From positions 62,001 through 126,000 of the forward strand of contig NZ_AUHJ01000002.1 in assembly GCF_000423125.1 (NCBI RefSeq): DNA of 64,000 bases, given 5' to 3'. Positions 1-64,000 of this stretch are shown piece by piece (the stretch's first letter is position 1; every line of letters begins with the position of its first letter). This stretch comes from Haliea salexigens DSM 19537 (GTDB lineage Bacteria; Pseudomonadota; Gammaproteobacteria; Pseudomonadales; Halieaceae). Both the position numbers and the translations under genes were made by a program. The notes under the pieces are model-generated. The model saw only the letters and a program-made list of their open reading frames with translations. It was not told the DNA's origin and did no database searches.

Positions 1-2
1 TC

Positions 3-164
3 GGATGTAAATATAGTAGCGCACTTTCGATTGATGTCATTATTGGCGACCCGCGTAGTAAAGATTGCATGTATAAATTCGAAGCTGTTTATAGCGCTCC
101 AAGAGGAAAATCTCAGGCACCGGCCGCGCACGAAATCAGGGAAACAATAACGCTTGTCAAATAG
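3..164 (+). CDS. Possible C-terminal end of a gene entering from the left edge
   Basis: An open frame runs from the window edge to a TAG at 162-164, giving about 53 residues with no internal stop (it includes the stretch VIIGDPRSKDCMYKF). The composition looks more protein-like than the competing frame, which is also open until a TAA at 148-150. No family is recognised and the start lies outside the window. From 165 to 363 I see no gene; the DNA there is comparatively AT-rich and may hold the 3' ends and leaders of the flanking genes. Confidence 0.25.
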   Translation, partial: GCKYSSALSIDVIIGDPRSKDCMYKFEAVYSAPRGKSQAPAAHEIRETITLVK

Positions 165-363
165 GTGGCGTGGTGATGCACAATCTTAAAATACGTGTAT
201 GTAAGTTTTTTTGCTGCTGACCAACCGGCCGTTTTAGCGCGACGAGTTCGCCTGCAAACCAGTCACGCTTTGCGATCCAGCTCGCGATCGCACACCGGAA
301 GGGGCGTGAAAGGGTTTTCGACTTTTAAGGGCCAGATTGCCGGGAGCTTGGTTGATAATCTGG

Positions 364-582
364 TTAGCCGGCACCCTGCATCGTTCGCACTGCTTCCGTG
401 GTGAGTGCCTCTCCACCAATGCCCCAGCTACCACTATCGATTTCCACTATATTGACCCAGGTGACGCTGCGTAGTGCCTTACCCTCAATGCTCACCATCA
501 CGTCGGTAATTTTCTCGATGATCTCGCGCTTGTGCCCTTCGTTGAAAACATCCTTTATGACCTGTACTTGTACTAGCGGCAT
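364..582 (-). CDS. 4-oxalocrotonate tautomerase family protein
   Basis: A 72-residue protein beginning MPLVQVQVIKDVF, so the mature chain starts with the catalytic Pro1 of the tautomerase superfamily. The segment KREIIEKITDVMVSIEGKA matches the family's amphipathic helix, and the length is normal for the small tautomerases (60-75 aa), which interconvert enol and keto acids as small oligomers. The start at 582 is chosen over an in-frame extension to 693 because it exposes Pro1 and follows a good AAGGAGAG ribosome site. Its substrate cannot be told from sequence. It has no clear operon partner; the remnant of a sterol-desaturase-like gene lies upstream on the same strand. Confidence 0.88.
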   Translation of the reverse strand: MPLVQVQVIKDVFNEGHKREIIEKITDVMVSIEGKALRSVTWVNIVEIDSGSWGIGGEALTTEAVRTMQGAG

Positions 583-699
583 GGTAGCTCTCCTTTGCAT
601 GCGTTCTGATTGAATCCCGAGCGTAATCACTGCTCTGGGTCGACAAACAGTCACTGAGTGCGCCGCCGCTGCGAGCTCGCCGCCTACGGCCATACGGTG

Positions 700-935
700 A
701 CCAAACTAGGTGGCGTCGAGTAGAACATCGCCAGGGCATTGAGCTCACTTCGAAGATAACGACTCCAGCTGCGGGCGCATCAAGTCCCAAGATGGCGCGG
801 AATTTGATGAGCATAGACAGAAGGATTTCCAACGGATGGAAGCGAGATCCGGTGGTCACGTCGAAGTCCAGATCGGCGTGGTAAACCCGGTGCAAGCGTC
901 ACAGGGGCGGCACCGCGTACATGAGCCGACCCGCA
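700..935 (-). pseudogene. Decayed sterol desaturase / fatty acid hydroxylase fragment
   Basis: Reading the minus strand gives AVPPL, a TGA (899-901), then RLHRVYHADLDFDV, TTGSRFHPLEILLSMLIKF and VIFEV. This is the characteristic HRVHH...D.DFD.TTG.RFHP.E block of the membrane fatty acid hydroxylase superfamily, with its histidine cluster partly kept. The TGA sits where the family has Trp (LWRLHR). After FEV (about 745-750) the frame is lost; the expected LNALAMF continues in another frame. Nothing of the N-terminal membrane segments or the last histidine box is recognisable. So this is a short remnant with one nonsense change, one frameshift and missing ends. The rest of the 583-1065 interval holds nothing I can identify. 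Confidence 0.75.
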
Positions 936-1065
936 GGTCGGGACGACACAGCAGACGGGCCGTTCCCGTGAGCACGGCTGTGGGATGCGCTTGTGCAGGG
1001 TCTGGCTCTTGTGTAACTTTCGCCCCTTTAGAATCCTCCCCACGAGACAAGAATAGCGCCCCTCC

Positions 1066-2538
1066 ATGACAGATACCCAGACCAGCAAGATCGATGACCT
1101 GACAAGCCGGTTCAGGGAGCTTCACCGACTTAATCTGGGTCATTATGATTCCTATGCGAAGCTCTACTCTGACTACCTGAGAACAGGTACACGTTTTTTT
1201 GACATGCCTACCGGTATCGTTAGTCGCATCAGTGACGGGCAGTACGTCATCCTCGCCGTCGAACCCGAAACCATGAATCTCGCTTCCGGCGATGCCATGG
1301 CGCTGGGCGATACCTATTGCTCTGTGGTCGTCGACAGGGATATGACTGTGGCAGTGTCCCACGCCGGACTGGACGCCGCACTGTGCGGGCATCCGGCCTA
1401 CAGGGAGATGCAACTGGAGGCGTATCTTGCGACCCCTATCCGGGTTAACGGAGAGATCTACGGAACCTTGAATTTCTCCTCGCCCCAAGCGCGCAAATTC
1501 CCCTTTGACGAAACTGACGTCGAACTCGTTGAATTGATGGCCGGTCGGATCGGCCAGATCATCGAACAGGACCAGCTGGACCGTGAGCGACAGACTGCCA
1601 TATGCCAACTGCGTGAGAATACAGAGCTGTTCGAGAGTGCGTTCGAGCATGCTGCGATCGGCATGGCCCTGGTAAGCCTGGAAGGCCGCTGGCTGCGTGT
1701 CAACAATGCGGCTATTGAACTTCTGGGGTACAGCGAAACCGAACTGCTTACCAATGACTTCCAGACACTCACCCACCCGGATGATCTCGACAAAGATCTG
1801 GGATTGCTGCGTGAAATGCTGTCGGGGGAACGCGACACCTATCGTATGGAAAAGCGATACTTTCACAAGAACCGGCAGGAAATCTGTGCTCTGTTGAGTG
1901 TTTCCATGGTCCGCGACGAAAACGGCAAGCCGGAGTATTTTGTTTCCCAGATTCAGGACATCAGCGCCCAGAAGCGTGCCGAGGCCGAGTTACAGCAACG
2001 ACAGAAACAGCTGGAAGCGCTGAATGACCGTCTGGAGCAGCTATCCACAACGGACCCTCTGACCCAACTCAACAATCGACGCGCGCTGGAGGAGCGATTG
2101 CATGAAGAGTTGTCCCGCAGCAAGCGAACCGGGGATCCGCTATCGCTGTTGATCGTCGATGTGGACCACTTCAAACGCTATAACGATACCCATGGCCACC
2201 CGGAAGGCGATCAGGCCCTGCGCGCACTCGCCGCCGCTCTCAGTGACGTTTCGCGGACGAACGACACCGTCGCTCGACTGGGCGGGGAAGAGTTTGTGCT
2301 GCTATTACCACATACCGATGCCAGCGGGTGTTGCGCCGTGGCAAGGCGACTGGCACAGCTGGTCAGTCGCCTGGAAGGTTTGCGGGTAGCCATAACGGTG
2401 AGCACCGGCGGGGTAACGCTGGTGCCTGATATCGGGTCGATTCGCATACCCACAGCGGATGCCCTGATGAGGCGGGCAGACAAGGCATTGTACAGGGCCA
2501 AGCAAGAAGGCAGAAATCGCCATTGCCAGGCGCCTTAG
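1066..2538 (+). CDS. GAF-PAS-GGDEF diguanylate cyclase
   Basis: A soluble 490-residue protein with no membrane segment. A GAF domain spans roughly residues 20-165, a PAS/PAC unit 185-305, a short coiled linker follows (about 300-325), and a GGDEF domain ends the chain. The active-site loop reads RLGGEEF at 404-410, so the cyclase should be active in making c-di-GMP from two GTP. An RTND inhibitory (I) site lies just ahead at the usual spacing, implying product feedback. The GAF domain contains several Cys and His residues but its ligand is unknown. The gene stands alone on the plus strand; the esterase reading frame begins about 110 bp after its stop. Confidence 0.93.
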   Translation: MTDTQTSKIDDLTSRFRELHRLNLGHYDSYAKLYSDYLRTGTRFFDMPTGIVSRISDGQYVILAVEPETMNLASGDAMALGDTYCSVVVDRDMTVAVSHAGLDAALCGHPAYREMQLEAYLATPIRVNGEIYGTLNFSSPQARKFPFDETDVELVELMAGRIGQIIEQDQLDRERQTAICQLRENTELFESAFEHAAIGMALVSLEGRWLRVNNAAIELLGYSETELLTNDFQTLTHPDDLDKDLGLLREMLSGERDTYRMEKRYFHKNRQEICALLSVSMVRDENGKPEYFVSQIQDISAQKRAEAELQQRQKQLEALNDRLEQLSTTDPLTQLNNRRALEERLHEELSRSKRTGDPLSLLIVDVDHFKRYNDTHGHPEGDQALRALAAALSDVSRTNDTVARLGGEEFVLLLPHTDASGCCAVARRLAQLVSRLEGLRVAITVSTGGVTLVPDIGSIRIPTADALMRRADKALYRAKQEGRNRHCQAP

Positions 2539-2648
2539 CGGCCCCTCGCCGGCGTCGTCAGTGCAGCGCTATGGAGTACCCCCTGTTCTGGGGCGCGCCA
2601 GTTAGCCGTGATATTCTGCGCGGAAATTTGCATACAGGAGGGCGGGCC

Positions 2649-3308
2649 TTGCTCAAGTGTGAAATTATGGAACCCAATGGTAGTGCCGATGCGGCGGTGA
2701 TATGGCTGCATGGGTTAGGGGCCAGCGGTCACGATTTCGTTCCGGTGGTGCCCCATCTGGGATTACCGAACGGTCACGGTGTACGTTTTGTTTTCCCGCA
2801 TGCCCCTGAGATACCCATTACAATCAATGGTGGAATGGTGATGCCGGCGTGGTACGACATATTCGCCATGTCGATAGAGCGCGAGATTGACCTGGAGCAG
2901 ATAGAATCATCGTCCGCTTCCGTTCGGGAATTGATTCAGCGAGAACTGGATGCAGGTATCGCGAGTGAGCGGATCGTGCTTGCCGGTTTCAGTCAGGGAG
3001 GTGCTGTCGCCTATCATACGGCGCTGTCCTATGCACAACCGCTGGGCGGATTACTGGCGCTGTCTACCTACTTCGCCACCGCCAGAGAGGTGAGCCTCTC
3101 GGACGCAAACAAGGCGCTGCCCATTGAGATTTTCCATGGCACCCGGGATCCCATGGTGCCGGAAACAATGGGCCACACCGCGAGCCAGATCCTGCAAAGC
3201 ATGGGCTTCGCTCCAAGGTACCGCAGCTATCCCATGCAACACGAAGTGTGCATGGAAGAAATTGAGGATATCGGGCGCAGCCTCAGTGAGTGGTTGCAGC
3301 GGGTATAA
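2649..3308 (+). CDS. Carboxylesterase/phospholipase family alpha/beta hydrolase
   Basis: A 219-residue serine hydrolase of the small bacterial carboxylesterase / acyl-protein thioesterase family, which has the same length. The catalytic triad is visible: Ser115 in GFSQGG, Asp167 in GTRDPMVP and His198 in MQHEV; HGLG near residue 21 forms the oxyanion loop. The start is taken as TTG at 2649 because AGGAGG (2636-2642) lies six bases upstream and the product then begins where family members begin. An in-frame ATG at 2523 would add 42 residues and overlap the preceding gene. The likely action is hydrolysis of short- to medium-chain esters in the cytoplasm; the true substrate is unknown. It converges on the stress-protein gene. 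Confidence 0.9.
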   Translation: MLKCEIMEPNGSADAAVIWLHGLGASGHDFVPVVPHLGLPNGHGVRFVFPHAPEIPITINGGMVMPAWYDIFAMSIEREIDLEQIESSSASVRELIQRELDAGIASERIVLAGFSQGGAVAYHTALSYAQPLGGLLALSTYFATAREVSLSDANKALPIEIFHGTRDPMVPETMGHTASQILQSMGFAPRYRSYPMQHEVCMEEIEDIGRSLSEWLQRV

Positions 3309-3395
3309 GCAGCATTGCAACGACTCAGGTCTGAGTTGCGTGAGTCGAGGCGAAAGCCCGTTGGCACCGAGCCCGCTGACTATGCCGGATGCAGT

Positions 3396-4208
3396 TTATG
3401 GCATTACCAGCAAGTCACACTCCAGCTCGTCAAGCACCTTTTCGGCGGCATTGTTGTTCAACATTGCCGAAAGACCTGAGCGGGCCGATGTGCCCATCAC
3501 CACCATACCCGCGTTGATTTCGCTGGCCGTTTTGATAATGGCGTCGTGCGGCTCATCCATCACGATGTGCACGCGCTCAGCCGGCACGTCGCAGGCGCGT
3601 ATCAAGGAGCCCCTGTCAGGACGGGTCGCGAGGTCTTTGTAGGCGCTGATATAATGCACTTCGGTGTCAGTCTGTTCGAAAAACTCCCGGCACATATCCA
3701 GTATCTTCTGGTTCAGCGTGCGATAGGCGTCTTGATCACCGCGCGTATCCAGGGCAGCCAGAATGATGTCCGCCTTGTTGCTCCCATCGCCCTTGACCAG
3801 CAGTACCGGACAACTGCACTCACGTATGAGCGTCCAGTCCGATGTCCTCTTCAGACGGCGCTGTGCGGTAGAGTGCCGGTGGGAGGATTTCACCACGCCA
3901 TCCACGTTGTGCCGCTCGGCGGCGTTGACTACTGCACGATACCAGTCTTTCTGCCACTCAACCTCAATGGCTACGGGTATGCCCTTATCTCGCAGTGGTT
4001 GAACGGCGGCCGTCAAAACATGCTCTTGTCCGGCAATTCGCTTTTCAATCTCGGCGTCCTGGCCTTCACCTCGCGGTAGTTCCCCGTGAATGCAGCAGTA
4101 CACCCGCAGTTCGGTATCGGTATTTTCGGCAATGTCGATCATTCGTGACAGTGCGGGCTGCTGTTCTTGTGTGGGGTCATATACGACAAGATAGTGGGTG
4201 GTACTCAT
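3396..4208 (-). CDS. Tandem-domain universal stress protein (UspE-like)
   Basis: A 270-residue cytoplasmic protein made of two Usp domains. The first starts HYLVVYDPTQEQQPALSRM; the second begins near ADIILAALDTRGD and ends with GMVVMGTSARSGLSAMLNNNAAEKVLDELECDLLVMP. The ending carries the G-x2-G-x9-G(S/N)-like nucleotide loop in a variant form (MGTSARSG). Tandem Usp proteins of this size resemble E. coli UspE. They respond to starvation and oxidative or membrane stress by a poorly understood mechanism. The start at 4208 follows GCGAGG and gives the normal N-terminus; an in-frame ATG seven codons earlier is less likely. It faces the nhaD gene divergently across 305 bp. Confidence 0.88.
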   Translation of the reverse strand: MSTTHYLVVYDPTQEQQPALSRMIDIAENTDTELRVYCCIHGELPRGEGQDAEIEKRIAGQEHVLTAAVQPLRDKGIPVAIEVEWQKDWYRAVVNAAERHNVDGVVKSSHRHSTAQRRLKRTSDWTLIRECSCPVLLVKGDGSNKADIILAALDTRGDQDAYRTLNQKILDMCREFFEQTDTEVHYISAYKDLATRPDRGSLIRACDVPAERVHIVMDEPHDAIIKTASEINAGMVVMGTSARSGLSAMLNNNAAEKVLDELECDLLVMP

Positions 4209-4513
4209 GTGAAACCTCGCTTTCTCCAACCGGGTGTATTGAGGTCATCAGCGCGCCTTTTTGCTGGTTTATCGACAGCGTGTGACCAGATTGCGGAGCG
4301 GTTTCGAGGGCCCGAACCTGAACACAGGGAGGCTGCCAAGGTGCCCGCTCGCCAATCGTTACTGTTTTCGCACAGGCGGCGGCGAGTGTCATCAATAGAT
4401 TGAAAATGAATGCGGTTTAGGCGACATAGGTCAATTCAGGCAGGCATTGACTGTGTTCAGATGCGCACACTTCGGGCCTCGCCCTACCGTAAACCGTATT
4501 CGAGTCAGGAATC
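4209..4513. promoter_or_regulatory. Divergent intergenic region between the Usp gene and nhaD
   Basis: This 305-bp stretch contains no convincing gene; one short minus-strand frame crossing it has no family features. It must hold the promoters of the stress protein (leftward) and nhaD (rightward). I do not see a clear consensus sigma-70 pair or operator. Confidence 0.4.
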
Positions 4514-6022
4514 ATGATGAAAATGTGTCATTTGCGCAGTCGACGTGCCCAGTCGCGCGTCCGGCGGTCTGTTGTCTGCAGTAGTGTGGTTCGAACTGTG
4601 GTGGGTAGTCTGTTGGCGCTCATCCTTGTGGCATGCAGCGCCCTTGCCACTGCCGCCGAATCCACTATCGGAGGGTTCACACGGCACCCGGTAGGGTACC
4701 TGGCCCTGGCTATTTTTACAGTCGCCTATATCTTCGTTATGCTCGAAGAGAAGCTGCACTTGCGCAAGTGTAAACCGGTGCTGCTGGCCGCAGGCCTTAT
4801 CTGGTTCCTCGTGGCAGGCTTTGCGGCGCTGAAAGGCGATACGGAAAGCGCCAATGCCGCCCTTCAGCACAACCTGCTGGAATACTCAGAGCTGTTGTTG
4901 TTTCTGCTGGTGGCGATGACCTATATCAACGCCATGGAGGAGCGCCAGTTATTCGATGCGCTCCGCAGCTGGCTGGTCAGCAAAGGGTTCAGTTACTTGA
5001 GTCTTTTCTGGATTACTGGCGTGCTGGCATTCTTTATATCCCCCGTGGCTGACAACCTCACAACCGCCCTGCTGATGTGCGCGGTGCTGCTGAAGGTGGG
5101 GGAAAAGAGCCCGCGTTTCATCAGCCTGGGTTGCATCAACATCGTGATTGCGGCCAATGCAGGCGGCGCCTTTTCGCCATTCGGCGACATTACCACGCTT
5201 ATGGTGTGGCAAAAGGGCATGATTGAATTCACCGAGTTCTTCAGGCTGTTCATTCCGTCCGCCGTTAATTTTCTGGTACCGGCCGTGATAATGAGCTTTG
5301 CCATCCCCCGGGAGCCACCGCAGGACGCGATCGAGCCAATCGTCATGAAACGGGGCGCCCGCCGGACCGTGGCGCTTTTTCTTCTCACGATTACCACCGC
5401 CGTAGTGGGGCACAACTTCCTGCATCTTCCGGCCGTGGTCGGCATGATGATGGGCCTCGCCTACCTTCAGTTGCTGGGCTACTACCTGCGCCTCAGTTTC
5501 AAGCGCGGTGTTGCAAAAGAGCGGGCATGGGCTGAGGCACAGAAGAACACACGTTTGCTGGAGAGGCTCGACAAGGCCGTGCCGTTCGACGTGTTCAATC
5601 CGATGGCCCGGACCGAATGGGACACACTTCTGTTCTTCTACGGCGTAGTGCTTAGCGTAGGTGGCCTTGGCTATATCGGCTACCTCGCTGAGGTGTCGCA
5701 AGTTCTCTACACGGGTTGGAGCATAACCGGAGCCAATGTTGCGGTCGGTATTATCTCGGCCGTTGTAGACAATATTCCGGTGATGTTTGCAGTTCTTTCC
5801 ATGGAGCCTGAAATGTCTCATGGGCAGTGGCTGCTGGTTACGCTCACGGCAGGTGTCGGTGGCTCCATGTTGTCGATCGGTTCAGCGGCGGGTGTTGCGC
5901 TGATGGGGCAGGCGCGGGGATATTACACCCTTGTGTCGCACCTGCGTTGGACACCCGTTATCGTGGTCGGCTATGTCGCCGCGATAGCAGCGCATATGTG
6001 GCTGAATGCAGAACTCTTCTAA
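4514..6022 (+). CDS. nhaD: Na+/H+ antiporter NhaD
   Basis: A 502-residue polytopic inner-membrane protein of the NhaD family, which expels Na+ (and often Li+) in exchange for protons. Family hallmarks are ISPVADNLTTALLMCAVLLKVG, AANAGGAFSPFGDITTLMVWQKG and, near the C-terminus, AVVDNIPVMFA and GSMLSIGSAAGVALMGQ. The N-terminal 45 residues look like a cleavable signal or signal anchor (LLALILVACSALATAAES), as in other NhaD proteins. The start is the first of two adjacent ATGs after AGGAATC. NhaD is typical of Vibrio, Halomonas and other marine gammaproteobacteria and fits a saline habitat. It is monocistronic here. Confidence 0.95.
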   Translation: MMKMCHLRSRRAQSRVRRSVVCSSVVRTVVGSLLALILVACSALATAAESTIGGFTRHPVGYLALAIFTVAYIFVMLEEKLHLRKCKPVLLAAGLIWFLVAGFAALKGDTESANAALQHNLLEYSELLLFLLVAMTYINAMEERQLFDALRSWLVSKGFSYLSLFWITGVLAFFISPVADNLTTALLMCAVLLKVGEKSPRFISLGCINIVIAANAGGAFSPFGDITTLMVWQKGMIEFTEFFRLFIPSAVNFLVPAVIMSFAIPREPPQDAIEPIVMKRGARRTVALFLLTITTAVVGHNFLHLPAVVGMMMGLAYLQLLGYYLRLSFKRGVAKERAWAEAQKNTRLLERLDKAVPFDVFNPMARTEWDTLLFFYGVVLSVGGLGYIGYLAEVSQVLYTGWSITGANVAVGIISAVVDNIPVMFAVLSMEPEMSHGQWLLVTLTAGVGGSMLSIGSAAGVALMGQARGYYTLVSHLRWTPVIVVGYVAAIAAHMWLNAELF

Positions 6023-6100
6023 GAAACGTGCTTTTTGTACCAGTTGGCCTTCGCGATTCGAACGCGAATTTTGTAGAATAGGGTCCGGAGGTGCAAGTCA

Positions 6101-6763
6101 ATGAAATCCGTGGATGAAAGCCAACGTCTCAGGGAACTGCTTTTGTATCGCGTTATGGATACGTCTGCCGAGAGAGTTTTTGATAGCCTGACAGAGATAG
6201 CGTCGACAATCTGTGAGGCGCCCATCAGTCTCATCAGTTTGGTGGATGACTCTCGCCAGTGGTTTAAGTCCCGCGTGGGCCTTTCTGCGACAGAAACTCC
6301 TCGTGAGCATGCATTCTGCGCTCATGCACTCGACAGGCGTGACCTTCTTGTTGTTGAAGATGCAACTCAGGACGAGCGCTTCCGCAACAATCCACTTGTG
6401 GTTAATGACCCGGGTATTCGCTTCTATGCCGGTGCGCCGCTTGAAATGGCGAGCGGGGCTACGCTTGGAACGTTATGCGTTATTGATCGCGTACCGCGCC
6501 AATTGACGGACGTGCAGCGGCGGTCTCTGGAAGTCCTGCGCGACGCCGTGGTTGCTCAGCTCGAACTGCGCCGCTACCGAATTGAGATGCAGTCTTTGCA
6601 GTCACTTGTCCCGATTTGTGCCTGGTGTCGTGAAGTCAGGGTGAGTGATTCCTCCTCGCCCGAGAGCTGGGTGCCTCTTCACGATTTCGTCGCCGACGCA
6701 ACACCTGTGACGCACACCATCTGTCCTGCGTGCAGCAAACGTGAGAGTGGAGTAACGCCTTAG
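6101..6763 (+). CDS. GAF domain protein with C-terminal Cys-pair tail
   Basis: A 220-residue soluble protein. Residues about 20-160 form a GAF domain with the common motifs FKSRVGL, TPREHAFCAHA and FYAGAPL...GTLCVIDR. The last 55 residues read LVPICAWCREVR...TICPACSK, two C-x2-C pairs that could bind zinc or iron. The same tail is found behind sensor domains in many histidine kinases and GGDEF proteins, but here no output domain follows. The start has a good GGAGG site. It converges on the response-regulator gene. It may sense a small ligand or redox state and act through a protein partner; no partner can be assigned. Confidence 0.85.
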   Translation: MKSVDESQRLRELLLYRVMDTSAERVFDSLTEIASTICEAPISLISLVDDSRQWFKSRVGLSATETPREHAFCAHALDRRDLLVVEDATQDERFRNNPLVVNDPGIRFYAGAPLEMASGATLGTLCVIDRVPRQLTDVQRRSLEVLRDAVVAQLELRRYRIEMQSLQSLVPICAWCREVRVSDSSSPESWVPLHDFVADATPVTHTICPACSKRESGVTP

Positions 6764-6794
6764 GTCGCCGCAATGCAGAAACTGATTCCGCAGC

Positions 6795-7949
6795 TTAGCT
6801 GCTGGCACTCTGTCGCCTTATAAAGGCGTTATCCGGGATCAAGCCTTCATGAGCAAAGTTTCGCAAACGCTGCAGCAAGTAGTCCGAAACTACCACTCCA
6901 GCCCTTACAAGCAGAACATCGTCGATGTTGTAGATGTCATGCGCTAGCTCAGCGCCCTCAGGCAGCACGTCCAGGCTCACGTTTGTGATGGTTTGATGTT
7001 CTTCATCTTCCTCGTTGACTGTCTCAAGTGCCGCAAGCACTTTCCCATCAAAATGGCTCGTGTTTGCTCTGAGCATCTCAAGGACCTGGGCGCCTTCATG
7101 TCCCTGGGAGAAGAGCATCTCCTGCTCATTGATCAGCCGGAGAATCCTCGCACCCAGTGGAATTGCTGCGCCATGAATCCGTTGGTGTTCAGGGTAGCCG
7201 GATCCGTCGAAATTCTTGTACTGCAGCGCAATGGCTTCTGCGACACAATCCAGCCGCGGGACTTGCCTGACGAGGTTGGCGCCAACATCGACCTGGTTGT
7301 GAATATGCGCCATATCGCTTTCCAGGGGGGCGGCGCCCTGGGTTATCCTGCTCATCACATCCTGGGGTAAAGACAACATGCCTATATTGCCCAGCAGGGC
7401 GGCTGTTTCTGCTTCCCAGGTGTCGGTAATTCCAAGAGCCTGACATATCCTGGTTGCAATTCGTCGCCGCTCAGTAGCTCGGCCAAACACGACTGGGTTA
7501 GCCATTGCCAGGACTTCAACGAGAATACTGACGCTGCCATTCACGGTATTCTCGAGGAGTACGCGCTCGGCCCTATCAATTTCGAACTTGCGTTCAGCAT
7601 CCCTCATGGCTTTCTTGAGCTCGGAAAGAGAAATCGGCTTGGTAAGCAGCTTGAACACGTCCGCCTCGTTAACCGCCGCGATAGCTGTGTCCTTGCTCGC
7701 ATATCCGGTCAGCATCATCCGCACTGAGTGTGGGGACAGTTCCTTCAGTTTCTTCAGGAAATCCAACCCGTCGATTTCAGGCATGTTGAGGTCGCTTGTG
7801 ACCACGGAAAAGCTGTCGTCCTCGCGCAATATGTCGAACGCTTCAGCTGCGCTTGTTGCAGTAACGACCTCACTTTCTGCGGCGAATACGTTGCGATAGA
7901 AAACCAGCAAACTTTCTTCATCGTCAACAAACAGTAGTTTTGTCTTCAT
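6795..7949 (-). CDS. Response regulator with degenerate HD-GYP output domain
   Basis: A 384-residue protein: a receiver domain (residues 1-120; DD acidic pair, phospho-Asp in TSDLNMPEIDG, switch Thr in MLTGY, Lys in LLTKPIS) followed by an RpfG-like HD-GYP fold. The catalytic signature is eroded. The canonical LLHDIGK reads LLGNIGM, the HHE stretch reads LQYKN, and the leading helix His is gone, while DGSGYP is kept. So c-di-GMP hydrolysis looks unlikely and a binding or scaffolding role more likely. The start at 7949 removes a 19-residue extension that has no domain match. It lies 53 bp downstream of the original end of the hybrid sensor, so the two were probably co-transcribed until the insertion sequence split them. 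Confidence 0.88.
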   Translation of the reverse strand: MKTKLLFVDDEESLLVFYRNVFAAESEVVTATSAAEAFDILREDDSFSVVTSDLNMPEIDGLDFLKKLKELSPHSVRMMLTGYASKDTAIAAVNEADVFKLLTKPISLSELKKAMRDAERKFEIDRAERVLLENTVNGSVSILVEVLAMANPVVFGRATERRRIATRICQALGITDTWEAETAALLGNIGMLSLPQDVMSRITQGAAPLESDMAHIHNQVDVGANLVRQVPRLDCVAEAIALQYKNFDGSGYPEHQRIHGAAIPLGARILRLINEQEMLFSQGHEGAQVLEMLRANTSHFDGKVLAALETVNEEDEEHQTITNVSLDVLPEGAELAHDIYNIDDVLLVRAGVVVSDYLLQRLRNFAHEGLIPDNAFIRRQSASS

Positions 7950-8002
7950 TGTTCTGAAACCTGTAGGTAGTGGATCTAGTGCCAACAACAGCGGGTTGCT
8001 GA

Positions 8003-8111
8003 TCAATCTGTCTTTTGGTTGTCGAGCACATCACGCAACCGTTTAGCCAAATCACAGCGTCTATAAGGTTTTGCAAGGATTTCCACCGCCCCGGGAGCGA
8101 TGAAAAACTTT
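8003..8111 (-). pseudogene. Severed 3' end of the hybrid sensor kinase gene
   Basis: Reading the minus strand from 8111 gives FIAPGAVEILAKPYRR and then CDLAKRLRDVLDNQKTD, ended by a TGA at 8003-8005. This is the missing last helix and strand of a receiver domain, including the conserved switch lysine in AKPYR. It lies directly beyond the insertion sequence from the sensor gene ending at 8803. When one copy of the 8-bp target duplication and the element are removed, the two parts join in frame (GYTEKF then FIAPG). Confidence 0.92.
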
Positions 8112-8819
8112 GGGGCTGTCCTAGATAACTAGCCCATTTCGTTCCTAACCCATTGAGTTAACTGCTTTAATTGGCTCTTTGGGTCACTGTTATTAAATCG
8201 CCACTCACACTCCTTCAAAAACAAGGGAAAATGCTCCCGTGGCACCCCGTTGAATCGGCGTAAATGACGCTTCGCTTGATTCCAGAAATTCTCTATACCG
8301 TTTATATGATTCTGCTTATCTGCAAACAGCTCACTATGGTTAATACGGTAGTGCTTAAACTCTGAGACATCCAGAGCGTTGTAGCTACGGAATGTGTCAG
8401 TGTAAACAATGCTATCTGGCTTCACCTTTTGCCTGATAATCGGTAGTAATGTGTCGGCTTTGGCGTTGGGTATAACAACCGTGTAAACCTTGCCATGCCG
8501 CTTTAACAGGCCAAATACGGGTACTTTGCCTAACGCGCCTCGACCCCGTTTACCTTTACGCCTGCCACCAAAATAACTCTCGTCTGCTTCCACCTCACCT
8601 TCCAGTAATTCCAGATGTTCACTGTGTTCATAAATGAGTTGTCGCAGGCGATGAAAATAGTAGCTGGCTGTCGTTTTGTTAACCCCAACCAACTGGGCTG
8701 CCGTTCGTGCTGTTGTCCCCGCAACAAACAGCTCAATTAAACGTGATTGTTTGTACCAACTCAGCCTGCTCTTTCTCATCCAGCCATCCTAGATAATCTC
8801 TGTTATCTAGGACAGCCCC
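8112..8819 (-). mobile_element. IS1595-family insertion sequence, 708 bp, complete
   Basis: The element is bounded by perfect 18-bp inverted repeats, GGGGCTGTCCTAGATAAC at 8112-8129 and its complement at 8802-8819, with an 8-bp target duplication outside. It encodes a single 216-residue transposase on the minus strand. The short length and lack of an N-terminal zinc ribbon suggest the IS1016-like subgroup. It is noticeably more AT-rich than its surroundings. It has inserted into the 3' end of the hybrid sensor kinase, in the same orientation as that gene. Its right repeat supplies the new TAA stop of the truncated kinase. Confidence 0.95.
8129..8779 (-). CDS. IS1595-family transposase
   Basis: A 216-residue DDE-type transposase. 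An N-terminal helix-turn-helix (ARTAAQLVGVNKTTASYYFHRLR, residues about 24-46) should bind the ends. The catalytic region shows EADESYFGGRRKGKRGRG, VYTDTFRSYNAL and HINGIENFWNQAKRHLR, the acidic and Asn/Glu/Lys positions of the IS1595 (ISXO2-like) family. The reading frame is intact and its ends abut both inverted repeats, so the element may still be active. Larger family members carry an N-terminal zinc ribbon that this one lacks. Confidence 0.95.
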   Translation of the reverse strand: MRKSRLSWYKQSRLIELFVAGTTARTAAQLVGVNKTTASYYFHRLRQLIYEHSEHLELLEGEVEADESYFGGRRKGKRGRGALGKVPVFGLLKRHGKVYTVVIPNAKADTLLPIIRQKVKPDSIVYTDTFRSYNALDVSEFKHYRINHSELFADKQNHINGIENFWNQAKRHLRRFNGVPREHFPLFLKECEWRFNNSDPKSQLKQLTQWVRNEMG

Positions 8820-11800
8820 AAAACTTTTCCGTATAACCGGAGGTGAGAAGCACCTTGATGCCCGGCCTCTCTCGCTGCGCGATCTCGGCCAGTCGGTCAC
8901 CGCCCATGCCTCCTGGCATTACCATATCCGAGAACACCGCATTTATATCCGGGTCGTCGTTCAGCATGGCGAGAGCCTCCTCGCCGGATCTTGCACTCCG
9001 TACGCGGTAGCCCATGGATGTAATCAGATTGATTGCGTGCTCTCTGACCAGATCGTCGTCTTCAACAATCAGAATGCACTCGTCACCACTCGTTGCAATG
9101 TCGTTCTGGTCTTCAAGTGACTCCGGCAGTGTCATACTGCTTGTGGCTCGTGGTACGTATAGGGATATGGTTGTTCCTTTTCCGGGCTCTGAGTCGATGG
9201 TGATGTGACCGCCTGTCTGCTTGATGAACCCGTACACCATGCTCAGCCCCAGCCCGCTGCCCTTGCCAACGATTTTGGTGGTAAAGAAGGGCTCGAAAAC
9301 CTTGCTTATTACCTCCTCATGCATGCCTGAGCCCGTATCGGCGACGGAGATTTTCACGTAGCAACCACTCGTCACCTCCTTGTTCAGACGTGCGTATTCC
9401 TCGTCGAGCACCTCGTTGGACGTTTCGATTGTGATTCTGCCTTCCCCCTGAATGGAGTCTCTCGCGTTGACCACGAGGTTTAGCAGGGCGGACTCGAGCT
9501 GTGCGGGGTCGGCGTTAGCAAGCCAAAGGTCATCATGCGTTACGATTTCTAGCTGGATGTTCTCCTCAACGGAGCGGCGCAGGAGCATGTTCATGGAGCC
9601 GAGCATGTCTTCAACGCTTATGACCTGAGGCTCCAGAGGTTGTTTTCGAGCAAACGCGAGAAGTCTTGCAACCATCTCGCTACCACGCTCTGCCGCAGAG
9701 ACAATCATTTCCGCGAATGCGCAGGACTGATGGTCCTCCTTTTCCTGCAGGTATTCCACGAGGAGCTCAGAGTTGCCGAGTATCACCGTCAGCAGATTAT
9801 TGAAGTCATGAGCGACACCGCCAGTGAGCTGGCCAACTGCTTCAAGCTTTTGTGATTGGCGTAGATGCGCGGCGAGTTCATTTCGCTCTGTCAGGTCCGC
9901 CATGCTGATAAGTGCTCTGATTGGCTCTCCGTCCGCATTGCGAATAAGGTAGCCGCGATCAACGACTGATAGCCATTTATCGTTCGAGCCCTTGAACCGG
10001 TAGTCGCATTTCCAGCGAGTCTGTTCGTCTGAAAGGAATTCGTGGTAGCTGGACAGTACCCGATCCTTATCGTCGCAGTGAATGCGTGCTATCCATTCCG
10101 CTTCGCGAGTCAGGTCACCTGTTTTGAGTCCCATCAATTTCACGCCCTGTTCGTTCCACCAGACGATGTCCGAAACCAGATCCACGTCTCTTACAACGTC
10201 CTGGGTGGCAGAGGCCAGCATTTGAAAACGCTCTTCACTCTTTCGAAGCGTTTCTTCAGCCTCCTTACGGTCGGAGATGTCACGCTGCACAGAGACAAAG
10301 TGAGTGTAGTGTCCGGAATCGTCCGCCAGCGGCACTATGTCCATTTCAAACCACAGAGGCGATCCAGACTTCGTATAGTTAATGATCTCGCTGCGCACTG
10401 GGGAAAAATTCTCAAGTGCACGGCGAATGCGACGGAGCTCCGCGCGGTCCGATAGCTCTCCCTGCAGTATCCGTGGCGTACTTCCAAGAACTTCTTCGCG
10501 TGTATACCCGGTTATCCGTGCAAAAGCGTCGTTGACGTAAAGTATTCTTGGACCGGCCGGCGCATCGATAGGATTTGCTTCCGTAATCAGGAGAACATCA
10601 TTGATCCGCGACGTTGCTGCCTCGAGCAATCGCAGCGTTTCAATATTTGCGTGTTCCTGTGTGACGTCTCGGAAGTGTATGGCCATGCCATCGTCGATTG
10701 CGTGTGCTGAGCCGGCAATCCAAATTCCGATTGGATCCAGATATTCCTGAAAGCAGATCGGAGCATCGTTTTCTGAAGAAGCTTCCAGCTTGCGCCTTAG
10801 CCTGGATTCCTGCGAGACTGGAATAGCATCCCACAGGTGTTTGCCGACGTAGCTCTCGCTGACGTTGCCGAACAATTGTGTGAAGTCGGAATTTACGAAA
10901 GTCAGCCGATGCCCGTGATCGATGGTCAGGAAGACCGTGTCCATACCGTCTACGATCTTTCTGAGCCTGCGAGCCGCACGTACTTCTTTCTCGCTTTGCG
11001 CCTGGGAAGAAATTTGTGAAGGCGCGCCGGCATGTGTTTCAGGTGGTAGGCGCCGGGCCCATGCTTCGACCCAGGCGGGAATATGGTCGCCCTCCATCGG
11101 CTTCGCTATGTGATAGCCTTGCACGAGATTGCAGTTCAACCCGCTGACAAACTCCATTGCTTTCTGGTCTTCAACGCCTTCGGCGGTTGTCTGTAATCCG
11201 AGGTTTTTGCCAAGTTCGATAACGGATTGCACAACCATTCTCGCTTCCGCAGACCGCCCGGAAGCAATGACAAATGATTTGTCGACCTTGATTTCGGAAA
11301 AGGGCAAACGGACAAGCTGCGCCATTGAGGAGTAGCCAGTCCCGAAGTCATCCATGGAGAGAAGAAACCCCTTCATGCGCAGGCGTGTCATAAGCTCCAG
11401 CGAAGTCGTTGGGTCCTCCATGGCGCTGGTTTCGGTTAACTCAAGGATGACACGCGATGTTGAAACACCGGCTTTGGCGCAGTGCGCCGCGAGTCTGTCA
11501 GCGAAGTCTATATCGCGCAGGTTCCTGGCTGATATATTGATGGAGATTCGCACATCGCCACCGCACTGATCCCACAGTTGCTCGTGGGATTTGTACCAGG
11601 CTAGCGCGTTTGTGAAGATATAACCTGTCAGATGGTCCATCAGGTGACATTCTTCGGCGACATGAAGGAATCGGTCCGGCAGTAGTGGGCCATAGGTTGG
11701 ATGGCGCCAGCGGACGAGTGTTTCGAAACCCCTGATATTCCCGGATTTGCAGTCGATCTTGGGCTGGTAGACCAGGAAGAACTCGCGGTTGCGAATGCCG

Positions 11801-12318
11801 TCCACGATATCACGGTGTTTTATCGGTAGTCCTTGATCTACCGCTTTGCTCTCCAGCATGGCGCCCTGACTTGTTCTATTCGTTAGCAGCGCATTGAGCT
11901 GCTCCTTTCGATAGGGCTTCGTCAATTTTCCAATGATGCGCAGGCCATGTTCTTCTGCCGCAAGCGCGGCGGCATCAAGCAGGCGCTCATCGAGGCCGCT
12001 TACGAGAATGACCTTTGCCTCGCAACTCACTTCGGGGAGTCGTCGCAGCACTTCCACGCCGTCCATACCCGGCATTATCAAGTCAATGGCGACATACTCT
12101 GGACCATCACGCTCAATAGCGTGAAGGAATTCACTCGCTTGTGTAAAAACTTTCGCTGAGAGTCCAGATGCATCCGCCAGACGCGCGAGGGTCAAGGCGA
12201 CATCCCGGTCATCATCGAGTATGAAAATGTACTCGTGGGGATCACCGACATCGATCACTCGCCCGGCTTCGCAATTGTCAACCGGGTCAAAGTAATTGTG
12301 CTCATGCAAACTGTTCAT
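8803..12318 (-). CDS. Hybrid sensor REC-EAL-PAS-PAS-PAS-HisKA-HATPase-REC, 3'-truncated by IS
   Basis: 1171 residues, soluble. Order: receiver 1 (31-145, phospho-Asp79), EAL domain (about 170-415), three PAS/PAC units (about 445-810), HisKA with GGVAHDFNNLL, HATPase (NLVVNARDSI, DTGSGM, GKGSGLGLSMVYGF), receiver 2 from about 1082 (phospho-Asp about 1131). The EAL catalytic residues are present (ETL, NISARN, ELTET, MDDFGTG, VDKSF, AEGVED), so c-di-GMP hydrolysis is plausible in the same chain as a histidine kinase. The start at 12318 follows GGAG; longer in-frame options lack a domain match. The insertion sequence replaces the last ~32 residues with WGCPR, removing the switch lysine and last helix of receiver 2. 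Kinase and EAL parts are intact, but signalling through receiver 2 should fail. Confidence 0.9.
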   Translation of the reverse strand: MNSLHEHNYFDPVDNCEAGRVIDVGDPHEYIFILDDDRDVALTLARLADASGLSAKVFTQASEFLHAIERDGPEYVAIDLIMPGMDGVEVLRRLPEVSCEAKVILVSGLDERLLDAAALAAEEHGLRIIGKLTKPYRKEQLNALLTNRTSQGAMLESKAVDQGLPIKHRDIVDGIRNREFFLVYQPKIDCKSGNIRGFETLVRWRHPTYGPLLPDRFLHVAEECHLMDHLTGYIFTNALAWYKSHEQLWDQCGGDVRISINISARNLRDIDFADRLAAHCAKAGVSTSRVILELTETSAMEDPTTSLELMTRLRMKGFLLSMDDFGTGYSSMAQLVRLPFSEIKVDKSFVIASGRSAEARMVVQSVIELGKNLGLQTTAEGVEDQKAMEFVSGLNCNLVQGYHIAKPMEGDHIPAWVEAWARRLPPETHAGAPSQISSQAQSEKEVRAARRLRKIVDGMDTVFLTIDHGHRLTFVNSDFTQLFGNVSESYVGKHLWDAIPVSQESRLRRKLEASSENDAPICFQEYLDPIGIWIAGSAHAIDDGMAIHFRDVTQEHANIETLRLLEAATSRINDVLLITEANPIDAPAGPRILYVNDAFARITGYTREEVLGSTPRILQGELSDRAELRRIRRALENFSPVRSEIINYTKSGSPLWFEMDIVPLADDSGHYTHFVSVQRDISDRKEAEETLRKSEERFQMLASATQDVVRDVDLVSDIVWWNEQGVKLMGLKTGDLTREAEWIARIHCDDKDRVLSSYHEFLSDEQTRWKCDYRFKGSNDKWLSVVDRGYLIRNADGEPIRALISMADLTERNELAAHLRQSQKLEAVGQLTGGVAHDFNNLLTVILGNSELLVEYLQEKEDHQSCAFAEMIVSAAERGSEMVARLLAFARKQPLEPQVISVEDMLGSMNMLLRRSVEENIQLEIVTHDDLWLANADPAQLESALLNLVVNARDSIQGEGRITIETSNEVLDEEYARLNKEVTSGCYVKISVADTGSGMHEEVISKVFEPFFTTKIVGKGSGLGLSMVYGFIKQTGGHITIDSEPGKGTTISLYVPRATSSMTLPESLEDQNDIATSGDECILIVEDDDLVREHAINLITSMGYRVRSARSGEEALAMLNDDPDINAVFSDMVMPGGMGGDRLAEIAQRERPGIKVLLTSGYTEKFWGCPR

Positions 12319-12791
12319 TTCTCCATCACCATTTACGCAAAAGGTGCATGTTTGCGACCTCGTCCAGAGACTTCCCGCAACCGCCGTTTGCCGCTTGTGT
12401 GGGCGTTGCTGTTCATGGCGGTTGGGTTCAACGGCCCCGATCGGTACTGTGTTACCGCGCCCGGGTCGCTCCTTTGATGACCGGAGTGGTTCGGGCGGCC
12501 CTGTAAGATGCTGCACAGGTTGCGGAGAGCGACCCTGTAGCATTATTTTTGGATGAGGATCGCTCGGAGTAAGGCTCGCAACTCAGCGATGAGCAAGAAA
12601 TACAGGCACGATTGGAGCGCGCGGACGGTTGAAGGCGGCGAACCCAGTTTCTAGTAAGCCAGGTCAGGGCCCTGTTGTGGCGTCCGACGACACTCTAGTA
12701 CGTATCAGGAATACTAGTTTTTTTTGCAATCGCTCGATATCAGGGATTCCCTGAATTTCTCCGGCGCTCACCTGTCCGTCCGTAGTCGAGG
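12319..12791. promoter_or_regulatory. 473-bp intergenic region upstream of the hybrid sensor
   Basis: No convincing gene lies here. The interval should contain the promoter of the hybrid sensor, reading leftward, and the 3' end of the NarL-type regulator. Apart from the hairpin with a T run near 12695-12725, no operator or riboswitch is recognised. Confidence 0.4.
12695..12725 (+). terminator. Hairpin followed by eight T, intrinsic-terminator-like
   Basis: CTAGTA (12695-12700) pairs with TACTAG (12712-12717) and is followed by eight T on the plus strand. The stem is weak and AT-rich, and no plus-strand gene lies immediately upstream, so its role is uncertain. On the minus strand it would follow the regulator's stop by about 70 bases but lacks a U tail there. 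Confidence 0.35.
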
Positions 12792-13412
12792 TCAGCTATC
12801 GATCAAGCCCACGCGTATGCTGTGGCGAGTAAGTTCCGCGACAGAGCGTAGCTCAAGTTTGTCCATAATATGCTTTCGGTGGGATTCTATGGTTTTAGCG
12901 CTCAGATGTAGCTGCTCGGCGATCTCCCGCGTTGGGTGGCCCAGTGCAATGAGCCTCAGTACCTGCTCCTCACGCGTACTCAGTCTGGCCTGTTCGTTGC
13001 GCGCGGTGAGCTTCGACTCGAGGCGCCGGCACATGAATGTTTTTCCCGAAAAAACCGTGTGGATTGCATCTCGCAGCTCCTCAATGGCAGCTTCCTTGAG
13101 CAGATAGGCACGCGCCCCCGCGTCGAATGCCTGCCGGACGAAGTGTGTTTGTGAGTGCATGGATACAACAATAACCGCGGGTTTCGAGGATAGCCGTTGG
13201 GTTTCCTTTATGGCTGTTAACCCGTGTATCTTGGGTAACTGGAGGTCGATCACCAGGATGTCCGGGTTGGTGCGCCGGGTCTCTGTGATGGCGGATTCTC
13301 CGTTTGCGGCCTCAGCAACCACCTTGAAGCCATCAACCGAGTGTAGGTAGGCCACAATCGCACTCCGCAACATTTGATGGTCGTCGGCCACTACGATGGT
13401 AATATCTTTCAT
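12792..13412 (-). CDS. NarL/LuxR-type response regulator
   Basis: 206 residues. A receiver domain (1-120: acidic DDH, phospho-Asp in VIDLQLPKIHG, switch Ser in VVSMHS, Lys in LLKEAA) precedes a LuxR-type helix-turn-helix (about 143-200: LSTREEQVLRLIALGHPTREIA then LHLSAKTIESHRKHIMDKL). It should bind DNA after phosphorylation. Its ATG overlaps the stop of the MASE1 kinase gene by four bases (ATGA), so translation is coupled and the kinase is its natural partner. Target genes are not apparent. Confidence 0.94.
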   Translation of the reverse strand: MKDITIVVADDHQMLRSAIVAYLHSVDGFKVVAEAANGESAITETRRTNPDILVIDLQLPKIHGLTAIKETQRLSSKPAVIVVSMHSQTHFVRQAFDAGARAYLLKEAAIEELRDAIHTVFSGKTFMCRRLESKLTARNEQARLSTREEQVLRLIALGHPTREIAEQLHLSAKTIESHRKHIMDKLELRSVAELTRHSIRVGLIDS

Positions 13413-15046
13413 TCGACAGCCTCGTTGTGTAATGGCGTGTTCATCGTGACTTCCGTGCCGCCTTCAATCGGCGCACGTATCTCCAGGCGACCACCAAGAC
13501 TTTCCAGTGTATTTTCACAACTCAGTAAACCGTAGCCTCTCGCTGCTTTTCGATTGCGGAGCGAATCGATGTTGAGGCCGCGCCCGTTGTCGCGGATGGT
13601 AATGCACAAGCTGCTTCCGTTGTGTTCAACTTCCAGCTCTACTGTAGACGCTTCTGCGTGCTTGACCACGTTCACCAGAATTTCACGAGTACACCGAAAC
13701 AAGCTGGAAGCATGATCCCTGTCAAGGCTGGGCGGGGTATCACATTTGAATACCGCGTCAATCTCATACTCAGACATCAACTCCTGGAGTAGTTCCTGCA
13801 GAGAGTTCTGGAAGCTTCCACCCTGATGCACGGATGAAGCAACCCCTGACGTAATCGACCGGGTAGTTTCAATAGCCTGGTCCAGGATGTCTTTCATTTC
13901 CTCCAGCATGCCAGTGTGGGAAAGATCTTTGGTCAGTTTTGACTCAAGCAGATCCAGCTTGATCCGCGACAGAGCCAGATTCTGCCCGAGGTTATCGTGA
14001 ACCAGGCGCGCGGTTTCGGCACGAAACTCATCTTCTTTTCTGTTGGCACGAACGGCGAGCTCTCTGAGCTGTAGCCTTCCACGTTCAATCTCTTTCAGGC
14101 GTGAGCTTCTGTCGTCAGTGCTGGCGCCAAGAATCAGGCTTGCAGCGGTATTGACCAGAAGATAGAGGCAAAGCCCGGCGGCGAACTCCTGCGAGGATAC
14201 AGCAGAAAAATACACGGTTTCATTCAACGCGCCTACACTGGCAAAAGTCGCTACGACGACGTTGCAAACCGCTGCAAAAACGGAGCCGAACCTTGCGGCC
14301 GCCCAGAACAGGCCCGGCGTAACAAGGTAGATGCTCGCCGGATGTGTTGTGATCTCGAATACAAACACGGCGGCGGATATACCGATTATGAATACGGCGA
14401 GAGCGAACGCTTCGACATATCGCCGGGGTGGCGCGATCCGACCTGAAAAGAAAAGCCAGGCCGACACGACAGCGGGAGTGACGATAATTATGCCGGAGGC
14501 TTGTACTAATGCCCATTGCGCGAAATCTACCGGGAAATCTGCTGTTGTATTTGCTGTGCGCATCAAGGCCGGCGCAACCGCGAAAACGGTTGGCAGCAGA
14601 AGGCCTGCGACAAGTACAAAATATGTCGCGCGCCTGAGGGCTGTTTGTGTATGCGAACAATAGTGCCTCAGTAGTGCCGCACCAACGAGCCCCTCGAGCG
14701 TTTTTGACGCGGCAATAACCAGCGCCATCGAAAGTGGCGACGCGTAGACGATGAATTCCACTCCCAGCTGAACGCAGAAAATGGCCGGAACGAGCACCCA
14801 CCACTCGCGTTTCGAGGCGAGTAGCAGTCCTGCCCAGTAAACACCCGCTGCGAGATACATGAACGGGAGGTCGTTTCGCAGGGAGTATATGCCAAGAACG
14901 ATCGCTGCCAATATGGCATAGCCAGCTGCGGTTAACGCCACAAAATGCCAGCGGATTTTTTCCTGTGCGGATTCGTCAGGAAGCCAGTCGAGGACGCAGG
15001 GAAATTCCTGCTGGTCGACGAAAGCTTCGGGTATCACTCTTGCCAT
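13409..15046 (-). CDS. MASE1-domain histidine kinase (HisKA_3 type)
   Basis: 545 residues. Residues about 35-310 form eight or so membrane segments of the MASE1 sensor type, beginning after a short cytoplasmic lead. After a linker helix comes a NarX-like dimerisation domain with the phosphorylated His in ETARLVHDNLGQNLALSRIKLDLL. A C-terminal ATPase domain follows (REILVNVVKHAEAS, IRDNGRGL, RGYGLLSCEN). The start has GGAGG seven bases upstream. MASE1 domains sense unknown signals in or at the membrane. It is translationally coupled to the NarL-type regulator downstream and lies 86 bp after the diguanylate cyclase gene on the same strand, so all may be one transcript. Confidence 0.93.
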   Translation of the reverse strand: MARVIPEAFVDQQEFPCVLDWLPDESAQEKIRWHFVALTAAGYAILAAIVLGIYSLRNDLPFMYLAAGVYWAGLLLASKREWWVLVPAIFCVQLGVEFIVYASPLSMALVIAASKTLEGLVGAALLRHYCSHTQTALRRATYFVLVAGLLLPTVFAVAPALMRTANTTADFPVDFAQWALVQASGIIIVTPAVVSAWLFFSGRIAPPRRYVEAFALAVFIIGISAAVFVFEITTHPASIYLVTPGLFWAAARFGSVFAAVCNVVVATFASVGALNETVYFSAVSSQEFAAGLCLYLLVNTAASLILGASTDDRSSRLKEIERGRLQLRELAVRANRKEDEFRAETARLVHDNLGQNLALSRIKLDLLESKLTKDLSHTGMLEEMKDILDQAIETTRSITSGVASSVHQGGSFQNSLQELLQELMSEYEIDAVFKCDTPPSLDRDHASSLFRCTREILVNVVKHAEASTVELEVEHNGSSLCITIRDNGRGLNIDSLRNRKAARGYGLLSCENTLESLGGRLEIRAPIEGGTEVTMNTPLHNEAVE

Positions 15047-15132
15047 AACGCGCCTCCAGCGGAATTACGCAATGGTTCCCCGGCCCACCTGGTTCCCTGC
15101 TCGCGCACTTCTTCAGTGCCAGCTGCGGGCTT

Positions 15133-16152
15133 TCAGCTACCTTCAGGTTCACTGTTGTTTTGCGCGCTGCTCTTGCTATCGGTACAGCTTGCGACACGAT
15201 TTTTGCCGTCTTTTTTTGCCTGATACAGCGCCTTGTCTGCGAGGCCCAAAAGCTCTGCTTCAGTAACGTCCGTATCAGCTTGCGCCGTACCTGCGCTACA
15301 GGTTACGTGCAGCGTCTCGCCGGACGCCAACGTGAACTGGTGTTCGCGCAGCGCGGTGATGAAGCGATCGACGGCGAGAAGTCCCTGGGTTTCATCACAC
15401 TCAGGCATGACAATGATGAACTCCTCGCCACCGAAGCGCCCTATGGTATCGGAGTCGCGGCTCAAAGTGTTCAACAGGGCGCCCACTCCGCGCAATACAT
15501 CGTCGCCTGCCAAGTGGCCGTGGGTATCATTGACAACCTTGAAATCATCAATATCAATCATGGCAACCGTCAAGGGTATATCATAGCGTTCCGCGCGCTT
15601 TAGCTCCTCGCGCAGCGTATCGAGTGCATAGCTGCGACGGAATGTGCCGGTCAAAGGGTCTGCGACCGCGAGTGCTTCCAGCTGCGCGGTACGCTCTTTT
15701 ACTTTCTCCTCCAGCCTGATATTCGCTTCAAGAATATCTTCACGCGCTACACGCAGTTCTTCATTGGCCGCGACGAGGCGGGCACGGCTGGGAATGTTGA
15801 TTGCAATGGGCAGCAAACGCCAGGCTACGATAGCGGTGATGGCCGACACCACGCCAGTCGATATCTTTGCCAGGCCCTCGATAAAGTAGTACCCATGCCA
15901 GACATTGATTAGTGAGATCAGGTGCGTTACGCCGCAGAGGAAGATGAAGGCAGCAAACATGAGGAAGACGCGGTCAAAAGTGAGATCTTCACGTTTTCTC
16001 ACCAGCCTGATCAGTACTGCGGGAATGGCGAAATAGGCAAGCGTGGTGAGTGTGTCGCCACCCACGTGAAGAAACAGCAGATCCCACCGCCAAAGCAGAC
16101 AATGGCCGTGGGGCATCAGGCTGCCGTCAAGCACGCGTTGCAGCAATTCCAT
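15133..16152 (-). CDS. Diguanylate cyclase with ETR1-like ethylene-binding membrane domain
   Basis: 339 residues. The first 120 hold three membrane helices matching the ethylene-binding domain of plant ETR1: GGDTLTTLAYFAIP, AAFIFLCGVTHLISL and a third helix at GLAKISTGVVSAITAIVAW. Asp33, Tyr40, Ile43, Pro44, Ile70, Cys73 and His77 correspond to ETR1 Asp25, Tyr32, Ile35, Pro36, Ile62, Cys65 and His69, each offset by exactly eight. Cys and His are copper(I) ligands in ETR1. A coiled coil (about 125-160) links to a GGDEF domain with RFGGEEF and an RDSD inhibitory site, so it should make c-di-GMP. The start at 16152 (GGGAG upstream) removes a 58-residue basic lead. A 72-residue frame ends four bases upstream. 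Ethylene or copper binding is inferred from residues only. Confidence 0.92.
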   Translation of the reverse strand: MELLQRVLDGSLMPHGHCLLWRWDLLFLHVGGDTLTTLAYFAIPAVLIRLVRKREDLTFDRVFLMFAAFIFLCGVTHLISLINVWHGYYFIEGLAKISTGVVSAITAIVAWRLLPIAINIPSRARLVAANEELRVAREDILEANIRLEEKVKERTAQLEALAVADPLTGTFRRSYALDTLREELKRAERYDIPLTVAMIDIDDFKVVNDTHGHLAGDDVLRGVGALLNTLSRDSDTIGRFGGEEFIIVMPECDETQGLLAVDRFITALREHQFTLASGETLHVTCSAGTAQADTDVTEAELLGLADKALYQAKKDGKNRVASCTDSKSSAQNNSEPEGS

Positions 16153-16156
16153 TTGA

Positions 16157-16375
16157 CTACTCCCGGATCTTTTGTCGAACCATATACGCGAAGGGTTCAG
16201 CCGTGCGGTCGATTCCAGCGGGCACACGGGCTTCCCATCGTGCGTAACCCTTAACTCCAAAATAGCACGGCACAGGTGAATTGCGAGAAATGAAGACTGT
16301 GAAATGCTTTCGCTTGCGCATGGCATCTGCGGCGCTGGTCACGCGTTCACGCCGTTTGCGAATTTCTGCTAGCAT
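16157..16375 (-). CDS. Small basic protein upstream of the ETR1-like cyclase
   Basis: 72 residues, MLAEIRKRRERVTSAADAMR at the start, rich in Arg and Lys in the first 25 positions, then an apparently folded part with two aromatic stretches (HFTVFISRN, CYFGVKGYARW). No family is recognised. An AAGGAG site six bases before the ATG at 16375 and a four-base gap to the cyclase start argue that it is translated and co-transcribed. An in-frame ATG 14 codons earlier is less likely. It could be a regulator of the downstream sensor, but that is only positional. Confidence 0.5.
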   Translation of the reverse strand: MLAEIRKRRERVTSAADAMRKRKHFTVFISRNSPVPCYFGVKGYARWEARVPAGIDRTAEPFAYMVRQKIRE

Positions 16376-16456
16376 GCGCCTCTCCTTCTTGAGAGATTCA
16401 TCGTTTAAATGAACCACTCCTGGCCAATTTATTACAAGAATACTGGATGCCTCACC

Positions 16457-17569
16457 ATGCCTGACAGTTCGCCGTTATTACGCCGTGTGTATGTATTCCT
16501 TCACCGAGTGTTAAGGGTGTCGGCACCCCTGTTACTCGCTGCGTGCACGGATGGCAACGACGCGGTCTTCGAGCCTGGGCCCTATGCAGATGAGGCTCTG
16601 TGGCTCTGCAAACCGGGGATTGCTCAAGACCGTTGTCTGGAGCTCGACCAGACCATTACGTATGTCTACGAAGATGGCAACAGGGCAGTGTTTCAGCACG
16701 AACCCGTGGTCGATGCACCGTTTGATTGCTTCTACGTGTACCCCACGGTCGACTTGAGGGAGGAGCCGGGCAATACGCTGGATCTCACCGACGACGCGCT
16801 CATGCTGCGCCCGCTCTACAACCAGGCAGCACGCTTCACGGAGTTGTGTAACGTGTATGCACCGAAATACCGGCAAATGACCATTGGAAGCTATGGGGTA
16901 GAGAACGCGTTTGAAAGTGAGTATTTTGCGTTGGGGTATGCCGATATCGAGGAGGCGTTTGACCAGTACCTGCTGGAGAACCCGTCGCGCAACTTCGTGC
17001 TCATGGGGCACTCGCAGGGCTCCCATGTTCTGCTTCGACTACTGGAAAATCGTTTCGAAAATGATGCAGCGCTGCGCTCACGGCTCATCTCTGCTCTGGT
17101 GGTGGGGCCAACCGGCGCGCTTGACGTGCCCGCAGGCGAACTTGTTGGCGGCACGTTCCAGAACCTGCCGCTGTGCAACCACGCCACAGACACAGGCTGC
17201 ATTGTCGCCTTCGATAGTGCCGCGGCGGGGGGGGAGCGGCCTGCTCCGTCGTCCCCCAGGCCTTGTGTGAATCCATCGGTTCTGGCTGGCGAGCCGGGTA
17301 TAGCGGCAAACACAATCTACAACGATGAAGAGGGCATCCCGTTCCCGGAAGGTGTGGAAACGAACTGGATTGGCTACCCCGGGCTATACAGCATGTCCTG
17401 CGAAGCCGACGGATTTCTGGGTATCGACACCGCACCCGGTCGATCCACTCCGTTCACGCCCCAGCTGATACAGGCGTTTCTCGGCTCCAGCACCCTGCAC
17501 CTGGCAGACTATACCTTTGCAATCGGCGACCTGCTGCGGCTGGTCGAGGTACAGGCGGATAATCACTAA
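16457..17569 (+). CDS. DUF3089 family lipoprotein, alpha/beta hydrolase-like
   Basis: 370 residues from the second candidate start. A signal segment ends in the lipobox LLAAC near residue 30, so it is probably a periplasm-facing lipoprotein. The body matches DUF3089: DCFYVYPTVD, then FVLMGHSQGSHVLLRLL with the nucleophile elbow GHSQG, and a late STLHLADYTF that may provide the His. Several Cys (LCNHATDTGC, SCEADG) suggest disulfides. The family has an alpha/beta-hydrolase fold but no proven substrate. An ATG 16 codons earlier (16409) is also possible; neither has a strong ribosome site. It converges on the transpeptidase gene. Confidence 0.85.
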   Translation: MPDSSPLLRRVYVFLHRVLRVSAPLLLAACTDGNDAVFEPGPYADEALWLCKPGIAQDRCLELDQTITYVYEDGNRAVFQHEPVVDAPFDCFYVYPTVDLREEPGNTLDLTDDALMLRPLYNQAARFTELCNVYAPKYRQMTIGSYGVENAFESEYFALGYADIEEAFDQYLLENPSRNFVLMGHSQGSHVLLRLLENRFENDAALRSRLISALVVGPTGALDVPAGELVGGTFQNLPLCNHATDTGCIVAFDSAAAGGERPAPSSPRPCVNPSVLAGEPGIAANTIYNDEEGIPFPEGVETNWIGYPGLYSMSCEADGFLGIDTAPGRSTPFTPQLIQAFLGSSTLHLADYTFAIGDLLRLVEVQADNH

Positions 17570-17684
17570 GCGGTTTTTCGATGTACCCTGGATGAGTTCC
17601 TCGGCACCAAGCAGCACAATATCCATGCTCGCGGTGGGAATGGAAGCGACAATGCTTCGAGAAATCGCACATCGTAGCGGTTAT

Positions 17685-19265
17685 TCAAAGGGTGCGGTCG
17701 CTCGCCTTCAGCTGATCGATAATGCGCTGGTCTCTCGCGTACACATCGCGGCGGAACACCACGTCATTGCCTACCGCGAACGCGGTGAAGTAAACGAGGT
17801 ACACCGGCACGGGTTCTTTCAGGTACGCGGTGACGGTCTCGCCGGATTCGAACAAACGGTCCATCTCGGGTAGGTAACGGCTCTTGTCGTGTTGCAGCAC
17901 CCATTCGATCAGCTTGCGTGGCTCGGCTAGGCGGATACAGCCGGAGGAAAATGTGCGCTCCGTTTTGTTAAACAGGGCTTTGTCTGGCGTATCGTGTAAA
18001 TACACACTGTGCTGATTGGGCAACATGAATTTCACTTTCCCCAGCGCATTCTTGTCACCCGGGAGCTGGCGCAAGCTGAACTGTCCGGGGCGCACGCTTT
18101 GCCAGTCGACGTCACTCACCGGGACAAACGCTTCGCTGCCCGCCAGTCGCGCTTCATATCCTGCCGCTGCCAATGGTGCCGGATCCTGGCGTAACAGTGG
18201 CAGCTTGTCTTTCACAGCAATGCTGTACGGCACATTCCAGTAGGGGAAAAACACCAGATACTGCATTTCCTCGGTGAAGATGGGGGTTTCGCGATACGGT
18301 CGGCCAACAATGATGTCCATGGCCAGCGCTTCGCTGTTGTTCTCAATGACGCGCATCTGAAATGCTGCGATATTCACCCGGATGTACGTGGAGGGAGTGT
18401 CTCTTGGCAGCCATCGCCAGCGTTCGAGATTGGCATCCAGGCGCTCAATCCAGGAAAAACGCGTCGCATTGAGAACCTGCAGTGTGGCGGCGCCGACGAT
18501 TCCATCGGCTTCCAGCCCCGCCGCGCGCTGGAAAGTGGCAACGGACTGTTGCAGCGCTTCGTCAAACGTACCGGAGTGTGCGCCTGGCCCCAATAGCCGT
18601 GCCTGCAGCTGCTCCACGCGCGCCCCGGTCGCGCCGCGCTTGAGGGCGGGGCCCGCCTCTACGGTTTCGCTGTTGGTGTCGTCTGCCGCTGCGAGAGTGG
18701 CCCGCTTCTCCACCAGTGCCCAGTATTCAGGGGTTTGCGGCCACAGTGCGTGCAGCACACTCGCCAGGTCGCCGCCTTCTTCAAGCAGAGTGTGTAGCAC
18801 GGTAACGGGATCAATGGACTCTCGTTCAAGGTACCACTCGTCATCCACTTCCTCGACGGCTCCGCGATAGCGGTCCCGTACCTGTGACAGGAAAGCATCG
18901 GTAAAGAGCAGCTCCAGCATCGGCTCTGGCACCGTGCCTGAGGTGATCTCTGCGTAGTGATAGTGATCGAGGGGCAGACCGTGCTCGCTGGAGCGTGCAA
19001 TCTCTTTTGCCAGATCGGTGCGCAGGGCGGCGAGCGGCCCATCGGCGAACCAGAGGAATTGATGGTGGTGCGCGCCGTAGACCGTGACAATTTCCGTCAT
19101 GTTACGCAGTGGGCCCGGCTCACCGGCCCGGCCCGCTTCGCTCAGGCGTTCGACCTCCATGCGCAGGTCATCAGCGCCCTGTGCAAATGCGGACTGTGCG
19201 CTGCCAATTAGGCACAGAGTGAGCAATAGGAGAGTGCTTGAAATGACCGGAAATCGTGTTCTCAT
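17685..19265 (-). CDS. L,D-transpeptidase, YcbB/LdtD type
   Basis: 526 residues with a Sec signal peptide (SSTLLLLTLCLIGSAQSAFAQ). After an N-terminal helical region comes a peptidoglycan-binding domain (about 205-262: LKRGATGARVEQLQARL...DGIVGAATLQVLN) and then the YkuD catalytic domain (about 290-480). The active-site segment reads HDTPDKALF...FSSGCIRL with the nucleophile at about Cys443. E. coli LdtD has the same SSGC form and is somewhat longer (615 aa). It would form 3-3 crosslinks in peptidoglycan in the periplasm, giving resistance to many beta-lactams and envelope stress. It is transcribed after the exporter operon, 117 bp from its last gene. Confidence 0.93.
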   Translation of the reverse strand: MRTRFPVISSTLLLLTLCLIGSAQSAFAQGADDLRMEVERLSEAGRAGEPGPLRNMTEIVTVYGAHHHQFLWFADGPLAALRTDLAKEIARSSEHGLPLDHYHYAEITSGTVPEPMLELLFTDAFLSQVRDRYRGAVEEVDDEWYLERESIDPVTVLHTLLEEGGDLASVLHALWPQTPEYWALVEKRATLAAADDTNSETVEAGPALKRGATGARVEQLQARLLGPGAHSGTFDEALQQSVATFQRAAGLEADGIVGAATLQVLNATRFSWIERLDANLERWRWLPRDTPSTYIRVNIAAFQMRVIENNSEALAMDIIVGRPYRETPIFTEEMQYLVFFPYWNVPYSIAVKDKLPLLRQDPAPLAAAGYEARLAGSEAFVPVSDVDWQSVRPGQFSLRQLPGDKNALGKVKFMLPNQHSVYLHDTPDKALFNKTERTFSSGCIRLAEPRKLIEWVLQHDKSRYLPEMDRLFESGETVTAYLKEPVPVYLVYFTAFAVGNDVVFRRDVYARDQRIIDQLKASDRTL

Positions 19266-19382
19266 GGGGTGACGTTATCACACTCCGACGCCGGGGCAGG
19301 GGCAAAGGACGCCGGGCAGGCGCGCAACCGGTAGCAGCGAGCGGGCCTGCACAGTTTCCTGTTCTCGGCCATTGCTCGCCGT

Positions 19383-20612
19383 TCAGCCCGCATGCCTCTG
19401 CACGACCCTGGTGTTGTCCGTGAGCCCTGATGCAGGGTAGAGCACAATGCTGTCACCGGCTTCAAGACCATCTACTACTTCAGCGATGATGCCATTAGTG
19501 CGGCCGATAGTGACCGGCGTCAGTCGCGTTTTGCCATTGCTGACCTTGAATACGGCCCAGTCCGAAGCGCTGCGGAACAGCGCACTCGCTGGCACGGTCA
19601 ACGCCGAGTTGTCCTCCCATATGATGATCCGCACCTCGACCCGGTAGCCGTGTCCCAGTGCTTTCCGCGCTTCTGCCGGGTCAGTGAAGCGAATAATGGT
19701 GTTGACGCGCTGCTCTTCGACGCCGAGCGCGGAGAACTTGGTAAAACCCAGAGGGTCGATACGCTCGACCACGCCGTTCAGGGTTGTCGGCCCACCCCAG
19801 TCTTCCAGAATCACACGGTCCCCGGGCGATACCTTCACGGCATCTGTAGAGAGCAATTCAACGACCACCTCCAGGTCACTTTCGATGTTGCCGATTTCAA
19901 GAATGGCCGTCCCTGCCGGCAGGGTGGTTTCACTCTCCTGCAGCACGCGCAATACACGGCCGGTTGCCGGCGCGTACAGCGGAATGGTTTCGCGTGCTGT
20001 GACCATCGCATTGCCCGGAGCCTCACCACCCTGAAAGCTGATGAGGCTCGCGCGCGCATTGGCAAGCTGTGCTTCACGCATGGCAATGGTGGCCTCGGCT
20101 GTGCCCAATTGCGCCTCGGCTGTGCGCGCCTCGCGCACAGCGCGATCCAGTTCCGCTTCACTGACCATGGCTTCACCGCGCAGACGCCGAATGCGTTGCA
20201 GATCGGTTCTGGCAAGATCGCTGTCGGCAGCGGCCTTGTTCAATTCGGCGCGCGCAAGGCGTAATGCAGCTTCCGCTGCAGTGACTTCGGTTCGCGCCTG
20301 CTCCCGCGTGCGCGCGTTGAGTGATTCCGGGTTGCTAGGCAACATTTGTGCGACGATGGTTTCGTTGTGTATGACCTCATCCCCGGGCAGTACTTCCACT
20401 CGTTGCAGGCGACCGGCCAGCGGCGTCGAGAGTACGTACGCATCGTGGACCCGGGTACGGCCTTCTTCGTCGATAGTGACCCGCATGGTGCCCCGTATGA
20501 CTTCCCCCATATCCACCATTACGGGGCGCGGCCAGAAAGCAAACGCCAGCGCCAACACCAGTACGGTAGCTGTTGTCAGGCTGATGACGGTTCTGGAGTG
20601 CTTTCTGGTCAT
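19383..20612 (-). CDS. HlyD/MacA-type periplasmic adaptor of an ABC exporter
   Basis: 409 residues. One N-terminal membrane anchor (VISLTTATVLVLALAFAFW), then a split lipoyl domain (VLSTPLAGRLQRVEVLPGDEV ... LYAPATGRVLRVLQESET), a long Ala/Arg/Glu-rich hairpin (about 90-200) and C-terminal beta domains ending in GLEAGDSIVLYPASGL. This is the layout of membrane-fusion proteins that link an inner-membrane pump to the outer membrane. Its start at 20612 lies five bases beyond the permease stop, so it is the third gene of the ATPase-permease-adaptor operon. No outer-membrane channel gene is seen next to it. Confidence 0.92.
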   Translation of the reverse strand: MTRKHSRTVISLTTATVLVLALAFAFWPRPVMVDMGEVIRGTMRVTIDEEGRTRVHDAYVLSTPLAGRLQRVEVLPGDEVIHNETIVAQMLPSNPESLNARTREQARTEVTAAEAALRLARAELNKAAADSDLARTDLQRIRRLRGEAMVSEAELDRAVREARTAEAQLGTAEATIAMREAQLANARASLISFQGGEAPGNAMVTARETIPLYAPATGRVLRVLQESETTLPAGTAILEIGNIESDLEVVVELLSTDAVKVSPGDRVILEDWGGPTTLNGVVERIDPLGFTKFSALGVEEQRVNTIIRFTDPAEARKALGHGYRVEVRIIIWEDNSALTVPASALFRSASDWAVFKVSNGKTRLTPVTIGRTNGIIAEVVDGLEAGDSIVLYPASGLTDNTRVVQRHAG

Positions 20613-20616
20613 GGCT

Positions 20617-22980
20617 CTATTCTCTCGCTTTGAGCGCGGATGTGATGTCGCCTGTATCAATATCCCGCTTCACCAGCCAGCCCGAAAGGGTTGCTGCTGA
20701 CAGCACCGCGAGCGCGGCTGCGCCGTAGCCGGCTGCGGGAACCTGTGCAGGAATCTGGTAGAGGTCGGTACTAAACCCGGCTGCAACGGCAAACGAGAGG
20801 TGGTAGCCGAGTACGGAACCAACGGGCAAAGCGATCAATGTGACCACCGCGAGTTCGCCCAGCAGCACGAAGGCGACCTCGTTGCGGGAAAAGCCAATCA
20901 CTCGCAAGCTAGCCAGATCTCGCGCACGTTCTGCGTAGGCGATGCGTGCGGCGTTGTAGACGATACCGAAGGTGATGATTCCGGCGACGGCCAGCATGAT
21001 ATAACGCATTGAACCTGCACCCTCATCCATCTGCTCCTGCAGTGCGCCCTTAGCGTCCTGCTTGAGGCTGACCCCTGCGACTGTGGGCATATCCTTCAGT
21101 GTGCTGTAAACCGTATTCTGCTGCGCGCTGTCGATACGCAAATAGGCGCCGGACATGCGGTTGGGTTCTCCCAGGGCGCGGTTGAGCGATTCCATATCCA
21201 TATAGGCTGGCGCACCGAGCAGGGTTTGTGCAATGCCGGCAACGGGAATCTCCAGGGTTGGTCGTCGGCCCTCACGTACCGCAATCGTCAATACGTCACC
21301 GGCCCTGACGTTGAGAATGTTCGCCAGCGGCTCTGCCAGAATAACGCCACCGGGTTGCAAGTGAATCGTGTTCATTGAGCGGTCCACGGCTCGATAGAGC
21401 CTCGGATCGGGCGGCAAACCGCTGATGGCACCGAGGTGCCGTGCCCGACCGTACTGTAAAACGGCAGATACATAACGTATGGGCTGCACATCTACCACGC
21501 CCGCAATATTGCCCAGGTTGGTGACGTTCGTGGTGGACAGTGGCTCATTGAATGTGACGCTGACATCGCTCTGGTCTACCACATTGAAAGTCAAATCAAT
21601 GGCCTGGTTGAAACCACTCATGATACCTACCATGGCGACCGAAAGCCCCATGCCAGCGGCGATGCCGGCAACGGCGCCGGCCATGCGGCCAGGCTGCCGA
21701 GTCAGGCGTCGAACCACCATCCGGCTGGGCTGGTCAAGCGTGGATTGTATCGAGCGTGCCAGCTTACCGAGTGGCTTGTAATGAGGCGGGGCGGGAGGCT
21801 GCATGGCCGAGGCGGGTGTCAGGCTGAAAACGCGGCGCAGCACCAGCAAACCGCCGGCAGAGGCCGCGCCCACGCTCACGGTGAAGCCAGTGATGAATGA
21901 TCCTGGCTCAAGCTGGAAAATCAGAAAGGGAAACTTGAAATACAGCAGGTAGACGTCAACCAGTGCCCGGCCAGCCAGAATGCCCAGCAGACAACCTACA
22001 ATCGCGCCGCCCGCGGCGATCGCCAGTATCAGTTTGAAATAGTGTATGCCTGTTTCAAGGTTGGTATAGCCAAACGCTTTTATCAGGCCGATCTGACCGC
22101 GCTCAGCCTCTACCATGCGCGATACGACGATGTAGAGCAGGAACGCTGCGACCGCAAGAAAAATAGGAGGAACCGCGGCCCCTGTAGCTCGCAGGCCCGC
22201 TATTTCTTCAGTGACAAAGCGGTTGGATGTGTGGTCCTCCAGACAGTAGGCACCGAATCCCCCATAGGGATCAAGCAGGCGATCCACAGCATCAATGACT
22301 CGCCTGGTTTGACCGTCGCGTCCTATGGACAGCAGTGCTTCGTTAAAAGCGCCATCCAGGTCGTACGCTGCAGCGAGGGATTGCGTGCTCATCCAGATCA
22401 CAGCATAGCGCGCATCATCGGACATCAGCTCGCCGGGCGCGGTGGTGTACAGGAACTCCGGGGCTTGCGCCAGACCCACGATACGCAGCGTGTGTCGCGC
22501 CCCATTCATTGTCACGTCAAGGGGTTCGCCCGGCTGCAGCCCGTGCGCGTCGGCGAAGCCCTTGAGCAGCATCACCTCATCAAGGCGCTCTCTGGCCGGA
22601 GCGCGTCCGGCACTCAGGTAGAAGTCGTTCAGGCGGGGTGTGTGGAACTCCGGGATGGAGATAGCCTGTGCGCGCAACGGTATTTCCAGCCCGGGAAGGT
22701 CAATAAGCGCGTGCCCCGTAATACGCCCCTCTACAGTGCTTACGCCCGGAATGGCTGCCAGTTCCGCCAGCAGGTGTTGGGGCGCTCGTTTTACCGGGGC
22801 GAAGATGTCGGCGAGACGGTAGCGTTCGTAATAGGCACGGCGCGTTTCCTCCAGAGACGTAATCAGCCCCGACATCATCACCAGCAACAGCACACCCACA
22901 GCAATAACTGCGCCTATCGCCATCGCCTGCCCCTTGATGCGCCAGAGGTCCCTGAACAGCTTGCGATCCAGTGGACTCAT
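20617..22980 (-). CDS. ABC exporter permease with two FtsX domains
   Basis: 787 residues. A first membrane helix (MAIGAVIAVGVLLLVMMSGL) is followed by a large periplasmic domain, then a FtsX core of three helices (about 260-380). A further helix, a second periplasmic domain and a second FtsX core (about 660-780) complete the chain. The duplicated arrangement resembles YbbP/LolCE-like permeases, which work mechanically on envelope substrates rather than pumping across the cytoplasm. The start at 22980 is chosen because it gives the normal MSPLDRKLFRDLWRIKGQ beginning and lies seven bases after the ATPase stop. The substrate is unknown. Confidence 0.92.
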   Translation of the reverse strand: MSPLDRKLFRDLWRIKGQAMAIGAVIAVGVLLLVMMSGLITSLEETRRAYYERYRLADIFAPVKRAPQHLLAELAAIPGVSTVEGRITGHALIDLPGLEIPLRAQAISIPEFHTPRLNDFYLSAGRAPARERLDEVMLLKGFADAHGLQPGEPLDVTMNGARHTLRIVGLAQAPEFLYTTAPGELMSDDARYAVIWMSTQSLAAAYDLDGAFNEALLSIGRDGQTRRVIDAVDRLLDPYGGFGAYCLEDHTSNRFVTEEIAGLRATGAAVPPIFLAVAAFLLYIVVSRMVEAERGQIGLIKAFGYTNLETGIHYFKLILAIAAGGAIVGCLLGILAGRALVDVYLLYFKFPFLIFQLEPGSFITGFTVSVGAASAGGLLVLRRVFSLTPASAMQPPAPPHYKPLGKLARSIQSTLDQPSRMVVRRLTRQPGRMAGAVAGIAAGMGLSVAMVGIMSGFNQAIDLTFNVVDQSDVSVTFNEPLSTTNVTNLGNIAGVVDVQPIRYVSAVLQYGRARHLGAISGLPPDPRLYRAVDRSMNTIHLQPGGVILAEPLANILNVRAGDVLTIAVREGRRPTLEIPVAGIAQTLLGAPAYMDMESLNRALGEPNRMSGAYLRIDSAQQNTVYSTLKDMPTVAGVSLKQDAKGALQEQMDEGAGSMRYIMLAVAGIITFGIVYNAARIAYAERARDLASLRVIGFSRNEVAFVLLGELAVVTLIALPVGSVLGYHLSFAVAAGFSTDLYQIPAQVPAAGYGAAALAVLSAATLSGWLVKRDIDTGDITSALKARE

Positions 22981-22987
22981 GCGTGCG

Positions 22988-23716
22988 CTACCACTCGATG
23001 TCCTGCGGATCGCGCTTGTTGCTGTTGACGCGGACCTCCCGGATCTGGCCGTCAGCGAAATAGATGACCCGGTCGGCCATGGCAGCTGTGGCCGCGGCAT
23101 GTGTCACAATCAATACGGTCGCACCCAGTGCCTCATTGACATTTTTAAGGACCTGCAGCACGGCGCGACCTGTGGTGCTGTCCAGGGCACCGGTGGGCTC
23201 ATCGCAAAACAGCACATTGGGTTGCTTGGCCACTGCGCGCGCGATGGCTACGCGCTGTTGTTCACCTCCGGAGAGCTGGCTCGGGAAACTGTCACCGCGC
23301 TTGCCCAGCCCCACCAGTTCCAGGGCGTCGGCGGGATTCATCGGGCTGGCAGCGATTTCCGTCACCAGTTCGATGTTTTCGTAAGCCGTCAGGCTGGGCA
23401 TGAGGTTGTAGAACTGAAACACGAAGCCCACATGGTCGCGACGATAGCGGGTGAGCTGTGCATCGGTCATCGTTGAGAGGTTCTGCTCCTGAAACATCAC
23501 GTCGCCGTCGCTTGCCCGGTCAAGACCGCCGAGAATGTTCAGTAGCGTCGACTTGCCGCTACCGGAGGGCCCCAGCAGCACGACCAGTTCACCGGCTGGA
23601 ATCTCGACATCAACGCCACGCAGGGCGTGCACCTGGGCCGCTCCCTCGCCATACACTTTTGTCAGCGCTCGTGTAGTGAAAGCCTTTAGCGGCCCATTGT
23701 TCCCTGTTTGGCACAT
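22988..23716 (-). CDS. ABC exporter ATPase, MacB/LolD type
   Basis: 242 residues, a single nucleotide-binding domain: Walker [13 protein letters not shown] (about 53-64), Q-loop in [17 protein letters not shown], signature [14 protein letters not shown], Walker [13 protein letters not shown], switch His in VTHAA. Sequence and size match the MacB/LolD subgroup that pairs with FtsX-type permeases, which follow in the operon. There is no Shine-Dalgarno ahead of the ATG. Instead the leader from 11 to 37 bases upstream is a tandem heptamer repeat, listed separately. Confidence 0.94.
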
Positions 23717-23726
23717 GGCGTTCGGT

Positions 23727-23753
23727 TCTGGGGTCTGGGGTCTGGGGTTTGGG
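23727..23753. repeat. Tandem heptamer (TCTGGGG)x3 plus TTTGGG in the exporter leader
   Basis: Three exact copies of TCTGGGG occupy 23727-23747 and are followed by TTTGGG to 23753. They lie just upstream of the ATPase start codon at 23716, in the place of a ribosome site. Confidence 0.9.
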
Positions 23754-23893
23754 AAAGCACGGTGGCCTGGTTGCTAGCCCGTCAGGGGGGGCGCTGAAAA
23801 CCATGGTAGCCCGAAACACGTGAATGCACTAATGCTGTACCAGGGAAGAACTGGCAGGAGCTTCTCCAGCCCCGCAGTCTGCGCATGTGAGGA

Positions 23894-24697
23894 TCAATCC
23901 ACCGTGTTGCGTTGCTGCTGGTGTACAAAATTTCGCTTGGATAGCAGTGACGCAACGATGACGCCCAGCGTGACGATGGCAATCATGAGCGTGGAGAGCG
24001 CGTTGATCTCCGGGCTGACGCCGAGGCGCACCGCGGAGAAAATCTTGATGGGGAGCGTGGTCGCGGATGGACCGGTAGTGAACGATGCGATCACCAGGTC
24101 GTCCAGCGACAGGGTGAAGGCGAGCAACCATCCCGAGATCACTGCGGGCGCAATAATGGGTAAGGTGACGAGCCGGAACGCCCCCCAGGGTGAGCAGCCG
24201 AGGTCCAGCGCGGCTTCTTCCAGTGAGCGGTCAAAGGCCACCAGGCGGGAAGAGACGACTACCGACACATAGCACATGGAAAATGTGGTGTGGGCGAGCA
24301 CAATCGTCAGTACGCCGCGCTCCAGCCCAATACCGATAAACAGTAACAACAGCGACAGGCCTGTGATTACCTCTGGCATCACCAAAGGCGCGTAAATCAT
24401 GCCGGAAAAAAGGGTTCTACCCAGAAAGCGTCCGCCCCGTACCAGCGCGTATGCCGCCAGTGTTCCCAGTACAGTGGCAAGGGTGGAAGAGAAGACGGCG
24501 ACTTTGAACGTTACCCACGCGGCGTCCAGAAATGCCTGGTTGTTCAGCAGCTCTCCATACCATTTGGTAGAGAAACCGGTCCACACGGTGACCAGGCGGC
24601 TCTCATTGAAGCTGTACACCACCAGTATGACCATGGGTAAGTAGAGAAAGGCGAAGCCCAGGGTCAATGAGGTGATGTTGAACCCGCTCAGGCGCAT
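23894..24697 (-). CDS. potI: Polyamine ABC transporter permease PotI
   Basis: 267 residues with six membrane helices. The cytoplasmic EAA loop reads LEEAALDLGCSPWGAFRLVTLPIIAPAV, the docking site for the ATPase. Similarity in length and order to E. coli PotI/PotC is clear (FVHQQQ tail, FAFLYLPMVILVVYSFNESR start). With PotH it forms the channel through which putrescine or spermidine enters. Its ATG overlaps the potH stop by one base (TGATG). Confidence 0.93.
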   Translation of the reverse strand: MRLSGFNITSLTLGFAFLYLPMVILVVYSFNESRLVTVWTGFSTKWYGELLNNQAFLDAAWVTFKVAVFSSTLATVLGTLAAYALVRGGRFLGRTLFSGMIYAPLVMPEVITGLSLLLLFIGIGLERGVLTIVLAHTTFSMCYVSVVVSSRLVAFDRSLEEAALDLGCSPWGAFRLVTLPIIAPAVISGWLLAFTLSLDDLVIASFTTGPSATTLPIKIFSAVRLGVSPEINALSTLMIAIVTLGVIVASLLSKRNFVHQQQRNTVD

Positions 24698-25578
24698 CAG
24701 CTCTCTGCCTCCTGTTGTTTCTGCTGGTTTTGCTGAAACAGCACAATCGGAATGATCAGGATCAGCACAAGCACCACAGCAACGGCGGAAGCCACTGGCC
24801 AGTCGCGGTTATTGAAGAACTCTTCCCACAACACCTTGCCGATCATCAATGTGCCTGAGCCACCCAGCAGTGAAGGGATCACAAATTCACCCAGCGTGGG
24901 AATGAACACCAGGAAGCAGCCGGCAACAATGCCATTGCGTGACAAGGGCACGGTAACCAGCCAGAACGCTTTGGCGCGGGAACAGCCAAGGTCCTCGGCG
25001 GCCTCTATCAGCGAATTGTCGAGTCGGTGCAGGGCGGCGTAAATGGGCAGAATCATGAACGGGATATAGGTGTAGACAATACCGATATACACGGCAATTT
25101 TCGTATTAAGGAGAATCAGCGGTTCGCTGATCACGCCCAGGCCCAACAGCAATTGGTTCAGGTAGCCTTCCTGGCTGAGAATACCCATCCAGGAATACAC
25201 CCTGATCAGGAAACTGGTCCAGAAGGGCAGAATCACCAACATCATGAGGGTGGCGCGCCATTGCTCCGGCGTGCGCGCCATGGCGTAGGCAATGGGATAG
25301 CCAATCAGCAGCGTCAGCAGAGTGGATGTAGCGGCAATCTTCAGGCTGGAGAGATACGCTTTCCAGTACAGGTCATCTGTAGTGAGAAACGTGAAATTCT
25401 CAAAGTCCAGTTGCGACAGGAAAGCACCTATCCCTTCATTCCAGCTGAACTGGGGCAGGTAGGGTGGACGTGCCATGGCCACGTCGGAAAGCGATATCTT
25501 GAGGACAATGGCAAAAGGTACGAGGAACAGGCCGAGGAGCCACAGGTAGGGTATGAGGGCGACAACGACTCTCTTCAT
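24697..25578 (-). CDS. potH: Polyamine ABC transporter permease PotH
   Basis: 293 residues, six membrane helices, with the EAA loop LIEAAEDLGCSRAKAFWLVTVPLSRNGI. The periplasmic loop after helix 1 (SDVAMARPPYLPQFSW) is typical of PotH. The start is the ATG at 25578 that overlaps the potG TGA by one base, the same coupling seen at the potH-potI junction; a GTG one codon earlier is also possible. It partners PotI in the inner membrane. Confidence 0.93.
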   Translation of the reverse strand: MKRVVVALIPYLWLLGLFLVPFAIVLKISLSDVAMARPPYLPQFSWNEGIGAFLSQLDFENFTFLTTDDLYWKAYLSSLKIAATSTLLTLLIGYPIAYAMARTPEQWRATLMMLVILPFWTSFLIRVYSWMGILSQEGYLNQLLLGLGVISEPLILLNTKIAVYIGIVYTYIPFMILPIYAALHRLDNSLIEAAEDLGCSRAKAFWLVTVPLSRNGIVAGCFLVFIPTLGEFVIPSLLGGSGTLMIGKVLWEEFFNNRDWPVASAVAVVLVLILIIPIVLFQQNQQKQQEAES

Positions 25579-26747
25579 CACGCTTCCAGTAACACGCCTG
25601 CATTGGCCGCCCAGGACAGCCAGACCTGGTCATCCCAGGTAAATCCCCGGTTTTCGATACGTCGTGTATTGGCGGCTTGCGCTTTGAGTATACGCCCCCC
25701 GGCCACCTCAACATGATAGGTACTGATATTGCCCAGATAGGCGATATCATGAACCCTGCCCTGAATGGTGTTCTCCGCACCCGCAGGAGGCTCAGCTGAA
25801 ATATGCATCTTCTCGGGTCGGATGGCCAGAAAGACCTTCTGGGCGGTAGCGAAGGGCTGCTCTGATGACGCCACAAGCGGTGCAAAACCCTCGGCCCAGT
25901 GCAGCTTGTAACAGGTGGGGCCGCAGGGGTGGACGGCACCTTCAATGATGTTCACATCCCCGATGAAGTCAGCGACGTAAACGCAATTGGGTGCCTCGTA
26001 AATTGCCGAAGGGGTCGCCACTTGAATCAGCTCGCCTTCGTCCATTACTGCAACGCGGCTCGCCACCGTCATGGCTTCCTCCTGGTCATGAGTGACGATG
26101 ACGAAAGTTGTGCCGGTTTTTTCCTGAATATCCATCAGCTCGAACTGGGTATCCTGGCGCAGTTTTTTGTCCAGCGCCCCCATCGGTTCATCGAGCAGTA
26201 GCAGTCTGGGCGCTTTCGCCAAACTTCTGGCCAGCGCCACACGCTGACGCTGGCCACCCGAAATCTGGTGCGGTTTGCGCCGCGCGAAGCGTTCCAGTCT
26301 GGTGAGTTTGAGCATTTCCTCCACACGCGCGCGAAGTGCGTCCTTCGGCATCGCCGCGCGCCGCAGGCCAAAGGCAATGTTGTCCCACACGTTGAGGTGC
26401 GGAAACAGAGCGTAGGACTGGAACATCATATTCACGGCGCGCTTGTTGGGAGGGACTGGCACAATATCCTGCCCCGCCAGTTCTATCTGCCCGGAGCTGG
26501 GGTCTTCAAACCCCGCGAGCATGCGCATCATCGTGGTCTTACCGCAGCCGGAAGGGCCCAGCAGCGCGAAAAACTCGTGTTCGTAAATGTCGAGCGTCAG
26601 GTTGCGTACGGCTGTGAAATCGCCGAATTGCTTGGTGACGTTGCTGAACCGGATCAGAGGTTTCGCAGTTGGATCGTCCCAGGGTGCAAAAACGGTTTGT
26701 AGCACGGTGCCCTCGTCAGCGAATGGCAAAAGCCGGCGCGTTGCCAC
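25578..26747 (-). CDS. potG: Polyamine ABC transporter ATPase PotG
   Basis: 389 residues. ABC domain with Walker A GPSGCGKTTMMR, signature ISGGQRQRVALARS, Walker B LLLLDEPMGALD and switch His in VTHDQEE. It is followed by a C-terminal TOBE domain (about 290-380) such as regulates the MalK/PotA class. The assumed start is a GTG at 26747; it lacks a good ribosome site, so a start some codons later is possible (the domain itself begins near LIRFSNVTKQFG). Energises PotHI uptake of polyamines delivered by PotF. Confidence 0.93.
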   Translation of the reverse strand: MATRRLLPFADEGTVLQTVFAPWDDPTAKPLIRFSNVTKQFGDFTAVRNLTLDIYEHEFFALLGPSGCGKTTMMRMLAGFEDPSSGQIELAGQDIVPVPPNKRAVNMMFQSYALFPHLNVWDNIAFGLRRAAMPKDALRARVEEMLKLTRLERFARRKPHQISGGQRQRVALARSLAKAPRLLLLDEPMGALDKKLRQDTQFELMDIQEKTGTTFVIVTHDQEEAMTVASRVAVMDEGELIQVATPSAIYEAPNCVYVADFIGDVNIIEGAVHPCGPTCYKLHWAEGFAPLVASSEQPFATAQKVFLAIRPEKMHISAEPPAGAENTIQGRVHDIAYLGNISTYHVEVAGGRILKAQAANTRRIENRGFTWDDQVWLSWAANAGVLLEA

Positions 26748-26768
26748 GTGCCGGCGTGCAGGGCCTGA

Positions 26769-27854
26769 TCAAGTACCCGACTTGACCCGGGTCCACAGGC
26801 GCGTGACCGTCCGCTGTACCTTGGCAGGGTAGGGCGTCGTGATATAGAGATTCTCCAGCGTCGCGGCATCCGGGTATATAGCGGTATCGTCTATCACGTC
26901 GGGCACCAGGAACGCCTGGCTGGCGAGATTGCCGTTGGCATAGAACACGTAGTTCGAAGCCTGCGCCATGTTCTCTGCGTCCATGATGAAGTTGAGGAAT
27001 GTGTGCGCGCCCTCCGGGTTGGGGGCGTCCACGGGAATCGCCATCTGGTCGAACCACATCAAGGCGCCTTCGCTGGGGGCGTGATAGACGATCTCTACGC
27101 CGGCATCAGCTTCTGCGGCACGGTCGCGAGCCTGGAGAATGTCGCCGGACCAGCCAAAGGCAACGCAGATGTCGCCGTTGGCGAGTGCATTGATATATTC
27201 GGAACTGTGGAATTTCTGCACATGGGGCCGAACCGCCATCAGCAGTGGTTCGACCTTGGCGATCACTTCCGGGTCATGGCTATCCGGGTCCTCGCCGATA
27301 TAGGCGAGCGCAGCGGGAATCACCTCGGCGGGCGCATCCAGAAAGTGCACGCCACAGGAGGCGAGTCGCGCCATGTTTTCCGGCTTGAAAATGAGATCCA
27401 GGGAGTTGATGGGGGCGTCCTCACCCAGTACCTCCGCAACCCTTTTCACATTCACTCCCAGGCCTGTGGTTCCCCACATGTAATTCACAGAGTATTCGTT
27501 ACCGGGGTCGTAGCGTGCCGTGCGCTTTTCGATAACGTCCCACAGGTTCGCGCTGTTGGTCAGTTTTGTCGGGTCCAGTTTCTGGAAGGCGCCTACGGCA
27601 ATCTGGCGTTGCAGAAATGTACCCGACGGTACGACCACGTCGTACCCCGATCCGCCCGCCAACATTTTGGTTTCCAGCACTTCGTTGGAGTCGAAGACAT
27701 CGTAGATGAGTTTCAGCCCGGTCTCTTCCTCGAACTTGGCCAAGAGCTCCTCGTCAATGTAGTCGGACCAGTTGTAAACACGAACCTCGTCGGCTGCTGT
27801 GACTGCTGTCGCAAGGGCGAACAGGCAGGCGGCGCCCAGTATCTTGCCTTTCAT
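26769..27854 (-). CDS. potF: Polyamine-binding periplasmic protein PotF
   Basis: 361 residues with a signal peptide cleaved near VTAADEVRVYNWSDYID. The motif RVYNWSDYI and the acidic/aromatic pocket segments (FDSNEVLETKMLAGGSGYDVVVPS, MWGTTGLGVNV, VAFGWSGDI, SEGALMWFDQMAIP) are those of PotF/PotD. It binds putrescine or related polyamines in the periplasm and feeds PotGHI. Start at 27854 (GGAG upstream); the in-frame extension to 28013 has no signal-like sequence. It is the first gene of the potFGHI operon, 21 bp before potG. Confidence 0.95.
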   Translation of the reverse strand: MKGKILGAACLFALATAVTAADEVRVYNWSDYIDEELLAKFEEETGLKLIYDVFDSNEVLETKMLAGGSGYDVVVPSGTFLQRQIAVGAFQKLDPTKLTNSANLWDVIEKRTARYDPGNEYSVNYMWGTTGLGVNVKRVAEVLGEDAPINSLDLIFKPENMARLASCGVHFLDAPAEVIPAALAYIGEDPDSHDPEVIAKVEPLLMAVRPHVQKFHSSEYINALANGDICVAFGWSGDILQARDRAAEADAGVEIVYHAPSEGALMWFDQMAIPVDAPNPEGAHTFLNFIMDAENMAQASNYVFYANGNLASQAFLVPDVIDDTAIYPDAATLENLYITTPYPAKVQRTVTRLWTRVKSGT

Positions 27855-28294
27855 GTTTGATGCTCCGGAAGGTGGGATCGCCCGAGTATCTACCGGTCTT
27901 TGCGATTTGATCAAGTGTTTCCGCTGTTCCAGAGTTTGTTTTATTTCTGCTTCGCTCCATTGCCGGCCACACGAGGAAACGAAACAGTCGGGTCGCGCAC
28001 CATGCCTGTGCACACGTTACGGCGCGCCGCACGAATTTGATGCGTTGAATCAGTGCCGATCGAGAGCAGGCTGCGGGTGAAAACAAGGTGGAGCGTGGTC
28101 AACCTCTGCACTTTCAGGGCTTCTGGCGTGTTTTTCGGTAGATTGGCATAAAACTCGCAATGTATTTTCCACGGGTCGGGCTTCGCAGGCTGATGCCCGA
28201 CGACCGCGAGTTCCGGGACGACCCGGACGGCCCACCCGCCGCTGACCGTGTCTGGACGACCAGATGATTTCTGTGGACAGGCGAGGTTGTCTCT
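27855..28294. promoter_or_regulatory. 440-bp divergent region between potF and the oxygenase cassette
   Basis: No credible gene is seen; several short frames cross it but none has a family motif or a good ribosome site. It should contain the leftward pot promoter and the rightward promoter of the oxygenase cassette. I do not recognise an operator. Confidence 0.4.
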
Positions 28295-29338
28295 ATGTCA
28301 GTGACACCGAACACCCATCAAGCATTCCAGTCGCTACCGGTCGTGAACATCGCGGGCTTGAGCTCTGCCAGCGTAAACAGCCGCATGCGAGCAGCACAGG
28401 AACTCGGAAATGCCGCGCGCGCTGCCGGCTTTCTGTACATAACGGGCCACGGAATCGCTCCTGAGATCATTCAGCGTTTCCGCCAGCGCGCGGCCGAGTT
28501 CTTCGCCCAGAGCCAGGCCGTCAAGATGGCGAGTTATATCGGACATTCCCGCAATCACAGCGGCTATGTACCTGAGGGTGAAGAACAGCTCTATGGCACC
28601 GCGTTGCCAGATCGCAAGGAAGCCTACGATCTGAACTACGATATGCTCGAACCCGCTCATGAGCGCCCGATGCTGGGACCAAACCAGTGGCCAGATATGC
28701 CCGGTTTCAAGCCTGACGTGCAGGCTTATTACAACGCGGCCTTTGCACTGGGAAAGCGCCTTTTTCGCGGGTTTGCTTTGGCTCTTGGGCTGCCGGAAGA
28801 CCGCTTTACCCGCCTCGTCACGAGGCCACCTACACAACTGCGCCTCATTCATTATCCCCATGATCCATGCCCGGACGCTGCAGCGGCCGGCATCGGCGCC
28901 CATACAGACTACGAGTGTTTCACGATTCTGTTGCCGACGGCGCCGGGTCTGGAAGTCATGAACGGCGCGGGGCAATGGATCGACGTGCCGCTGCGTGAGA
29001 ATGCATTCGTCATCAACATAGGCGATATGTTGGAAATACTCAGCAATGGCGAGTTGATCGCCACTGCACACCGGGTGCGGAAGGTGGCTGAAGAGCGCTA
29101 TGCGTTCCCGATGTTCTGCAACGTCGATTACGACGTGGAGATCAGGCCCCTGCCGGAGCTGTTGCATGCAGGAAGTCCTCCGCGCTACGCGCCGCAAATT
29201 TGCGGTGAACACCTGTTTGCACAAACTGCACAGACCTTCGCCTACTTGAAGCGGCGTCTCGAGACCGGCGAGCTTGTGCTGCCCAAAGGCAGCCTCGGCC
29301 TGTCCAGCTTTGGTCCCAAAGTGCGAGCGCAGCCATGA
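28295..29338 (+). CDS. Isopenicillin-N-synthase-family Fe(II) oxygenase
   Basis: 347 residues. An N-terminal DIOX_N region (about 14-130) and a 2-oxoglutarate/Fe(II) oxygenase core (about 178-290). The iron ligands are His203 and Asp205 in GAHTDYECFT and His259 in ATAHRV; Arg268 in ERYAF takes the position that binds the co-substrate carboxylate (RxS-like, here RYA). The tail YAPQICGEHLFAQTAQTFAYLKRRL is shared with many bacterial relatives. Such enzymes hydroxylate, desaturate or cyclise small molecules. The substrate is unknown. It is the first gene of a cassette: its TGA overlaps the next ATG by four bases. Confidence 0.9.
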   Translation: MSVTPNTHQAFQSLPVVNIAGLSSASVNSRMRAAQELGNAARAAGFLYITGHGIAPEIIQRFRQRAAEFFAQSQAVKMASYIGHSRNHSGYVPEGEEQLYGTALPDRKEAYDLNYDMLEPAHERPMLGPNQWPDMPGFKPDVQAYYNAAFALGKRLFRGFALALGLPEDRFTRLVTRPPTQLRLIHYPHDPCPDAAAAGIGAHTDYECFTILLPTAPGLEVMNGAGQWIDVPLRENAFVINIGDMLEILSNGELIATAHRVRKVAEERYAFPMFCNVDYDVEIRPLPELLHAGSPPRYAPQICGEHLFAQTAQTFAYLKRRLETGELVLPKGSLGLSSFGPKVRAQP

Positions 29339-30276
29339 CACTGGCAGAGTTGCTTGAGAAATACCCACGGGAGCCCTCCAGCGGCGTACCGGACTGGATG
29401 CTGGGCTGTTTTCGCCGACGTTGCATAAGCTTTGCCAACGGCGAGTCGGACGAGCAGACCATCGTGTACTGGTTCCAGAGTCGGAATTTCACCATCGACC
29501 TGCGTCTGCCGCGGTTGCAGGAGCAGGTGCGTGCCGCACCGCTGGGGCAATACAGTAAACGCGAAATTGCGGCTCGAGCGAACTACGAGGGCTGGCGGGC
29601 ACCGTGTGTATGGAGCGGTGAAGAGATGGAATGGCATCCCGGCGAGTCATTGCAGGTGACCGACCGGTGGCCCGAACCTGCTGAACTCAAGAGGATCGGC
29701 AACTGCATGATCGAGTTTGCCCCCAGTGGTGCCTATGTCGAGGATTGGCGGCTGCAGCCGTCGGCACCCGGGCCATTTTTGGGCCTGCAGCTGTTGCAGG
29801 AGTACGACGAGGGTATCGGTCGGTGGTCAACCCGTGGCGGCGGATTGATCATATGCGGCGACCATGCGGCACAGGTGTTGGGTCGGCCAGCCAGCATTCC
29901 CGCAGGCGCGGCAACCTTGCAGGAACGTGCGGTAGGCGCGCTGGGTGATACGCAGACGTTGCGCGCGCTACTCGATTTCGAGACCTCGGTTGCTGTCGGT
30001 TCTGTCGCCGGTGGGTACACGGTGGTTCACAGCACCTGCCCCGAGCGCAGAGGGCAACCACTCCTCGAGTCAGGCACGTTTGCCTGGGCGCAGGACAGCG
30101 AAGAGCTTGAGCATGAGTTTTACCACGATGGACGGCGGTGCCTGCGACGCTACGCGGTTGATGTGATTGACCCACAGCGGAGCTTTTCCGTCAAAACCGC
30201 GGCCAATCCCGCATCCGATAACTGGTTTGCGCGCGAGTCAGCCACACTCCGGCGCTATGCTGAGGTTCTTGTATGA
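29335..30276 (+). CDS. Uncharacterised 313-residue protein of the oxygenase cassette
   Basis: No signal peptide and no membrane segment. The sequence is rich in beta-type patterns: VYWFQSRNFTIDLRLPRL near residues 43-60, NYEGWRAPCVWSGEEMEWHP near 80-100, and a DWRLQP stretch near 137. The alternation suggests one or two lipocalin-like barrels, but that is an impression only. I cannot name a family. It is locked between the oxygenase and the GNAT-like gene by ATGA overlaps on both sides, so it almost surely works in the same pathway, perhaps as a small-molecule carrier or enzyme. Confidence 0.8.
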   Translation: MTLAELLEKYPREPSSGVPDWMLGCFRRRCISFANGESDEQTIVYWFQSRNFTIDLRLPRLQEQVRAAPLGQYSKREIAARANYEGWRAPCVWSGEEMEWHPGESLQVTDRWPEPAELKRIGNCMIEFAPSGAYVEDWRLQPSAPGPFLGLQLLQEYDEGIGRWSTRGGGLIICGDHAAQVLGRPASIPAGAATLQERAVGALGDTQTLRALLDFETSVAVGSVAGGYTVVHSTCPERRGQPLLESGTFAWAQDSEELEHEFYHDGRRCLRRYAVDVIDPQRSFSVKTAANPASDNWFARESATLRRYAEVLV

Positions 30277-30842
30277 CCCGCTACAGGGCACGCGCTGCCG
30301 GTTTTCTGCCGTTGGCACTGGCAGGCGACAGGCTCCCTGAACGCTGGAGAGGCACCCATGCAATGCTGGTGCCGGCGGGCCCGGAGTGGGTGGCGCTGGA
30401 CTATGCCGCGGTCATGGCCAGCCGAGGTCAGATCCAGCATCTTTTTGGCCCCGCAGACAGCTGGCCGGCAGAGACAATGAGCCTGGAAGAGGATCGTGCC
30501 GACCTCATCTGGCATGAGCAGGAATTTGTGACGCAGCGCTCGTTTGCTTATCACCTCCTCACCCACGATGGCAGCGACTGCCTGGGCTGCCTGTATCTGT
30601 ACCCCACGGCGAGCCAGGATCACGATGCAGAAGCCTACCTCTGGACACACGCCACCCTGCCTGCAGATGAGGCCTCCCGGATTGAGGATGAGGTGGTTGC
30701 CTGGGTAGACCGGGATTGGCCGTTTCGTGCGGTGGCGTGGCCCGGGAGGTTCATCGCGTTTGATGCCTGGGCAGAGGCCGGCATACCCAATTACTACGCG
30801 AGCACCCGTATGGCGGCAGTTCCGCCTGTCAGCGGCGCTTGA
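30273..30842 (+). CDS. Probable GNAT-fold protein of the oxygenase cassette
   Basis: 189 residues. The pattern LTHDGSDCLGCLYLYPTAS followed by AYLWTHATLPADEASRIEDEVVAWVDRDWPF and VAWPGRF resembles GCN5-type acyltransferases, with strand beta4 (CLGCLYLYP) and the acidic segment before it. The usual RxxGxG acetyl-CoA loop is not evident, so catalysis is uncertain. Start overlaps the preceding stop (ATGA). It precedes the substrate-binding protein gene by 35 bp. Confidence 0.72.
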   Translation: MTRYRARAAGFLPLALAGDRLPERWRGTHAMLVPAGPEWVALDYAAVMASRGQIQHLFGPADSWPAETMSLEEDRADLIWHEQEFVTQRSFAYHLLTHDGSDCLGCLYLYPTASQDHDAEAYLWTHATLPADEASRIEDEVVAWVDRDWPFRAVAWPGRFIAFDAWAEAGIPNYYASTRMAAVPPVSGA

Positions 30843-30877
30843 TTCTTGTTGTACACATCCCCTCGAGGAGATCGACC

Positions 30878-31951
30878 ATGAAACGAATCTATCGCTCAAT
30901 CGCAGTACCGCTGTTAACAGCCACGCTCTGCTTCTCGGCAGGATGGGCACAAGCCGAGGAGCGGCGCACACAGTTTTCCCTCGCCTGGTCCATCTACGTA
31001 GGGTTCATGCCCTGGGCCTATATGGACGAGGCTGGCATCATGGACAAGTGGGCAAAGAAGTACGGTATTGAAGTGGATCTCGTGCAGATCAACGACTATA
31101 TCGAGGCTATCAACATGTACACGGTGGGTGAGTTCGACGGCGCAACCATGACCAACATGGATATGCTGACAATCCCTTCCGCTTCCGGTGTTGACACCAC
31201 GGCGCTGATTACCGGCGATTTTTCCAACGGCAATGATGCGGTTGTGCTGAAGGGCCGCGACAGCATGCAGGACATCAAGGGCATGGAGGTTTATCTACTG
31301 GAACTCTCCGTATCCCACTACGCCCTCGCTCGCGCACTGGAGATGGCTGGTCTCAGCGAGCGCGACGTCACGCTGATCAATACATCGGACGCCGATATCG
31401 CCACCACGTTCAAAAACAGCGAGGTGCAGGCTGTCACCCTCTGGAATCCACAGCTACAAATGGCCATGCAGGAACCCAATGCGGTAAAGGTGTTTGATTC
31501 CAGCCAGATTCCCGGTGAGATTCTTGACGTGATGGGCGTCAATTCGGCAACGCTGAAGAAATACCCCGAACTCGGTAAGGCGGTAACCGGCGCGTGGTTC
31601 GAGACGGTGGGCATCATGCTGGGTGACACACCACAGGCAATCGAAGCGAAAACCTATATGGGTGAGAATTCGGGCACGGACCTCGAAGGGTATGAAATGC
31701 AGTTGGCCGCCACCCACATGTTCAAGACGCCGCAGGACAAGCTGGACTACCTGACCACGACGCGCGTGCGTGAGACCATGGACTTCGTGACGCAGTTCAC
31801 CTTCAAGCACGGTTTGCTGGGTGCGGGCGCGGCGTCCCCCGATGTTATCGGCATTGAATTGCCGGACGGTTCTATCTGGGGCAACGAGGCCAACGTGAAG
31901 ATGCGTTTTGACCACCAGTTTGTACGCATGGCGGCGGAAGGTACGCTGTAG
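30878..31951 (+). CDS. ABC transporter substrate-binding protein, urea-carboxylase-region type
   Basis: 357 residues with a signal peptide (SIAVPLLTATLCFSAGWAQAEE). The mature protein begins FSLAWSIYVGFMPWAYMDEAGIMDKWAKKYGIEVDLVQINDYIEAIN. This and TMTNMDMLTIPSASGVDTTALITGDFSNGNDAVVLKG are the hallmarks of the NitT/TauT-like binding proteins found beside urea carboxylase genes. Start at 30878 follows GAGGAG. No cognate ATPase, permease, urea carboxylase or allophanate hydrolase is in the window, so it is an orphan here; it may use a transporter encoded elsewhere. Ligand probably a small nitrogenous compound, by family only. Confidence 0.9.
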   Translation: MKRIYRSIAVPLLTATLCFSAGWAQAEERRTQFSLAWSIYVGFMPWAYMDEAGIMDKWAKKYGIEVDLVQINDYIEAINMYTVGEFDGATMTNMDMLTIPSASGVDTTALITGDFSNGNDAVVLKGRDSMQDIKGMEVYLLELSVSHYALARALEMAGLSERDVTLINTSDADIATTFKNSEVQAVTLWNPQLQMAMQEPNAVKVFDSSQIPGEILDVMGVNSATLKKYPELGKAVTGAWFETVGIMLGDTPQAIEAKTYMGENSGTDLEGYEMQLAATHMFKTPQDKLDYLTTTRVRETMDFVTQFTFKHGLLGAGAASPDVIGIELPDGSIWGNEANVKMRFDHQFVRMAAEGTL

Positions 31952-31961
31952 AGTCGTACGC

Positions 31962-31991
31962 ACCAGTGCCGGCTACACGGTCGGCACTGGT
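31962..31991. terminator. Ten-base-pair hairpin between convergent genes
   Basis: ACCAGTGCCG (31962-31971) pairs perfectly with CGGCACTGGT (31982-31991) around a ten-base loop. It lies between the binding-protein stop and, on the other strand, overlaps the last codons of the DMT transporter. No T run follows on either strand, so it is only a likely bidirectional 3'-end structure. Confidence 0.5.
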
Positions 31992-32845
31992 TCCTCGCTG
32001 CGCGATCCCTCCAGCATGGCGGCTACCAGCACCATGACGCCACCAACGATTTCAAACAACTGTAGTTGTGTTTGCATGATGATTGCAGTGGATGCCACCG
32101 CGACCACGAGCTCGGCAACGATGATAATGGAAGATCGCCCGGCATCCATTTGAGTGACGCCCCACTGAGTCCCGGCGGTAATCAACGTCAGCCAGAGGCC
32201 TCCATAGACCACCGCCCAGACCGCTGCCTGGGGGGAGGGCAGGCTGGCCGCGGATACGACAAGCAGGGAAGAAATGCCGATCATGGCGGTACAGCCGATG
32301 AACATGGCGGCTACCTTGCTCATCACCGGTATGTCCTGGGTGAAGCGAAACAGGATGTTGGTGGCGGCAAGCCCCATGCCGGAGCCCAGTGCGAGCAGGT
32401 CGATCCAGGTGATGCCTGTCCATGAGGTATGCGCGACATCCAGTATGATGAATGCGCCGGACAAACACAGCACAACGGCGAGCAGGCGCACGGCATCCAC
32501 TCGCTCACCGAGGAACAGACGTCCACCCAGTACACTCCATACCGGTAACAGGTAGAAGAGAATCATCACGCGGATAACGTCGCCGTGATAGATGGCTGTC
32601 TGGAACGAGGCATTGGCAAAGCCGCCGGCCAGTGCAACCAGTGCCATCAGTTGCAACTTGTGTTGCCATTGGCGGCGTTGCCGATAGAGCCATGGCAGCA
32701 ACAGCAGGGCCCCCGCACCGAATGCGATGAACACCAGGTGCAAGCCGTCCAGGCCCTGGTCGCTGAGCGCCTTGATTGGCAGCCATGTCAGGCCCCACCC
32801 AGCTGAACTGAGGAAAAGCACCAGTGCGGCAAATCGCGTATTCAT
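31973..32845 (-). CDS. DMT-superfamily (EamA) transporter
   Basis: 290 residues, ten predicted membrane helices as two EamA repeats (about 5-135 and 148-280). Typical features are the N-terminal SSAGWGLTWLPIKAL, RVMILFYLLPVWSVLGGRLFLGERV and the mirrored late AGRSSIIIVAELVVAVAST. Start at 32845 gives the standard N-terminus; the longer frame has a Cys/Arg-rich lead and is rejected. EamA proteins export amino acids or metabolites; the substrate is unknown. It is convergent with the substrate-binding protein gene and 46 bp downstream of the DUF808 gene. Confidence 0.9.
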   Translation of the reverse strand: MNTRFAALVLFLSSAGWGLTWLPIKALSDQGLDGLHLVFIAFGAGALLLLPWLYRQRRQWQHKLQLMALVALAGGFANASFQTAIYHGDVIRVMILFYLLPVWSVLGGRLFLGERVDAVRLLAVVLCLSGAFIILDVAHTSWTGITWIDLLALGSGMGLAATNILFRFTQDIPVMSKVAAMFIGCTAMIGISSLLVVSAASLPSPQAAVWAVVYGGLWLTLITAGTQWGVTQMDAGRSSIIIVAELVVAVASTAIIMQTQLQLFEIVGGVMVLVAAMLEGSRSEEPVPTV

Positions 32846-32891
32846 GCAGAGATCGTTACCGAAGTCATGGAAAAGAAGCAGGCCTGAGCGC

Positions 32892-33806
32892 TCAACGGAA
32901 CAATCTCGTCCACAGAGCCTGCAAGGGGGTGATCGTCGCCACCAGCAAGGCGCCGGCAAGCAGGCCAAAGCAACCGTCAGCCAAGGTGTTTACAAGCACC
33001 TGAGCAACACCGGTAAAGCCCTCTGTGTACGCCATGATGGCGGCGTGCACCGGCGGCAGCCCGTGCGTGAGAATGCCGCCGCCAACCAGGAACATGGCGG
33101 TGGTGCCGAGTACCGAGAGTGTGCGCATCAGGTGCGGTGCAAGCCAGAGAATGCCGTGGCCGGTTTTTTGCGCCAGCGCGCTCTCGCGTCCACTTAAATA
33201 CAGGCCGCCGTCATCCAGTTTGACGATGCCGGCTACAAGCCCGTATACGCCAACCGTTATCATGATGGCGACGACAGAGAGCACCAGGAATTGCATGCCG
33301 ATGGCCTCGGCAGCGACCGTTCCCAGGGTAATCGCAATGATTTCCGCGGACAGAATGAAGTCGGTGCGAATCGCGCCTTTGATCTTCTTTTGCTCAACCG
33401 CGCGCAAGTCTACCTGCGGATCTTTCAGGGCGGCGCGCAGGGCTTGCGCGTGCGCCTCTTGCTCATTGCGGTGCAGAAAGCGGTGCGCGATTTTTTCGAA
33501 GCCCTCGAAACAGAGGAATGCACCGCCCAGCATCAGCAGCGGCGTAATCAGCCACGGCGCGAAAAAACTGATTGCCACTGCTGCAGGCACGAGAATGGCT
33601 TTGTTGACCAGTGACCCCTTGGCCACGGCCCATACCACGGGCAATTCACGTGCGGGCCGAACACCGGCCACCTGTTGCGCATTCAGCGCGAGGTCATCTC
33701 CCAGCACCCCGGCGGTTTTTTTGGTCGCCGTTTTGGTCATCAGGGAAACATCGTCCAGGATCGTGGCGATGTCATCGATCAGCGCGAGCAGACTGCTTCC
33801 GGCCAT
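32892..33806 (-). CDS. DUF808 family inner-membrane protein (YedI-like)
   Basis: 304 residues with several membrane segments. The N-terminus MAGSSLLALIDDIATILDDVSLMTKTA and the following DDLALNAQQVAG are the family signature of DUF808/YedI. A central KKIKGAIRTDFILSAEIIAITLGTV and late GILTHGLPPVHAAI are also shared. Length agrees with E. coli YedI (305 aa). Function is not established for the family. Confidence 0.93.
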   Translation of the reverse strand: MAGSSLLALIDDIATILDDVSLMTKTATKKTAGVLGDDLALNAQQVAGVRPARELPVVWAVAKGSLVNKAILVPAAVAISFFAPWLITPLLMLGGAFLCFEGFEKIAHRFLHRNEQEAHAQALRAALKDPQVDLRAVEQKKIKGAIRTDFILSAEIIAITLGTVAAEAIGMQFLVLSVVAIMITVGVYGLVAGIVKLDDGGLYLSGRESALAQKTGHGILWLAPHLMRTLSVLGTTAMFLVGGGILTHGLPPVHAAIMAYTEGFTGVAQVLVNTLADGCFGLLAGALLVATITPLQALWTRLFR

Positions 33807-33903
33807 GGTGCACGGCCTCCCCGGCCCAACGATAAGATCAGGTGCCCAGTCTAGCGGAAATCGCTACCTGCAGAAATGCATCAGTGTTGTGAAAGTGGCC
33901 GGC

Positions 33904-35190
33904 CTAGCGATTCCCGGAGAGGATTTCACGCCCCTTAAGCCAGACCCTGAGCTCTGCCTCTGGCATCGGGCGTGCATATAAATACCCCTGCACAATATCG
34001 CAGCCGAGCGCACGCAGCATCTCCAGTGTCGCTTCGTCTTCCACGCCTTCCGCAACCACATCGAGGCCGAAGAGGTGACCAATATCAATAATGATCCTGA
34101 CCAGGTTCTGATCCTGGGTGTCTTCCAGCAGGCGTATAACAAAAGAGCGGTCAATCTTGATTTCGGTCGCCGGAATCTCCTTGAAATACGATAGCGATGA
34201 AAAGCCGGTGCCGAAGTCGTCAATCGACAGCCCGAGGCCGAGCTCCCGCAGCTGTGCGAGGTTATCGAACCCTGCTTCCTTGTCCTCGATCACGGCGCCC
34301 TCGGTGATTTCCACCGTGATCGTGGCAGGATCCGCCCCCCAGATGGCGAGTGCACTCTGCATCATGTTAGGCAGGTCGGGGTTGCTGACCAGGTCCGCGG
34401 ACAGGTTGATGGCCAGTGGTAGCGAAAAATCATCCCGCCACTCACGTTGGTAACGCAGGGCGCGGTTCACCACCCAGCGGGTCAGTTCGTAGCTGCGCCC
34501 GGACGCATAGGCCAGCGCGACCAGTTCCTCCGGCGGCACGAAACCGTGGTCGGGAAGCTGCCAGCGGATCAGTGCCTCGGCGCCGAAGACCTTGCCGCTG
34601 CGCAGGTCTATCTTGGGCTGGAAATACAATTCAAAGGCGTTGTCGTAGAGAGCCTCTGCAAAGCGTTGCTCCAGGGGCATGCTTGTCTGGTTTGCGATGG
34701 GCTCCTGAATCGCTTCGTCAATTTGCAGCAACTTGCCCTGACGTGTCTGTACCAGGCTGCTTTCGGCACGCGCCAGCATGGCGAGCGCACCTTGTGCTGT
34801 CGCTCGGGTAACTGCGAGACCCAGGCGCAATTCGACCGGCAGGATGTCGTCGTCGATATTGAGCGACTCCTCAAGCGTGCGCTGCACACGGTTGACCGCC
34901 AGGGCGATAAAGGCCGGGTTTGCGAGTCGGGGCAGCAGGAAGGCGTACGTCTTGTTGGATATCCGGTAGACGTTGTCGGGCAGTTTGCTGAGGTCCTGCA
35001 ACTGTGTGTAGGCCTCCAGCAGGAGGTGGTCGCCGATGGCATAGCCGTGGCGGTGGTTGATAACGCGCAGGTTGCTCAGGTCCACGAGCAGCAGCCCGGC
35101 GTGTTCCCCGTGCTCACCGGACAGCGCAATCGCCGCGTCCAGTGCGGCGATGAACAGGTGCCTCTCAACGACCGGTGGCGTAGATGTCAC
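33904..35190 (-). CDS. EAL phosphodiesterase with degenerate GGDEF domain
   Basis: 428 residues, no membrane segment. The N-terminal 160 residues keep the GGDEF fold ([25 protein letters not shown]) but the active loop reads [10 protein letters not shown] in place of GGDEF, so no cyclase activity is expected. The EAL domain (about 175-420) keeps its catalytic set: [44 protein letters not shown] and VAEGVED. It should hydrolyse c-di-GMP. The assumed start is a GTG ten bases after the HD-GYP stop, so both genes form an operon. Confidence 0.92.
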
Positions 35191-35200
35191 AACAGGCCCG

Positions 35201-36433
35201 CTAGAGGTGAATGCTGTTCATGTCGATGCCATAGGCGCCAGGCTCCAGGCTGTTGACAATATCCAGGGGTTGCCCGCTGCTATCTTCCGTTTCATGCAGC
35301 AGGTCCACCATGCGTATGCTGTTCAGGGGTTGCTTGTCGGCATCCAGCACCACCATGATGCGGGGGCGCAAGCGGCGCGTGCGGTACTCAGCGACCACGA
35401 CAGCCACTTCACCGGAGGACAGCTCGATGAGTGTGCCTGCGGGGTAGATGCCAACCGCCTGGATAAACTCTTCAACCAGTTCCGCCTGGAAATCGATATC
35501 CTTCACGTCGTACAGCATCTTGATGGCGGCGGAAGGGGACGTTGCGCGGGCGTAGCTGCGATGACTGGTGATCGCATCGTAGCAATCCACGATGCCTGCG
35601 ATGCGGGCGAATATCGGAATGTCGTCGCCGGCAAGGCCTTGCGGATAGCCGGAACCGTTGTGGCGTTCATGATGATGCGCCACCATGGCCAACACGTCGG
35701 TATTCATGAGGCCGGTTTCGGCCATCATATCCACGCCATGGCGCACGTGCTCGCGCAGCGCGTTGAGCTCCTCGGTGCTCAGTGCGTGGTCGCTGTGCAA
35801 CAGCGCCGGGTCTACGCGCAGTTTGCCCACGTCGAACAGCAGGCCGCCTATCGCCAGCGAGCGCAGGTCGGAACGTGGCAGGCCCAACTGGCGACCCAGC
35901 GCCACGCCCCAGATGGATGCGCCGAGAGAGTGTTGGTAGGTGTACTTGTCCTGTTCTTTGAGACGCGCGAGCCAGATGCAGGCGTCCGGATTGCGCGAAA
36001 TACTGTCGATCATCGGCTCAACGGAGCGCTTCACGCGCACCACATCAACTGCGGCACCGTCACGCGCGTTCTGGAACACCTCCTCCAGCCCCTGCGAAAG
36101 CTGGTGTACGGCGTCCTCCGCGCGCGGGTATTCCTCTGCCCACTCGGCGCTATCGGTGTAGTTGACCAGGCGCCGCGTGGGAAACATGGCCTCCCGCGAG
36201 AGCCGTGGCCGCTGCACGCGCCGTTTGCGCTGCAGGGCGTAATCGACGTGTCGGCTTTTTTCGATGTCGACGAACACGTACTGACAGTGGCGTCGTAGCC
36301 CACGAATGTCCTCTTCCGAGGTGATGCGAAAGCCCTGCAGGATAAACGGGGTTTCCAGCCATGGCCGATCAAGGCCCGAGACGTACATGCCCGGCTTCAG
36401 GTCGGCAACCATTACTTTAACGACTTCTATCAT
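35201..36433 (-). CDS. DUF3391 HD-GYP domain protein with altered HD motif
   Basis: 410 residues. An N-terminal DUF3391 (about 1-130, beginning [22 protein letters not shown]) precedes an HD-GYP domain (about 165-310). The metal and signature residues are mostly kept: [37 protein letters not shown]. The HD pair, however, reads LLFDVGKL, with Phe replacing the histidine. The family hydrolyses c-di-GMP to pGpG/GMP; this substitution could change metal loading and activity. A C-terminal beta domain follows (about 340-410). Paired with the EAL gene downstream, ten bases apart. Confidence 0.9.
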
Positions 36434-36638
36434 TACGCTCGCAGATCAATCGGGTTGTTTTTTATCCTAGTACGGCGCCGTTTCCGTTGCTACGCGCACG
36501 ATGCCGGAAGCTCCCCGTAGTTTAGCCTGCCATCCCTCCATGGTGGTGCAGTGGTTTACTTATCGGCCCGATCATGGCGCTTGGGCGCCCTCGCCGCAAG
36601 TCGAATTCCATCGGCGAATTTCATTTTTTGGTACGTTG

Positions 36639-37700
36639 CTACATCACCAGCAGTGTTGCGAGAAACAGCATCAGGCCCATTCCGAGTACGTCGGTAAAGG
36701 TGGTGAGAAAAATGCTGCTGGCCATCGCGGGGTCGGCGCCGAAGCGGCGCAGGGTGAGCGGCACGACAACCCCGAAAATACCGCTGCCGACACAGGCGCC
36801 CACCATGGCCACAAGGATGACCAGTGCCAGCAAGGCAGGGTGTTCGGTGCCGGTGCTGGCTGCGTAGACCCACATGGCGGCGGCCGCGACTACGCCTACG
36901 CACAGTCCGTTGAGCGCTCCGAGGGTGATTTCCTTGCGCAGCAGGTTGCGCACGGGATAGTCGGCAAGCTCCCCCAGGGTGAGGCCGCGCAGGGTGATCG
37001 CCAGCGCCTGGCAACCGGTATTGCCGCTCTGGCCCGCCAGCACGGGCAGGAAGGCTGCCAGCGCAACAATACGCGTAATGGTGTCCTCGAACATGCCGAC
37101 AACGAATGCGGCCGCAAATGCGGTCAGCAGGTTCACCTGCAGCCAGGGGTGGCGCATTTTGAATGCCTGCCATATCGGGGTATGGGTGCGTTCCTCCCTG
37201 TCCACACCGACCATGCTGCCGGTCTGCGCGCTGATTTCCGTGGCCAGGTGTTCAAACAGCCGCCAGCCCATGACCAGGCCGAGCAGAGTGCCCTCGTCCG
37301 AGACCACCGGGTACAGGCGGTGGCGCCGGTTCAGCGCGGACTGCATGGCTTCGCTCATGGAGGTATCCGGGCGGAACGCAAACGGCGACGCCGTCATAAC
37401 TTCCTGCAGTGTTTGGCCGGGTCGCGACAGTAACAGATCGCGCATGGCGACAACGCCAATCAGGCGCTGTTCGCTATCGACCACATAGAGGTAGGTAATG
37501 CCACCCTCGGGCAGCGCGTGCACCAGATAGTCGAGCGCCCCGGCAACGGTGGTTTCCGGGCCGAGAAAGCCAACGGCGGGTTCCATCAGCATTTCCACAT
37601 TGCCGTGCAGGCCCGCGGCGAGGGCCTGGGGCTCGGTTGCTGCTGTCGGGCCGGGAGGTGCACTGGGCGTGGTCTCTGGCGCAGTTCTGTCATCGTTCAT
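36639..37700 (-). CDS. mgtE: CBS-domain MgtE-type divalent cation channel
   Basis: 353 codons with stop. A Pro/Thr-rich lead (about 30 residues) is followed by two CBS domains (about 35-155) and a five-helix MgtE membrane domain (about 190-350). The latter includes VVGMFEDTITRIVALAAFLPVLAGQSGNTGCQALAI and the late GSGIFGVVVPLTLRRFGADPAMASSIFLTTFTDVLG, which hold the ion-selective motif and the Asp of the Mg2+ path. The N-terminal MgtE_N domain of canonical MgtE is absent, so gating by Mg2+ would rest on the CBS pair alone. Start at 37700 follows GAGAGG. Confidence 0.9.
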   Translation of the reverse strand: MNDDRTAPETTPSAPPGPTAATEPQALAAGLHGNVEMLMEPAVGFLGPETTVAGALDYLVHALPEGGITYLYVVDSEQRLIGVVAMRDLLLSRPGQTLQEVMTASPFAFRPDTSMSEAMQSALNRRHRLYPVVSDEGTLLGLVMGWRLFEHLATEISAQTGSMVGVDREERTHTPIWQAFKMRHPWLQVNLLTAFAAAFVVGMFEDTITRIVALAAFLPVLAGQSGNTGCQALAITLRGLTLGELADYPVRNLLRKEITLGALNGLCVGVVAAAAMWVYAASTGTEHPALLALVILVAMVGACVGSGIFGVVVPLTLRRFGADPAMASSIFLTTFTDVLGMGLMLFLATLLVM

Positions 37701-37825
37701 GTCAGGCAGCCTCTCGGGTAGGTGTGGTGTTCCGGTGGGTTGAGGACAGGGAGAGTGTAAGCGTTTTCTCACCGGCGTGTATGCACAGGGGCTTGGGTGC
37801 GCGGCGGGCCATGCAGCTGGCCAAC

Positions 37826-37851
37826 GAAAAACCCCCGCGGCAGGCGGGGGT
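37826..37851 (-). terminator. Intrinsic terminator after the Baeyer-Villiger-type monooxygenase
   Basis: On the minus strand, ACCCCCGC pairs with GCGGGGGT (8 bp, five-base loop) and runs into TTTTT. It lies 64 bases beyond the monooxygenase stop and before the mgtE leader, so it separates those two transcripts. Confidence 0.85.
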
Positions 37852-37914
37852 CGGCAGGCAGCGCAAAGGCTGCGCAGGCGGGAAGGGCGGGCGTTAGGCC
37901 CGCCGGTTCAGGTA

Positions 37915-39543
37915 TCAGGCAACGCGCTTGCGGAACTCCAGTTCCGGGAAGCCGGCGTCGACAGACTCGCGCATCTTGTCGTAGTAGACGTTGGCGCCAC
38001 CGAAATAGATCAATACACGCGGAGCCTTATCCTCCAGGTTGGCGCCCATCATCCAGGAGTTCACCTTGTCGCCCTGGGCCATCAAGGTCTGCTCATGGAT
38101 CTCGGCGGTATGCGCAGTCCAGGCGTCTTCGGCATCGGGGCGGGGTTCGAAGACGTCATAGCCTTCCTTCTCCATCTTCTCGATGCAGTCCTTGATCCAG
38201 ATGGCGTTCTGCTCGATAGAGGTGGGCAGGTTGGCAAACGGCGCCTGGGGCCCGGTGACCACAAACATGTTGGGGAAGTCGGCGACGCACACGCCCATGA
38301 TCGATTTCGATACCTTCTGCCACTTCTCACGCAGCGTCTGGCCGCTCTCCCCACGGATGGGGAAGGCTTCCAGTGCGCCGGTGTAGGCCTTGAAGCCCGT
38401 GGCCAGCACGATGATGTCGAACTCGTGGTGCCCCTGGCTTGTGGTGACACCGGTTTCCGTGATTTCGACAATCGGTTCGCGCTCGGCAATGTCGACCAGG
38501 TGCACGTTGTCCCGGCTGTAGGCTTCGAGGTAGCCATGGTCCAGCGGTGGGCGCTTGGCAAACAGTGGGTATTCGCCGGGTTTAGGCACCAGGATATCGG
38601 CCACCTCCGGGTCTTCAATACGTTCCCGCATTTTGTTGATGATGAATTCGGAGGCCCACAGGTTGGCGTCCGGATCGCCCAGCAGGTCTTCAAAGGTTTC
38701 GAATACCCAGCGGAAGCTGCCGGTCCATTTTTCCTCGAATATCCGCTGGCGTTCCTCCGGCGACGTTTCCACGGCCAGACGGCCCTCGGCGGTGTCGAAG
38801 GCCATGCCGAAAATGTGGTTGCGGCACTTGGCCACGATTTCGTCGTAGTTTTCCTTGATTTCCTTCTCCCACTCCGGGGTCATCGGGCGCTGCATGGCGG
38901 GGAGGATGAAGTTGGGAGTGCGGTGGAACACGGTCACGCTTTTCGCGGTTTGCGCCATGACCGGGAGCATCTGCACCGTGGTGGCACCGGCACCGATGAT
39001 GCCCACGCGCTTGCCTGCGTAGTCGAGCCCTTCGGGCCAGCGTGACGAGTGGAAAAGCGGCCCCTTGAAACTGTCCATGCCCTTGATTTTCGGAATCACG
39101 GGCTCGGAAATCATGCCCATACCGCTGATGAAGTACTTGCAGGTAAATGTCTCACCGCTGCCGGTGGTCACTTGCCACAGGCCGCTGTCTTTCTGGTAGG
39201 CGGCTTCGACGATTTCGGTGTTGAGCTGAATGTGCGGCCACATGTCGCACTTGTCGGCCACGAAACGCATGTAGTCGTGCGTTTCTTTCCAGTCGGGATA
39301 GCGGCGCGTCCACGACCACTCCTGCAGCAATTCCTTGGAAAACGTAAGGCAGTAGTAATAGCTTTCGCTGTCGGTCATGGCGCCAGGGTAGCGGTTCCAG
39401 GTCCAGGTGCCGCCAATGTCGGACGCGCGGTCGAATACGCGAATGGAGAGGCCTGCCTCCCGCAGATAGTGAATCAGTGCGAGACCGGCAAAGCCGGCAC
39501 CAACCGCAATGGCGTCAAAATCAGGTTGCTGCTGGGTGCTCAT
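37915..39543 (-). CDS. Flavin-containing (Baeyer-Villiger-type) monooxygenase
   Basis: 542 residues. FAD-binding GAGFAG (15-20), NADPH-binding GAGATT (about 186-191) and between them the Baeyer-Villiger fingerprint FKGPLFHSSRWP. The second ATG-type motif ATGFKAYTG is present. Enzymes of this class insert oxygen next to ketones or oxidise heteroatoms, using NADPH and O2; the physiological substrate is unknown. The start at 39543 (GAGGA nine bases upstream) is chosen over longer frames. It is monocistronic, followed by an intrinsic terminator. Confidence 0.92.
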   Translation of the reverse strand: MSTQQQPDFDAIAVGAGFAGLALIHYLREAGLSIRVFDRASDIGGTWTWNRYPGAMTDSESYYYCLTFSKELLQEWSWTRRYPDWKETHDYMRFVADKCDMWPHIQLNTEIVEAAYQKDSGLWQVTTGSGETFTCKYFISGMGMISEPVIPKIKGMDSFKGPLFHSSRWPEGLDYAGKRVGIIGAGATTVQMLPVMAQTAKSVTVFHRTPNFILPAMQRPMTPEWEKEIKENYDEIVAKCRNHIFGMAFDTAEGRLAVETSPEERQRIFEEKWTGSFRWVFETFEDLLGDPDANLWASEFIINKMRERIEDPEVADILVPKPGEYPLFAKRPPLDHGYLEAYSRDNVHLVDIAEREPIVEITETGVTTSQGHHEFDIIVLATGFKAYTGALEAFPIRGESGQTLREKWQKVSKSIMGVCVADFPNMFVVTGPQAPFANLPTSIEQNAIWIKDCIEKMEKEGYDVFEPRPDAEDAWTAHTAEIHEQTLMAQGDKVNSWMMGANLEDKAPRVLIYFGGANVYYDKMRESVDAGFPELEFRKRVA

Positions 39544-39735
39544 AGCTGTGTTCCTCATCTTATAAAAATAATAGCGCTTAATGTAGCCGGTTGTTCCGCG
39601 CTGCCGCCAGTGCCCTGTCACGGTTAACAGTGGCGTGCCTGACGGGCGCGCCGCGGGCGTCAGTCTGCCCTGGCGCGCGCCGGAACAGTATACTTGCTAG
39701 ATGCAAACAATCAAGTTGCCCGCGACAGGTTATTG

Positions 39736-39810
39736 ATCGCCATGAACACGGTCGCCGTGAATTCGGTCGCCGTGAATTCGGTCGCCATGAATGTGGTCGC
39801 CGTGAACACG
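39736..39810 (+). repeat. Five tandem 15-bp units, GTCGCCGTGAATTCG-type
   Basis: Units at 39736, 39751, 39766, 39781 and 39796 differ at a few positions; the second and third are identical. The period is a multiple of three. On the plus strand an ATG at 39742 opens a 26-codon frame of repeating Val-Ala-Val-Asn type ending at TGA 39820-39822. On the minus strand the repeat is open too (Phe-Thr-Ala-Thr type). No strong ribosome site supports either peptide. Confidence 0.85.
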
Positions 39811-39868
39811 GCAATACTGTGATAGGGGGGCGTCGCAGCGCCTTGGAAGGGTTGCGCTGTGGCCCTGC

Positions 39869-40099
39869 TCAGCGCTGGGCCGGGTCCTGTGCGGCCAGCA
39901 GCACGGTCCACGGGCGCCCCACCAGGCCAGACAGGTCAGTCAAGTCTGCCTCTGCCATCACGCGCGCCAGCCCGGCGCTGTCCAGCTGCACCACGGAACG
40001 GCCGCCGCCGGGAAACTCCAGCTGTACGGCACAAGCGGCCTCGCCGTCGTGGGTGGGCGTGAGCTGCACGGCGCGCACGCGGGCGAGCGTATCACTCAC
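39869..40099 (-). CDS. Small hypothetical protein of the amidohydrolase operon
   Basis: 76 residues with no recognised family. It reads as a compact beta-rich protein (AVQLTPTHDGEAACAVQLEF, then GGGRSVVQLDSAGLARVM, and RPWTVLLA). The GTG start overlaps the stop of the LysM-like gene by four bases (GTGA), and composition matches the neighbours, so translation is likely. Its role must be sought with the two genes upstream. Confidence 0.6.
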   Translation of the reverse strand: MSDTLARVRAVQLTPTHDGEAACAVQLEFPGGGRSVVQLDSAGLARVMAEADLTDLSGLVGRPWTVLLAAQDPAQR

Positions 40100-40305
40100 G
40101 CAGCGGGTGGGCCGGTAAACACGATATCGGAACAGGTCAGCATGGCAGGCGCGGGTCGAAAAACCAGATAGAGGTTCCAGCTTTGCAAATCGGCGACGGC
40201 CTCTTCCAGCGGGCGCTCGGGAAATTCGCGGCGCGCAATGCTCTGCAGGTCCTCGCCTTCACGCGGGTAGGTCCAGGGTCTTACTGGTGTGATGGTTGTA
40301 TTCAT
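40096..40305 (-). CDS. LysM-like small protein of the amidohydrolase operon
   Basis: 69 residues. After a short lead the segment YPREGEDLQSIARREFPERPLEEAVADLQSWN resembles the LysM pattern (GDTL-x-SIA ... I-x-x-x-N), and a late LTCSDIVFTGPP may be the closing strand. No signal peptide is present, so peptidoglycan binding outside the cell is unlikely; baseplate-type LysM proteins are intracellular. AGGAG lies eight bases before the ATG at 40305. It sits 20 bases after the amidohydrolase stop. Confidence 0.65.
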   Translation of the reverse strand: MNTTITPVRPWTYPREGEDLQSIARREFPERPLEEAVADLQSWNLYLVFRPAPAMLTCSDIVFTGPPAA

Positions 40306-40325
40306 GTTCTGGCTCCTGGGGCGTT

Positions 40326-42026
40326 TCAAGCTGCGACCTGGCGGCGACCGGCCACGAGCTGGCCGGGACGGGCCTGGGTGTAACCGCCCGCAGCGGCGTA
40401 GGTCGTGACGCCGTTGACAAACACCTGCTCTACACCAATGGCGTGTCGCAGGTAGCGGTAGCCTTCACCCGGCAGGTCCTCAACGGCGATCTCCGGGCCG
40501 CGGTCAATGCGTTCGGGGTCGAAGAGCACCAGGTCGGCAGCCTGCCCGGGGCGTATGCGTCCACGATCGCTGAGCCCCCAGTTGTCCGCGATCTGGCCGG
40601 TCAGTTTATACACGGCCTGCTCCAGCGTCAGCGCGCCGGCGTCACGGACGAAACGGCTGAACAGGTACCCGGTGTCGCCATAAGTTGCGAAGCGCGTGAC
40701 GTGGGCGCCGCCATCGCCCGAGCCGATTTGTACCAGCGGGTCACTGATTGGCCCGGAGATGCGCGAAATATTGTCGTGGCCCACGGAGACCGCGCTGAAG
40801 CGCGTTCGCAGCTGTTCCTCTACTGCGAGGTCGAGCATAAGCTCCACCGGGTCGCAACCGCGCTCCTCGGCGATATCCTTGAGGCGCCTGCCCTCCAGAG
40901 CCTTGTTGCCAGGCAGGTGGCAGCGGCTGACCAGAAAGTCAGGGAAATGCACCTCCATGGCGATCGGATGCATGCCATCGTAGGCCTCATCCACCAGTTG
41001 CCGCCGTATCTCGGGGTCCTGGAAGTCGCGCAGCGTTTCTCCGGCGGGTTTCAGGATGGTCGCCCACCATGTGGGGCGCGAGCTGAAAACCGAGGTGGGG
41101 ACATCGAACTCGAAACTGACATCAATCGGCCGGGTTTGCATTTGTGGTACCACTCGCGCACCGTTTGCGACCTGCAATCGCACCCGGTCCAGCGCCCGGG
41201 GTACCAGGTCGGGGGTGGCGTTGGAGTCGAACAGCGGCGAGAACGTTACGGTAATGCTGTGGCGCCGCGATAGATCGCCCAGAATGTCAATCCGGGTGCA
41301 CAACAAGTCCGGGTCCCAGAACTCCGGCACCACCTGCATCACGGCGCCATATTCACCGAGTACCGCGCACAGCGCATCCAATTCTTCCGGTGCGGCCAGG
41401 CGGCAGGGTACCGGGCGATGTTCGTGGTCGATGTCCACCCAGCTTGTGCTCAGGCCGATGGCACCTGCGTCCAGGCATTGTCGCAACAGCTGCTGCATGC
41501 CTTCGATCTCCTCCGCGCTGGCGCAGCGCTCACGCGCCGCATCACCCATCACCCACAGGCGCAGCATGCTGTGGCCGGCCAGTGTGGCCACATTGATACC
41601 CAGGTTATCCCGAAAGGTGGCGAGGTACTCTGCGAAGGTCTCCCAGTTCCATTGCATGCCGGCGTCAAACGCGGCTGCGGGCATTTCCTCGATCTGGCGG
41701 AACACGGCGCCCACGAATGCGCGGTGCTCGGCGCGCACCGGCGCCATGGTCAGCGAACAGTTGCCGTTGATCACCGTGGTAACGCCATGCTCCAGGGAGG
41801 GCGTGGCCAACCCGTCCCAGGTGATCTGCGCATCGAAATGGGTGTGAGAATCGATGAAGCCGGGAGCAAGGGCGCGCCCCTGTGCATCAATTACGGTGGC
41901 GGCGTCGCCGTCCAGTCGTGTGCCCACGGCCATGATCTTGCCGTCCTGCACGGCAACATCGCCGCGATACGCGGGGCTGCCGCTGCCGTCGCAGACGAGG
42001 GCGTTGGTTATTTTCAGCTGGTACAT
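40326..42026 (-). CDS. N-acyl-D-amino-acid deacylase family amidohydrolase
   Basis: 566 residues, an amidohydrolase-3 family enzyme. The metal site shows GFIDSHTHFDAQ (HxH), the bridging Cys in INGNCSLTMAPV, His in LAGHSMLR and the catalytic Asp in GSGDGGAHVTRF. D-aminoacylases share this layout, but many members act on other N-acyl compounds or hydantoins, so the substrate is open. Start at 42026 has an excellent AAGGAGG seven bases upstream; the longer frame to 42212 is rejected. First gene of a three-gene operon, divergent from the AraC-type regulator. Confidence 0.9.
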   Translation of the reverse strand: MYQLKITNALVCDGSGSPAYRGDVAVQDGKIMAVGTRLDGDAATVIDAQGRALAPGFIDSHTHFDAQITWDGLATPSLEHGVTTVINGNCSLTMAPVRAEHRAFVGAVFRQIEEMPAAAFDAGMQWNWETFAEYLATFRDNLGINVATLAGHSMLRLWVMGDAARERCASAEEIEGMQQLLRQCLDAGAIGLSTSWVDIDHEHRPVPCRLAAPEELDALCAVLGEYGAVMQVVPEFWDPDLLCTRIDILGDLSRRHSITVTFSPLFDSNATPDLVPRALDRVRLQVANGARVVPQMQTRPIDVSFEFDVPTSVFSSRPTWWATILKPAGETLRDFQDPEIRRQLVDEAYDGMHPIAMEVHFPDFLVSRCHLPGNKALEGRRLKDIAEERGCDPVELMLDLAVEEQLRTRFSAVSVGHDNISRISGPISDPLVQIGSGDGGAHVTRFATYGDTGYLFSRFVRDAGALTLEQAVYKLTGQIADNWGLSDRGRIRPGQAADLVLFDPERIDRGPEIAVEDLPGEGYRYLRHAIGVEQVFVNGVTTYAAAGGYTQARPGQLVAGRRQVAA

Positions 42027-42218
42027 ACAAGGGCCTCCTTGGGGGCTGAAAACTGTAGGCTGCGCGCATCGCGGCGACCATATCAAATAGCCCAGACTAC
42101 ATGGACGATTGCCCTGATATCCGTGATTGCACGATCCTGGTCCATGCGGGTTCCCCTCGCCTGTGGCGTGGGTGCGGGTTAGGATGAGCGCTGGCAATGG
42201 CAGGAGGGTCAAGCCCCC
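42027..42218. promoter_or_regulatory. Divergent control region of the amidohydrolase operon and araC-type gene
   Basis: 192 bp without a gene, between oppositely oriented starts. Regulators of the AraC family commonly control the adjacent divergent operon, so binding sites are expected here; no repeat is obvious by eye. Confidence 0.4.
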
Positions 42219-43355
42219 GTGACGGATGATGCTGGTATCGCGCCCGATGCACTGGTGTCACTCGCCCGTGCTCTGGTGGCTGCCCTGCTGTCGGAGGATG
42301 CGGAGCTCGCTTTCGTCGAGGAAACGCGTCAGTTTGTTGATCAGCTGGGTGATACGCTCACCCTGCCGGTAACGGAAATGATCAGCATAGACCAGCTGGA
42401 CCAGTCGGCGCGCCGTGAGTTGCTGGACGTCACCCTGGCCGAGCTGGGCCTGACCCTTGATACCCTGGACTGGCAGGCCGAACCGGTGCTTGCCCGTGAT
42501 TTCCAGAATCGTATCTGGTCGCATCTTTACCAGCGTTTTCTTACCGCGCACCAGGTTGTGAGCAGCCACATTGAGCTGCCCGCGGCGCCCGCCGAGGAAT
42601 ACCCGCGTCCGCTGTTCAGCCCACCGGACTCCTGGTTGTTGCTGTTCGCGGAGCGCGGCGCCTGTCGCCTGCTGCACGCGGGTGGGGAGATTGTGCTGGG
42701 GAGCAATGGCCCGGCCCTGTTGCTGTTGCCGCCGGAGTCCGACGTTGTGCTACAGCGCATTTCCGGCGCGGGCAGCTGCAGTGTGTTCAGCAGCGCATTC
42801 TTTCCCCCGCAGCGCTGGATGCCGTGGTTGCTGGAGGACGACACTGTCACGCCGCCGCAACCGCTGCAGGTTTCCGAGCCGCGTATCGCGGGTTATTTTG
42901 CGGAATCGTTTCGCCGCATTATCGATATTGCGCACGCTGGCGGCCGGCAGGGCAGGGCCTTGCACCTTAATCTGCTCGAGCACATGCTCCTGTTGCGCGA
43001 AGAACTGGTGCCCCGCGACGATACAACCCGCCTCGACCGTCGTGTCCTGGCGGCGCGGGATTTCCTGTTGGCCCACTATCAGGAAAAAACCACCGTGGAG
43101 CAGGTTGCCAGGGCAGCGGGTGCCGCGCCCTCTACACTCACGGCCCTGTTCAAAAGCCAGATGGGTGAGAACATCATGCGCTGGCGGGACCAGCTGCGTA
43201 TGGGACGCGCGCGCGAGCTTTTGCAGGGTACTGAATTGCCGATCAAGGTGATCGCCGCGGAAGTGGGGTATGACGACCCAATGTTCTTTTCGCGCCGTTT
43301 CAAGCAATTGACGGGATGGTCGCCGTCCCAGCTGCGCGGGGGCAGCAACCGGTGA
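42219..43355 (+). CDS. AraC-family transcriptional regulator
   Basis: 378 residues. The C-terminal 100 residues hold two helix-turn-helix units of the AraC type (TVEQVARAAGAAPSTLTALFKSQMGENIMRWRDQLRMGRARELL ... IKVIAAEVGYDDPMFFSRRFKQLTGWSPSQLR). The N-terminal region has an all-helical part (1-110) and a cupin-like part (about 130-240) likely to bind an effector. The start is a GTG preceded by AGGAGG. By position it probably controls the divergent amidohydrolase operon and possibly the Coq4-like gene downstream on the same strand. Confidence 0.9.
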   Translation: MTDDAGIAPDALVSLARALVAALLSEDAELAFVEETRQFVDQLGDTLTLPVTEMISIDQLDQSARRELLDVTLAELGLTLDTLDWQAEPVLARDFQNRIWSHLYQRFLTAHQVVSSHIELPAAPAEEYPRPLFSPPDSWLLLFAERGACRLLHAGGEIVLGSNGPALLLLPPESDVVLQRISGAGSCSVFSSAFFPPQRWMPWLLEDDTVTPPQPLQVSEPRIAGYFAESFRRIIDIAHAGGRQGRALHLNLLEHMLLLREELVPRDDTTRLDRRVLAARDFLLAHYQEKTTVEQVARAAGAAPSTLTALFKSQMGENIMRWRDQLRMGRARELLQGTELPIKVIAAEVGYDDPMFFSRRFKQLTGWSPSQLRGGSNR

Positions 43356-43475
43356 ACCTGCGCCGAGGTGCAGGAAATAGTGCAGCCTCTCCGGCTTATC
43401 CTCCATTCCACATCGCCGCACGCTGTTCTTCAATGGAGGCAATAACGACAACAGCAACACCTTCAGGGACTTCGC

Positions 43476-44309
43476 ATGACCGACGTACCGAGTTACACAG
43501 CCAATCAACGCCTGCTGGACCCGCGCCGGCTCGGCACCACAACCATGCTCAGCAGCACCTCCAAATACCTCAACCACCCGCGTCTGCGGCACTGGGTGGC
43601 GGTGGAGTCGCTGCGCCGCAACGGTCCGGATATGGATCATTACGGTGGGCCGCTGGAGATCATTGATATCTTCCGCGAGCTGGACGATGTCGACGAGATC
43701 AATAGGCTTTTCAAAGAGGCCCGGGCACGCGACAGTGCGCTCGATGCCTGGTTTGAAGCGCGTTTCCTCATCCCGCATGATTTGCAGGCACTCGCGGAGC
43801 TGCCCGAAGGCACGCTGGGCCGCGAGTATCAGAAAATGCTGGCCGAGCAGGGTCTGCAGGCGGACTTCCTGCCCTTCGAAAGCACGGCCACGGATTACGA
43901 CTACTTCCATCGCCGTCACAGCCAGACCCACGATATAGAGCACCTGGTGATAGGCTACCGCTACGACCCGTTGGGAGAGTTTGCCCTGATCGCCGCGCGT
44001 ACAACCAACCTGCTCAAGGCACTGGGGCAGGAACTGGGCGAGCACCTCTCGGTGGTCTCCACCCTGTTGGTGGCAACCGGCATGTCGCGTTTCGGCTGCC
44101 ATTACCCGCACCTGCTGCCTTCATTGTACAAGGCGCTGGGGGAGGGCAATCGTATCGGGGAGGCATTGAACACACCCCTGTTCATGCCTCGCTATGAGGA
44201 CATGTTCGAGTGGCCGCTCGAAGACGTACGCGAGCATTTCGGCGTGGTACACGGTCCTGAGTTCGAAGACACCATGTGGTCGCTGGGGGAGTATTTCGAC
44301 GCAGCGTGA
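43476..44309 (+). CDS. Coq4-family protein
   Basis: 277 residues, soluble or peripheral. The Coq4 signature HD-x2-H-x11-E is exact: His152, Asp153, His156 and Glu168 (HDIEHLVIGYRYDPLGE), preceded by the usual FRRHSQ-like segment. In eukaryotes Coq4 binds zinc and acts in ubiquinone biosynthesis; recent work ascribes decarboxylation/hydroxylation of the quinone ring to it. The role of bacterial homologues is less clear, and no other ubiquinone gene is near. It follows the AraC-type gene by 120 bp and ends at a strong hairpin. Confidence 0.85.
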   Translation: MTDVPSYTANQRLLDPRRLGTTTMLSSTSKYLNHPRLRHWVAVESLRRNGPDMDHYGGPLEIIDIFRELDDVDEINRLFKEARARDSALDAWFEARFLIPHDLQALAELPEGTLGREYQKMLAEQGLQADFLPFESTATDYDYFHRRHSQTHDIEHLVIGYRYDPLGEFALIAARTTNLLKALGQELGEHLSVVSTLLVATGMSRFGCHYPHLLPSLYKALGEGNRIGEALNTPLFMPRYEDMFEWPLEDVREHFGVVHGPEFEDTMWSLGEYFDAA

Positions 44310-44326
44310 AGCGCCGCGGCCGCGCT

Positions 44327-44357
44327 GCGCACGGTAAACCACCGTGCGCGGTTTGTT
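44327..44357 (+). terminator. Hairpin terminator after the Coq4-like gene
   Basis: GCGCACGGT (44327-44335) pairs with ACCGTGCGC (44341-44349) around AAACC, followed by the T/G-rich GGTTTGTTG. A nine-base GC-rich stem 17 bases after the stop fits an intrinsic terminator, although the T run is imperfect. The ammonium channel ATG lies 51 bases beyond. Confidence 0.6.
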
Positions 44358-44407
44358 GTGCGCCGTCGTTGTGCAATAATCTTGCCGCCTTTCCTGCTGC
44401 GATAATA

Positions 44408-45721
44408 ATGATGATGCGATCTCTTCTGCGGTTTCCGTTTGTGGTTTTCCCGTTCCTGCTGCCTGCCCAGTCCGCCTGGGCGGCGGACATCAGCGCCGCC
44501 AACACCGCGTGGATGTTGACGGCCACGGCACTTGTTCTGTTTATGACACTCCCCGGGCTGTCGCTGTTCTACGGTGGCCTGGTGCGGGTGCGCAACGTGC
44601 TGTCTGTTTTGATGCAGTGCTTTGCCCTCACGGCCTTGATGTCGCTGCTCTGGTTTGTCGCCGGTTATTCACTGGCGTTTGGTTCATCCGGCGTGGAGCA
44701 GGGGCCGTGGCTTGGTGACCTGGGAAACCTGTTTCTGGCCGCCGTATCCATGGAGAGTAATTCGGGTGATATTCCCGAGTCGCTTTTTGTCATGTTCCAA
44801 ATGACCTTTGCGGTAATTACCCCGGCGTTGATCGTCGGCGGGTTTGCGGAACGCATACGGTTTTCTGCCATGCTGGTGTTCAGTGCCGCCTGGATGCTGC
44901 TGGTTTACGCACCGGTTTGTCACTGGGTGTGGGGCGGTGGCTGGCTCGGTTCCATGGGGCTGCAGGATTTTGCCGGTGGCACTGTGGTGCATATCACGGC
45001 GGCGGTGGCGGCGCTGGTTGCCGCGCTGATGTTGGGGCCGCGCCGCGGTTTTGGCAGTGTTGCCATGCCGCCGCACAACCTGACCATGACCGTGACCGGT
45101 GCAGGCATGCTCTGGGTAGGCTGGTTCGGCTTCAATGCCGGCTCCGCGGTGGCCGCCGACGGCAGCGCCGCCATGGCGATGCTGGTGACCCATTTGTCGG
45201 CCGCCTGTGGCTCACTGGCGTGGATGACCATGGAGTGGATCCGCCACGGCAAGCCTTCGGTGCTGGGTATCGTCACCGGTATGGTAGCGGGCCTCGGCAC
45301 TATCACGCCGGCCTCGGGTTCGGTCGGCCCGGCCGCTGCGGTGGTCATCGGCCTGAGTGCCGGTATCATCTGTTATTATGCCACCCTCACCCTGAAGAAC
45401 CGGCTGAAAATTGACGACAGCCTCGACGTATTCCCGGTCCACGGGGTGGGTGGCATTCTGGGTACCTTGCTGGCGGGTGTTTTCTGTTCGCCCAATCTGG
45501 GTATATTCAGCGGCAACGGTTTCTCCGAGGGCATCAGTTCCATCGGCGGTCAGTTGGCGGTGCAGGCCACCGGCGTTGTGGCGACGTTCGCTTACACGGC
45601 AATTGTGAGTTATATCCTGTTCAAGCTCGTAGACCGGGTTATTGGCCTGCGGGTCGACGCGGAGCAGGAAACCGTGGGCCTCGACCTCGTGCTGCATGAC
45701 GAACGCGGCTACGATCTGTAG
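44408..45721 (+). CDS. amt: Ammonium channel (Amt family)
   Basis: 437 residues with a signal-like first segment (PFVVFPFLLPAQSAWAADIS) and eleven membrane helices. Family landmarks are LFYGGLVRVRNVLSVLMQ, FQMTFAVITPALIVGGFAERI, LQDFAGGTVVHITAA (Asp and first pore His) and DVFPVHGVGGILGTLLAGVF (second pore His). It conducts ammonium/ammonia into the cell. The start is the first of three consecutive ATG codons; none has a good ribosome site. No PII (glnK) gene lies beside it, unlike the common glnK-amtB pair. Confidence 0.94.
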   Translation: MMMRSLLRFPFVVFPFLLPAQSAWAADISAANTAWMLTATALVLFMTLPGLSLFYGGLVRVRNVLSVLMQCFALTALMSLLWFVAGYSLAFGSSGVEQGPWLGDLGNLFLAAVSMESNSGDIPESLFVMFQMTFAVITPALIVGGFAERIRFSAMLVFSAAWMLLVYAPVCHWVWGGGWLGSMGLQDFAGGTVVHITAAVAALVAALMLGPRRGFGSVAMPPHNLTMTVTGAGMLWVGWFGFNAGSAVAADGSAAMAMLVTHLSAACGSLAWMTMEWIRHGKPSVLGIVTGMVAGLGTITPASGSVGPAAAVVIGLSAGIICYYATLTLKNRLKIDDSLDVFPVHGVGGILGTLLAGVFCSPNLGIFSGNGFSEGISSIGGQLAVQATGVVATFAYTAIVSYILFKLVDRVIGLRVDAEQETVGLDLVLHDERGYDL

Positions 45722-45728
45722 CTGAGCA

Positions 45729-45764
45729 CCAGCCGGACTGCGGCCCTTGTCGCAGCCCGGCTGG
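45729..45764. terminator. Bidirectional hairpin between amt and the hydrolase operon
   Basis: CCAGCCGG-A-CTGCG pairs with CGCAG-C-CCGGCTGG (13 pairs, one mismatch, eight-base loop). It lies between convergent stops at 45721 and 45773, so it can serve both transcripts; no T run follows. Confidence 0.6.
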
Positions 45765-45772
45765 CGCACACA

Positions 45773-46675
45773 TCAGGTCCTCTGCGGGGTAAGGTGTTGC
45801 AAAAGGAAGGCCGTTTCGTCGCGGGCAACCTCGCTGAACAGTGGTTCCACATACACGCCGAAGTGCCCGCAGTCGTAACTGGCAATCTCCGCATTGGGGG
45901 CCAGCGCCGCGGCCTCGCGAATGGTCGCAGGTGAGATGAAAGCGTCGCGTTCCGCGATGGTGTAATGAATTGGGCAGCGAATATTCCCCGCCTGCTTCCC
46001 CGGCTTGTAGCTTGCCAGTTGAAACACAAAACGTGCCGCCACACGGTTGCGCCAGCCTGAGTCCGCTGGCGTGATGCTGGCGATGCCGGCGGCGGCGCCG
46101 GGCGAGGTCATGGCGGCATCGTCGTCGGGGTCGCCGATGGCCTGAATGTAGTGCGGCGAGAGCCCGAGGGCGCCGCGCAGGCTGTCCTTCAGCGCCGCGT
46201 AAAGTAGCCCGAGGGTTTTTTGCAGGGGCACTTTCTGCTGTGGCTTTTCGGCCCAGCAGAAGGGGATCTGTGCGACCACGGCAGCGATGCGGTGGTCGCG
46301 GGCAGCCACCGCCTGTACGTGAGCGCCGCCGAACGAGGTGCCCCACAGCCCGATTCTCTCCGGATCTATGCCCGGTTGCTGGCGCAAGGTGGCCACCGCC
46401 GCGTCCCAGTCCTGCAACTGGTGTTTGACACTGAGCAGCTGCCGCGGCTCGCCGGCGCTGGCACCGAAATGGCGGTAGTCAAACAGCAATACCGCGATAC
46501 CCGCCGCAGCGAAGGCTTCGGCGTAGGCGTCCAGGCGCTGGTCGCGCACGGCGGTAAAACCGTGTGCCATCACCACCCCGGGCGCCGGCCCGGTAGTGTC
46601 GGGGCGATAGAACCAGGCAGCGCAGCTGTCGTCGCCGCTGTTGAATGTCAGGTCGCTGCGCGTGAAGGTACTCAT
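45773..46675 (-). CDS. Alpha/beta hydrolase (dienelactone-hydrolase-like)
   Basis: 300 residues. Nucleophile Ser in GTSFGGAH (about 114), Asp in TIAERDAFI and His in CGHFGVYVEP form a normal triad; HGFTAVRDQRLDAYAEAF is typical of the DLH/X-Pro-like group that acts on esters or lactones. Its ATG overlaps the monooxygenase stop by four bases, so it is co-translated with it. A hydrolase paired with a monooxygenase suggests oxygenation to an ester or lactone and then hydrolysis, though the upstream enzyme has the FMO rather than BVMO fingerprint. Confidence 0.9.
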   Translation of the reverse strand: MSTFTRSDLTFNSGDDSCAAWFYRPDTTGPAPGVVMAHGFTAVRDQRLDAYAEAFAAAGIAVLLFDYRHFGASAGEPRQLLSVKHQLQDWDAAVATLRQQPGIDPERIGLWGTSFGGAHVQAVAARDHRIAAVVAQIPFCWAEKPQQKVPLQKTLGLLYAALKDSLRGALGLSPHYIQAIGDPDDDAAMTSPGAAAGIASITPADSGWRNRVAARFVFQLASYKPGKQAGNIRCPIHYTIAERDAFISPATIREAAALAPNAEIASYDCGHFGVYVEPLFSEVARDETAFLLQHLTPQRT

Positions 46676-48075
46676 GCCGCGCGCGCCTTTTCTGCAGTGG
46701 CGTCCACCAGCGTCGCTGGCGGCTGGCCGCTCTGGCGTCGTTTCATGCCGGCCTCTATTTCCTTGTCCAGCCGTCCCACGTAATGATCAAAGTGCAGCTG
46801 AATGGTGTGCCGTGGGCTGGGGTAGTAGTCCCGCAGATAGAAGGCTTCATCCGCCGCAATCATGGCCTCCATCTCATTTTCGGAGGGCGGGGCGTAGTCG
46901 CCTTTCAGGTAGGGCACGACCCAGCGCGCCTGTTGCTCCGCAAAATTGACCAGGGTGGGTAGCGACTGCGCCAGGCCCATATAGATCAGGTTGGGTACAC
47001 CGGGTATCAGCATCCGCTTGAACAGGCGCGGTGGCTGGTTGTCCTCGCTGGCCGTGAACTGCGGCTGGTCAAAGAAGGGGAAGCTGATTTTGTAGCCGGT
47101 GCACCAGACGATCACGTCGAATTCGTCGCTGCTGCCATCGGTGAAGTGGACGGTGTGGCCATCCAGTCGCTCAATGCCCGGGCGCGCATTGATGTCGCCA
47201 GAGCCGGCACGCTGCAGGAATTCGCCCGAGACCGTGCCATGGGCTTCCCAGGGCTGGTAGGTGGGCTGTGGCAGACCGTAGTCGCGGGGATTGCCAATCT
47301 GCTGCTTGACCACGCGGCTCATCAGCCAGTGCTGGATCTTGCGCGGCACCCAGGCGGGAAGCATGTTCTTGTCACCGGGCTTGCCGTTGATGTACTTGGG
47401 AAACACCCATACGCCGCGGCGCATGGAAATGTGCAGGGTGCTGGCCATGTAACGCATCGACAACTCTGAGGCGATATCCATCGCCGAGTTCCCGGAGCCC
47501 ACCACCAGCACGCGTTTGTCGCGCATATCGATAGGATCGAAGGGCGTATTGTAGCTGTGGGCGTGGATTTGCTCGCCGGCGAAGTGGCCGGGATAAGCGG
47601 GTTCCGGCCAGCGCGGGTCCCAGTGATGACCGTTGGCTACCAGCAGCACATCGTAGCGGCGAGTTTCGCCGTCGCTTGTGGTGACCGACCAGTGGCCATC
47701 GGCTTCCCGGTGCGCCCGCTCGACGCGCGTGTTGAAGGTGATGGTGTCGCGCAGGCCGAAATGATCTGTGTAGTCGTTAAGGTAATCGAAAATCTCGCTG
47801 TGGTGCGGGTAGTCCGGCCAGTTTTCCGGCACCGGGTATTCCTGCATACCCATGCGAAACTTTGACGTATCGATATGCAGACTCTGGTAGCAGGCCGACA
47901 TACCGTTGGGGTTGCGGTAGTACCAATTGCCCCCGATATTGTCAGATGCCTCGAAGCAGTCATAGGCTATGCCTCCTTCCTTGAGGCGCTTGATGGTGGT
48001 GATTCCGCTGGGGCCGGCGCCAATCACACAGCACAATGGGCCGCTGTTATCGGTGGGGCGAAAACCGTTGCTCAT
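46672..48075 (-). CDS. Flavin-containing monooxygenase (FMO type)
   Basis: 467 residues. FAD site GAGPSG near residue 20, NADPH site VVGSGNSAMD near 190, and the FMO identifying motif FAGEQIHAHSY (FxGxxxHxxxY) just ahead of it; WCTGYKISFPF is the late motif. It would oxygenate a soft nucleophile or ketone with NADPH and O2. Start at 48075 follows GGAG and lies one base after the TetR stop. Middle gene of the TetR-FMO-hydrolase operon. Confidence 0.92.
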   Translation of the reverse strand: MSNGFRPTDNSGPLCCVIGAGPSGITTIKRLKEGGIAYDCFEASDNIGGNWYYRNPNGMSACYQSLHIDTSKFRMGMQEYPVPENWPDYPHHSEIFDYLNDYTDHFGLRDTITFNTRVERAHREADGHWSVTTSDGETRRYDVLLVANGHHWDPRWPEPAYPGHFAGEQIHAHSYNTPFDPIDMRDKRVLVVGSGNSAMDIASELSMRYMASTLHISMRRGVWVFPKYINGKPGDKNMLPAWVPRKIQHWLMSRVVKQQIGNPRDYGLPQPTYQPWEAHGTVSGEFLQRAGSGDINARPGIERLDGHTVHFTDGSSDEFDVIVWCTGYKISFPFFDQPQFTASEDNQPPRLFKRMLIPGVPNLIYMGLAQSLPTLVNFAEQQARWVVPYLKGDYAPPSENEMEAMIAADEAFYLRDYYPSPRHTIQLHFDHYVGRLDKEIEAGMKRRQSGQPPATLVDATAEKARAA

Positions 48076-48076
48076 G

Positions 48077-48775
48077 TTACTTTCTCCGTGGGTTTGGCGA
48101 CCGCTTAGGGCCGGCTGGATTGTCGGGTTGACTGCTGTCGAGCAGATGCTCCAGCGCCGGTTTGAAGTCACCCAGCACCTGCGGCAGTGGGTTTTCTGCC
48201 AGTGCCTGCTGTAGCTGGGGCAAGCTATGCGCCGGTTGGCTTGCCAGGAACTGGTTGAGCAGTGTCTGGTGCCCCCCTGCGCGGGCTGCGGCCCTCAGGT
48301 AATTGCCGCTGACCGCGGCGCCCAGCGCCAGCTGGTTAACGCTGTAGTAGAGCTCGAGTGCCCTGCCGGGGGAAAACCCGCGCCGGCCAAGCACGGTTAT
48401 CAGTTGTTCCAGGTAGCGCGCTTCGATGTCACCGAACACTCCACCCTGCATGATCTGGCTGAGCAGCTCTGGCCAGTCGAGGGCGGTCTGGCAGGTGCTG
48501 CGGGCATGTTCGCGCAGAATGTCCTGCCAGGATTGGCCGCGATCGATAATGGGCTGCAGTTGCCCCTTGCGCTCCGTAACCAGGCGCAACAGGTGTTCTC
48601 TTCCCTCCACATAGCCATAGAGTGTTGCTACGCCAACCTTCAGGTGGCGGGCAACCGTCGCCATGTCGAGGTTGCCGGGCGCTATGGCGCAGGCCGTGTC
48701 GACGATAGCCTCCAGCGTCAAGCTGCGCGGCCTTCCGCGGCGTGGTGAGCTGGCATTTCTGGGTGAGGCGTTCAT
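48077..48775 (-). CDS. TetR-family transcriptional regulator
   Basis: 232 residues. A short basic lead (SSPRRGRPRSLT) opens the DNA-binding domain, with the recognition helix around MATVARHLKVGVATLYGYVEGREHLL. The C-terminal part is an all-helical ligand domain. It is the first gene of the operon with the monooxygenase and hydrolase and faces the BCCT gene divergently, so it probably represses its own operon until a substrate of the enzymes binds. An imperfect palindrome CGAA-CTGGT-TTCG lies at 48790-48802, just upstream. Confidence 0.9.
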   Translation of the reverse strand: MNASPRNASSPRRGRPRSLTLEAIVDTACAIAPGNLDMATVARHLKVGVATLYGYVEGREHLLRLVTERKGQLQPIIDRGQSWQDILREHARSTCQTALDWPELLSQIMQGGVFGDIEARYLEQLITVLGRRGFSPGRALELYYSVNQLALGAAVSGNYLRAAARAGGHQTLLNQFLASQPAHSLPQLQQALAENPLPQVLGDFKPALEHLLDSSQPDNPAGPKRSPNPRRK

Positions 48776-48924
48776 GCAGGGAATATTATCGAACTGGTTT
48801 CGGAAAAGAAATTGGCGGCGCAGGCTCGCGGTTCAGTGTGTTGGGCGAACCGGCCCTGTTTGCGCTTGCGTGGCGTTCCTGTGCTAGGGTTGGGCCCGTT
48901 GCTGATGAAAAGCGAGGTCAGGTT

Positions 48925-50526
48925 TTGCTCAACAGGCTGCAACGCGCGCTGGGACTGCAGACCATCCCGGCGGTGTTCTTCACCTCTGCCGCTGTGGCCG
49001 CCCTGTTTGTGGCGTTGGCGATTCCCTTTGATGCAGAGGTGGGTCAGGGTTTTGGCGCCGTTACCGCCTGGGTGGCACGCCATTTGGGCTGGTTCTACAT
49101 TCTGTCTGTGAGCGTGCTGCTGGCGTTCCTCATTTTTCTCGCGGTCAGCCGCTACGGCACTATTCGCCTGGGCAGTGACGACGCCTGCCCTGACTATTCC
49201 AATCTTACCTGGTTCACCATGCTCTTTGCCGCGGGGATTGGCACCATCCTCATGTTCTGGGGCGTAGCGGAGCCGATATCGCATTTTGCCCAGCCGCCGT
49301 TTTCCGGTGTGGAGCCCGAAAGCGAGCGTGCAGCGCGTGATGCAATGACCGTGGCGATGTACCACTTCGGCCTGCACACCTGGACCATCTTCGCCCTGCC
49401 GGGGTTGGCAATTGGCTACTTCGCCTACCGGCATGATCTGCCGATGCGCATCAGCAGCCTGTTCTACCCGCTGCTGGGGGAGCGCATCTACGGCCCCCTG
49501 GGTGCCGCCGTGGACGTTGTCGCGGTGCTGGGCACGCTGTTTGGTGTGGCGACTTCGCTGGGCCTGGGCACACTGCAGTTGAACAGTGGTCTCGCCTATC
49601 TGTTTCAGGTGCCCAAGACGGGTTGGGTACAGGTGGCGATCATTGCCTGTATCACCGGTGTTGCAGCCACTTCGGTGGCGCTGGGCCTGGACAAGGGCAT
49701 AAGGCGGCTTTCGCAGGCTAATATTGTGCTGTCGATTGTGTTGATTGTCTTTGTTGCCGTTGTCGGGCCGACCGTTTTTATTGCCGAGGGTATGGTGCAG
49801 ACGCTGGGTGATTACCTGGATGCCTTGCCCTGGCTGGCATTCTGGACCCAGGCGTTTTCGGAGTCGGATTGGCAGCGGCAGTGGACACTCTTCTATTGGG
49901 CCTGGACCATCTCGTGGGCGCCTTACGTCGGTATCTTCATCGCGCGCATTTCCCGTGGCCGTACCATCCGCGAATTTGTTGCGGGGGTGTTGCTGGCGCC
50001 CACGCTGTTCACGCTGGTGTGGTTTGGGGTATTTGGCCTGGCGGCAATCGATGTTGCCATGAGCGGCAAGGTGGAGCTGGCAGCACAGGTGCAGGATGAT
50101 CCTTCGGTAGCGATCTTTGCTTTTCTCTCCGTGTTTCCGCTTGCAGAACTTGCGTCGGCCCTGAGTGTGATCATTATCATTATTTTCTTCACCACTTCGT
50201 CGGACTCGGCTTCGCTGGTCATTGATCTGCTGACGCGTCGCGACGATCAACCGTCGCTGGTCCGCCAGCGGGTATTCTGGGCCCTGGCACAGGGTGGCAT
50301 TGCCGGCACGCTGCTGCTTGCGGGAGGGCTGGAAGCTTTGCAGAACGTGATTACCGCTCTGGGCCTGCCGTTCTGTGTGTTGTTGATTTTCATGGCGCTT
50401 TCACTACTGCGCGCGCTGCATGCTGATTACCGCGGCTACAGCGTGGGTGAACTGGTCTACGGAAGGGCCTATCCGCAGGTCGACGCAGCGCCGTCATCGC
50501 AGCAGGAGAAGGACGATGTACCGTAA
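48925..50526 (+). CDS. BCCT-family betaine/choline/carnitine transporter
   Basis: 533 residues from a TTG start, twelve membrane helices. BCCT motifs include FTMLFAAGIGTILMFWGVAEPISHF, YHFGLHTWTIFALPGLAIGYFAY and the aromatic box FYWAWTISWAPYVGIFIARISRGRTIREF. The last is the betaine/choline-binding helix region. The TTG at 48925 follows AGGTCAGG and lets the chain begin about 12 residues before helix 1; longer in-frame starts exist but overlap the TetR promoter. It takes up compatible solutes with Na+ or H+. A Usp gene overlaps its 3' end. Confidence 0.9.
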   Translation: MLNRLQRALGLQTIPAVFFTSAAVAALFVALAIPFDAEVGQGFGAVTAWVARHLGWFYILSVSVLLAFLIFLAVSRYGTIRLGSDDACPDYSNLTWFTMLFAAGIGTILMFWGVAEPISHFAQPPFSGVEPESERAARDAMTVAMYHFGLHTWTIFALPGLAIGYFAYRHDLPMRISSLFYPLLGERIYGPLGAAVDVVAVLGTLFGVATSLGLGTLQLNSGLAYLFQVPKTGWVQVAIIACITGVAATSVALGLDKGIRRLSQANIVLSIVLIVFVAVVGPTVFIAEGMVQTLGDYLDALPWLAFWTQAFSESDWQRQWTLFYWAWTISWAPYVGIFIARISRGRTIREFVAGVLLAPTLFTLVWFGVFGLAAIDVAMSGKVELAAQVQDDPSVAIFAFLSVFPLAELASALSVIIIIIFFTTSSDSASLVIDLLTRRDDQPSLVRQRVFWALAQGGIAGTLLLAGGLEALQNVITALGLPFCVLLIFMALSLLRALHADYRGYSVGELVYGRAYPQVDAAPSSQQEKDDVP

Positions 50527-50971
50527 TATTCTATTGGCTATTGATGTGGAGGATGAGGAAGAGGCAGAGCGCGCGCTGCGCGAGGGGAGTCGGTTGCTGG
50601 CTGAGGGTGGCAGCCTGCATCTGGCAACCGTGTTCGACCCCGGTGGCGCCAGCTTTTTCCCCCACGTGGCGGCCGACGCCTCGGAAGATATTGAGCAGCG
50701 CGCCCGCGACAGCTTGAGTGCCCTGGCAGAGAAACACCTGGCCTTCAACTCGGGTGCCACGTTGCACGTATTGGCGGGTAGCCCCGGAGAAAAGCTGGTA
50801 GCGCTGGCAGCCAGCATCGAAGCGGATTTGATACTGCTGGTGTCACGGGGAGCGGGTGGTCGCTGGCCGCTGCGGCGGGCTACGGTGGAGTGCGTCGCGG
50901 TCAGCGCACCCTGTGCCGTGTTGGTGTTGCCGGCGCCAGTGAAGGAGCCCCAGGAGGGCGGTGAATCCTGA
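50516..50971 (+). CDS. Single-domain universal stress protein
   Basis: 151 residues, MYRNILLAIDVEDEEEAERALREGSRL at the start and a late ILLVSRGAGGRWPLRRATVECVAVSAPCAVLVLP. The nucleotide loop is variant (SRGAGG), so ATP binding is uncertain. AGGAGAAGG precedes the ATG, which lies inside the last codons of the BCCT gene (11-base overlap). Usp proteins that follow osmolyte transporters are known to bind or tune them, for example TeaD with the ectoine transporter TeaABC, so a similar job is inferred. Confidence 0.9.
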   Translation: MYRNILLAIDVEDEEEAERALREGSRLLAEGGSLHLATVFDPGGASFFPHVAADASEDIEQRARDSLSALAEKHLAFNSGATLHVLAGSPGEKLVALAASIEADLILLVSRGAGGRWPLRRATVECVAVSAPCAVLVLPAPVKEPQEGGES

Positions 50972-51051
50972 GCGGGCTTGCCGTTGGGGCTGGAGGCCAG
51001 CTCACGGGGCGTTCATAATGCGCGGCTGGCAGCGATGCAACGAGTGAATAT

Positions 51052-53154
51052 ATGGGAGTCGGCGGCAAACTGGATGCCCGGTTCGAGCAGGCGCTCGCGC
51101 TACATCAGGCAGGTGATTTGCAGGAGGCGCAGAAGCGCTACCGGCAGATTCTGCGCAAAAACCCCAGGCACGCGCACGCGGTTCACCTGCTGGGCTTGAT
51201 TGAGCTGCAGTGCGGCCGAGCCGGAGAGGCGGTGCGGCAAATTGACCGGGCAATTGCCATGAATGCCGCCAACCCGGCGTTTCATTCCAACCGGGCCAAT
51301 GCCCTGCAGCAGCTCGGTGAGTGGGAGGCAGCGGTGTCCGGCTACGATGCGGCGCTCAAACTCAAGCCCGACTATGCCGAAGCCGTGTTCAATCGCGCCA
51401 GCGCGCTGCAGAAACTGGGTCAATACGGCGACGCACTCGCCGGGTTCAAACGTGCCGCCGCCATGGCCCCCCGCGATGCCGATATCGTCATTGGCCAGGC
51501 GGCTGTGCTTCAGGCTCTCGGCCGTCACGCGGAGGCACTGGCCGCCGTGGAGCGTGCTCTGTTGCTGAACCCCGGGTCAGCCAGTGTCTGGTGTCATCGC
51601 GGCAATATACTGCACGTTCTGGGCGAACCTGAGGCCGCCGAGTCGAGTTTCGGGCGGGCGCTGGCATTTCAGCCTGATTTGGCCGTGGCGCATGCCAATC
51701 GAGGTCACTTGCATCAGGAAATGGGCGATTTTCCCGCGGCCATCAACGACTACCAACGCGCGCTGGCGGCAGGCACTGCGGGGTCCGAATTCGAGTATCT
51801 GCGCGGCGCCGTGTTGCAGGCGCGCCTCAGCCTCTGTGACTGGGAGGGCATTGAGGAGGACATCGGGAAATTGCTGCGGGATGTGGCAGACGGGCAGCTG
51901 GCGAGTGCGCCGTTTCCACTGCTCACGCTTACCGATGATCCCGGCCTGCAATGCCGTCTCGCCAGCGCGTGGTGCGCGCAGCGCATACGCGCTCGGTCCG
52001 CTGCGGAGTTCCTGCCGCCACCGGGCCCGGGCGAACGTATACGTCTCGGGTATTTCTCGGCGGATTTTCGCGCCCATGCCACGGCCTACTTGATTGCCGG
52101 GCTGTTTGAGGCGCACGACCGCCAGCGTTTTGAACTGATCGCGTTTTCCTACGGGCCGCCCGTGCAGGACGCCATGCGCAACCGCCTGGAGGCGGCGTTT
52201 GATCAGTTCCTGGATGTGCGCGAGCTGGGTGACGAAGGGATTGCCCGTCGCGCCCGCGAACTGGGCGTCGATGTGGCCATCGACCTCAAGGGCTACACCC
52301 GCGACCAGCGCGTGGATATCTTTGCCTGGCGGGCGGCGCCGGTGCAGGTGAGTTACCTTGGCTATCCGGGCACGCTGGGTTGTCCTCATATCGACTATCT
52401 TGTGGCGGATTCCGTGTTGATACCCGCCGCCCTGCGCCCCCACTACACCGAGCGCATCGTCTACATGCCCGAAAGTTACCAGTGCAATGACAGCCAGCGG
52501 CCGGTCGCGCAGGCAACCGCAGCGCGCGAGGACCTGGGCTTGCCAGCGGATGCACTGGTGTTTGCCGCCTTCAATACTCTTTTCAAGCTGACCCCTCAAG
52601 TGTTTCACGCCTGGGTAAGGATTCTCGAGGCCGTTCCGGGGAGTGTGCTCTGGTTGCTCGAAGGCCCCGCCGAGGCAAGGGTCAACCTGCAGCGTGAGGC
52701 GCAGCGCGCCGGGCTCGACCCGTCACGGCTGGTGTTTGCGCCACGGGTGCCGCTGGCGGAACATCTGGCCCGGCACCGCGCTGCCGATCTGTTTCTCGAT
52801 ACATTTCCCTGCAACGCCCACACCACCGCCAGCGATGCCCTGTGGATGGGGCTCCCGCTGGTGACGTGCAGCGGGCAAAGCTTTGCCAGCCGCGTGGCCG
52901 CCAGCCTCCTGCAGGCCGTGGGCCTGCCCGAGCTGATTACCACGGGCATGGACGAGTACACGGCCCTGGCCATCGCGCTGGCAGGCGATGCCCCGCGCCG
53001 CGATCGGCTGCGCACAACACTGGCTGACGCGCGCCACAAGGCCGCCTTGTTCGACGCGACGACCTGCGCGCGTCATCTCGAGCAGGCCTACACACGCATG
53101 GTGGACCTGCGGCGCCGCGGCGCCACGCCAGAGGATATTTACCTTGAGTCGTAA
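51052..53154 (+). CDS. TPR protein with GT41 (SPINDLY/OGT-type) glycosyltransferase domain, copy 1
   Basis: 700 residues. The first 240 hold about seven TPR units (FEQALALHQAGDLQEAQKRYRQILRKNPRHAHAVHLLG ... LALEPRVS-like repeats). The rest is an O-GlcNAc-transferase C-terminal domain: RIRLGYFSADFRAHATAYL, DVAIDLKGYTRDQRVDIFAWRAAPVQVSYLGYPGTLG, then the nucleotide-sugar-binding part with FNTLFKLTP and DLFLDTFPCNAHTTASDALWMGLPLVT. His and Lys residues used by OGT/SPY are in these blocks. It should transfer a sugar (GlcNAc or fucose) to Ser/Thr of proteins. The start has only a weak ribosome site. It overlaps copy 2. Confidence 0.9.
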   Translation: MGVGGKLDARFEQALALHQAGDLQEAQKRYRQILRKNPRHAHAVHLLGLIELQCGRAGEAVRQIDRAIAMNAANPAFHSNRANALQQLGEWEAAVSGYDAALKLKPDYAEAVFNRASALQKLGQYGDALAGFKRAAAMAPRDADIVIGQAAVLQALGRHAEALAAVERALLLNPGSASVWCHRGNILHVLGEPEAAESSFGRALAFQPDLAVAHANRGHLHQEMGDFPAAINDYQRALAAGTAGSEFEYLRGAVLQARLSLCDWEGIEEDIGKLLRDVADGQLASAPFPLLTLTDDPGLQCRLASAWCAQRIRARSAAEFLPPPGPGERIRLGYFSADFRAHATAYLIAGLFEAHDRQRFELIAFSYGPPVQDAMRNRLEAAFDQFLDVRELGDEGIARRARELGVDVAIDLKGYTRDQRVDIFAWRAAPVQVSYLGYPGTLGCPHIDYLVADSVLIPAALRPHYTERIVYMPESYQCNDSQRPVAQATAAREDLGLPADALVFAAFNTLFKLTPQVFHAWVRILEAVPGSVLWLLEGPAEARVNLQREAQRAGLDPSRLVFAPRVPLAEHLARHRAADLFLDTFPCNAHTTASDALWMGLPLVTCSGQSFASRVAASLLQAVGLPELITTGMDEYTALAIALAGDAPRRDRLRTTLADARHKAALFDATTCARHLEQAYTRMVDLRRRGATPEDIYLES

Positions 53155-55201
53155 GAAAGCAAAGGCAGCCCTGCCACCGGCACTTCAGGCCCGCTACCGC
53201 GAGGCAGTGTCGCTGCACCAGGCCGGCCAGCCTGCGCGCGCCAGCGCGCTCTACGCCGAGGTGCTCAAGGTCAGGCCGCGTCACTTCGACAGCCTGCACC
53301 TGCGTGGCGTAGCGGCATTGCAGCTGGGCGATACCGAGCGCGGTATCGGCTGGCTGGAAGCGGCTATCAAAGTCGACGGGAGTGTGGCGCCGGCGCACTT
53401 CAATCTGGGCAATGCGCGCCTCGGTGTGGGCCAGCTGGAGGCCGCCATCGGCTGTTTTGACCGCGCCCTGGCGCTGAAGCCGGATTACGCGCAGGCCTGG
53501 ATCAACCGCGGCAACGCATTACTCGACCTGCGCCGATTGCCGCAGGCGCTGGATAGCTACGACCGCGCGTTGGCGTGCAAGGCGGATTACGTCGATGCCT
53601 GGTACAACCGCGGCAACGCACTGCTTGATCTCGGTCGTCCGGCAGATGCGCTGGCGAGCTATGACCGTGCGCTGGCTCTGGATGCGGGCCACAGCCAGGC
53701 CTGGTGCAATCGTGGTAAAGCGCTCGCCGACCGGCAGGCGTTGAGCGCCGCGGCGGAAAGCTATGCCCGTGCGCTGGCCCTGCGGCCCGGCTATCCTTTC
53801 CTTTTTGGCACCTGGTTACACACCTGCATGAAAGTGTGCGACTGGGCCGCATATACCGAGAGCGCCGCGCGCCTGCAGCAGGGTATTGTGGCGGGTGACG
53901 CAGTGTCACCCCCTTTTCCCGTCCTGGCCGTGCTCGACTCACCCGCGCTGCAACAGCAGGCGGCGGCGTGTTACGCGCAGGCACGCTACCCGCGCTCTGC
54001 CGCGCTGGGTGAGTTTTCGGCGCCTGCTCCTGATGGGCGCATACGCGTGGGCTACTACTCTGCGGATTTTCGCGAACACGCCACCACGCATCTGTTGCTG
54101 GAGACGCTGGAGTCTCACGATGCGGCGCGTTTCGAGTGCTACGGCTTCGGGTTTGGCCCCGTCGCCACGGACGCCATGAGCGAACGAATTACCGGGGCGT
54201 TCCACCGTTTCATTGATGTCAACGACATGACCGACCTGCAGGTGGCGGCGCTTTCGCGAGAGTGGGGCATTGATATCGCCGTGGACCTCAAGGGCTATAC
54301 CCGCGACTCCCGTCCCGGGCTCTTCGCAGCGGGATGCGCGCCCGTGCAGGTAAACTACCTCGGTTACCCCGGTACCATGGCGTCGGGTTATCACGACTAC
54401 ATTCTCGCTGATGCAACGGTTATTCCCCCGGCTCACCGTGCCTGGTATACCGAACAGGTTGTCTACCTCCCAGGCTGCTATCAGGCCAACGACTCCCGCC
54501 GCGCGCTGGTGGCTGATACGGCTGACCGCATGGCGCAGGGGCTGCCGCAACACGGTTTTGTATTCTGTTGTTTTAACAACAACTACAAGATACTGCCGAC
54601 CACTTTTGCCTGCTGGATGCGCATCCTGCAGGCGGTGGAGGGCAGTGTGTTGTGGTTGCTCGAGGACAACAGCGCGGCCTCTGCACAGCTGCGAGAGGCC
54701 GCGCATGGTCATGGCGTGGACCCGGAGCGGCTGGTGTTCGCACCACGAACAGATCCCGCTGCACATTTGGCGCGCCACGGCGCTGCGGACCTGTTTCTCG
54801 ATACCTGGCCCTGCAACGCACACACCACGGCCAGCGATGCGCTCTGGGCCGGACTGCCCCTGCTGACCTTGCAGGGTGAGTCATTTGCCGGGCGCGTAGC
54901 AGCCAGCTTGCTGCGCGCGCTGCAACTGCCGGAATTGATCGCCACGACCGTGGAGGATTACGAACAGTGCGCCATTGCCATGGCCGGCAATCCCGCCGGC
55001 CTCGCCCGCTTACGCGAGCGACTGATCAGTCAGAAGGGCCAGAGCGCGCTGTTTGACGGGCGCGCCATGGCACGCAATCTGGAAGCAGCCTATGGTGCGA
55101 TGTATGAACGCCACCGCGCCGGGCTTGCGCCAACGCCTCTGGCGGTAGACGCGCAGGGGCACTGTGAGCCCGTGGCTGGGGGCGCCGATGCCAATGCATG
55201 A
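53144..55201 (+). CDS. TPR protein with GT41 glycosyltransferase domain, copy 2
   Basis: 685 residues from a TTG preceded by GAGGA, inside the last codons of copy 1 (11-base overlap). Six or so TPR units (about 15-215) are followed by the same GT41 blocks as copy 1: RIRVGYYSADFREHATTHL, DIAVDLKGYTRDSRPGLFAAGCAPVQVNYLGYPGTMAS, FNNNYKILP and DLFLDTWPCNAHTTASDALWAGLPLLT. Clearly a tandem duplicate, but diverged in the acceptor-side loops and TPR surface, so it may modify a different target or act as a heterodimer with copy 1. The tadA frame overlaps its end. Confidence 0.9.
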   Translation: MSRKKAKAALPPALQARYREAVSLHQAGQPARASALYAEVLKVRPRHFDSLHLRGVAALQLGDTERGIGWLEAAIKVDGSVAPAHFNLGNARLGVGQLEAAIGCFDRALALKPDYAQAWINRGNALLDLRRLPQALDSYDRALACKADYVDAWYNRGNALLDLGRPADALASYDRALALDAGHSQAWCNRGKALADRQALSAAAESYARALALRPGYPFLFGTWLHTCMKVCDWAAYTESAARLQQGIVAGDAVSPPFPVLAVLDSPALQQQAAACYAQARYPRSAALGEFSAPAPDGRIRVGYYSADFREHATTHLLLETLESHDAARFECYGFGFGPVATDAMSERITGAFHRFIDVNDMTDLQVAALSREWGIDIAVDLKGYTRDSRPGLFAAGCAPVQVNYLGYPGTMASGYHDYILADATVIPPAHRAWYTEQVVYLPGCYQANDSRRALVADTADRMAQGLPQHGFVFCCFNNNYKILPTTFACWMRILQAVEGSVLWLLEDNSAASAQLREAAHGHGVDPERLVFAPRTDPAAHLARHGAADLFLDTWPCNAHTTASDALWAGLPLLTLQGESFAGRVAASLLRALQLPELIATTVEDYEQCAIAMAGNPAGLARLRERLISQKGQSALFDGRAMARNLEAAYGAMYERHRAGLAPTPLAVDAQGHCEPVAGGADANA

Positions 55202-55646
55202 ACATCAGCACTGGATGGAGCAGGCGCTGTTACTGGCGGATCGCGCTGCGGAGAAGGGCGAGGTGCCCGTGGGCGCGCTGGTTGTGCGCGACGGACACGT
55301 CCTCGGGCGCGGCTGGAACCGCGTGATTGGCGATGCTGACCCCACCGCCCACGCGGAAATTATTGCCCTGCGCGACGCGGCAGGCACCGAGGGCAACTAC
55401 CGTCTGCCGGGCGCGACGCTCTACGTCACGCTGGAACCCTGCAGCATGTGCGCCGGTGCGCTGGTGCATGCGCGCATTGCGTTGCTGGTGTTTGCCGCCC
55501 GCGAGCCACGAGCCGGTGTTGTCTGTAGCCAGTGTGCGCTGCTGGAGTCACCCTGGTACAACCACCGGGTGACCTGGGAGGAGGGTGTGCTCGCCGAGGA
55601 GTCCAGCCGTCGTCTACAGGCGTTTTTCCGCGCCCGGCGCTCATAG
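55188..55646 (+). CDS. tadA: tRNA-specific adenosine deaminase TadA
   Basis: 152 residues. Zinc-site motifs HAEIIALRDAA (proton-shuttling Glu) and PCSMCAGALVHARI are intact. It deaminates A34 to inosine in tRNA-Arg(ACG), an essential step in most bacteria. ATGs at 55188 and 55194 are both possible, within the last codons of the glycosyltransferase; neither has a textbook ribosome site, so coupling to that gene is likely. Its stop overlaps the convergent mltF stop by six bases, as part of the conserved tadA-mltF-purL neighbourhood. Confidence 0.94.
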   Translation: MPMHEHQHWMEQALLLADRAAEKGEVPVGALVVRDGHVLGRGWNRVIGDADPTAHAEIIALRDAAGTEGNYRLPGATLYVTLEPCSMCAGALVHARIALLVFAAREPRAGVVCSQCALLESPWYNHRVTWEEGVLAEESSRRLQAFFRARRS

Positions 55647-57074
55647 CGCCAGAAAACGCTCCCCGCGCAACGCCGTCGGCAGGAAGTTCATCGGGTCCAG
55701 CGGCTGACCAGGCTGGTTGGCCGACATGTCTTTCCACTGCAGGATACTGTAGTAGTGGCGGATATTCTGCACGAAGCTCGCCGCTTCGCCGCCCCGCGCA
55801 TAGCCGTAGCGCGTGGTGCGATAGTGCTCGCGCTTCTGCAGCAGGGGCAGGGTCTCGAGCACATCACTCCACAGATGCGGATCGCCGCCGCGTTGCTCGG
55901 TGAGCACTCTCGCGTCTTCCAGATGCGCGAGGCCGATATTATAGGCGGCCAGAGCGAGCCAGGTGCGGTCGGGTTCGCTGATGTCTGCGGGCAGGCGTCG
56001 GCGGATATTTTTCAGGTAGCGCGCTCCGCCGCGCAGGCTCTGTAGCGGGTCCAGCCGGTCCTTCACGCCCATTTCCCGCGCCGTCGGGCGGGTGAGCATC
56101 ATCATGCCGCGCACACCCGTCGGTGACGTAGCCTCCGGGTCCCAGTGCGACTCCTGATAGGCGATCGCCGCCAGCAGGTGCCAGTCGAGCTTGTACTCTT
56201 CGGCTACCTGTCGAATCAGGTCCGCATAGGCGGGCAACTTGCTGCGGATATTGCGTGCGAACACGTGTGACCCCACACGAGACAGCACGGTGTTGTGCCC
56301 GAAATGCTGCTCGCGCAGTTGCTCCAGGCGTCCATCCTCCTGTAACTCGGCCAGAAAGGCATCGGCGCGGTCAACCAGGGCGTTGTAGTCATCACCCGGT
56401 GGGAAGTACCACACCATGTCCTGTTCGCTGCCAAGGTTGAAGGCGACATCCAGGCGCGAGTACAGGCTTTGCTGCATGCGGAACTCGTTGGAGTCGATGA
56501 CCGCAATGTCTGCCGAGCCGCTGTCGACCCGCTCCAGCAGTTCCATGGTGTCGGCACCGCGCACGGCTTCCCAGCTCAGTTCGGGCCAGGCCGCCGACTG
56601 CAGGTCACGCAGGGTCTGTTCGTGGCTGCTGCCGGCGAGCACGATCAGGTGCAGTCCCTCGATATCGTCCAGTCCCGACGGTTTGCGCTTGCCCGTGCGG
56701 TACACCACCCGGGGCACCAGGCTGGCGTAGGGCATGGAGTGATTGAACTGTGCACTGCGCGCGTCGGTAAGGCTGAGGCCGGCAGCGGCGATGTGGGCTT
56801 CACGGCGCTGCAAGCGGCGAAAAATGCCACTCAGGCTATAGGCGGTATCCATCTGCAGGCTGACTCCGAGTTCATCGGCGAACAGCTGGGCCAGGTCGTG
56901 CTCAAATCCGGCGGCGCCTCCCTTGTCGAGGTAGAACGTGGTGGGGCTGTTGCGGCTCACCACGACCAGCTCGCCATCGACAAGCACCTGTCGCAGCGCG
57001 TCGCCGCGCGAGCAGCCGGCGAGCAGGGCGAGGGCGACGAGGCCCATGAGCAACAGGGGTCGGTGCGGGGTCAT
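55641..57074 (-). CDS. mltF: Membrane-bound lytic murein transglycosylase F
   Basis: 477 residues. Signal peptide with lipobox LLAGC puts it on the outer membrane as a lipoprotein. Residues about 30-265 are a periplasmic-binding-protein-like domain (GELVVVSRNSPTTFYLDKGGAAGFEHDLAQLF); about 285-450 are the transglycosylase (SLT) domain with catalytic Glu in AIAYQESHWDP and the GVRGMMMLT and LALAAYNIG motifs. It cleaves glycan strands forming 1,6-anhydro ends. Gene order with tadA and purL matches E. coli. Length is near the E. coli enzyme (518 aa). Confidence 0.94.
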   Translation of the reverse strand: MTPHRPLLLMGLVALALLAGCSRGDALRQVLVDGELVVVSRNSPTTFYLDKGGAAGFEHDLAQLFADELGVSLQMDTAYSLSGIFRRLQRREAHIAAAGLSLTDARSAQFNHSMPYASLVPRVVYRTGKRKPSGLDDIEGLHLIVLAGSSHEQTLRDLQSAAWPELSWEAVRGADTMELLERVDSGSADIAVIDSNEFRMQQSLYSRLDVAFNLGSEQDMVWYFPPGDDYNALVDRADAFLAELQEDGRLEQLREQHFGHNTVLSRVGSHVFARNIRSKLPAYADLIRQVAEEYKLDWHLLAAIAYQESHWDPEATSPTGVRGMMMLTRPTAREMGVKDRLDPLQSLRGGARYLKNIRRRLPADISEPDRTWLALAAYNIGLAHLEDARVLTEQRGGDPHLWSDVLETLPLLQKREHYRTTRYGYARGGEAASFVQNIRHYYSILQWKDMSANQPGQPLDPMNFLPTALRGERFLAL

Positions 57075-57245
57075 GGCTGGATTCTAGCGCCATGTTGGCC
57101 GGGCGAATAGCGCCGGGAAACTCTACAAAGCATAGACATGGGTCGGATCCGGGGTGACTGCGGGGCTTTATCACTCATTCAGGGTATTTGAACCCGGCGG
57201 CTTCAGGGTAATCTAGGGGAAATTCGAAGAAGTCGGAGAAACGCC

Positions 57246-58433
57246 ATGACCCTGCCCGCTACCCCGCTGACCCACCGCCCGCCACTGCGTGCCCAGGATA
57301 TCTACGACCGTGTGCTGGCGCTGGGCGATATGCTGCGTAAAAACGCTCCGCAGGCGCGCGAGCAACGGATGGTGCCGCAAGAGAATATCGACGCCCTGCG
57401 CGACGCGGGCTTTTTCCTCGCCTTGCAGCCGCGCAAGTGGGGCGGTCACGAAGTGGACCCGCAGGACTTTTTCCGCATGCACCTGGCGATTGCCGAGAAT
57501 TGCATGTCCACGGCCTGGGCGTCCGGTATTGTTGCGGTGCACGCGTTCCAGATCGCGCTGATGGATGAACGTGCCCAGACCGATGTCTGGGGCGAGGACG
57601 TACATGTGCGCGCGTCGTCATCCTACGCCCCCATGGGCAAGGTCACCGCCGTGGACGGGGGCTTCCGCTTCAGCGGTCGCTGGGGCTGGAGCAGTGGCAG
57701 TGACCACTGCACCTGGGCGCTGCTGGGTGGCATCGATCCTGAAGGGGGCTTCCGTACCTTCCTGGTGCCGCGTACTGACTATCGCATCGAAGACACCTGG
57801 CACGTGATGGGCCTGCAGGGCACGGGCTCCAAGGATATCGTGGTGGAGGATGCGTTTGTGCCCGAGTACCGCACACACAAGGCGGTGGATGGCTTCCTCG
57901 GCACCAACCCCGGTGTCAATGCGGACAGCGCGCCATTGTATCGTCTGCCCTGGGCCCAGCTGTTTGTGCGTGTGGTCTCCACACCGGCGATCGGCGCAGC
58001 CCGCGACGCGCTCGACCTGTATCGTCAGATGGTGGTGGGCAAGGCCAGCGGTGACGTGACCAAGCTCGCCGCAGACACCGGCACCCAGGAACGGATTGCC
58101 GCCGCAATCACCAGCATCGATGAAATGGAGGCGATCCTGTTCCGCAACTTCGATCGCATGATGGCCCAGGTGACAGCCGGGGAGGAAGTGCCGGTGTTGG
58201 AGCGCATCAAGTACCGTTATCAGGCATCGCTGGTTATCGAGCGCTGTATGGCCGTGATCGACAGCCTGTTTTCCTCGGCTGGTGGCAGCTCGGTGTTCCT
58301 CGGCAGTGAAATCCAGCAACGCTTCCTCGATATCCACACCGCGCGGGCCCACGTGGCCAACAACCCCACGTCGTTCGGCCGCAATCTTGGCGCCGTACTG
58401 CTGGGTGCCGACAGCACGGACTTCTTCGTCTAG
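57246..58433 (+). CDS. Acyl-CoA-dehydrogenase-fold flavin monooxygenase (HsaA/HpaH-like group D)
   Basis: 395 residues. The fold is that of acyl-CoA dehydrogenases (N-terminal helices, mid beta domain GGFRFSGRWGWSSGSDHCTWALLGG, C-terminal helices), but GMTW-type dehydrogenase residues are replaced by those of the flavin-dependent monooxygenases: WHVMGLQGTGSKDIVVEDAFVPEYRTH. Such oxygenases work with a separate flavin reductase to hydroxylate aromatics (for example HsaA in steroid degradation). No reductase is adjacent. A good GGAG site precedes the ATG. It lies between mltF and purL, where E. coli has no gene. Confidence 0.87.
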   Translation: MTLPATPLTHRPPLRAQDIYDRVLALGDMLRKNAPQAREQRMVPQENIDALRDAGFFLALQPRKWGGHEVDPQDFFRMHLAIAENCMSTAWASGIVAVHAFQIALMDERAQTDVWGEDVHVRASSSYAPMGKVTAVDGGFRFSGRWGWSSGSDHCTWALLGGIDPEGGFRTFLVPRTDYRIEDTWHVMGLQGTGSKDIVVEDAFVPEYRTHKAVDGFLGTNPGVNADSAPLYRLPWAQLFVRVVSTPAIGAARDALDLYRQMVVGKASGDVTKLAADTGTQERIAAAITSIDEMEAILFRNFDRMMAQVTAGEEVPVLERIKYRYQASLVIERCMAVIDSLFSSAGGSSVFLGSEIQQRFLDIHTARAHVANNPTSFGRNLGAVLLGADSTDFFV

Positions 58434-58450
58434 CGGGCGTCGGCACTGGC

Positions 58451-58492
58451 GCAGGGAGTGAATTTACCCGCCGATTGGCGGTGACTCCCTGC
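58451..58492. terminator. Nested hairpin after the flavin monooxygenase
   Basis: GCAGGGAGT (58451-58459) pairs perfectly with ACTCCCTGC (58484-58492); inside, CCGCC pairs with GGCGG around GATT. It follows the stop by 17 bases. No T run follows, so it may be a weak or factor-assisted terminator, and its right arm overlaps the proposed purL -35 region. Confidence 0.55.
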
Positions 58493-58550
58493 GGGCTAAT
58501 CCCGTACAATGGCGGGCTTTCAGAAAGCCTCTCCCGGAGCCCGCCCCAGC
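58481..58550 (+). promoter_or_regulatory. Proposed purL promoter and structured leader
   Basis: TACAAT at 58505-58510 is a near-consensus -10; GTGACT at 58481-58486 could be a weak -35 at 18 bases. The leader can fold in two mutually exclusive ways: GGCTTT-CAG-AAAGCC (58515-58529), or GGCGGGCT (58511-58518) with AGCCCGCC (58538-58545), the latter ending five bases before the ATG. Confidence 0.45.
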
Positions 58551-61500
58551 ATGCTGATATTGCGTGGAACCTCGGCCCTGTCCCCTTTCCGCCGGGACAA
58601 GCTGACGCAGAAACTAGCCGCCATCGACCCTGCCATTCGCCTGCATGGCGGTTACTTTGTCCACTTCGCACAGCTTGGCGATGAGCTTTCCCCTGAACGT
58701 GAAGCACTGCTGAAACAACTACTCGGTGAGGTGCCGGAAACCCCTGCGGCGCCGCAACAGGGCGAGTTGCTGCTGGTGGTGCCCCGCCCGGGAACCATTT
58801 CACCCTGGTCGAGCAAGGCCACGGACATTGCCCACAATTGCGGCTTTGCCGAGCTGCGCCGGCTGGAGCGCGGTGTTGCCTGGTACCTGACCCTGCCGGC
58901 GGGGTTGCCGGCGGCCAGCCACACTGCGGTGCAGGCATTGCTGCACGACCGCATGACGGAAAGCGTGCTGCCCAGCCTGGAGGCGGCCAGCGCCCTGTTC
59001 CGCGAGCAGTCGCCGGCCGCGTTGTCAACGGTGGATATCCTGCAGGGTGGCCGCGCAGCGCTGGAGACCGCCGATGCCAACCTCGGGCTCGCCCTCGCGG
59101 ATGACGAAATCGACTATCTGGTACAGGCGTTTACCGGCCTAGGCCGCAACCCCAGTGATGTCGAGCTGATGATGTTTGCGCAGGCCAACTCCGAGCACTG
59201 TCGCCACAAGATCTTCAATGCCAGCTGGACGATTGACGGGGTAGAGCAGGATCACTCGCTGTTCGGCATGATTCGCAATACCTATGCCTGCGGCGGCGAG
59301 GGCGTACTTTCCGCCTATTCCGATAACGCCGCGGTCGTGGCCGGCCATCACGCGGGGCGCTTCTACCCGGACCCGCAAACGGCGGAATACGGTTTTTCCC
59401 AGGAACCTGTGCACCTCCTGATGAAGGTGGAGACGCACAATCACCCCACAGCGATTGCACCGTTCCCGGGCGCCGGCACTGGCGCCGGTGGCGAAATTCG
59501 CGACGAAGGCGCGGTGGGGCGCGGATCCAAGCCGAAGGTAGGGCTGACCGGTTTTTCCGTGTCCAACCTGCAAATCCCGGGGTATATCCAGCCCTGGGAG
59601 TCGGATTACGGCAAACCCACGCGCATTGTGTCAGCGCTGGACATCATGCTGGAAGGCCCCATCGGTGGCGCCGCCTTCAACAATGAATTCGGCCGTCCCA
59701 ATCTCTGCGGCTACTTTCGCAGCTTCGAGCTGGATGTGCCCGGTGTGTCCGGCGTTGAGCGGCGCGGATACCACAAGCCCATCATGATCGCGGGTGGCTA
59801 CGGCAACATCCGGGAAGAGCACGTGCAGAAGGGTGACTTCGCCCCCGGAGCGCAACTGATTGTGCTCGGCGGCCCGGCCATGCTGATTGGTCTGGGTGGC
59901 GGCGCAGCTTCCTCCATGGCCAGCGGTGCCAGTGCAGAGGACCTCGACTTCGCTTCGGTACAGCGCCAGAACCCGGAAATGGAGCGCCGCTGTCAGGAAG
60001 TGATCGACCGTTGCTGGCAGCTGGGCGCTGAAAACCCGATCGCCTTTATCCACGATGTGGGGGCAGGCGGCCTGTCCAACGCGCTGCCCGAGCTGGTCAA
60101 GGATGGCGGCCGCGGTGGCCGCTTTGCGCTGCGCAACGTGCCCAACGATGAGCCCGGCATGGCGCCACTCGAGATCTGGAGTAACGAGTCACAGGAGCGC
60201 TACGTACTGGCGGTTGAGCCGGCACAGCTGCAGCGCTTTGAGGATATCTGCCGGCGCGAGCGCTGCCCCTATGCGGTGGTTGGTGAGGCCACGGCGGAGC
60301 AACACCTGACGCTGGAAGACAGCCATTTCGGCAATGCGCCGGTGGATCTGCCCATGTCTGTACTCTTTGGCAAACCGCCGAAAATGCAGCGCGAGGTGAC
60401 CCGACACCCGTTGTCGCTGCCGCCCCTGACCCTGGATATGCCCGTGCGCGAAGCGGTGGAGCGTGTGCTGCAACTGCCGGCGGTGGCGAGTAAACAGTTC
60501 CTCATTACCATTGGCGACCGCACAGTGACCGGTATGGTGGCGCGCGATCAGATGGTGGGCCCCTGGCAGGTGCCCGTGGCGGACTGCGCGGTCACGACGG
60601 TGTCCTATGACAGCGTGTTGGGCGAAGCCATGGCCATGGGCGAACGCAGCCCGCTGGCACTGGTGGACGGGCCGGCGTCCGGACGCATGGCGATCGCTGA
60701 AGCCATCACCAACCTGTGTGCGGCGCCCGTGGCGGCACTGGCGGATATCCGTCTCTCCGCCAACTGGATGTGTGCTGCCGGTTACGGTCGTGAAGACGAA
60801 GTGCTGTTCGACACGGTGCGCGCCGTGGGTATGGAGCTGTGCCCCGCACTGGGTATTACGATCCCGGTGGGCAAGGACTCGATGTCCATGCGCACCACCT
60901 GGCAGGCGGACGGCGAGCAGCGCGCAGTCACGGCGCCGGTGTCACTGGTGGTGTCCGCTTTTGCGCCGGTCACTGACGTGCGTCTTGCCCTGACCCCGGA
61001 ATTGTCGACCGACGCCGATGCTGAACTGTGGCTGCTGGACCTGGGCCGCGGTGCGGGCCGTCTCGGAGGGTCCGCGCTGGCACAGGTCTACGGCCAGGTG
61101 GGTGAGGATGTTCCGGACATCGACCGGCCCGCGGATCTGGCGGCGTTTTTTGCGCTGGTGCAGGCGTTGCTGCAGGCCGGCAAACTGCTCGCCTATCACG
61201 ATCGCTCTGACGGCGGTCTTCTCACCACGGTGCTGGAAATGGCCTTTGCGGGCCGCTGCGGCCTGGAGCTGGACCTCGCGTTCCTTGCCGGCACGCCGCT
61301 GCAGCAGTTGTTTGCCGAAGAGGCGGGCGCTGTGCTGCAGGTTGCGGCCGGGCACGTGGCGGCGCTGCGCAAGCAGGCTGCAGCGCTGGGCCTGGCGGAT
61401 TGCCTGTTCCCGCTGGGGCGCGCGGTGCCGGGCGAGCGGGTGGTGATACGTTCCGCGGGGGATGTGGTGCTGGATGATCAGCGCAGCCGTCTGCAGGCGG

Positions 61501-62435
61501 TGTGGGCCCGCACCAGCTTCGAGATTGCCCGATTGCGCGATAACCCGGAGTGCGCGGAGGAAGAGTATCAGCGCGTGCTGGAGGAAGACCCGGGGCTGTC
61601 TGCGCACGCCACGTTCGATCCCGCCGAGGACATCGCGGCGCCCTACATCAATCGTGGGCTGCGGCCGCGCGTGGCGATTCTGCGCGAGCAGGGCGTCAAC
61701 GGGCACGTCGAGATGGCGGCGGCCTTTCACCGGGCGGGTTTCACGCCGGTCGATGTGCACATGAGTGATCTGTTGGCGGGCAGGCGTGAGCTCGCCGAAT
61801 TCAAGGGGCTGGCAGCCTGTGGCGGCTTCTCTTATGGCGATGTGCTGGGCGCCGGCGCCGGCTGGGCCAAGAGCATTCTCTTCAACAGCGCGCTGCGCGA
61901 CCAGTTCGCCGCGTTCTTCGCGCGGGAAGACAGTTTCACCCTGGGTGTGTGTAACGGCTGCCAGATGGTTTCGGCGCTTGCGGAGCTGATTCCCGGCGCA
62001 GGCCATTGGCCGCGTTTTGTGCGTAATCGCTCCGAGCAGTTCGAGGCCCGCCTGGCGCTGGTGCGGGTGGAAGAGAGCCCCTCGGTGTTGCTCGCTGGCA
62101 TGGCGGGCTCGCACCTGCCCATCGCTGTGGCCCATGGCGAGGGGCGCGCCGAATTCGCGCGGGCCGAGGGCGCAACGCAGTGTGACGCCGGGGGTGCTAT
62201 CGCCCTGCGTTATCTGGAGAACGACCTGTCCGTGGCGCAGCGCTACCCCGCCAACCCCAATGGTTCGCCGCTGGGCATTGCGGGCCTGGCCAGTCTCGAC
62301 GGGCGCGCAACGATCATGATGCCGCACCCGGAGCGGGTGTACCGGAGTGTGCAGCACTCGTGGGCACCAGCAGGTTGGGGTGAAGATGCGCCCTGGCTGC
62401 GCTTGTTCCGCAACGCCCGTCACTGGGTCGGCTGA
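58551..62435 (+). CDS. purL: Phosphoribosylformylglycinamidine synthase
   Basis: 1294 residues, the full-length single-chain form (E. coli 1295). It converts FGAR to FGAM in purine synthesis using ATP and glutamine. The N-terminal domain starts [18 protein letters not shown]; the synthetase part has HSEH-like [46 protein letters not shown]; the C-terminal amidotransferase has the nucleophile in [12 protein letters not shown] and the His/Glu pair in [13 protein letters not shown]. The start at 58551 aligns with E. coli; an ATG 14 codons earlier would run through the leader hairpin. Ends 113 bp before secD. Confidence 0.97.
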
Positions 62436-62444
62436 CGCGGCCCC

Positions 62445-62472
62445 TTGTGACCCCCCTTTGATTCCTTATAAT
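62445..62472 (+). promoter_or_regulatory. Sigma-70-type promoter upstream of secD
   Basis: A perfect TATAAT (62467-62472) is spaced 16 bases from TTGTGA (62445-62450). It lies just after the purL stop and about 77 bases before the secD ATG, so secD likely has its own promoter. Confidence 0.6.
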
Positions 62473-62548
62473 GACCGACTTTCCATTCCCGGCAAGGGTG
62501 CGCGACGAGCGCACCGGCCGAGGCCCGGTCTCCTGTTAGAGCCTGATT

Positions 62549-64000
62549 ATGTTGAATAAGTATCCATTGTGGAAATATCTCCTGGTGCTGGCGGTGCTGG
62601 CGATCGGCTTGCTCTATGCCGCACCCAACCTGTACGCGCCGGACCCGGCCCTGCAGATCACGGGGGAGAGCAGCGCCCAGATCATCGACGAGCGCACGCT
62701 CAGCCGCGTCACCGGCGCGCTGGAGGAGGCCGGCATTGAGCATTTTGGCGAAGTTATTGATCCGGGCGGCCGCAACGCGCTGGTGCGCCTCGGCGATGCG
62801 GAGCAGCAACTTATTGCGCAGGCGAGAGTGCAGCGCGCCCTGGGCGATGGCTTCATTGTGGCACTGAACCTGGCGCCGACCACGCCTGAATGGCTCAGCG
62901 ACCTGGGCGGTCAGCCCATGAAGCTGGGTCTGGATTTGAGCGGCGGCGTGCACTTCAAGCTGGAGGTGGATGTGGATGCCGCGATGGAGCGGCGGCAGGA
63001 ATTCTACGAAACCGCCATTCGCCGCGCACTGCGTGACGAGCGGATCCGGGGCATCGTCGGGCGTGAGGGAGATTTGTCGGTCACGGCGCGCCTGCGCAGC
63101 GAAGAAGACCGCGAGAGCGCGCGTACACTCATCGCTGATAATCACCCTGAACTGCTGCTGGAGCGCGGCGGGGAAGGCGAGAGCTGGACCATCACCGCTT
63201 CCATGACCGAGCAGATGCGCACGGAAATCGCCAATTACGCGGTGTCGCAGAACCTGACCACGCTGCGCAACCGGGTCAACGAACTGGGTGTGTCGGAGCC
63301 GCTGGTACAGCGCCAGGGCCAGAGTCGCATCGTGGTGGAACTGCCCGGCATTCAGGACACCGCGGAAGCGAAGCGGATTCTGGGCACGGTGGCAAATCTG
63401 GAATTCCGGCTGGTGGCGAACCTGGATGCGCCGGAGTCGGAAAAGCAGCGCTTTGAATACCGCAGCGAAGACCGCGCCGGCTCCTTCGAGTGGCTGGAGC
63501 GCGACATCATCATTACCGGTGAGCGCGTGGCGAACGCCCAGGCCAGCTTCGACGAGAATGGCCGCCCCAACGTGCAGATCAGCCTCGATGGCGAGGGTGG
63601 CACGCTGATGTCCCGTGCCACGCGCAACAACGTCAAGCGGCGCATGGGTGTGCTGTTTATCGAACGCAAGTTCCGCACCCGCTACGAGCTGCAGGAGGAT
63701 GGCAGCGAGAAAGCCGTGCAGATCCCCTACGACGAACGCAAGTTGCTTACCGCACCGGTGATTCAGTCTGCGCTCGGCGCCCAGTTCCAGATTACCGGGC
63801 TGGACAGCCCGCTGGAGGCTTCCGAGCTGGCCCTGATGCTGCGCGCCGGGGCGCTTGCGGCGCCGATCTCCTTTGTCGAGGAGCGCACGGTGGGCCCTTC
63901 GCTGGGCGCCGAGAACATCCGCCTGGGTGTGAAGTCGGTGCAGTTCGGCCTGGCACTGGTGGTGTTGTTCATGATTCTCTATTACCGCGTGTTCGGTGTT
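62549..64000 (+). CDS. secD: Protein translocase subunit SecD (5' part, runs off the window)
   Basis: 484 codons are inside the window and the frame is open at the edge. The start MLNKYPLWKYLLVLAVLAIGLLYAAPNLYAPDPALQI matches E. coli SecD (first membrane helix and the DPA-x-QI motif). The first periplasmic domain follows with MKLGLDLSGGVHFKLEVD and VNELGVSEPLVQRQG, then the P1 region; the second helix begins at VQFGLALVVLFMILYYRVFGV. SecD with SecF uses the proton (or Na+) gradient to pull secreted proteins across the membrane. yajC, its usual upstream neighbour, is absent; purL is there instead. Confidence 0.96.
   Translation, partial: MLNKYPLWKYLLVLAVLAIGLLYAAPNLYAPDPALQITGESSAQIIDERTLSRVTGALEEAGIEHFGEVIDPGGRNALVRLGDAEQQLIAQARVQRALGDGFIVALNLAPTTPEWLSDLGGQPMKLGLDLSGGVHFKLEVDVDAAMERRQEFYETAIRRALRDERIRGIVGREGDLSVTARLRSEEDRESARTLIADNHPELLLERGGEGESWTITASMTEQMRTEIANYAVSQNLTTLRNRVNELGVSEPLVQRQGQSRIVVELPGIQDTAEAKRILGTVANLEFRLVANLDAPESEKQRFEYRSEDRAGSFEWLERDIIITGERVANAQASFDENGRPNVQISLDGEGGTLMSRATRNNVKRRMGVLFIERKFRTRYELQEDGSEKAVQIPYDERKLLTAPVIQSALGAQFQITGLDSPLEASELALMLRAGALAAPISFVEERTVGPSLGAENIRLGVKSVQFGLALVVLFMILYYRVFGV

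Follow-up and report, generated by a model that had tools for sequence, protein, structure and literature searches.

An ETR1-type ethylene-binding domain homologue fused to a diguanylate cyclase with intact motifs in Haliea salexigens and other marine gammaproteobacteria

Introduction

Ethylene-binding domains are known from bacteria, and at least two receptors that carry them, AzoEtr1 and SynEtr1, have been reported to bind ethylene (PMC11819568, PMC5812497). AzoEtr1 of Azospirillum brasilense consists of an ethylene-binding domain, a PAS domain and a histidine kinase, which acts with a response regulator as its output. AzoEtr1 was reported to bind 14C-ethylene and to change biofilm formation, the D35A and C75A variants failed to rescue biofilm formation, and the residues D35, C75, H79 and K98 correspond to D25, C65, H69 and K91 of the plant receptor ETR1 (PMC11819568). 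UirS/SynEtr1 (Slr1212) of Synechocystis likewise has a bacterial three-helix ethylene-binding domain, which is part of a large photoreceptor kinase, and this protein was reported to bind ethylene directly and to affect motility (PMC5812497). In ETR1 itself, C65 and H69 were described as the copper site, I35, P36 and I62 are among the residues essential for binding, and the affinity for copper is femtomolar (PMC6586836). The plant receptor was also described as being switched off by ethylene (PMC7700396). In the case of GeiEtr2, a cyclase gene was described as a neighbour only (PMC6682694).

The window, by which we mean the whole stretch of 64,000 nucleotides of Haliea salexigens DSM 19537 that was analysed (G000:C2:62001-126000), encodes a protein, P0001, in which a homologue of this sensor is joined straight to a diguanylate cyclase domain rather than to a histidine kinase that is served by a response regulator as in AzoEtr1. 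Membrane-anchored GGDEF cyclases, for example those with a MASE domain, combine an integral membrane sensor, a helical linker and a GGDEF domain with an I-site; P0001 differs from them in its sensor, which belongs to the ETR1_N family of ethylene-binding domains. We know of no ethylene-sensor-cyclase fusion that has been tested. Within a limited coverage of the literature, which included PMC11819568, PMC7700396, PMC6682694, PMC4686702 and PMC5812497, no description of an ethylene-binding domain fused directly to a cyclase was found, and such a fusion may already be listed in a survey.

Results and Discussion

The sensor-cyclase gene occupies positions 15133..16152 of the minus strand, stop codon included, and encodes 339 amino acids from an ATG at 16152. 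An earlier note on this DNA had reported the open reading frame with its strand unstated; the frame is real and is read from 16152 down to 15133. A GGGAG stretch that resembles a ribosome-binding site lies upstream of the ATG, and the start methionine is found at the same place in the relatives L101, L102 and L002, the last of which, from a Halieaceae bacterium, was the best similarity-search match (80%). The sensor domain (15796..16080, minus strand, residues 25-119) matched the Pfam family ETR1_N (PF25487) with an E-value of 3.4e-32 and 111 bits, the cut-off being 27. In the genome-wide profile search it scored 114 bits and was the single occurrence in the genome. The GGDEF domain (15196..15669, minus strand, residues 162-319) matched PF00990 with an E-value of 1.1e-38 and 133 bits. 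Pfam matches up to an E-value of 1 included no domain besides these two, and hence no histidine kinase output. The domain assignment is secure. The cyclase had been described as an apparently active one with a GGEEF motif and an I-site, and both motifs are indeed intact: the codons from RDSD (the RxxD of the I-site, residues 232-235) through GGEEF (residues 241-245), with five residues between them, span 15418..15459 on the minus strand. Cyclase activity is predicted from the sequence.

The seven residues that the note had likened to the ethylene and copper site of ETR1, i.e., D33, Y40, I43, P44, I70, C73 and H77, are at the positions it gave and align with ETR1 D25, Y32, I35, P36, I62, C65 and H69, of which we take Y32 to be the counterpart of Y40. 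The stretch from Asp33 to His77 aligns without a gap to ETR1 Asp25-His69, so that the offset of eight is constant, and K96 additionally matches ETR1 K91. The stretch from Cys73 to His77, whose two end residues correspond to the Cu(I) ligands Cys65 and His69 of ETR1, is encoded at 15922..15936 on the minus strand. With an ETR1 sequence that was entered by hand rather than taken from a database, the identity over residues 25-119 was 35%, and the Smith-Waterman score was 138 compared with a mean of 29.7, a standard deviation of 5.0 and a maximum of 50 in 500 shuffles. Because the Pfam ETR1_N match is independent of that ETR1 sequence, a chance likeness to ETR1 is excluded. The plant receptor has, unlike P0001, a GAF domain and a kinase-receiver output as well as N-terminal disulfide cysteines. 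AzoEtr1, with which we identified the A. brasilense Sp7 protein L136 because of its 525 residues and its D35, C75, H79 and K98, shares the sensor and all seven residues with P0001 and is 42% identical to it over residues 25-119; its D35 and C75 correspond to D33 and C73 of P0001. The sequence thus supports a true homologue of the ETR1_N ethylene-binding domains, complete in its binding-site residues, whose fusion partner is a diguanylate cyclase that appears to be intact.

The three helices that had been proposed for the N-terminal domain were recovered as hydropathic stretches within residues 25-53, 55-88 and 90-122 (19-residue windows above 1.2). An AlphaFold2 model placed the sensor helices at residues 23-53, 60-82 and 89-119 with moderate confidence (block pLDDT 49-81), followed by a helical linker of about residues 123-163 between the sensor and the GGDEF domain. 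The model was confident in the enzyme half (block pLDDT 88-96 for residues 171-320) and poor in the first 20 residues, at the N-terminus of the sensor (pLDDT 41-48), with residues 4-21 and 83-88 being undefined (pLDDT <50). In this metal-free monomer model, with its sensor pLDDT of 49-81, Cys73 and His77 are in the predicted helix 2, approximately level with Asp33 and Tyr40 by helix register. The positive-inside rule, applied to the RLVRKRED turn after helix 1 and the GGDEF domain, suggests that the N-terminus is outside, and Cys73 and His77 would then lie towards the outer side of the membrane at the level of Asp33. A phmmer search (E up to 10) found no solved structure for the first 120 residues. 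One GGDEF relative of P0001 was detected in the viral contigs, and the viral structure library yielded eight matches to the model at E-values up to 0.001, which were GGDEF or cyclase proteins where they were named and unnamed gene products otherwise.

ETR1_N matches above the Pfam cut-off were found in 12 of the 369 genomes of a class sample, in 28/398 of a phylum sample and in nine of 97 relatives, these three samples overlapping. Conservation was counted over 54 aligned bacterial domains. This count leaves out L103 (identical to L002 in this region), L001 (the window itself, already represented by P0001) and L007 (truncated at a contig end), as well as L132, which scored 35.8 bits and hence over the Pfam cut-off but was missed by the phmmer step, and the below-cut-off rows L093-L096, L106, L107 and L133. 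Two ETR1_N matches of the phylum sample had no locus, L092 was counted here but is absent from the sensor tree described below, and several of the long reading frames are cut at the sequence end. The individual residues were retained in 49 (D33), 49 (Y40), 47 (I43), 43 (P44), 48 (I70), 51 (C73) and 51 (H77) rows, and all seven were present in 36 of the 54. A complete residue set is therefore, judging by the alignment, the rule in the ETR1_N family, and the output is the less usual part of P0001; since so many bacterial domains have it, the complete set alone is no proof that ethylene is the signal. HisKA was matched in 30 rows and GGDEF in 12, the latter being a biased frequency because nine rows (L002-L006, L036, L136-L138) were recruited by using P0001, or the first 120 residues of it, as the query. 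Nine of the 12 GGDEF-matching proteins are short like P0001 and three (L083, L086, L100) are longer. The ETR1_N proteins L090, L091, L105, L129 and L130 were observed to lack the cysteine, the histidine or both, and it is possible that they are sensors of the same fold for something other than ethylene.

Ahead of helix 1, P0001 carries Pro14-His15-Gly16-His17-Cys18 (codons at 16099..16113, minus strand), which is part of a bacterial PHGxCxxW motif. Across the 54 rows, P14 was kept in 51, H15 in 50, G16 in 53, C18 in 50 and W21 in 51, a conservation that is close to that of the copper ligands. The PHGxC part is shared with AzoEtr1, and the PHG part is missing from ETR1. Both the H15/C18 and the C73/H77 pairs were kept in 47 rows and both were broken in three, while only the site was broken in two and only the motif in another two. 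This joint breakage (Fisher p 0.004) is uncorrected for kinship and comes from few, divergent rows. In plants, copper is delivered by RAN1, a pump of the endoplasmic reticulum. It is conceivable from the alignment, but unlikely, that the motif is a periplasmic site for loading or capping copper that was lost in plants.

The nine minimal sensor-GGDEF proteins formed a single clade in the sensor tree, with a bootstrap of 100, which was not fully settled, and an SH-aLRT of 99. They belong to the Halieaceae (P0001, L101, L102 and L103 of the same genus, and L104 of another genus) and to the Alteromonadaceae (L003-L006, from Alteromonas and Catenovulum), L103 being represented in the tree by the identical row L002. 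Within the genus, the gene was found in four of eight genomes. All nine proteins, P0001 included, have the seven binding residues and a GGEEF motif with an RxxD at I-site spacing. Compared with the four full-length Alteromonadaceae proteins, P0001 is 59-62% identical in the sensor and 35-38% in the GGDEF domain. The GGDEF tree required three changes for ten minimal proteins, L007 included, and did not reject a single clade (p-AU 0.488); because of this value, a swapping of GGDEF partners is not claimed. The plain reading of these sequences is that a single fusion event was followed by spread among marine gammaproteobacteria, and that the sensor is more constrained than the enzyme.

As to what such a protein might do, the reading that we favour, and consider rather probable on the basis of the sequence, is that ethylene controls c-di-GMP through P0001, which would be a receptor with a second-messenger output in one protein. 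The three-helix membrane domain would dimerise and hold Cu(I) at Cys73 and His77, the latter being positioned by Asp33; the binding of ethylene, or of some other very small alkene, to the copper would shift the helices; the signal would then run through helix 3 and the linker helix to the paired GGDEF domains and alter the synthesis of c-di-GMP, which may in turn inhibit its own production at the I-site. We infer each of these properties, i.e., the copper, the binding of ethylene, the cyclase activity and their coupling, from the sequence. Whether c-di-GMP would rise or fall can be guessed by analogy: as ethylene turns the plant receptor off, a fall would be our guess. The genome encodes further c-di-GMP parts: GGDEF was matched 24 times, including twice within a single 619-aa frame, and PilZ four times. 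In the window itself, two other GGDEF matches were noted at 2047-2520 (plus strand, in a 493-aa frame) and 34738-35166 (minus strand, in a 437-aa frame). An ORF of 1246 aa at 8803-12543 (minus strand) contains a receiver, an EAL domain, a PAS domain, a histidine kinase and a second receiver stretch at its C-terminus, which looks shortened by eye; its EAL domain makes it a possible c-di-GMP phosphodiesterase near the cyclase.

Among the alternatives, the one that fares best, while still being improbable, is that the same fold and residues serve another small ligand, such as propylene, other alkenes, carbon monoxide or a redox signal, or that the domain is mainly a membrane anchor and dimeriser. 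Specificity is unreadable from a sequence, which favours this possibility. Ethylene is among the short hydrocarbons that arise in sunlit seawater. Some Halieaceae have been reported to grow on ethylene or propylene (PMC4036023, PMC6440738), and non-methane hydrocarbons to arise in surface seawater via the photochemistry of dissolved organic matter (PMC6440738), so that alkenes other than ethylene may be considered as ligands. The examination of the copper membrane monooxygenase PF02461 and the soluble diiron monooxygenase PF02332 did not reveal an alkene-degradation pathway in the genome. PF02461 had no match there; it was present in four of the 97 relatives, none of which is among the nine carriers of an over-cut-off ETR1_N domain. 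The genome has one PF02332 cluster (L151, on G000:C30), with a sigma-54 regulator. In its order, sizes and gene set this cluster resembles a phenol hydroxylase; the regulator is MobR-like (693 bits, under the model's own cut-off of 999), and no NCBIfam model matched the alpha or the beta subunit. The host's catabolism of ethylene was tentatively rejected as a context for the sensor, as PF02461 is missing and the sole soluble diiron cluster, whose substrate range a sequence does not disclose, is phenol-hydroxylase-like.

Partly at odds with this rejection, the same kind of cluster was commoner in carriers of the sensor. Over-cut-off PF02332 matches were found in four of the nine carriers, as against 11 of the 88 relatives without the sensor (Fisher p 0.03, uncorrected for kinship), and, within the genus, in three of the four genomes with the cyclase and in none of the four without it. 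In G369, the cyclase gene shares its contig with a homologous cluster (L147:1-6149) that is approximately 6 kb away and has an alpha subunit of 70% identity and an XylR_N/V4R regulator; in the genome of the window and in G375, cluster and cyclase gene sit on separate contigs. This weak association and the proximity in L147 make an aromatic or co-oxidised ligand thinkable; until shown otherwise, we take the association as the result of kinship and chance. Against a role as an anchor only are the seven residues and the sensor identity of 59-62% next to an enzyme identity of 35-38%, neither of which is expected for a mere anchor.

A side observation concerns a 2-oxoglutarate/Fe(II) oxygenase of the isopenicillin-N-synthase type at 28295-29338 (plus strand), next to a urea-type ABC binding protein. 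Its best solved relative is 9ovh (179 bits), which is named as an ethylene- and succinate-forming enzyme. Other structures of the same name matched it weakly (9eir with 64 bits, and 5v2t with 52 bits over residues 84-212), and, because of these weak other matches and the urea-type transporter neighbour, it is an unconvincing candidate for an ethylene-forming enzyme. If ethylene is the signal, its source is probably environmental.

It appears quite unlikely that P0001 is a periplasm-facing sensor of copper (or silver), in which the metal at Cys73/His77, perhaps together with the PHGxC residues, would be the signal and ethylene irrelevant. Cys73 and His77, the metal ligands, rank with the best-conserved positions of the domain, at 51/54 each, with H15 and C18 following at 50/54 each, and of the five rows that have a broken Cys/His pair, three have a broken H15/C18 pair too (Fisher p 0.004, uncorrected for kinship); furthermore, no ethylene gene was found nearby. 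Against such a sensor, Y40, I43, P44 and I70, which are needed for ethylene binding and are unnamed as metal ligands, are likewise kept in all nine minimal proteins. None of the five window genes that were scanned is copper-handling. Moreover, the femtomolar affinity that was reported for ETR1 (PMC6586836) would fit copper as a fixed cofactor better than copper as a quantity to be sensed.

The gene following the cyclase on the same strand, after a gap of 86 nt, encodes a MASE1 histidine kinase (13409..15046, minus strand; Pfam MASE1 E 5.9e-13, HisKA_3, HATPase_c), and a NarL-type response regulator (12792..13412, minus strand; Response_reg and GerE) overlaps the kinase gene by 4 nt. The earlier note had pointed to this arrangement, which we confirmed, and had extended it to a possible olefin- or metal-responsive switch made up of all three genes, an extension that the comparison of loci did not bear out. 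Because of the common strand, the short gap and the overlap, a shared transcript is possible in this strain. Within the genus, two of the four genomes with the cyclase have the MASE1 kinase, as against none of the four without the cyclase, and in the second kinase-bearing genome it is on the contig and strand of the cyclase. There, in the nearest relative (G375:C6), the kinase is approximately 17 kb off (239271 versus 222099) and 63% identical, compared with 91% for the cyclase. The other two cyclase carriers of the genus are without the kinase, and the kinase-regulator pair adjoins the cyclase in none of the eight other loci. One reservation comes from another genus: in L148 (5407-9154), the sensor-cyclase gene is followed on the same strand by a DUF3313 gene and then by a different pair, a PocR-PAS kinase and a NarL-type regulator. 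This kinase is 30% identical in its catalytic part and the regulator 36%, but the sensors of the kinase are PocR and PAS, and MASE1 was not matched in it. By themselves, the kinase and regulator of the window are an ordinary two-component pair. With no adjacency in eight loci and a distant, less similar kinase in the nearest relative, the larger switch is very improbable, and a conserved operon with the pair was likewise rejected, with L148 as the reservation.

No gene family beside the cyclase was common to both bacterial families in the eight other loci. On its divergent side, P0001 is neighboured by a DUF3089 protein, and the window and L145 share this gene and three genes beyond it. L146 and L147 have the same genes directly on either side of the cyclase, one being alcohol-dehydrogenase-like and the other DUF6544, and they also have a short-chain dehydrogenase and an HDOD gene in common. 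In L006, a regulator of the NarL-type family lies approximately 2.8 kb from the cyclase.

Conclusions

AzoEtr1 and SynEtr1 signal through kinases, and the sensor-cyclase, if the favoured reading is true, would be a very simple reporter of ethylene. It would be one gene with a measurable product and with natural point-mutant controls at Cys73, His77 and Asp33, and the way in which the binding of ethylene leads to an output, an old question, could be addressed in a small, single-chain enzyme. Somewhat more tentatively, with a confidence that falls a little short of balanced, we propose that P0001 and its relatives are a family of minimal ethylene-to-c-di-GMP converters of free-living marine bacteria, which would work within one protein and dispense with a phosphorelay. 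If this is true, the biology of ethylene would extend to free-living marine bacteria far from plants.
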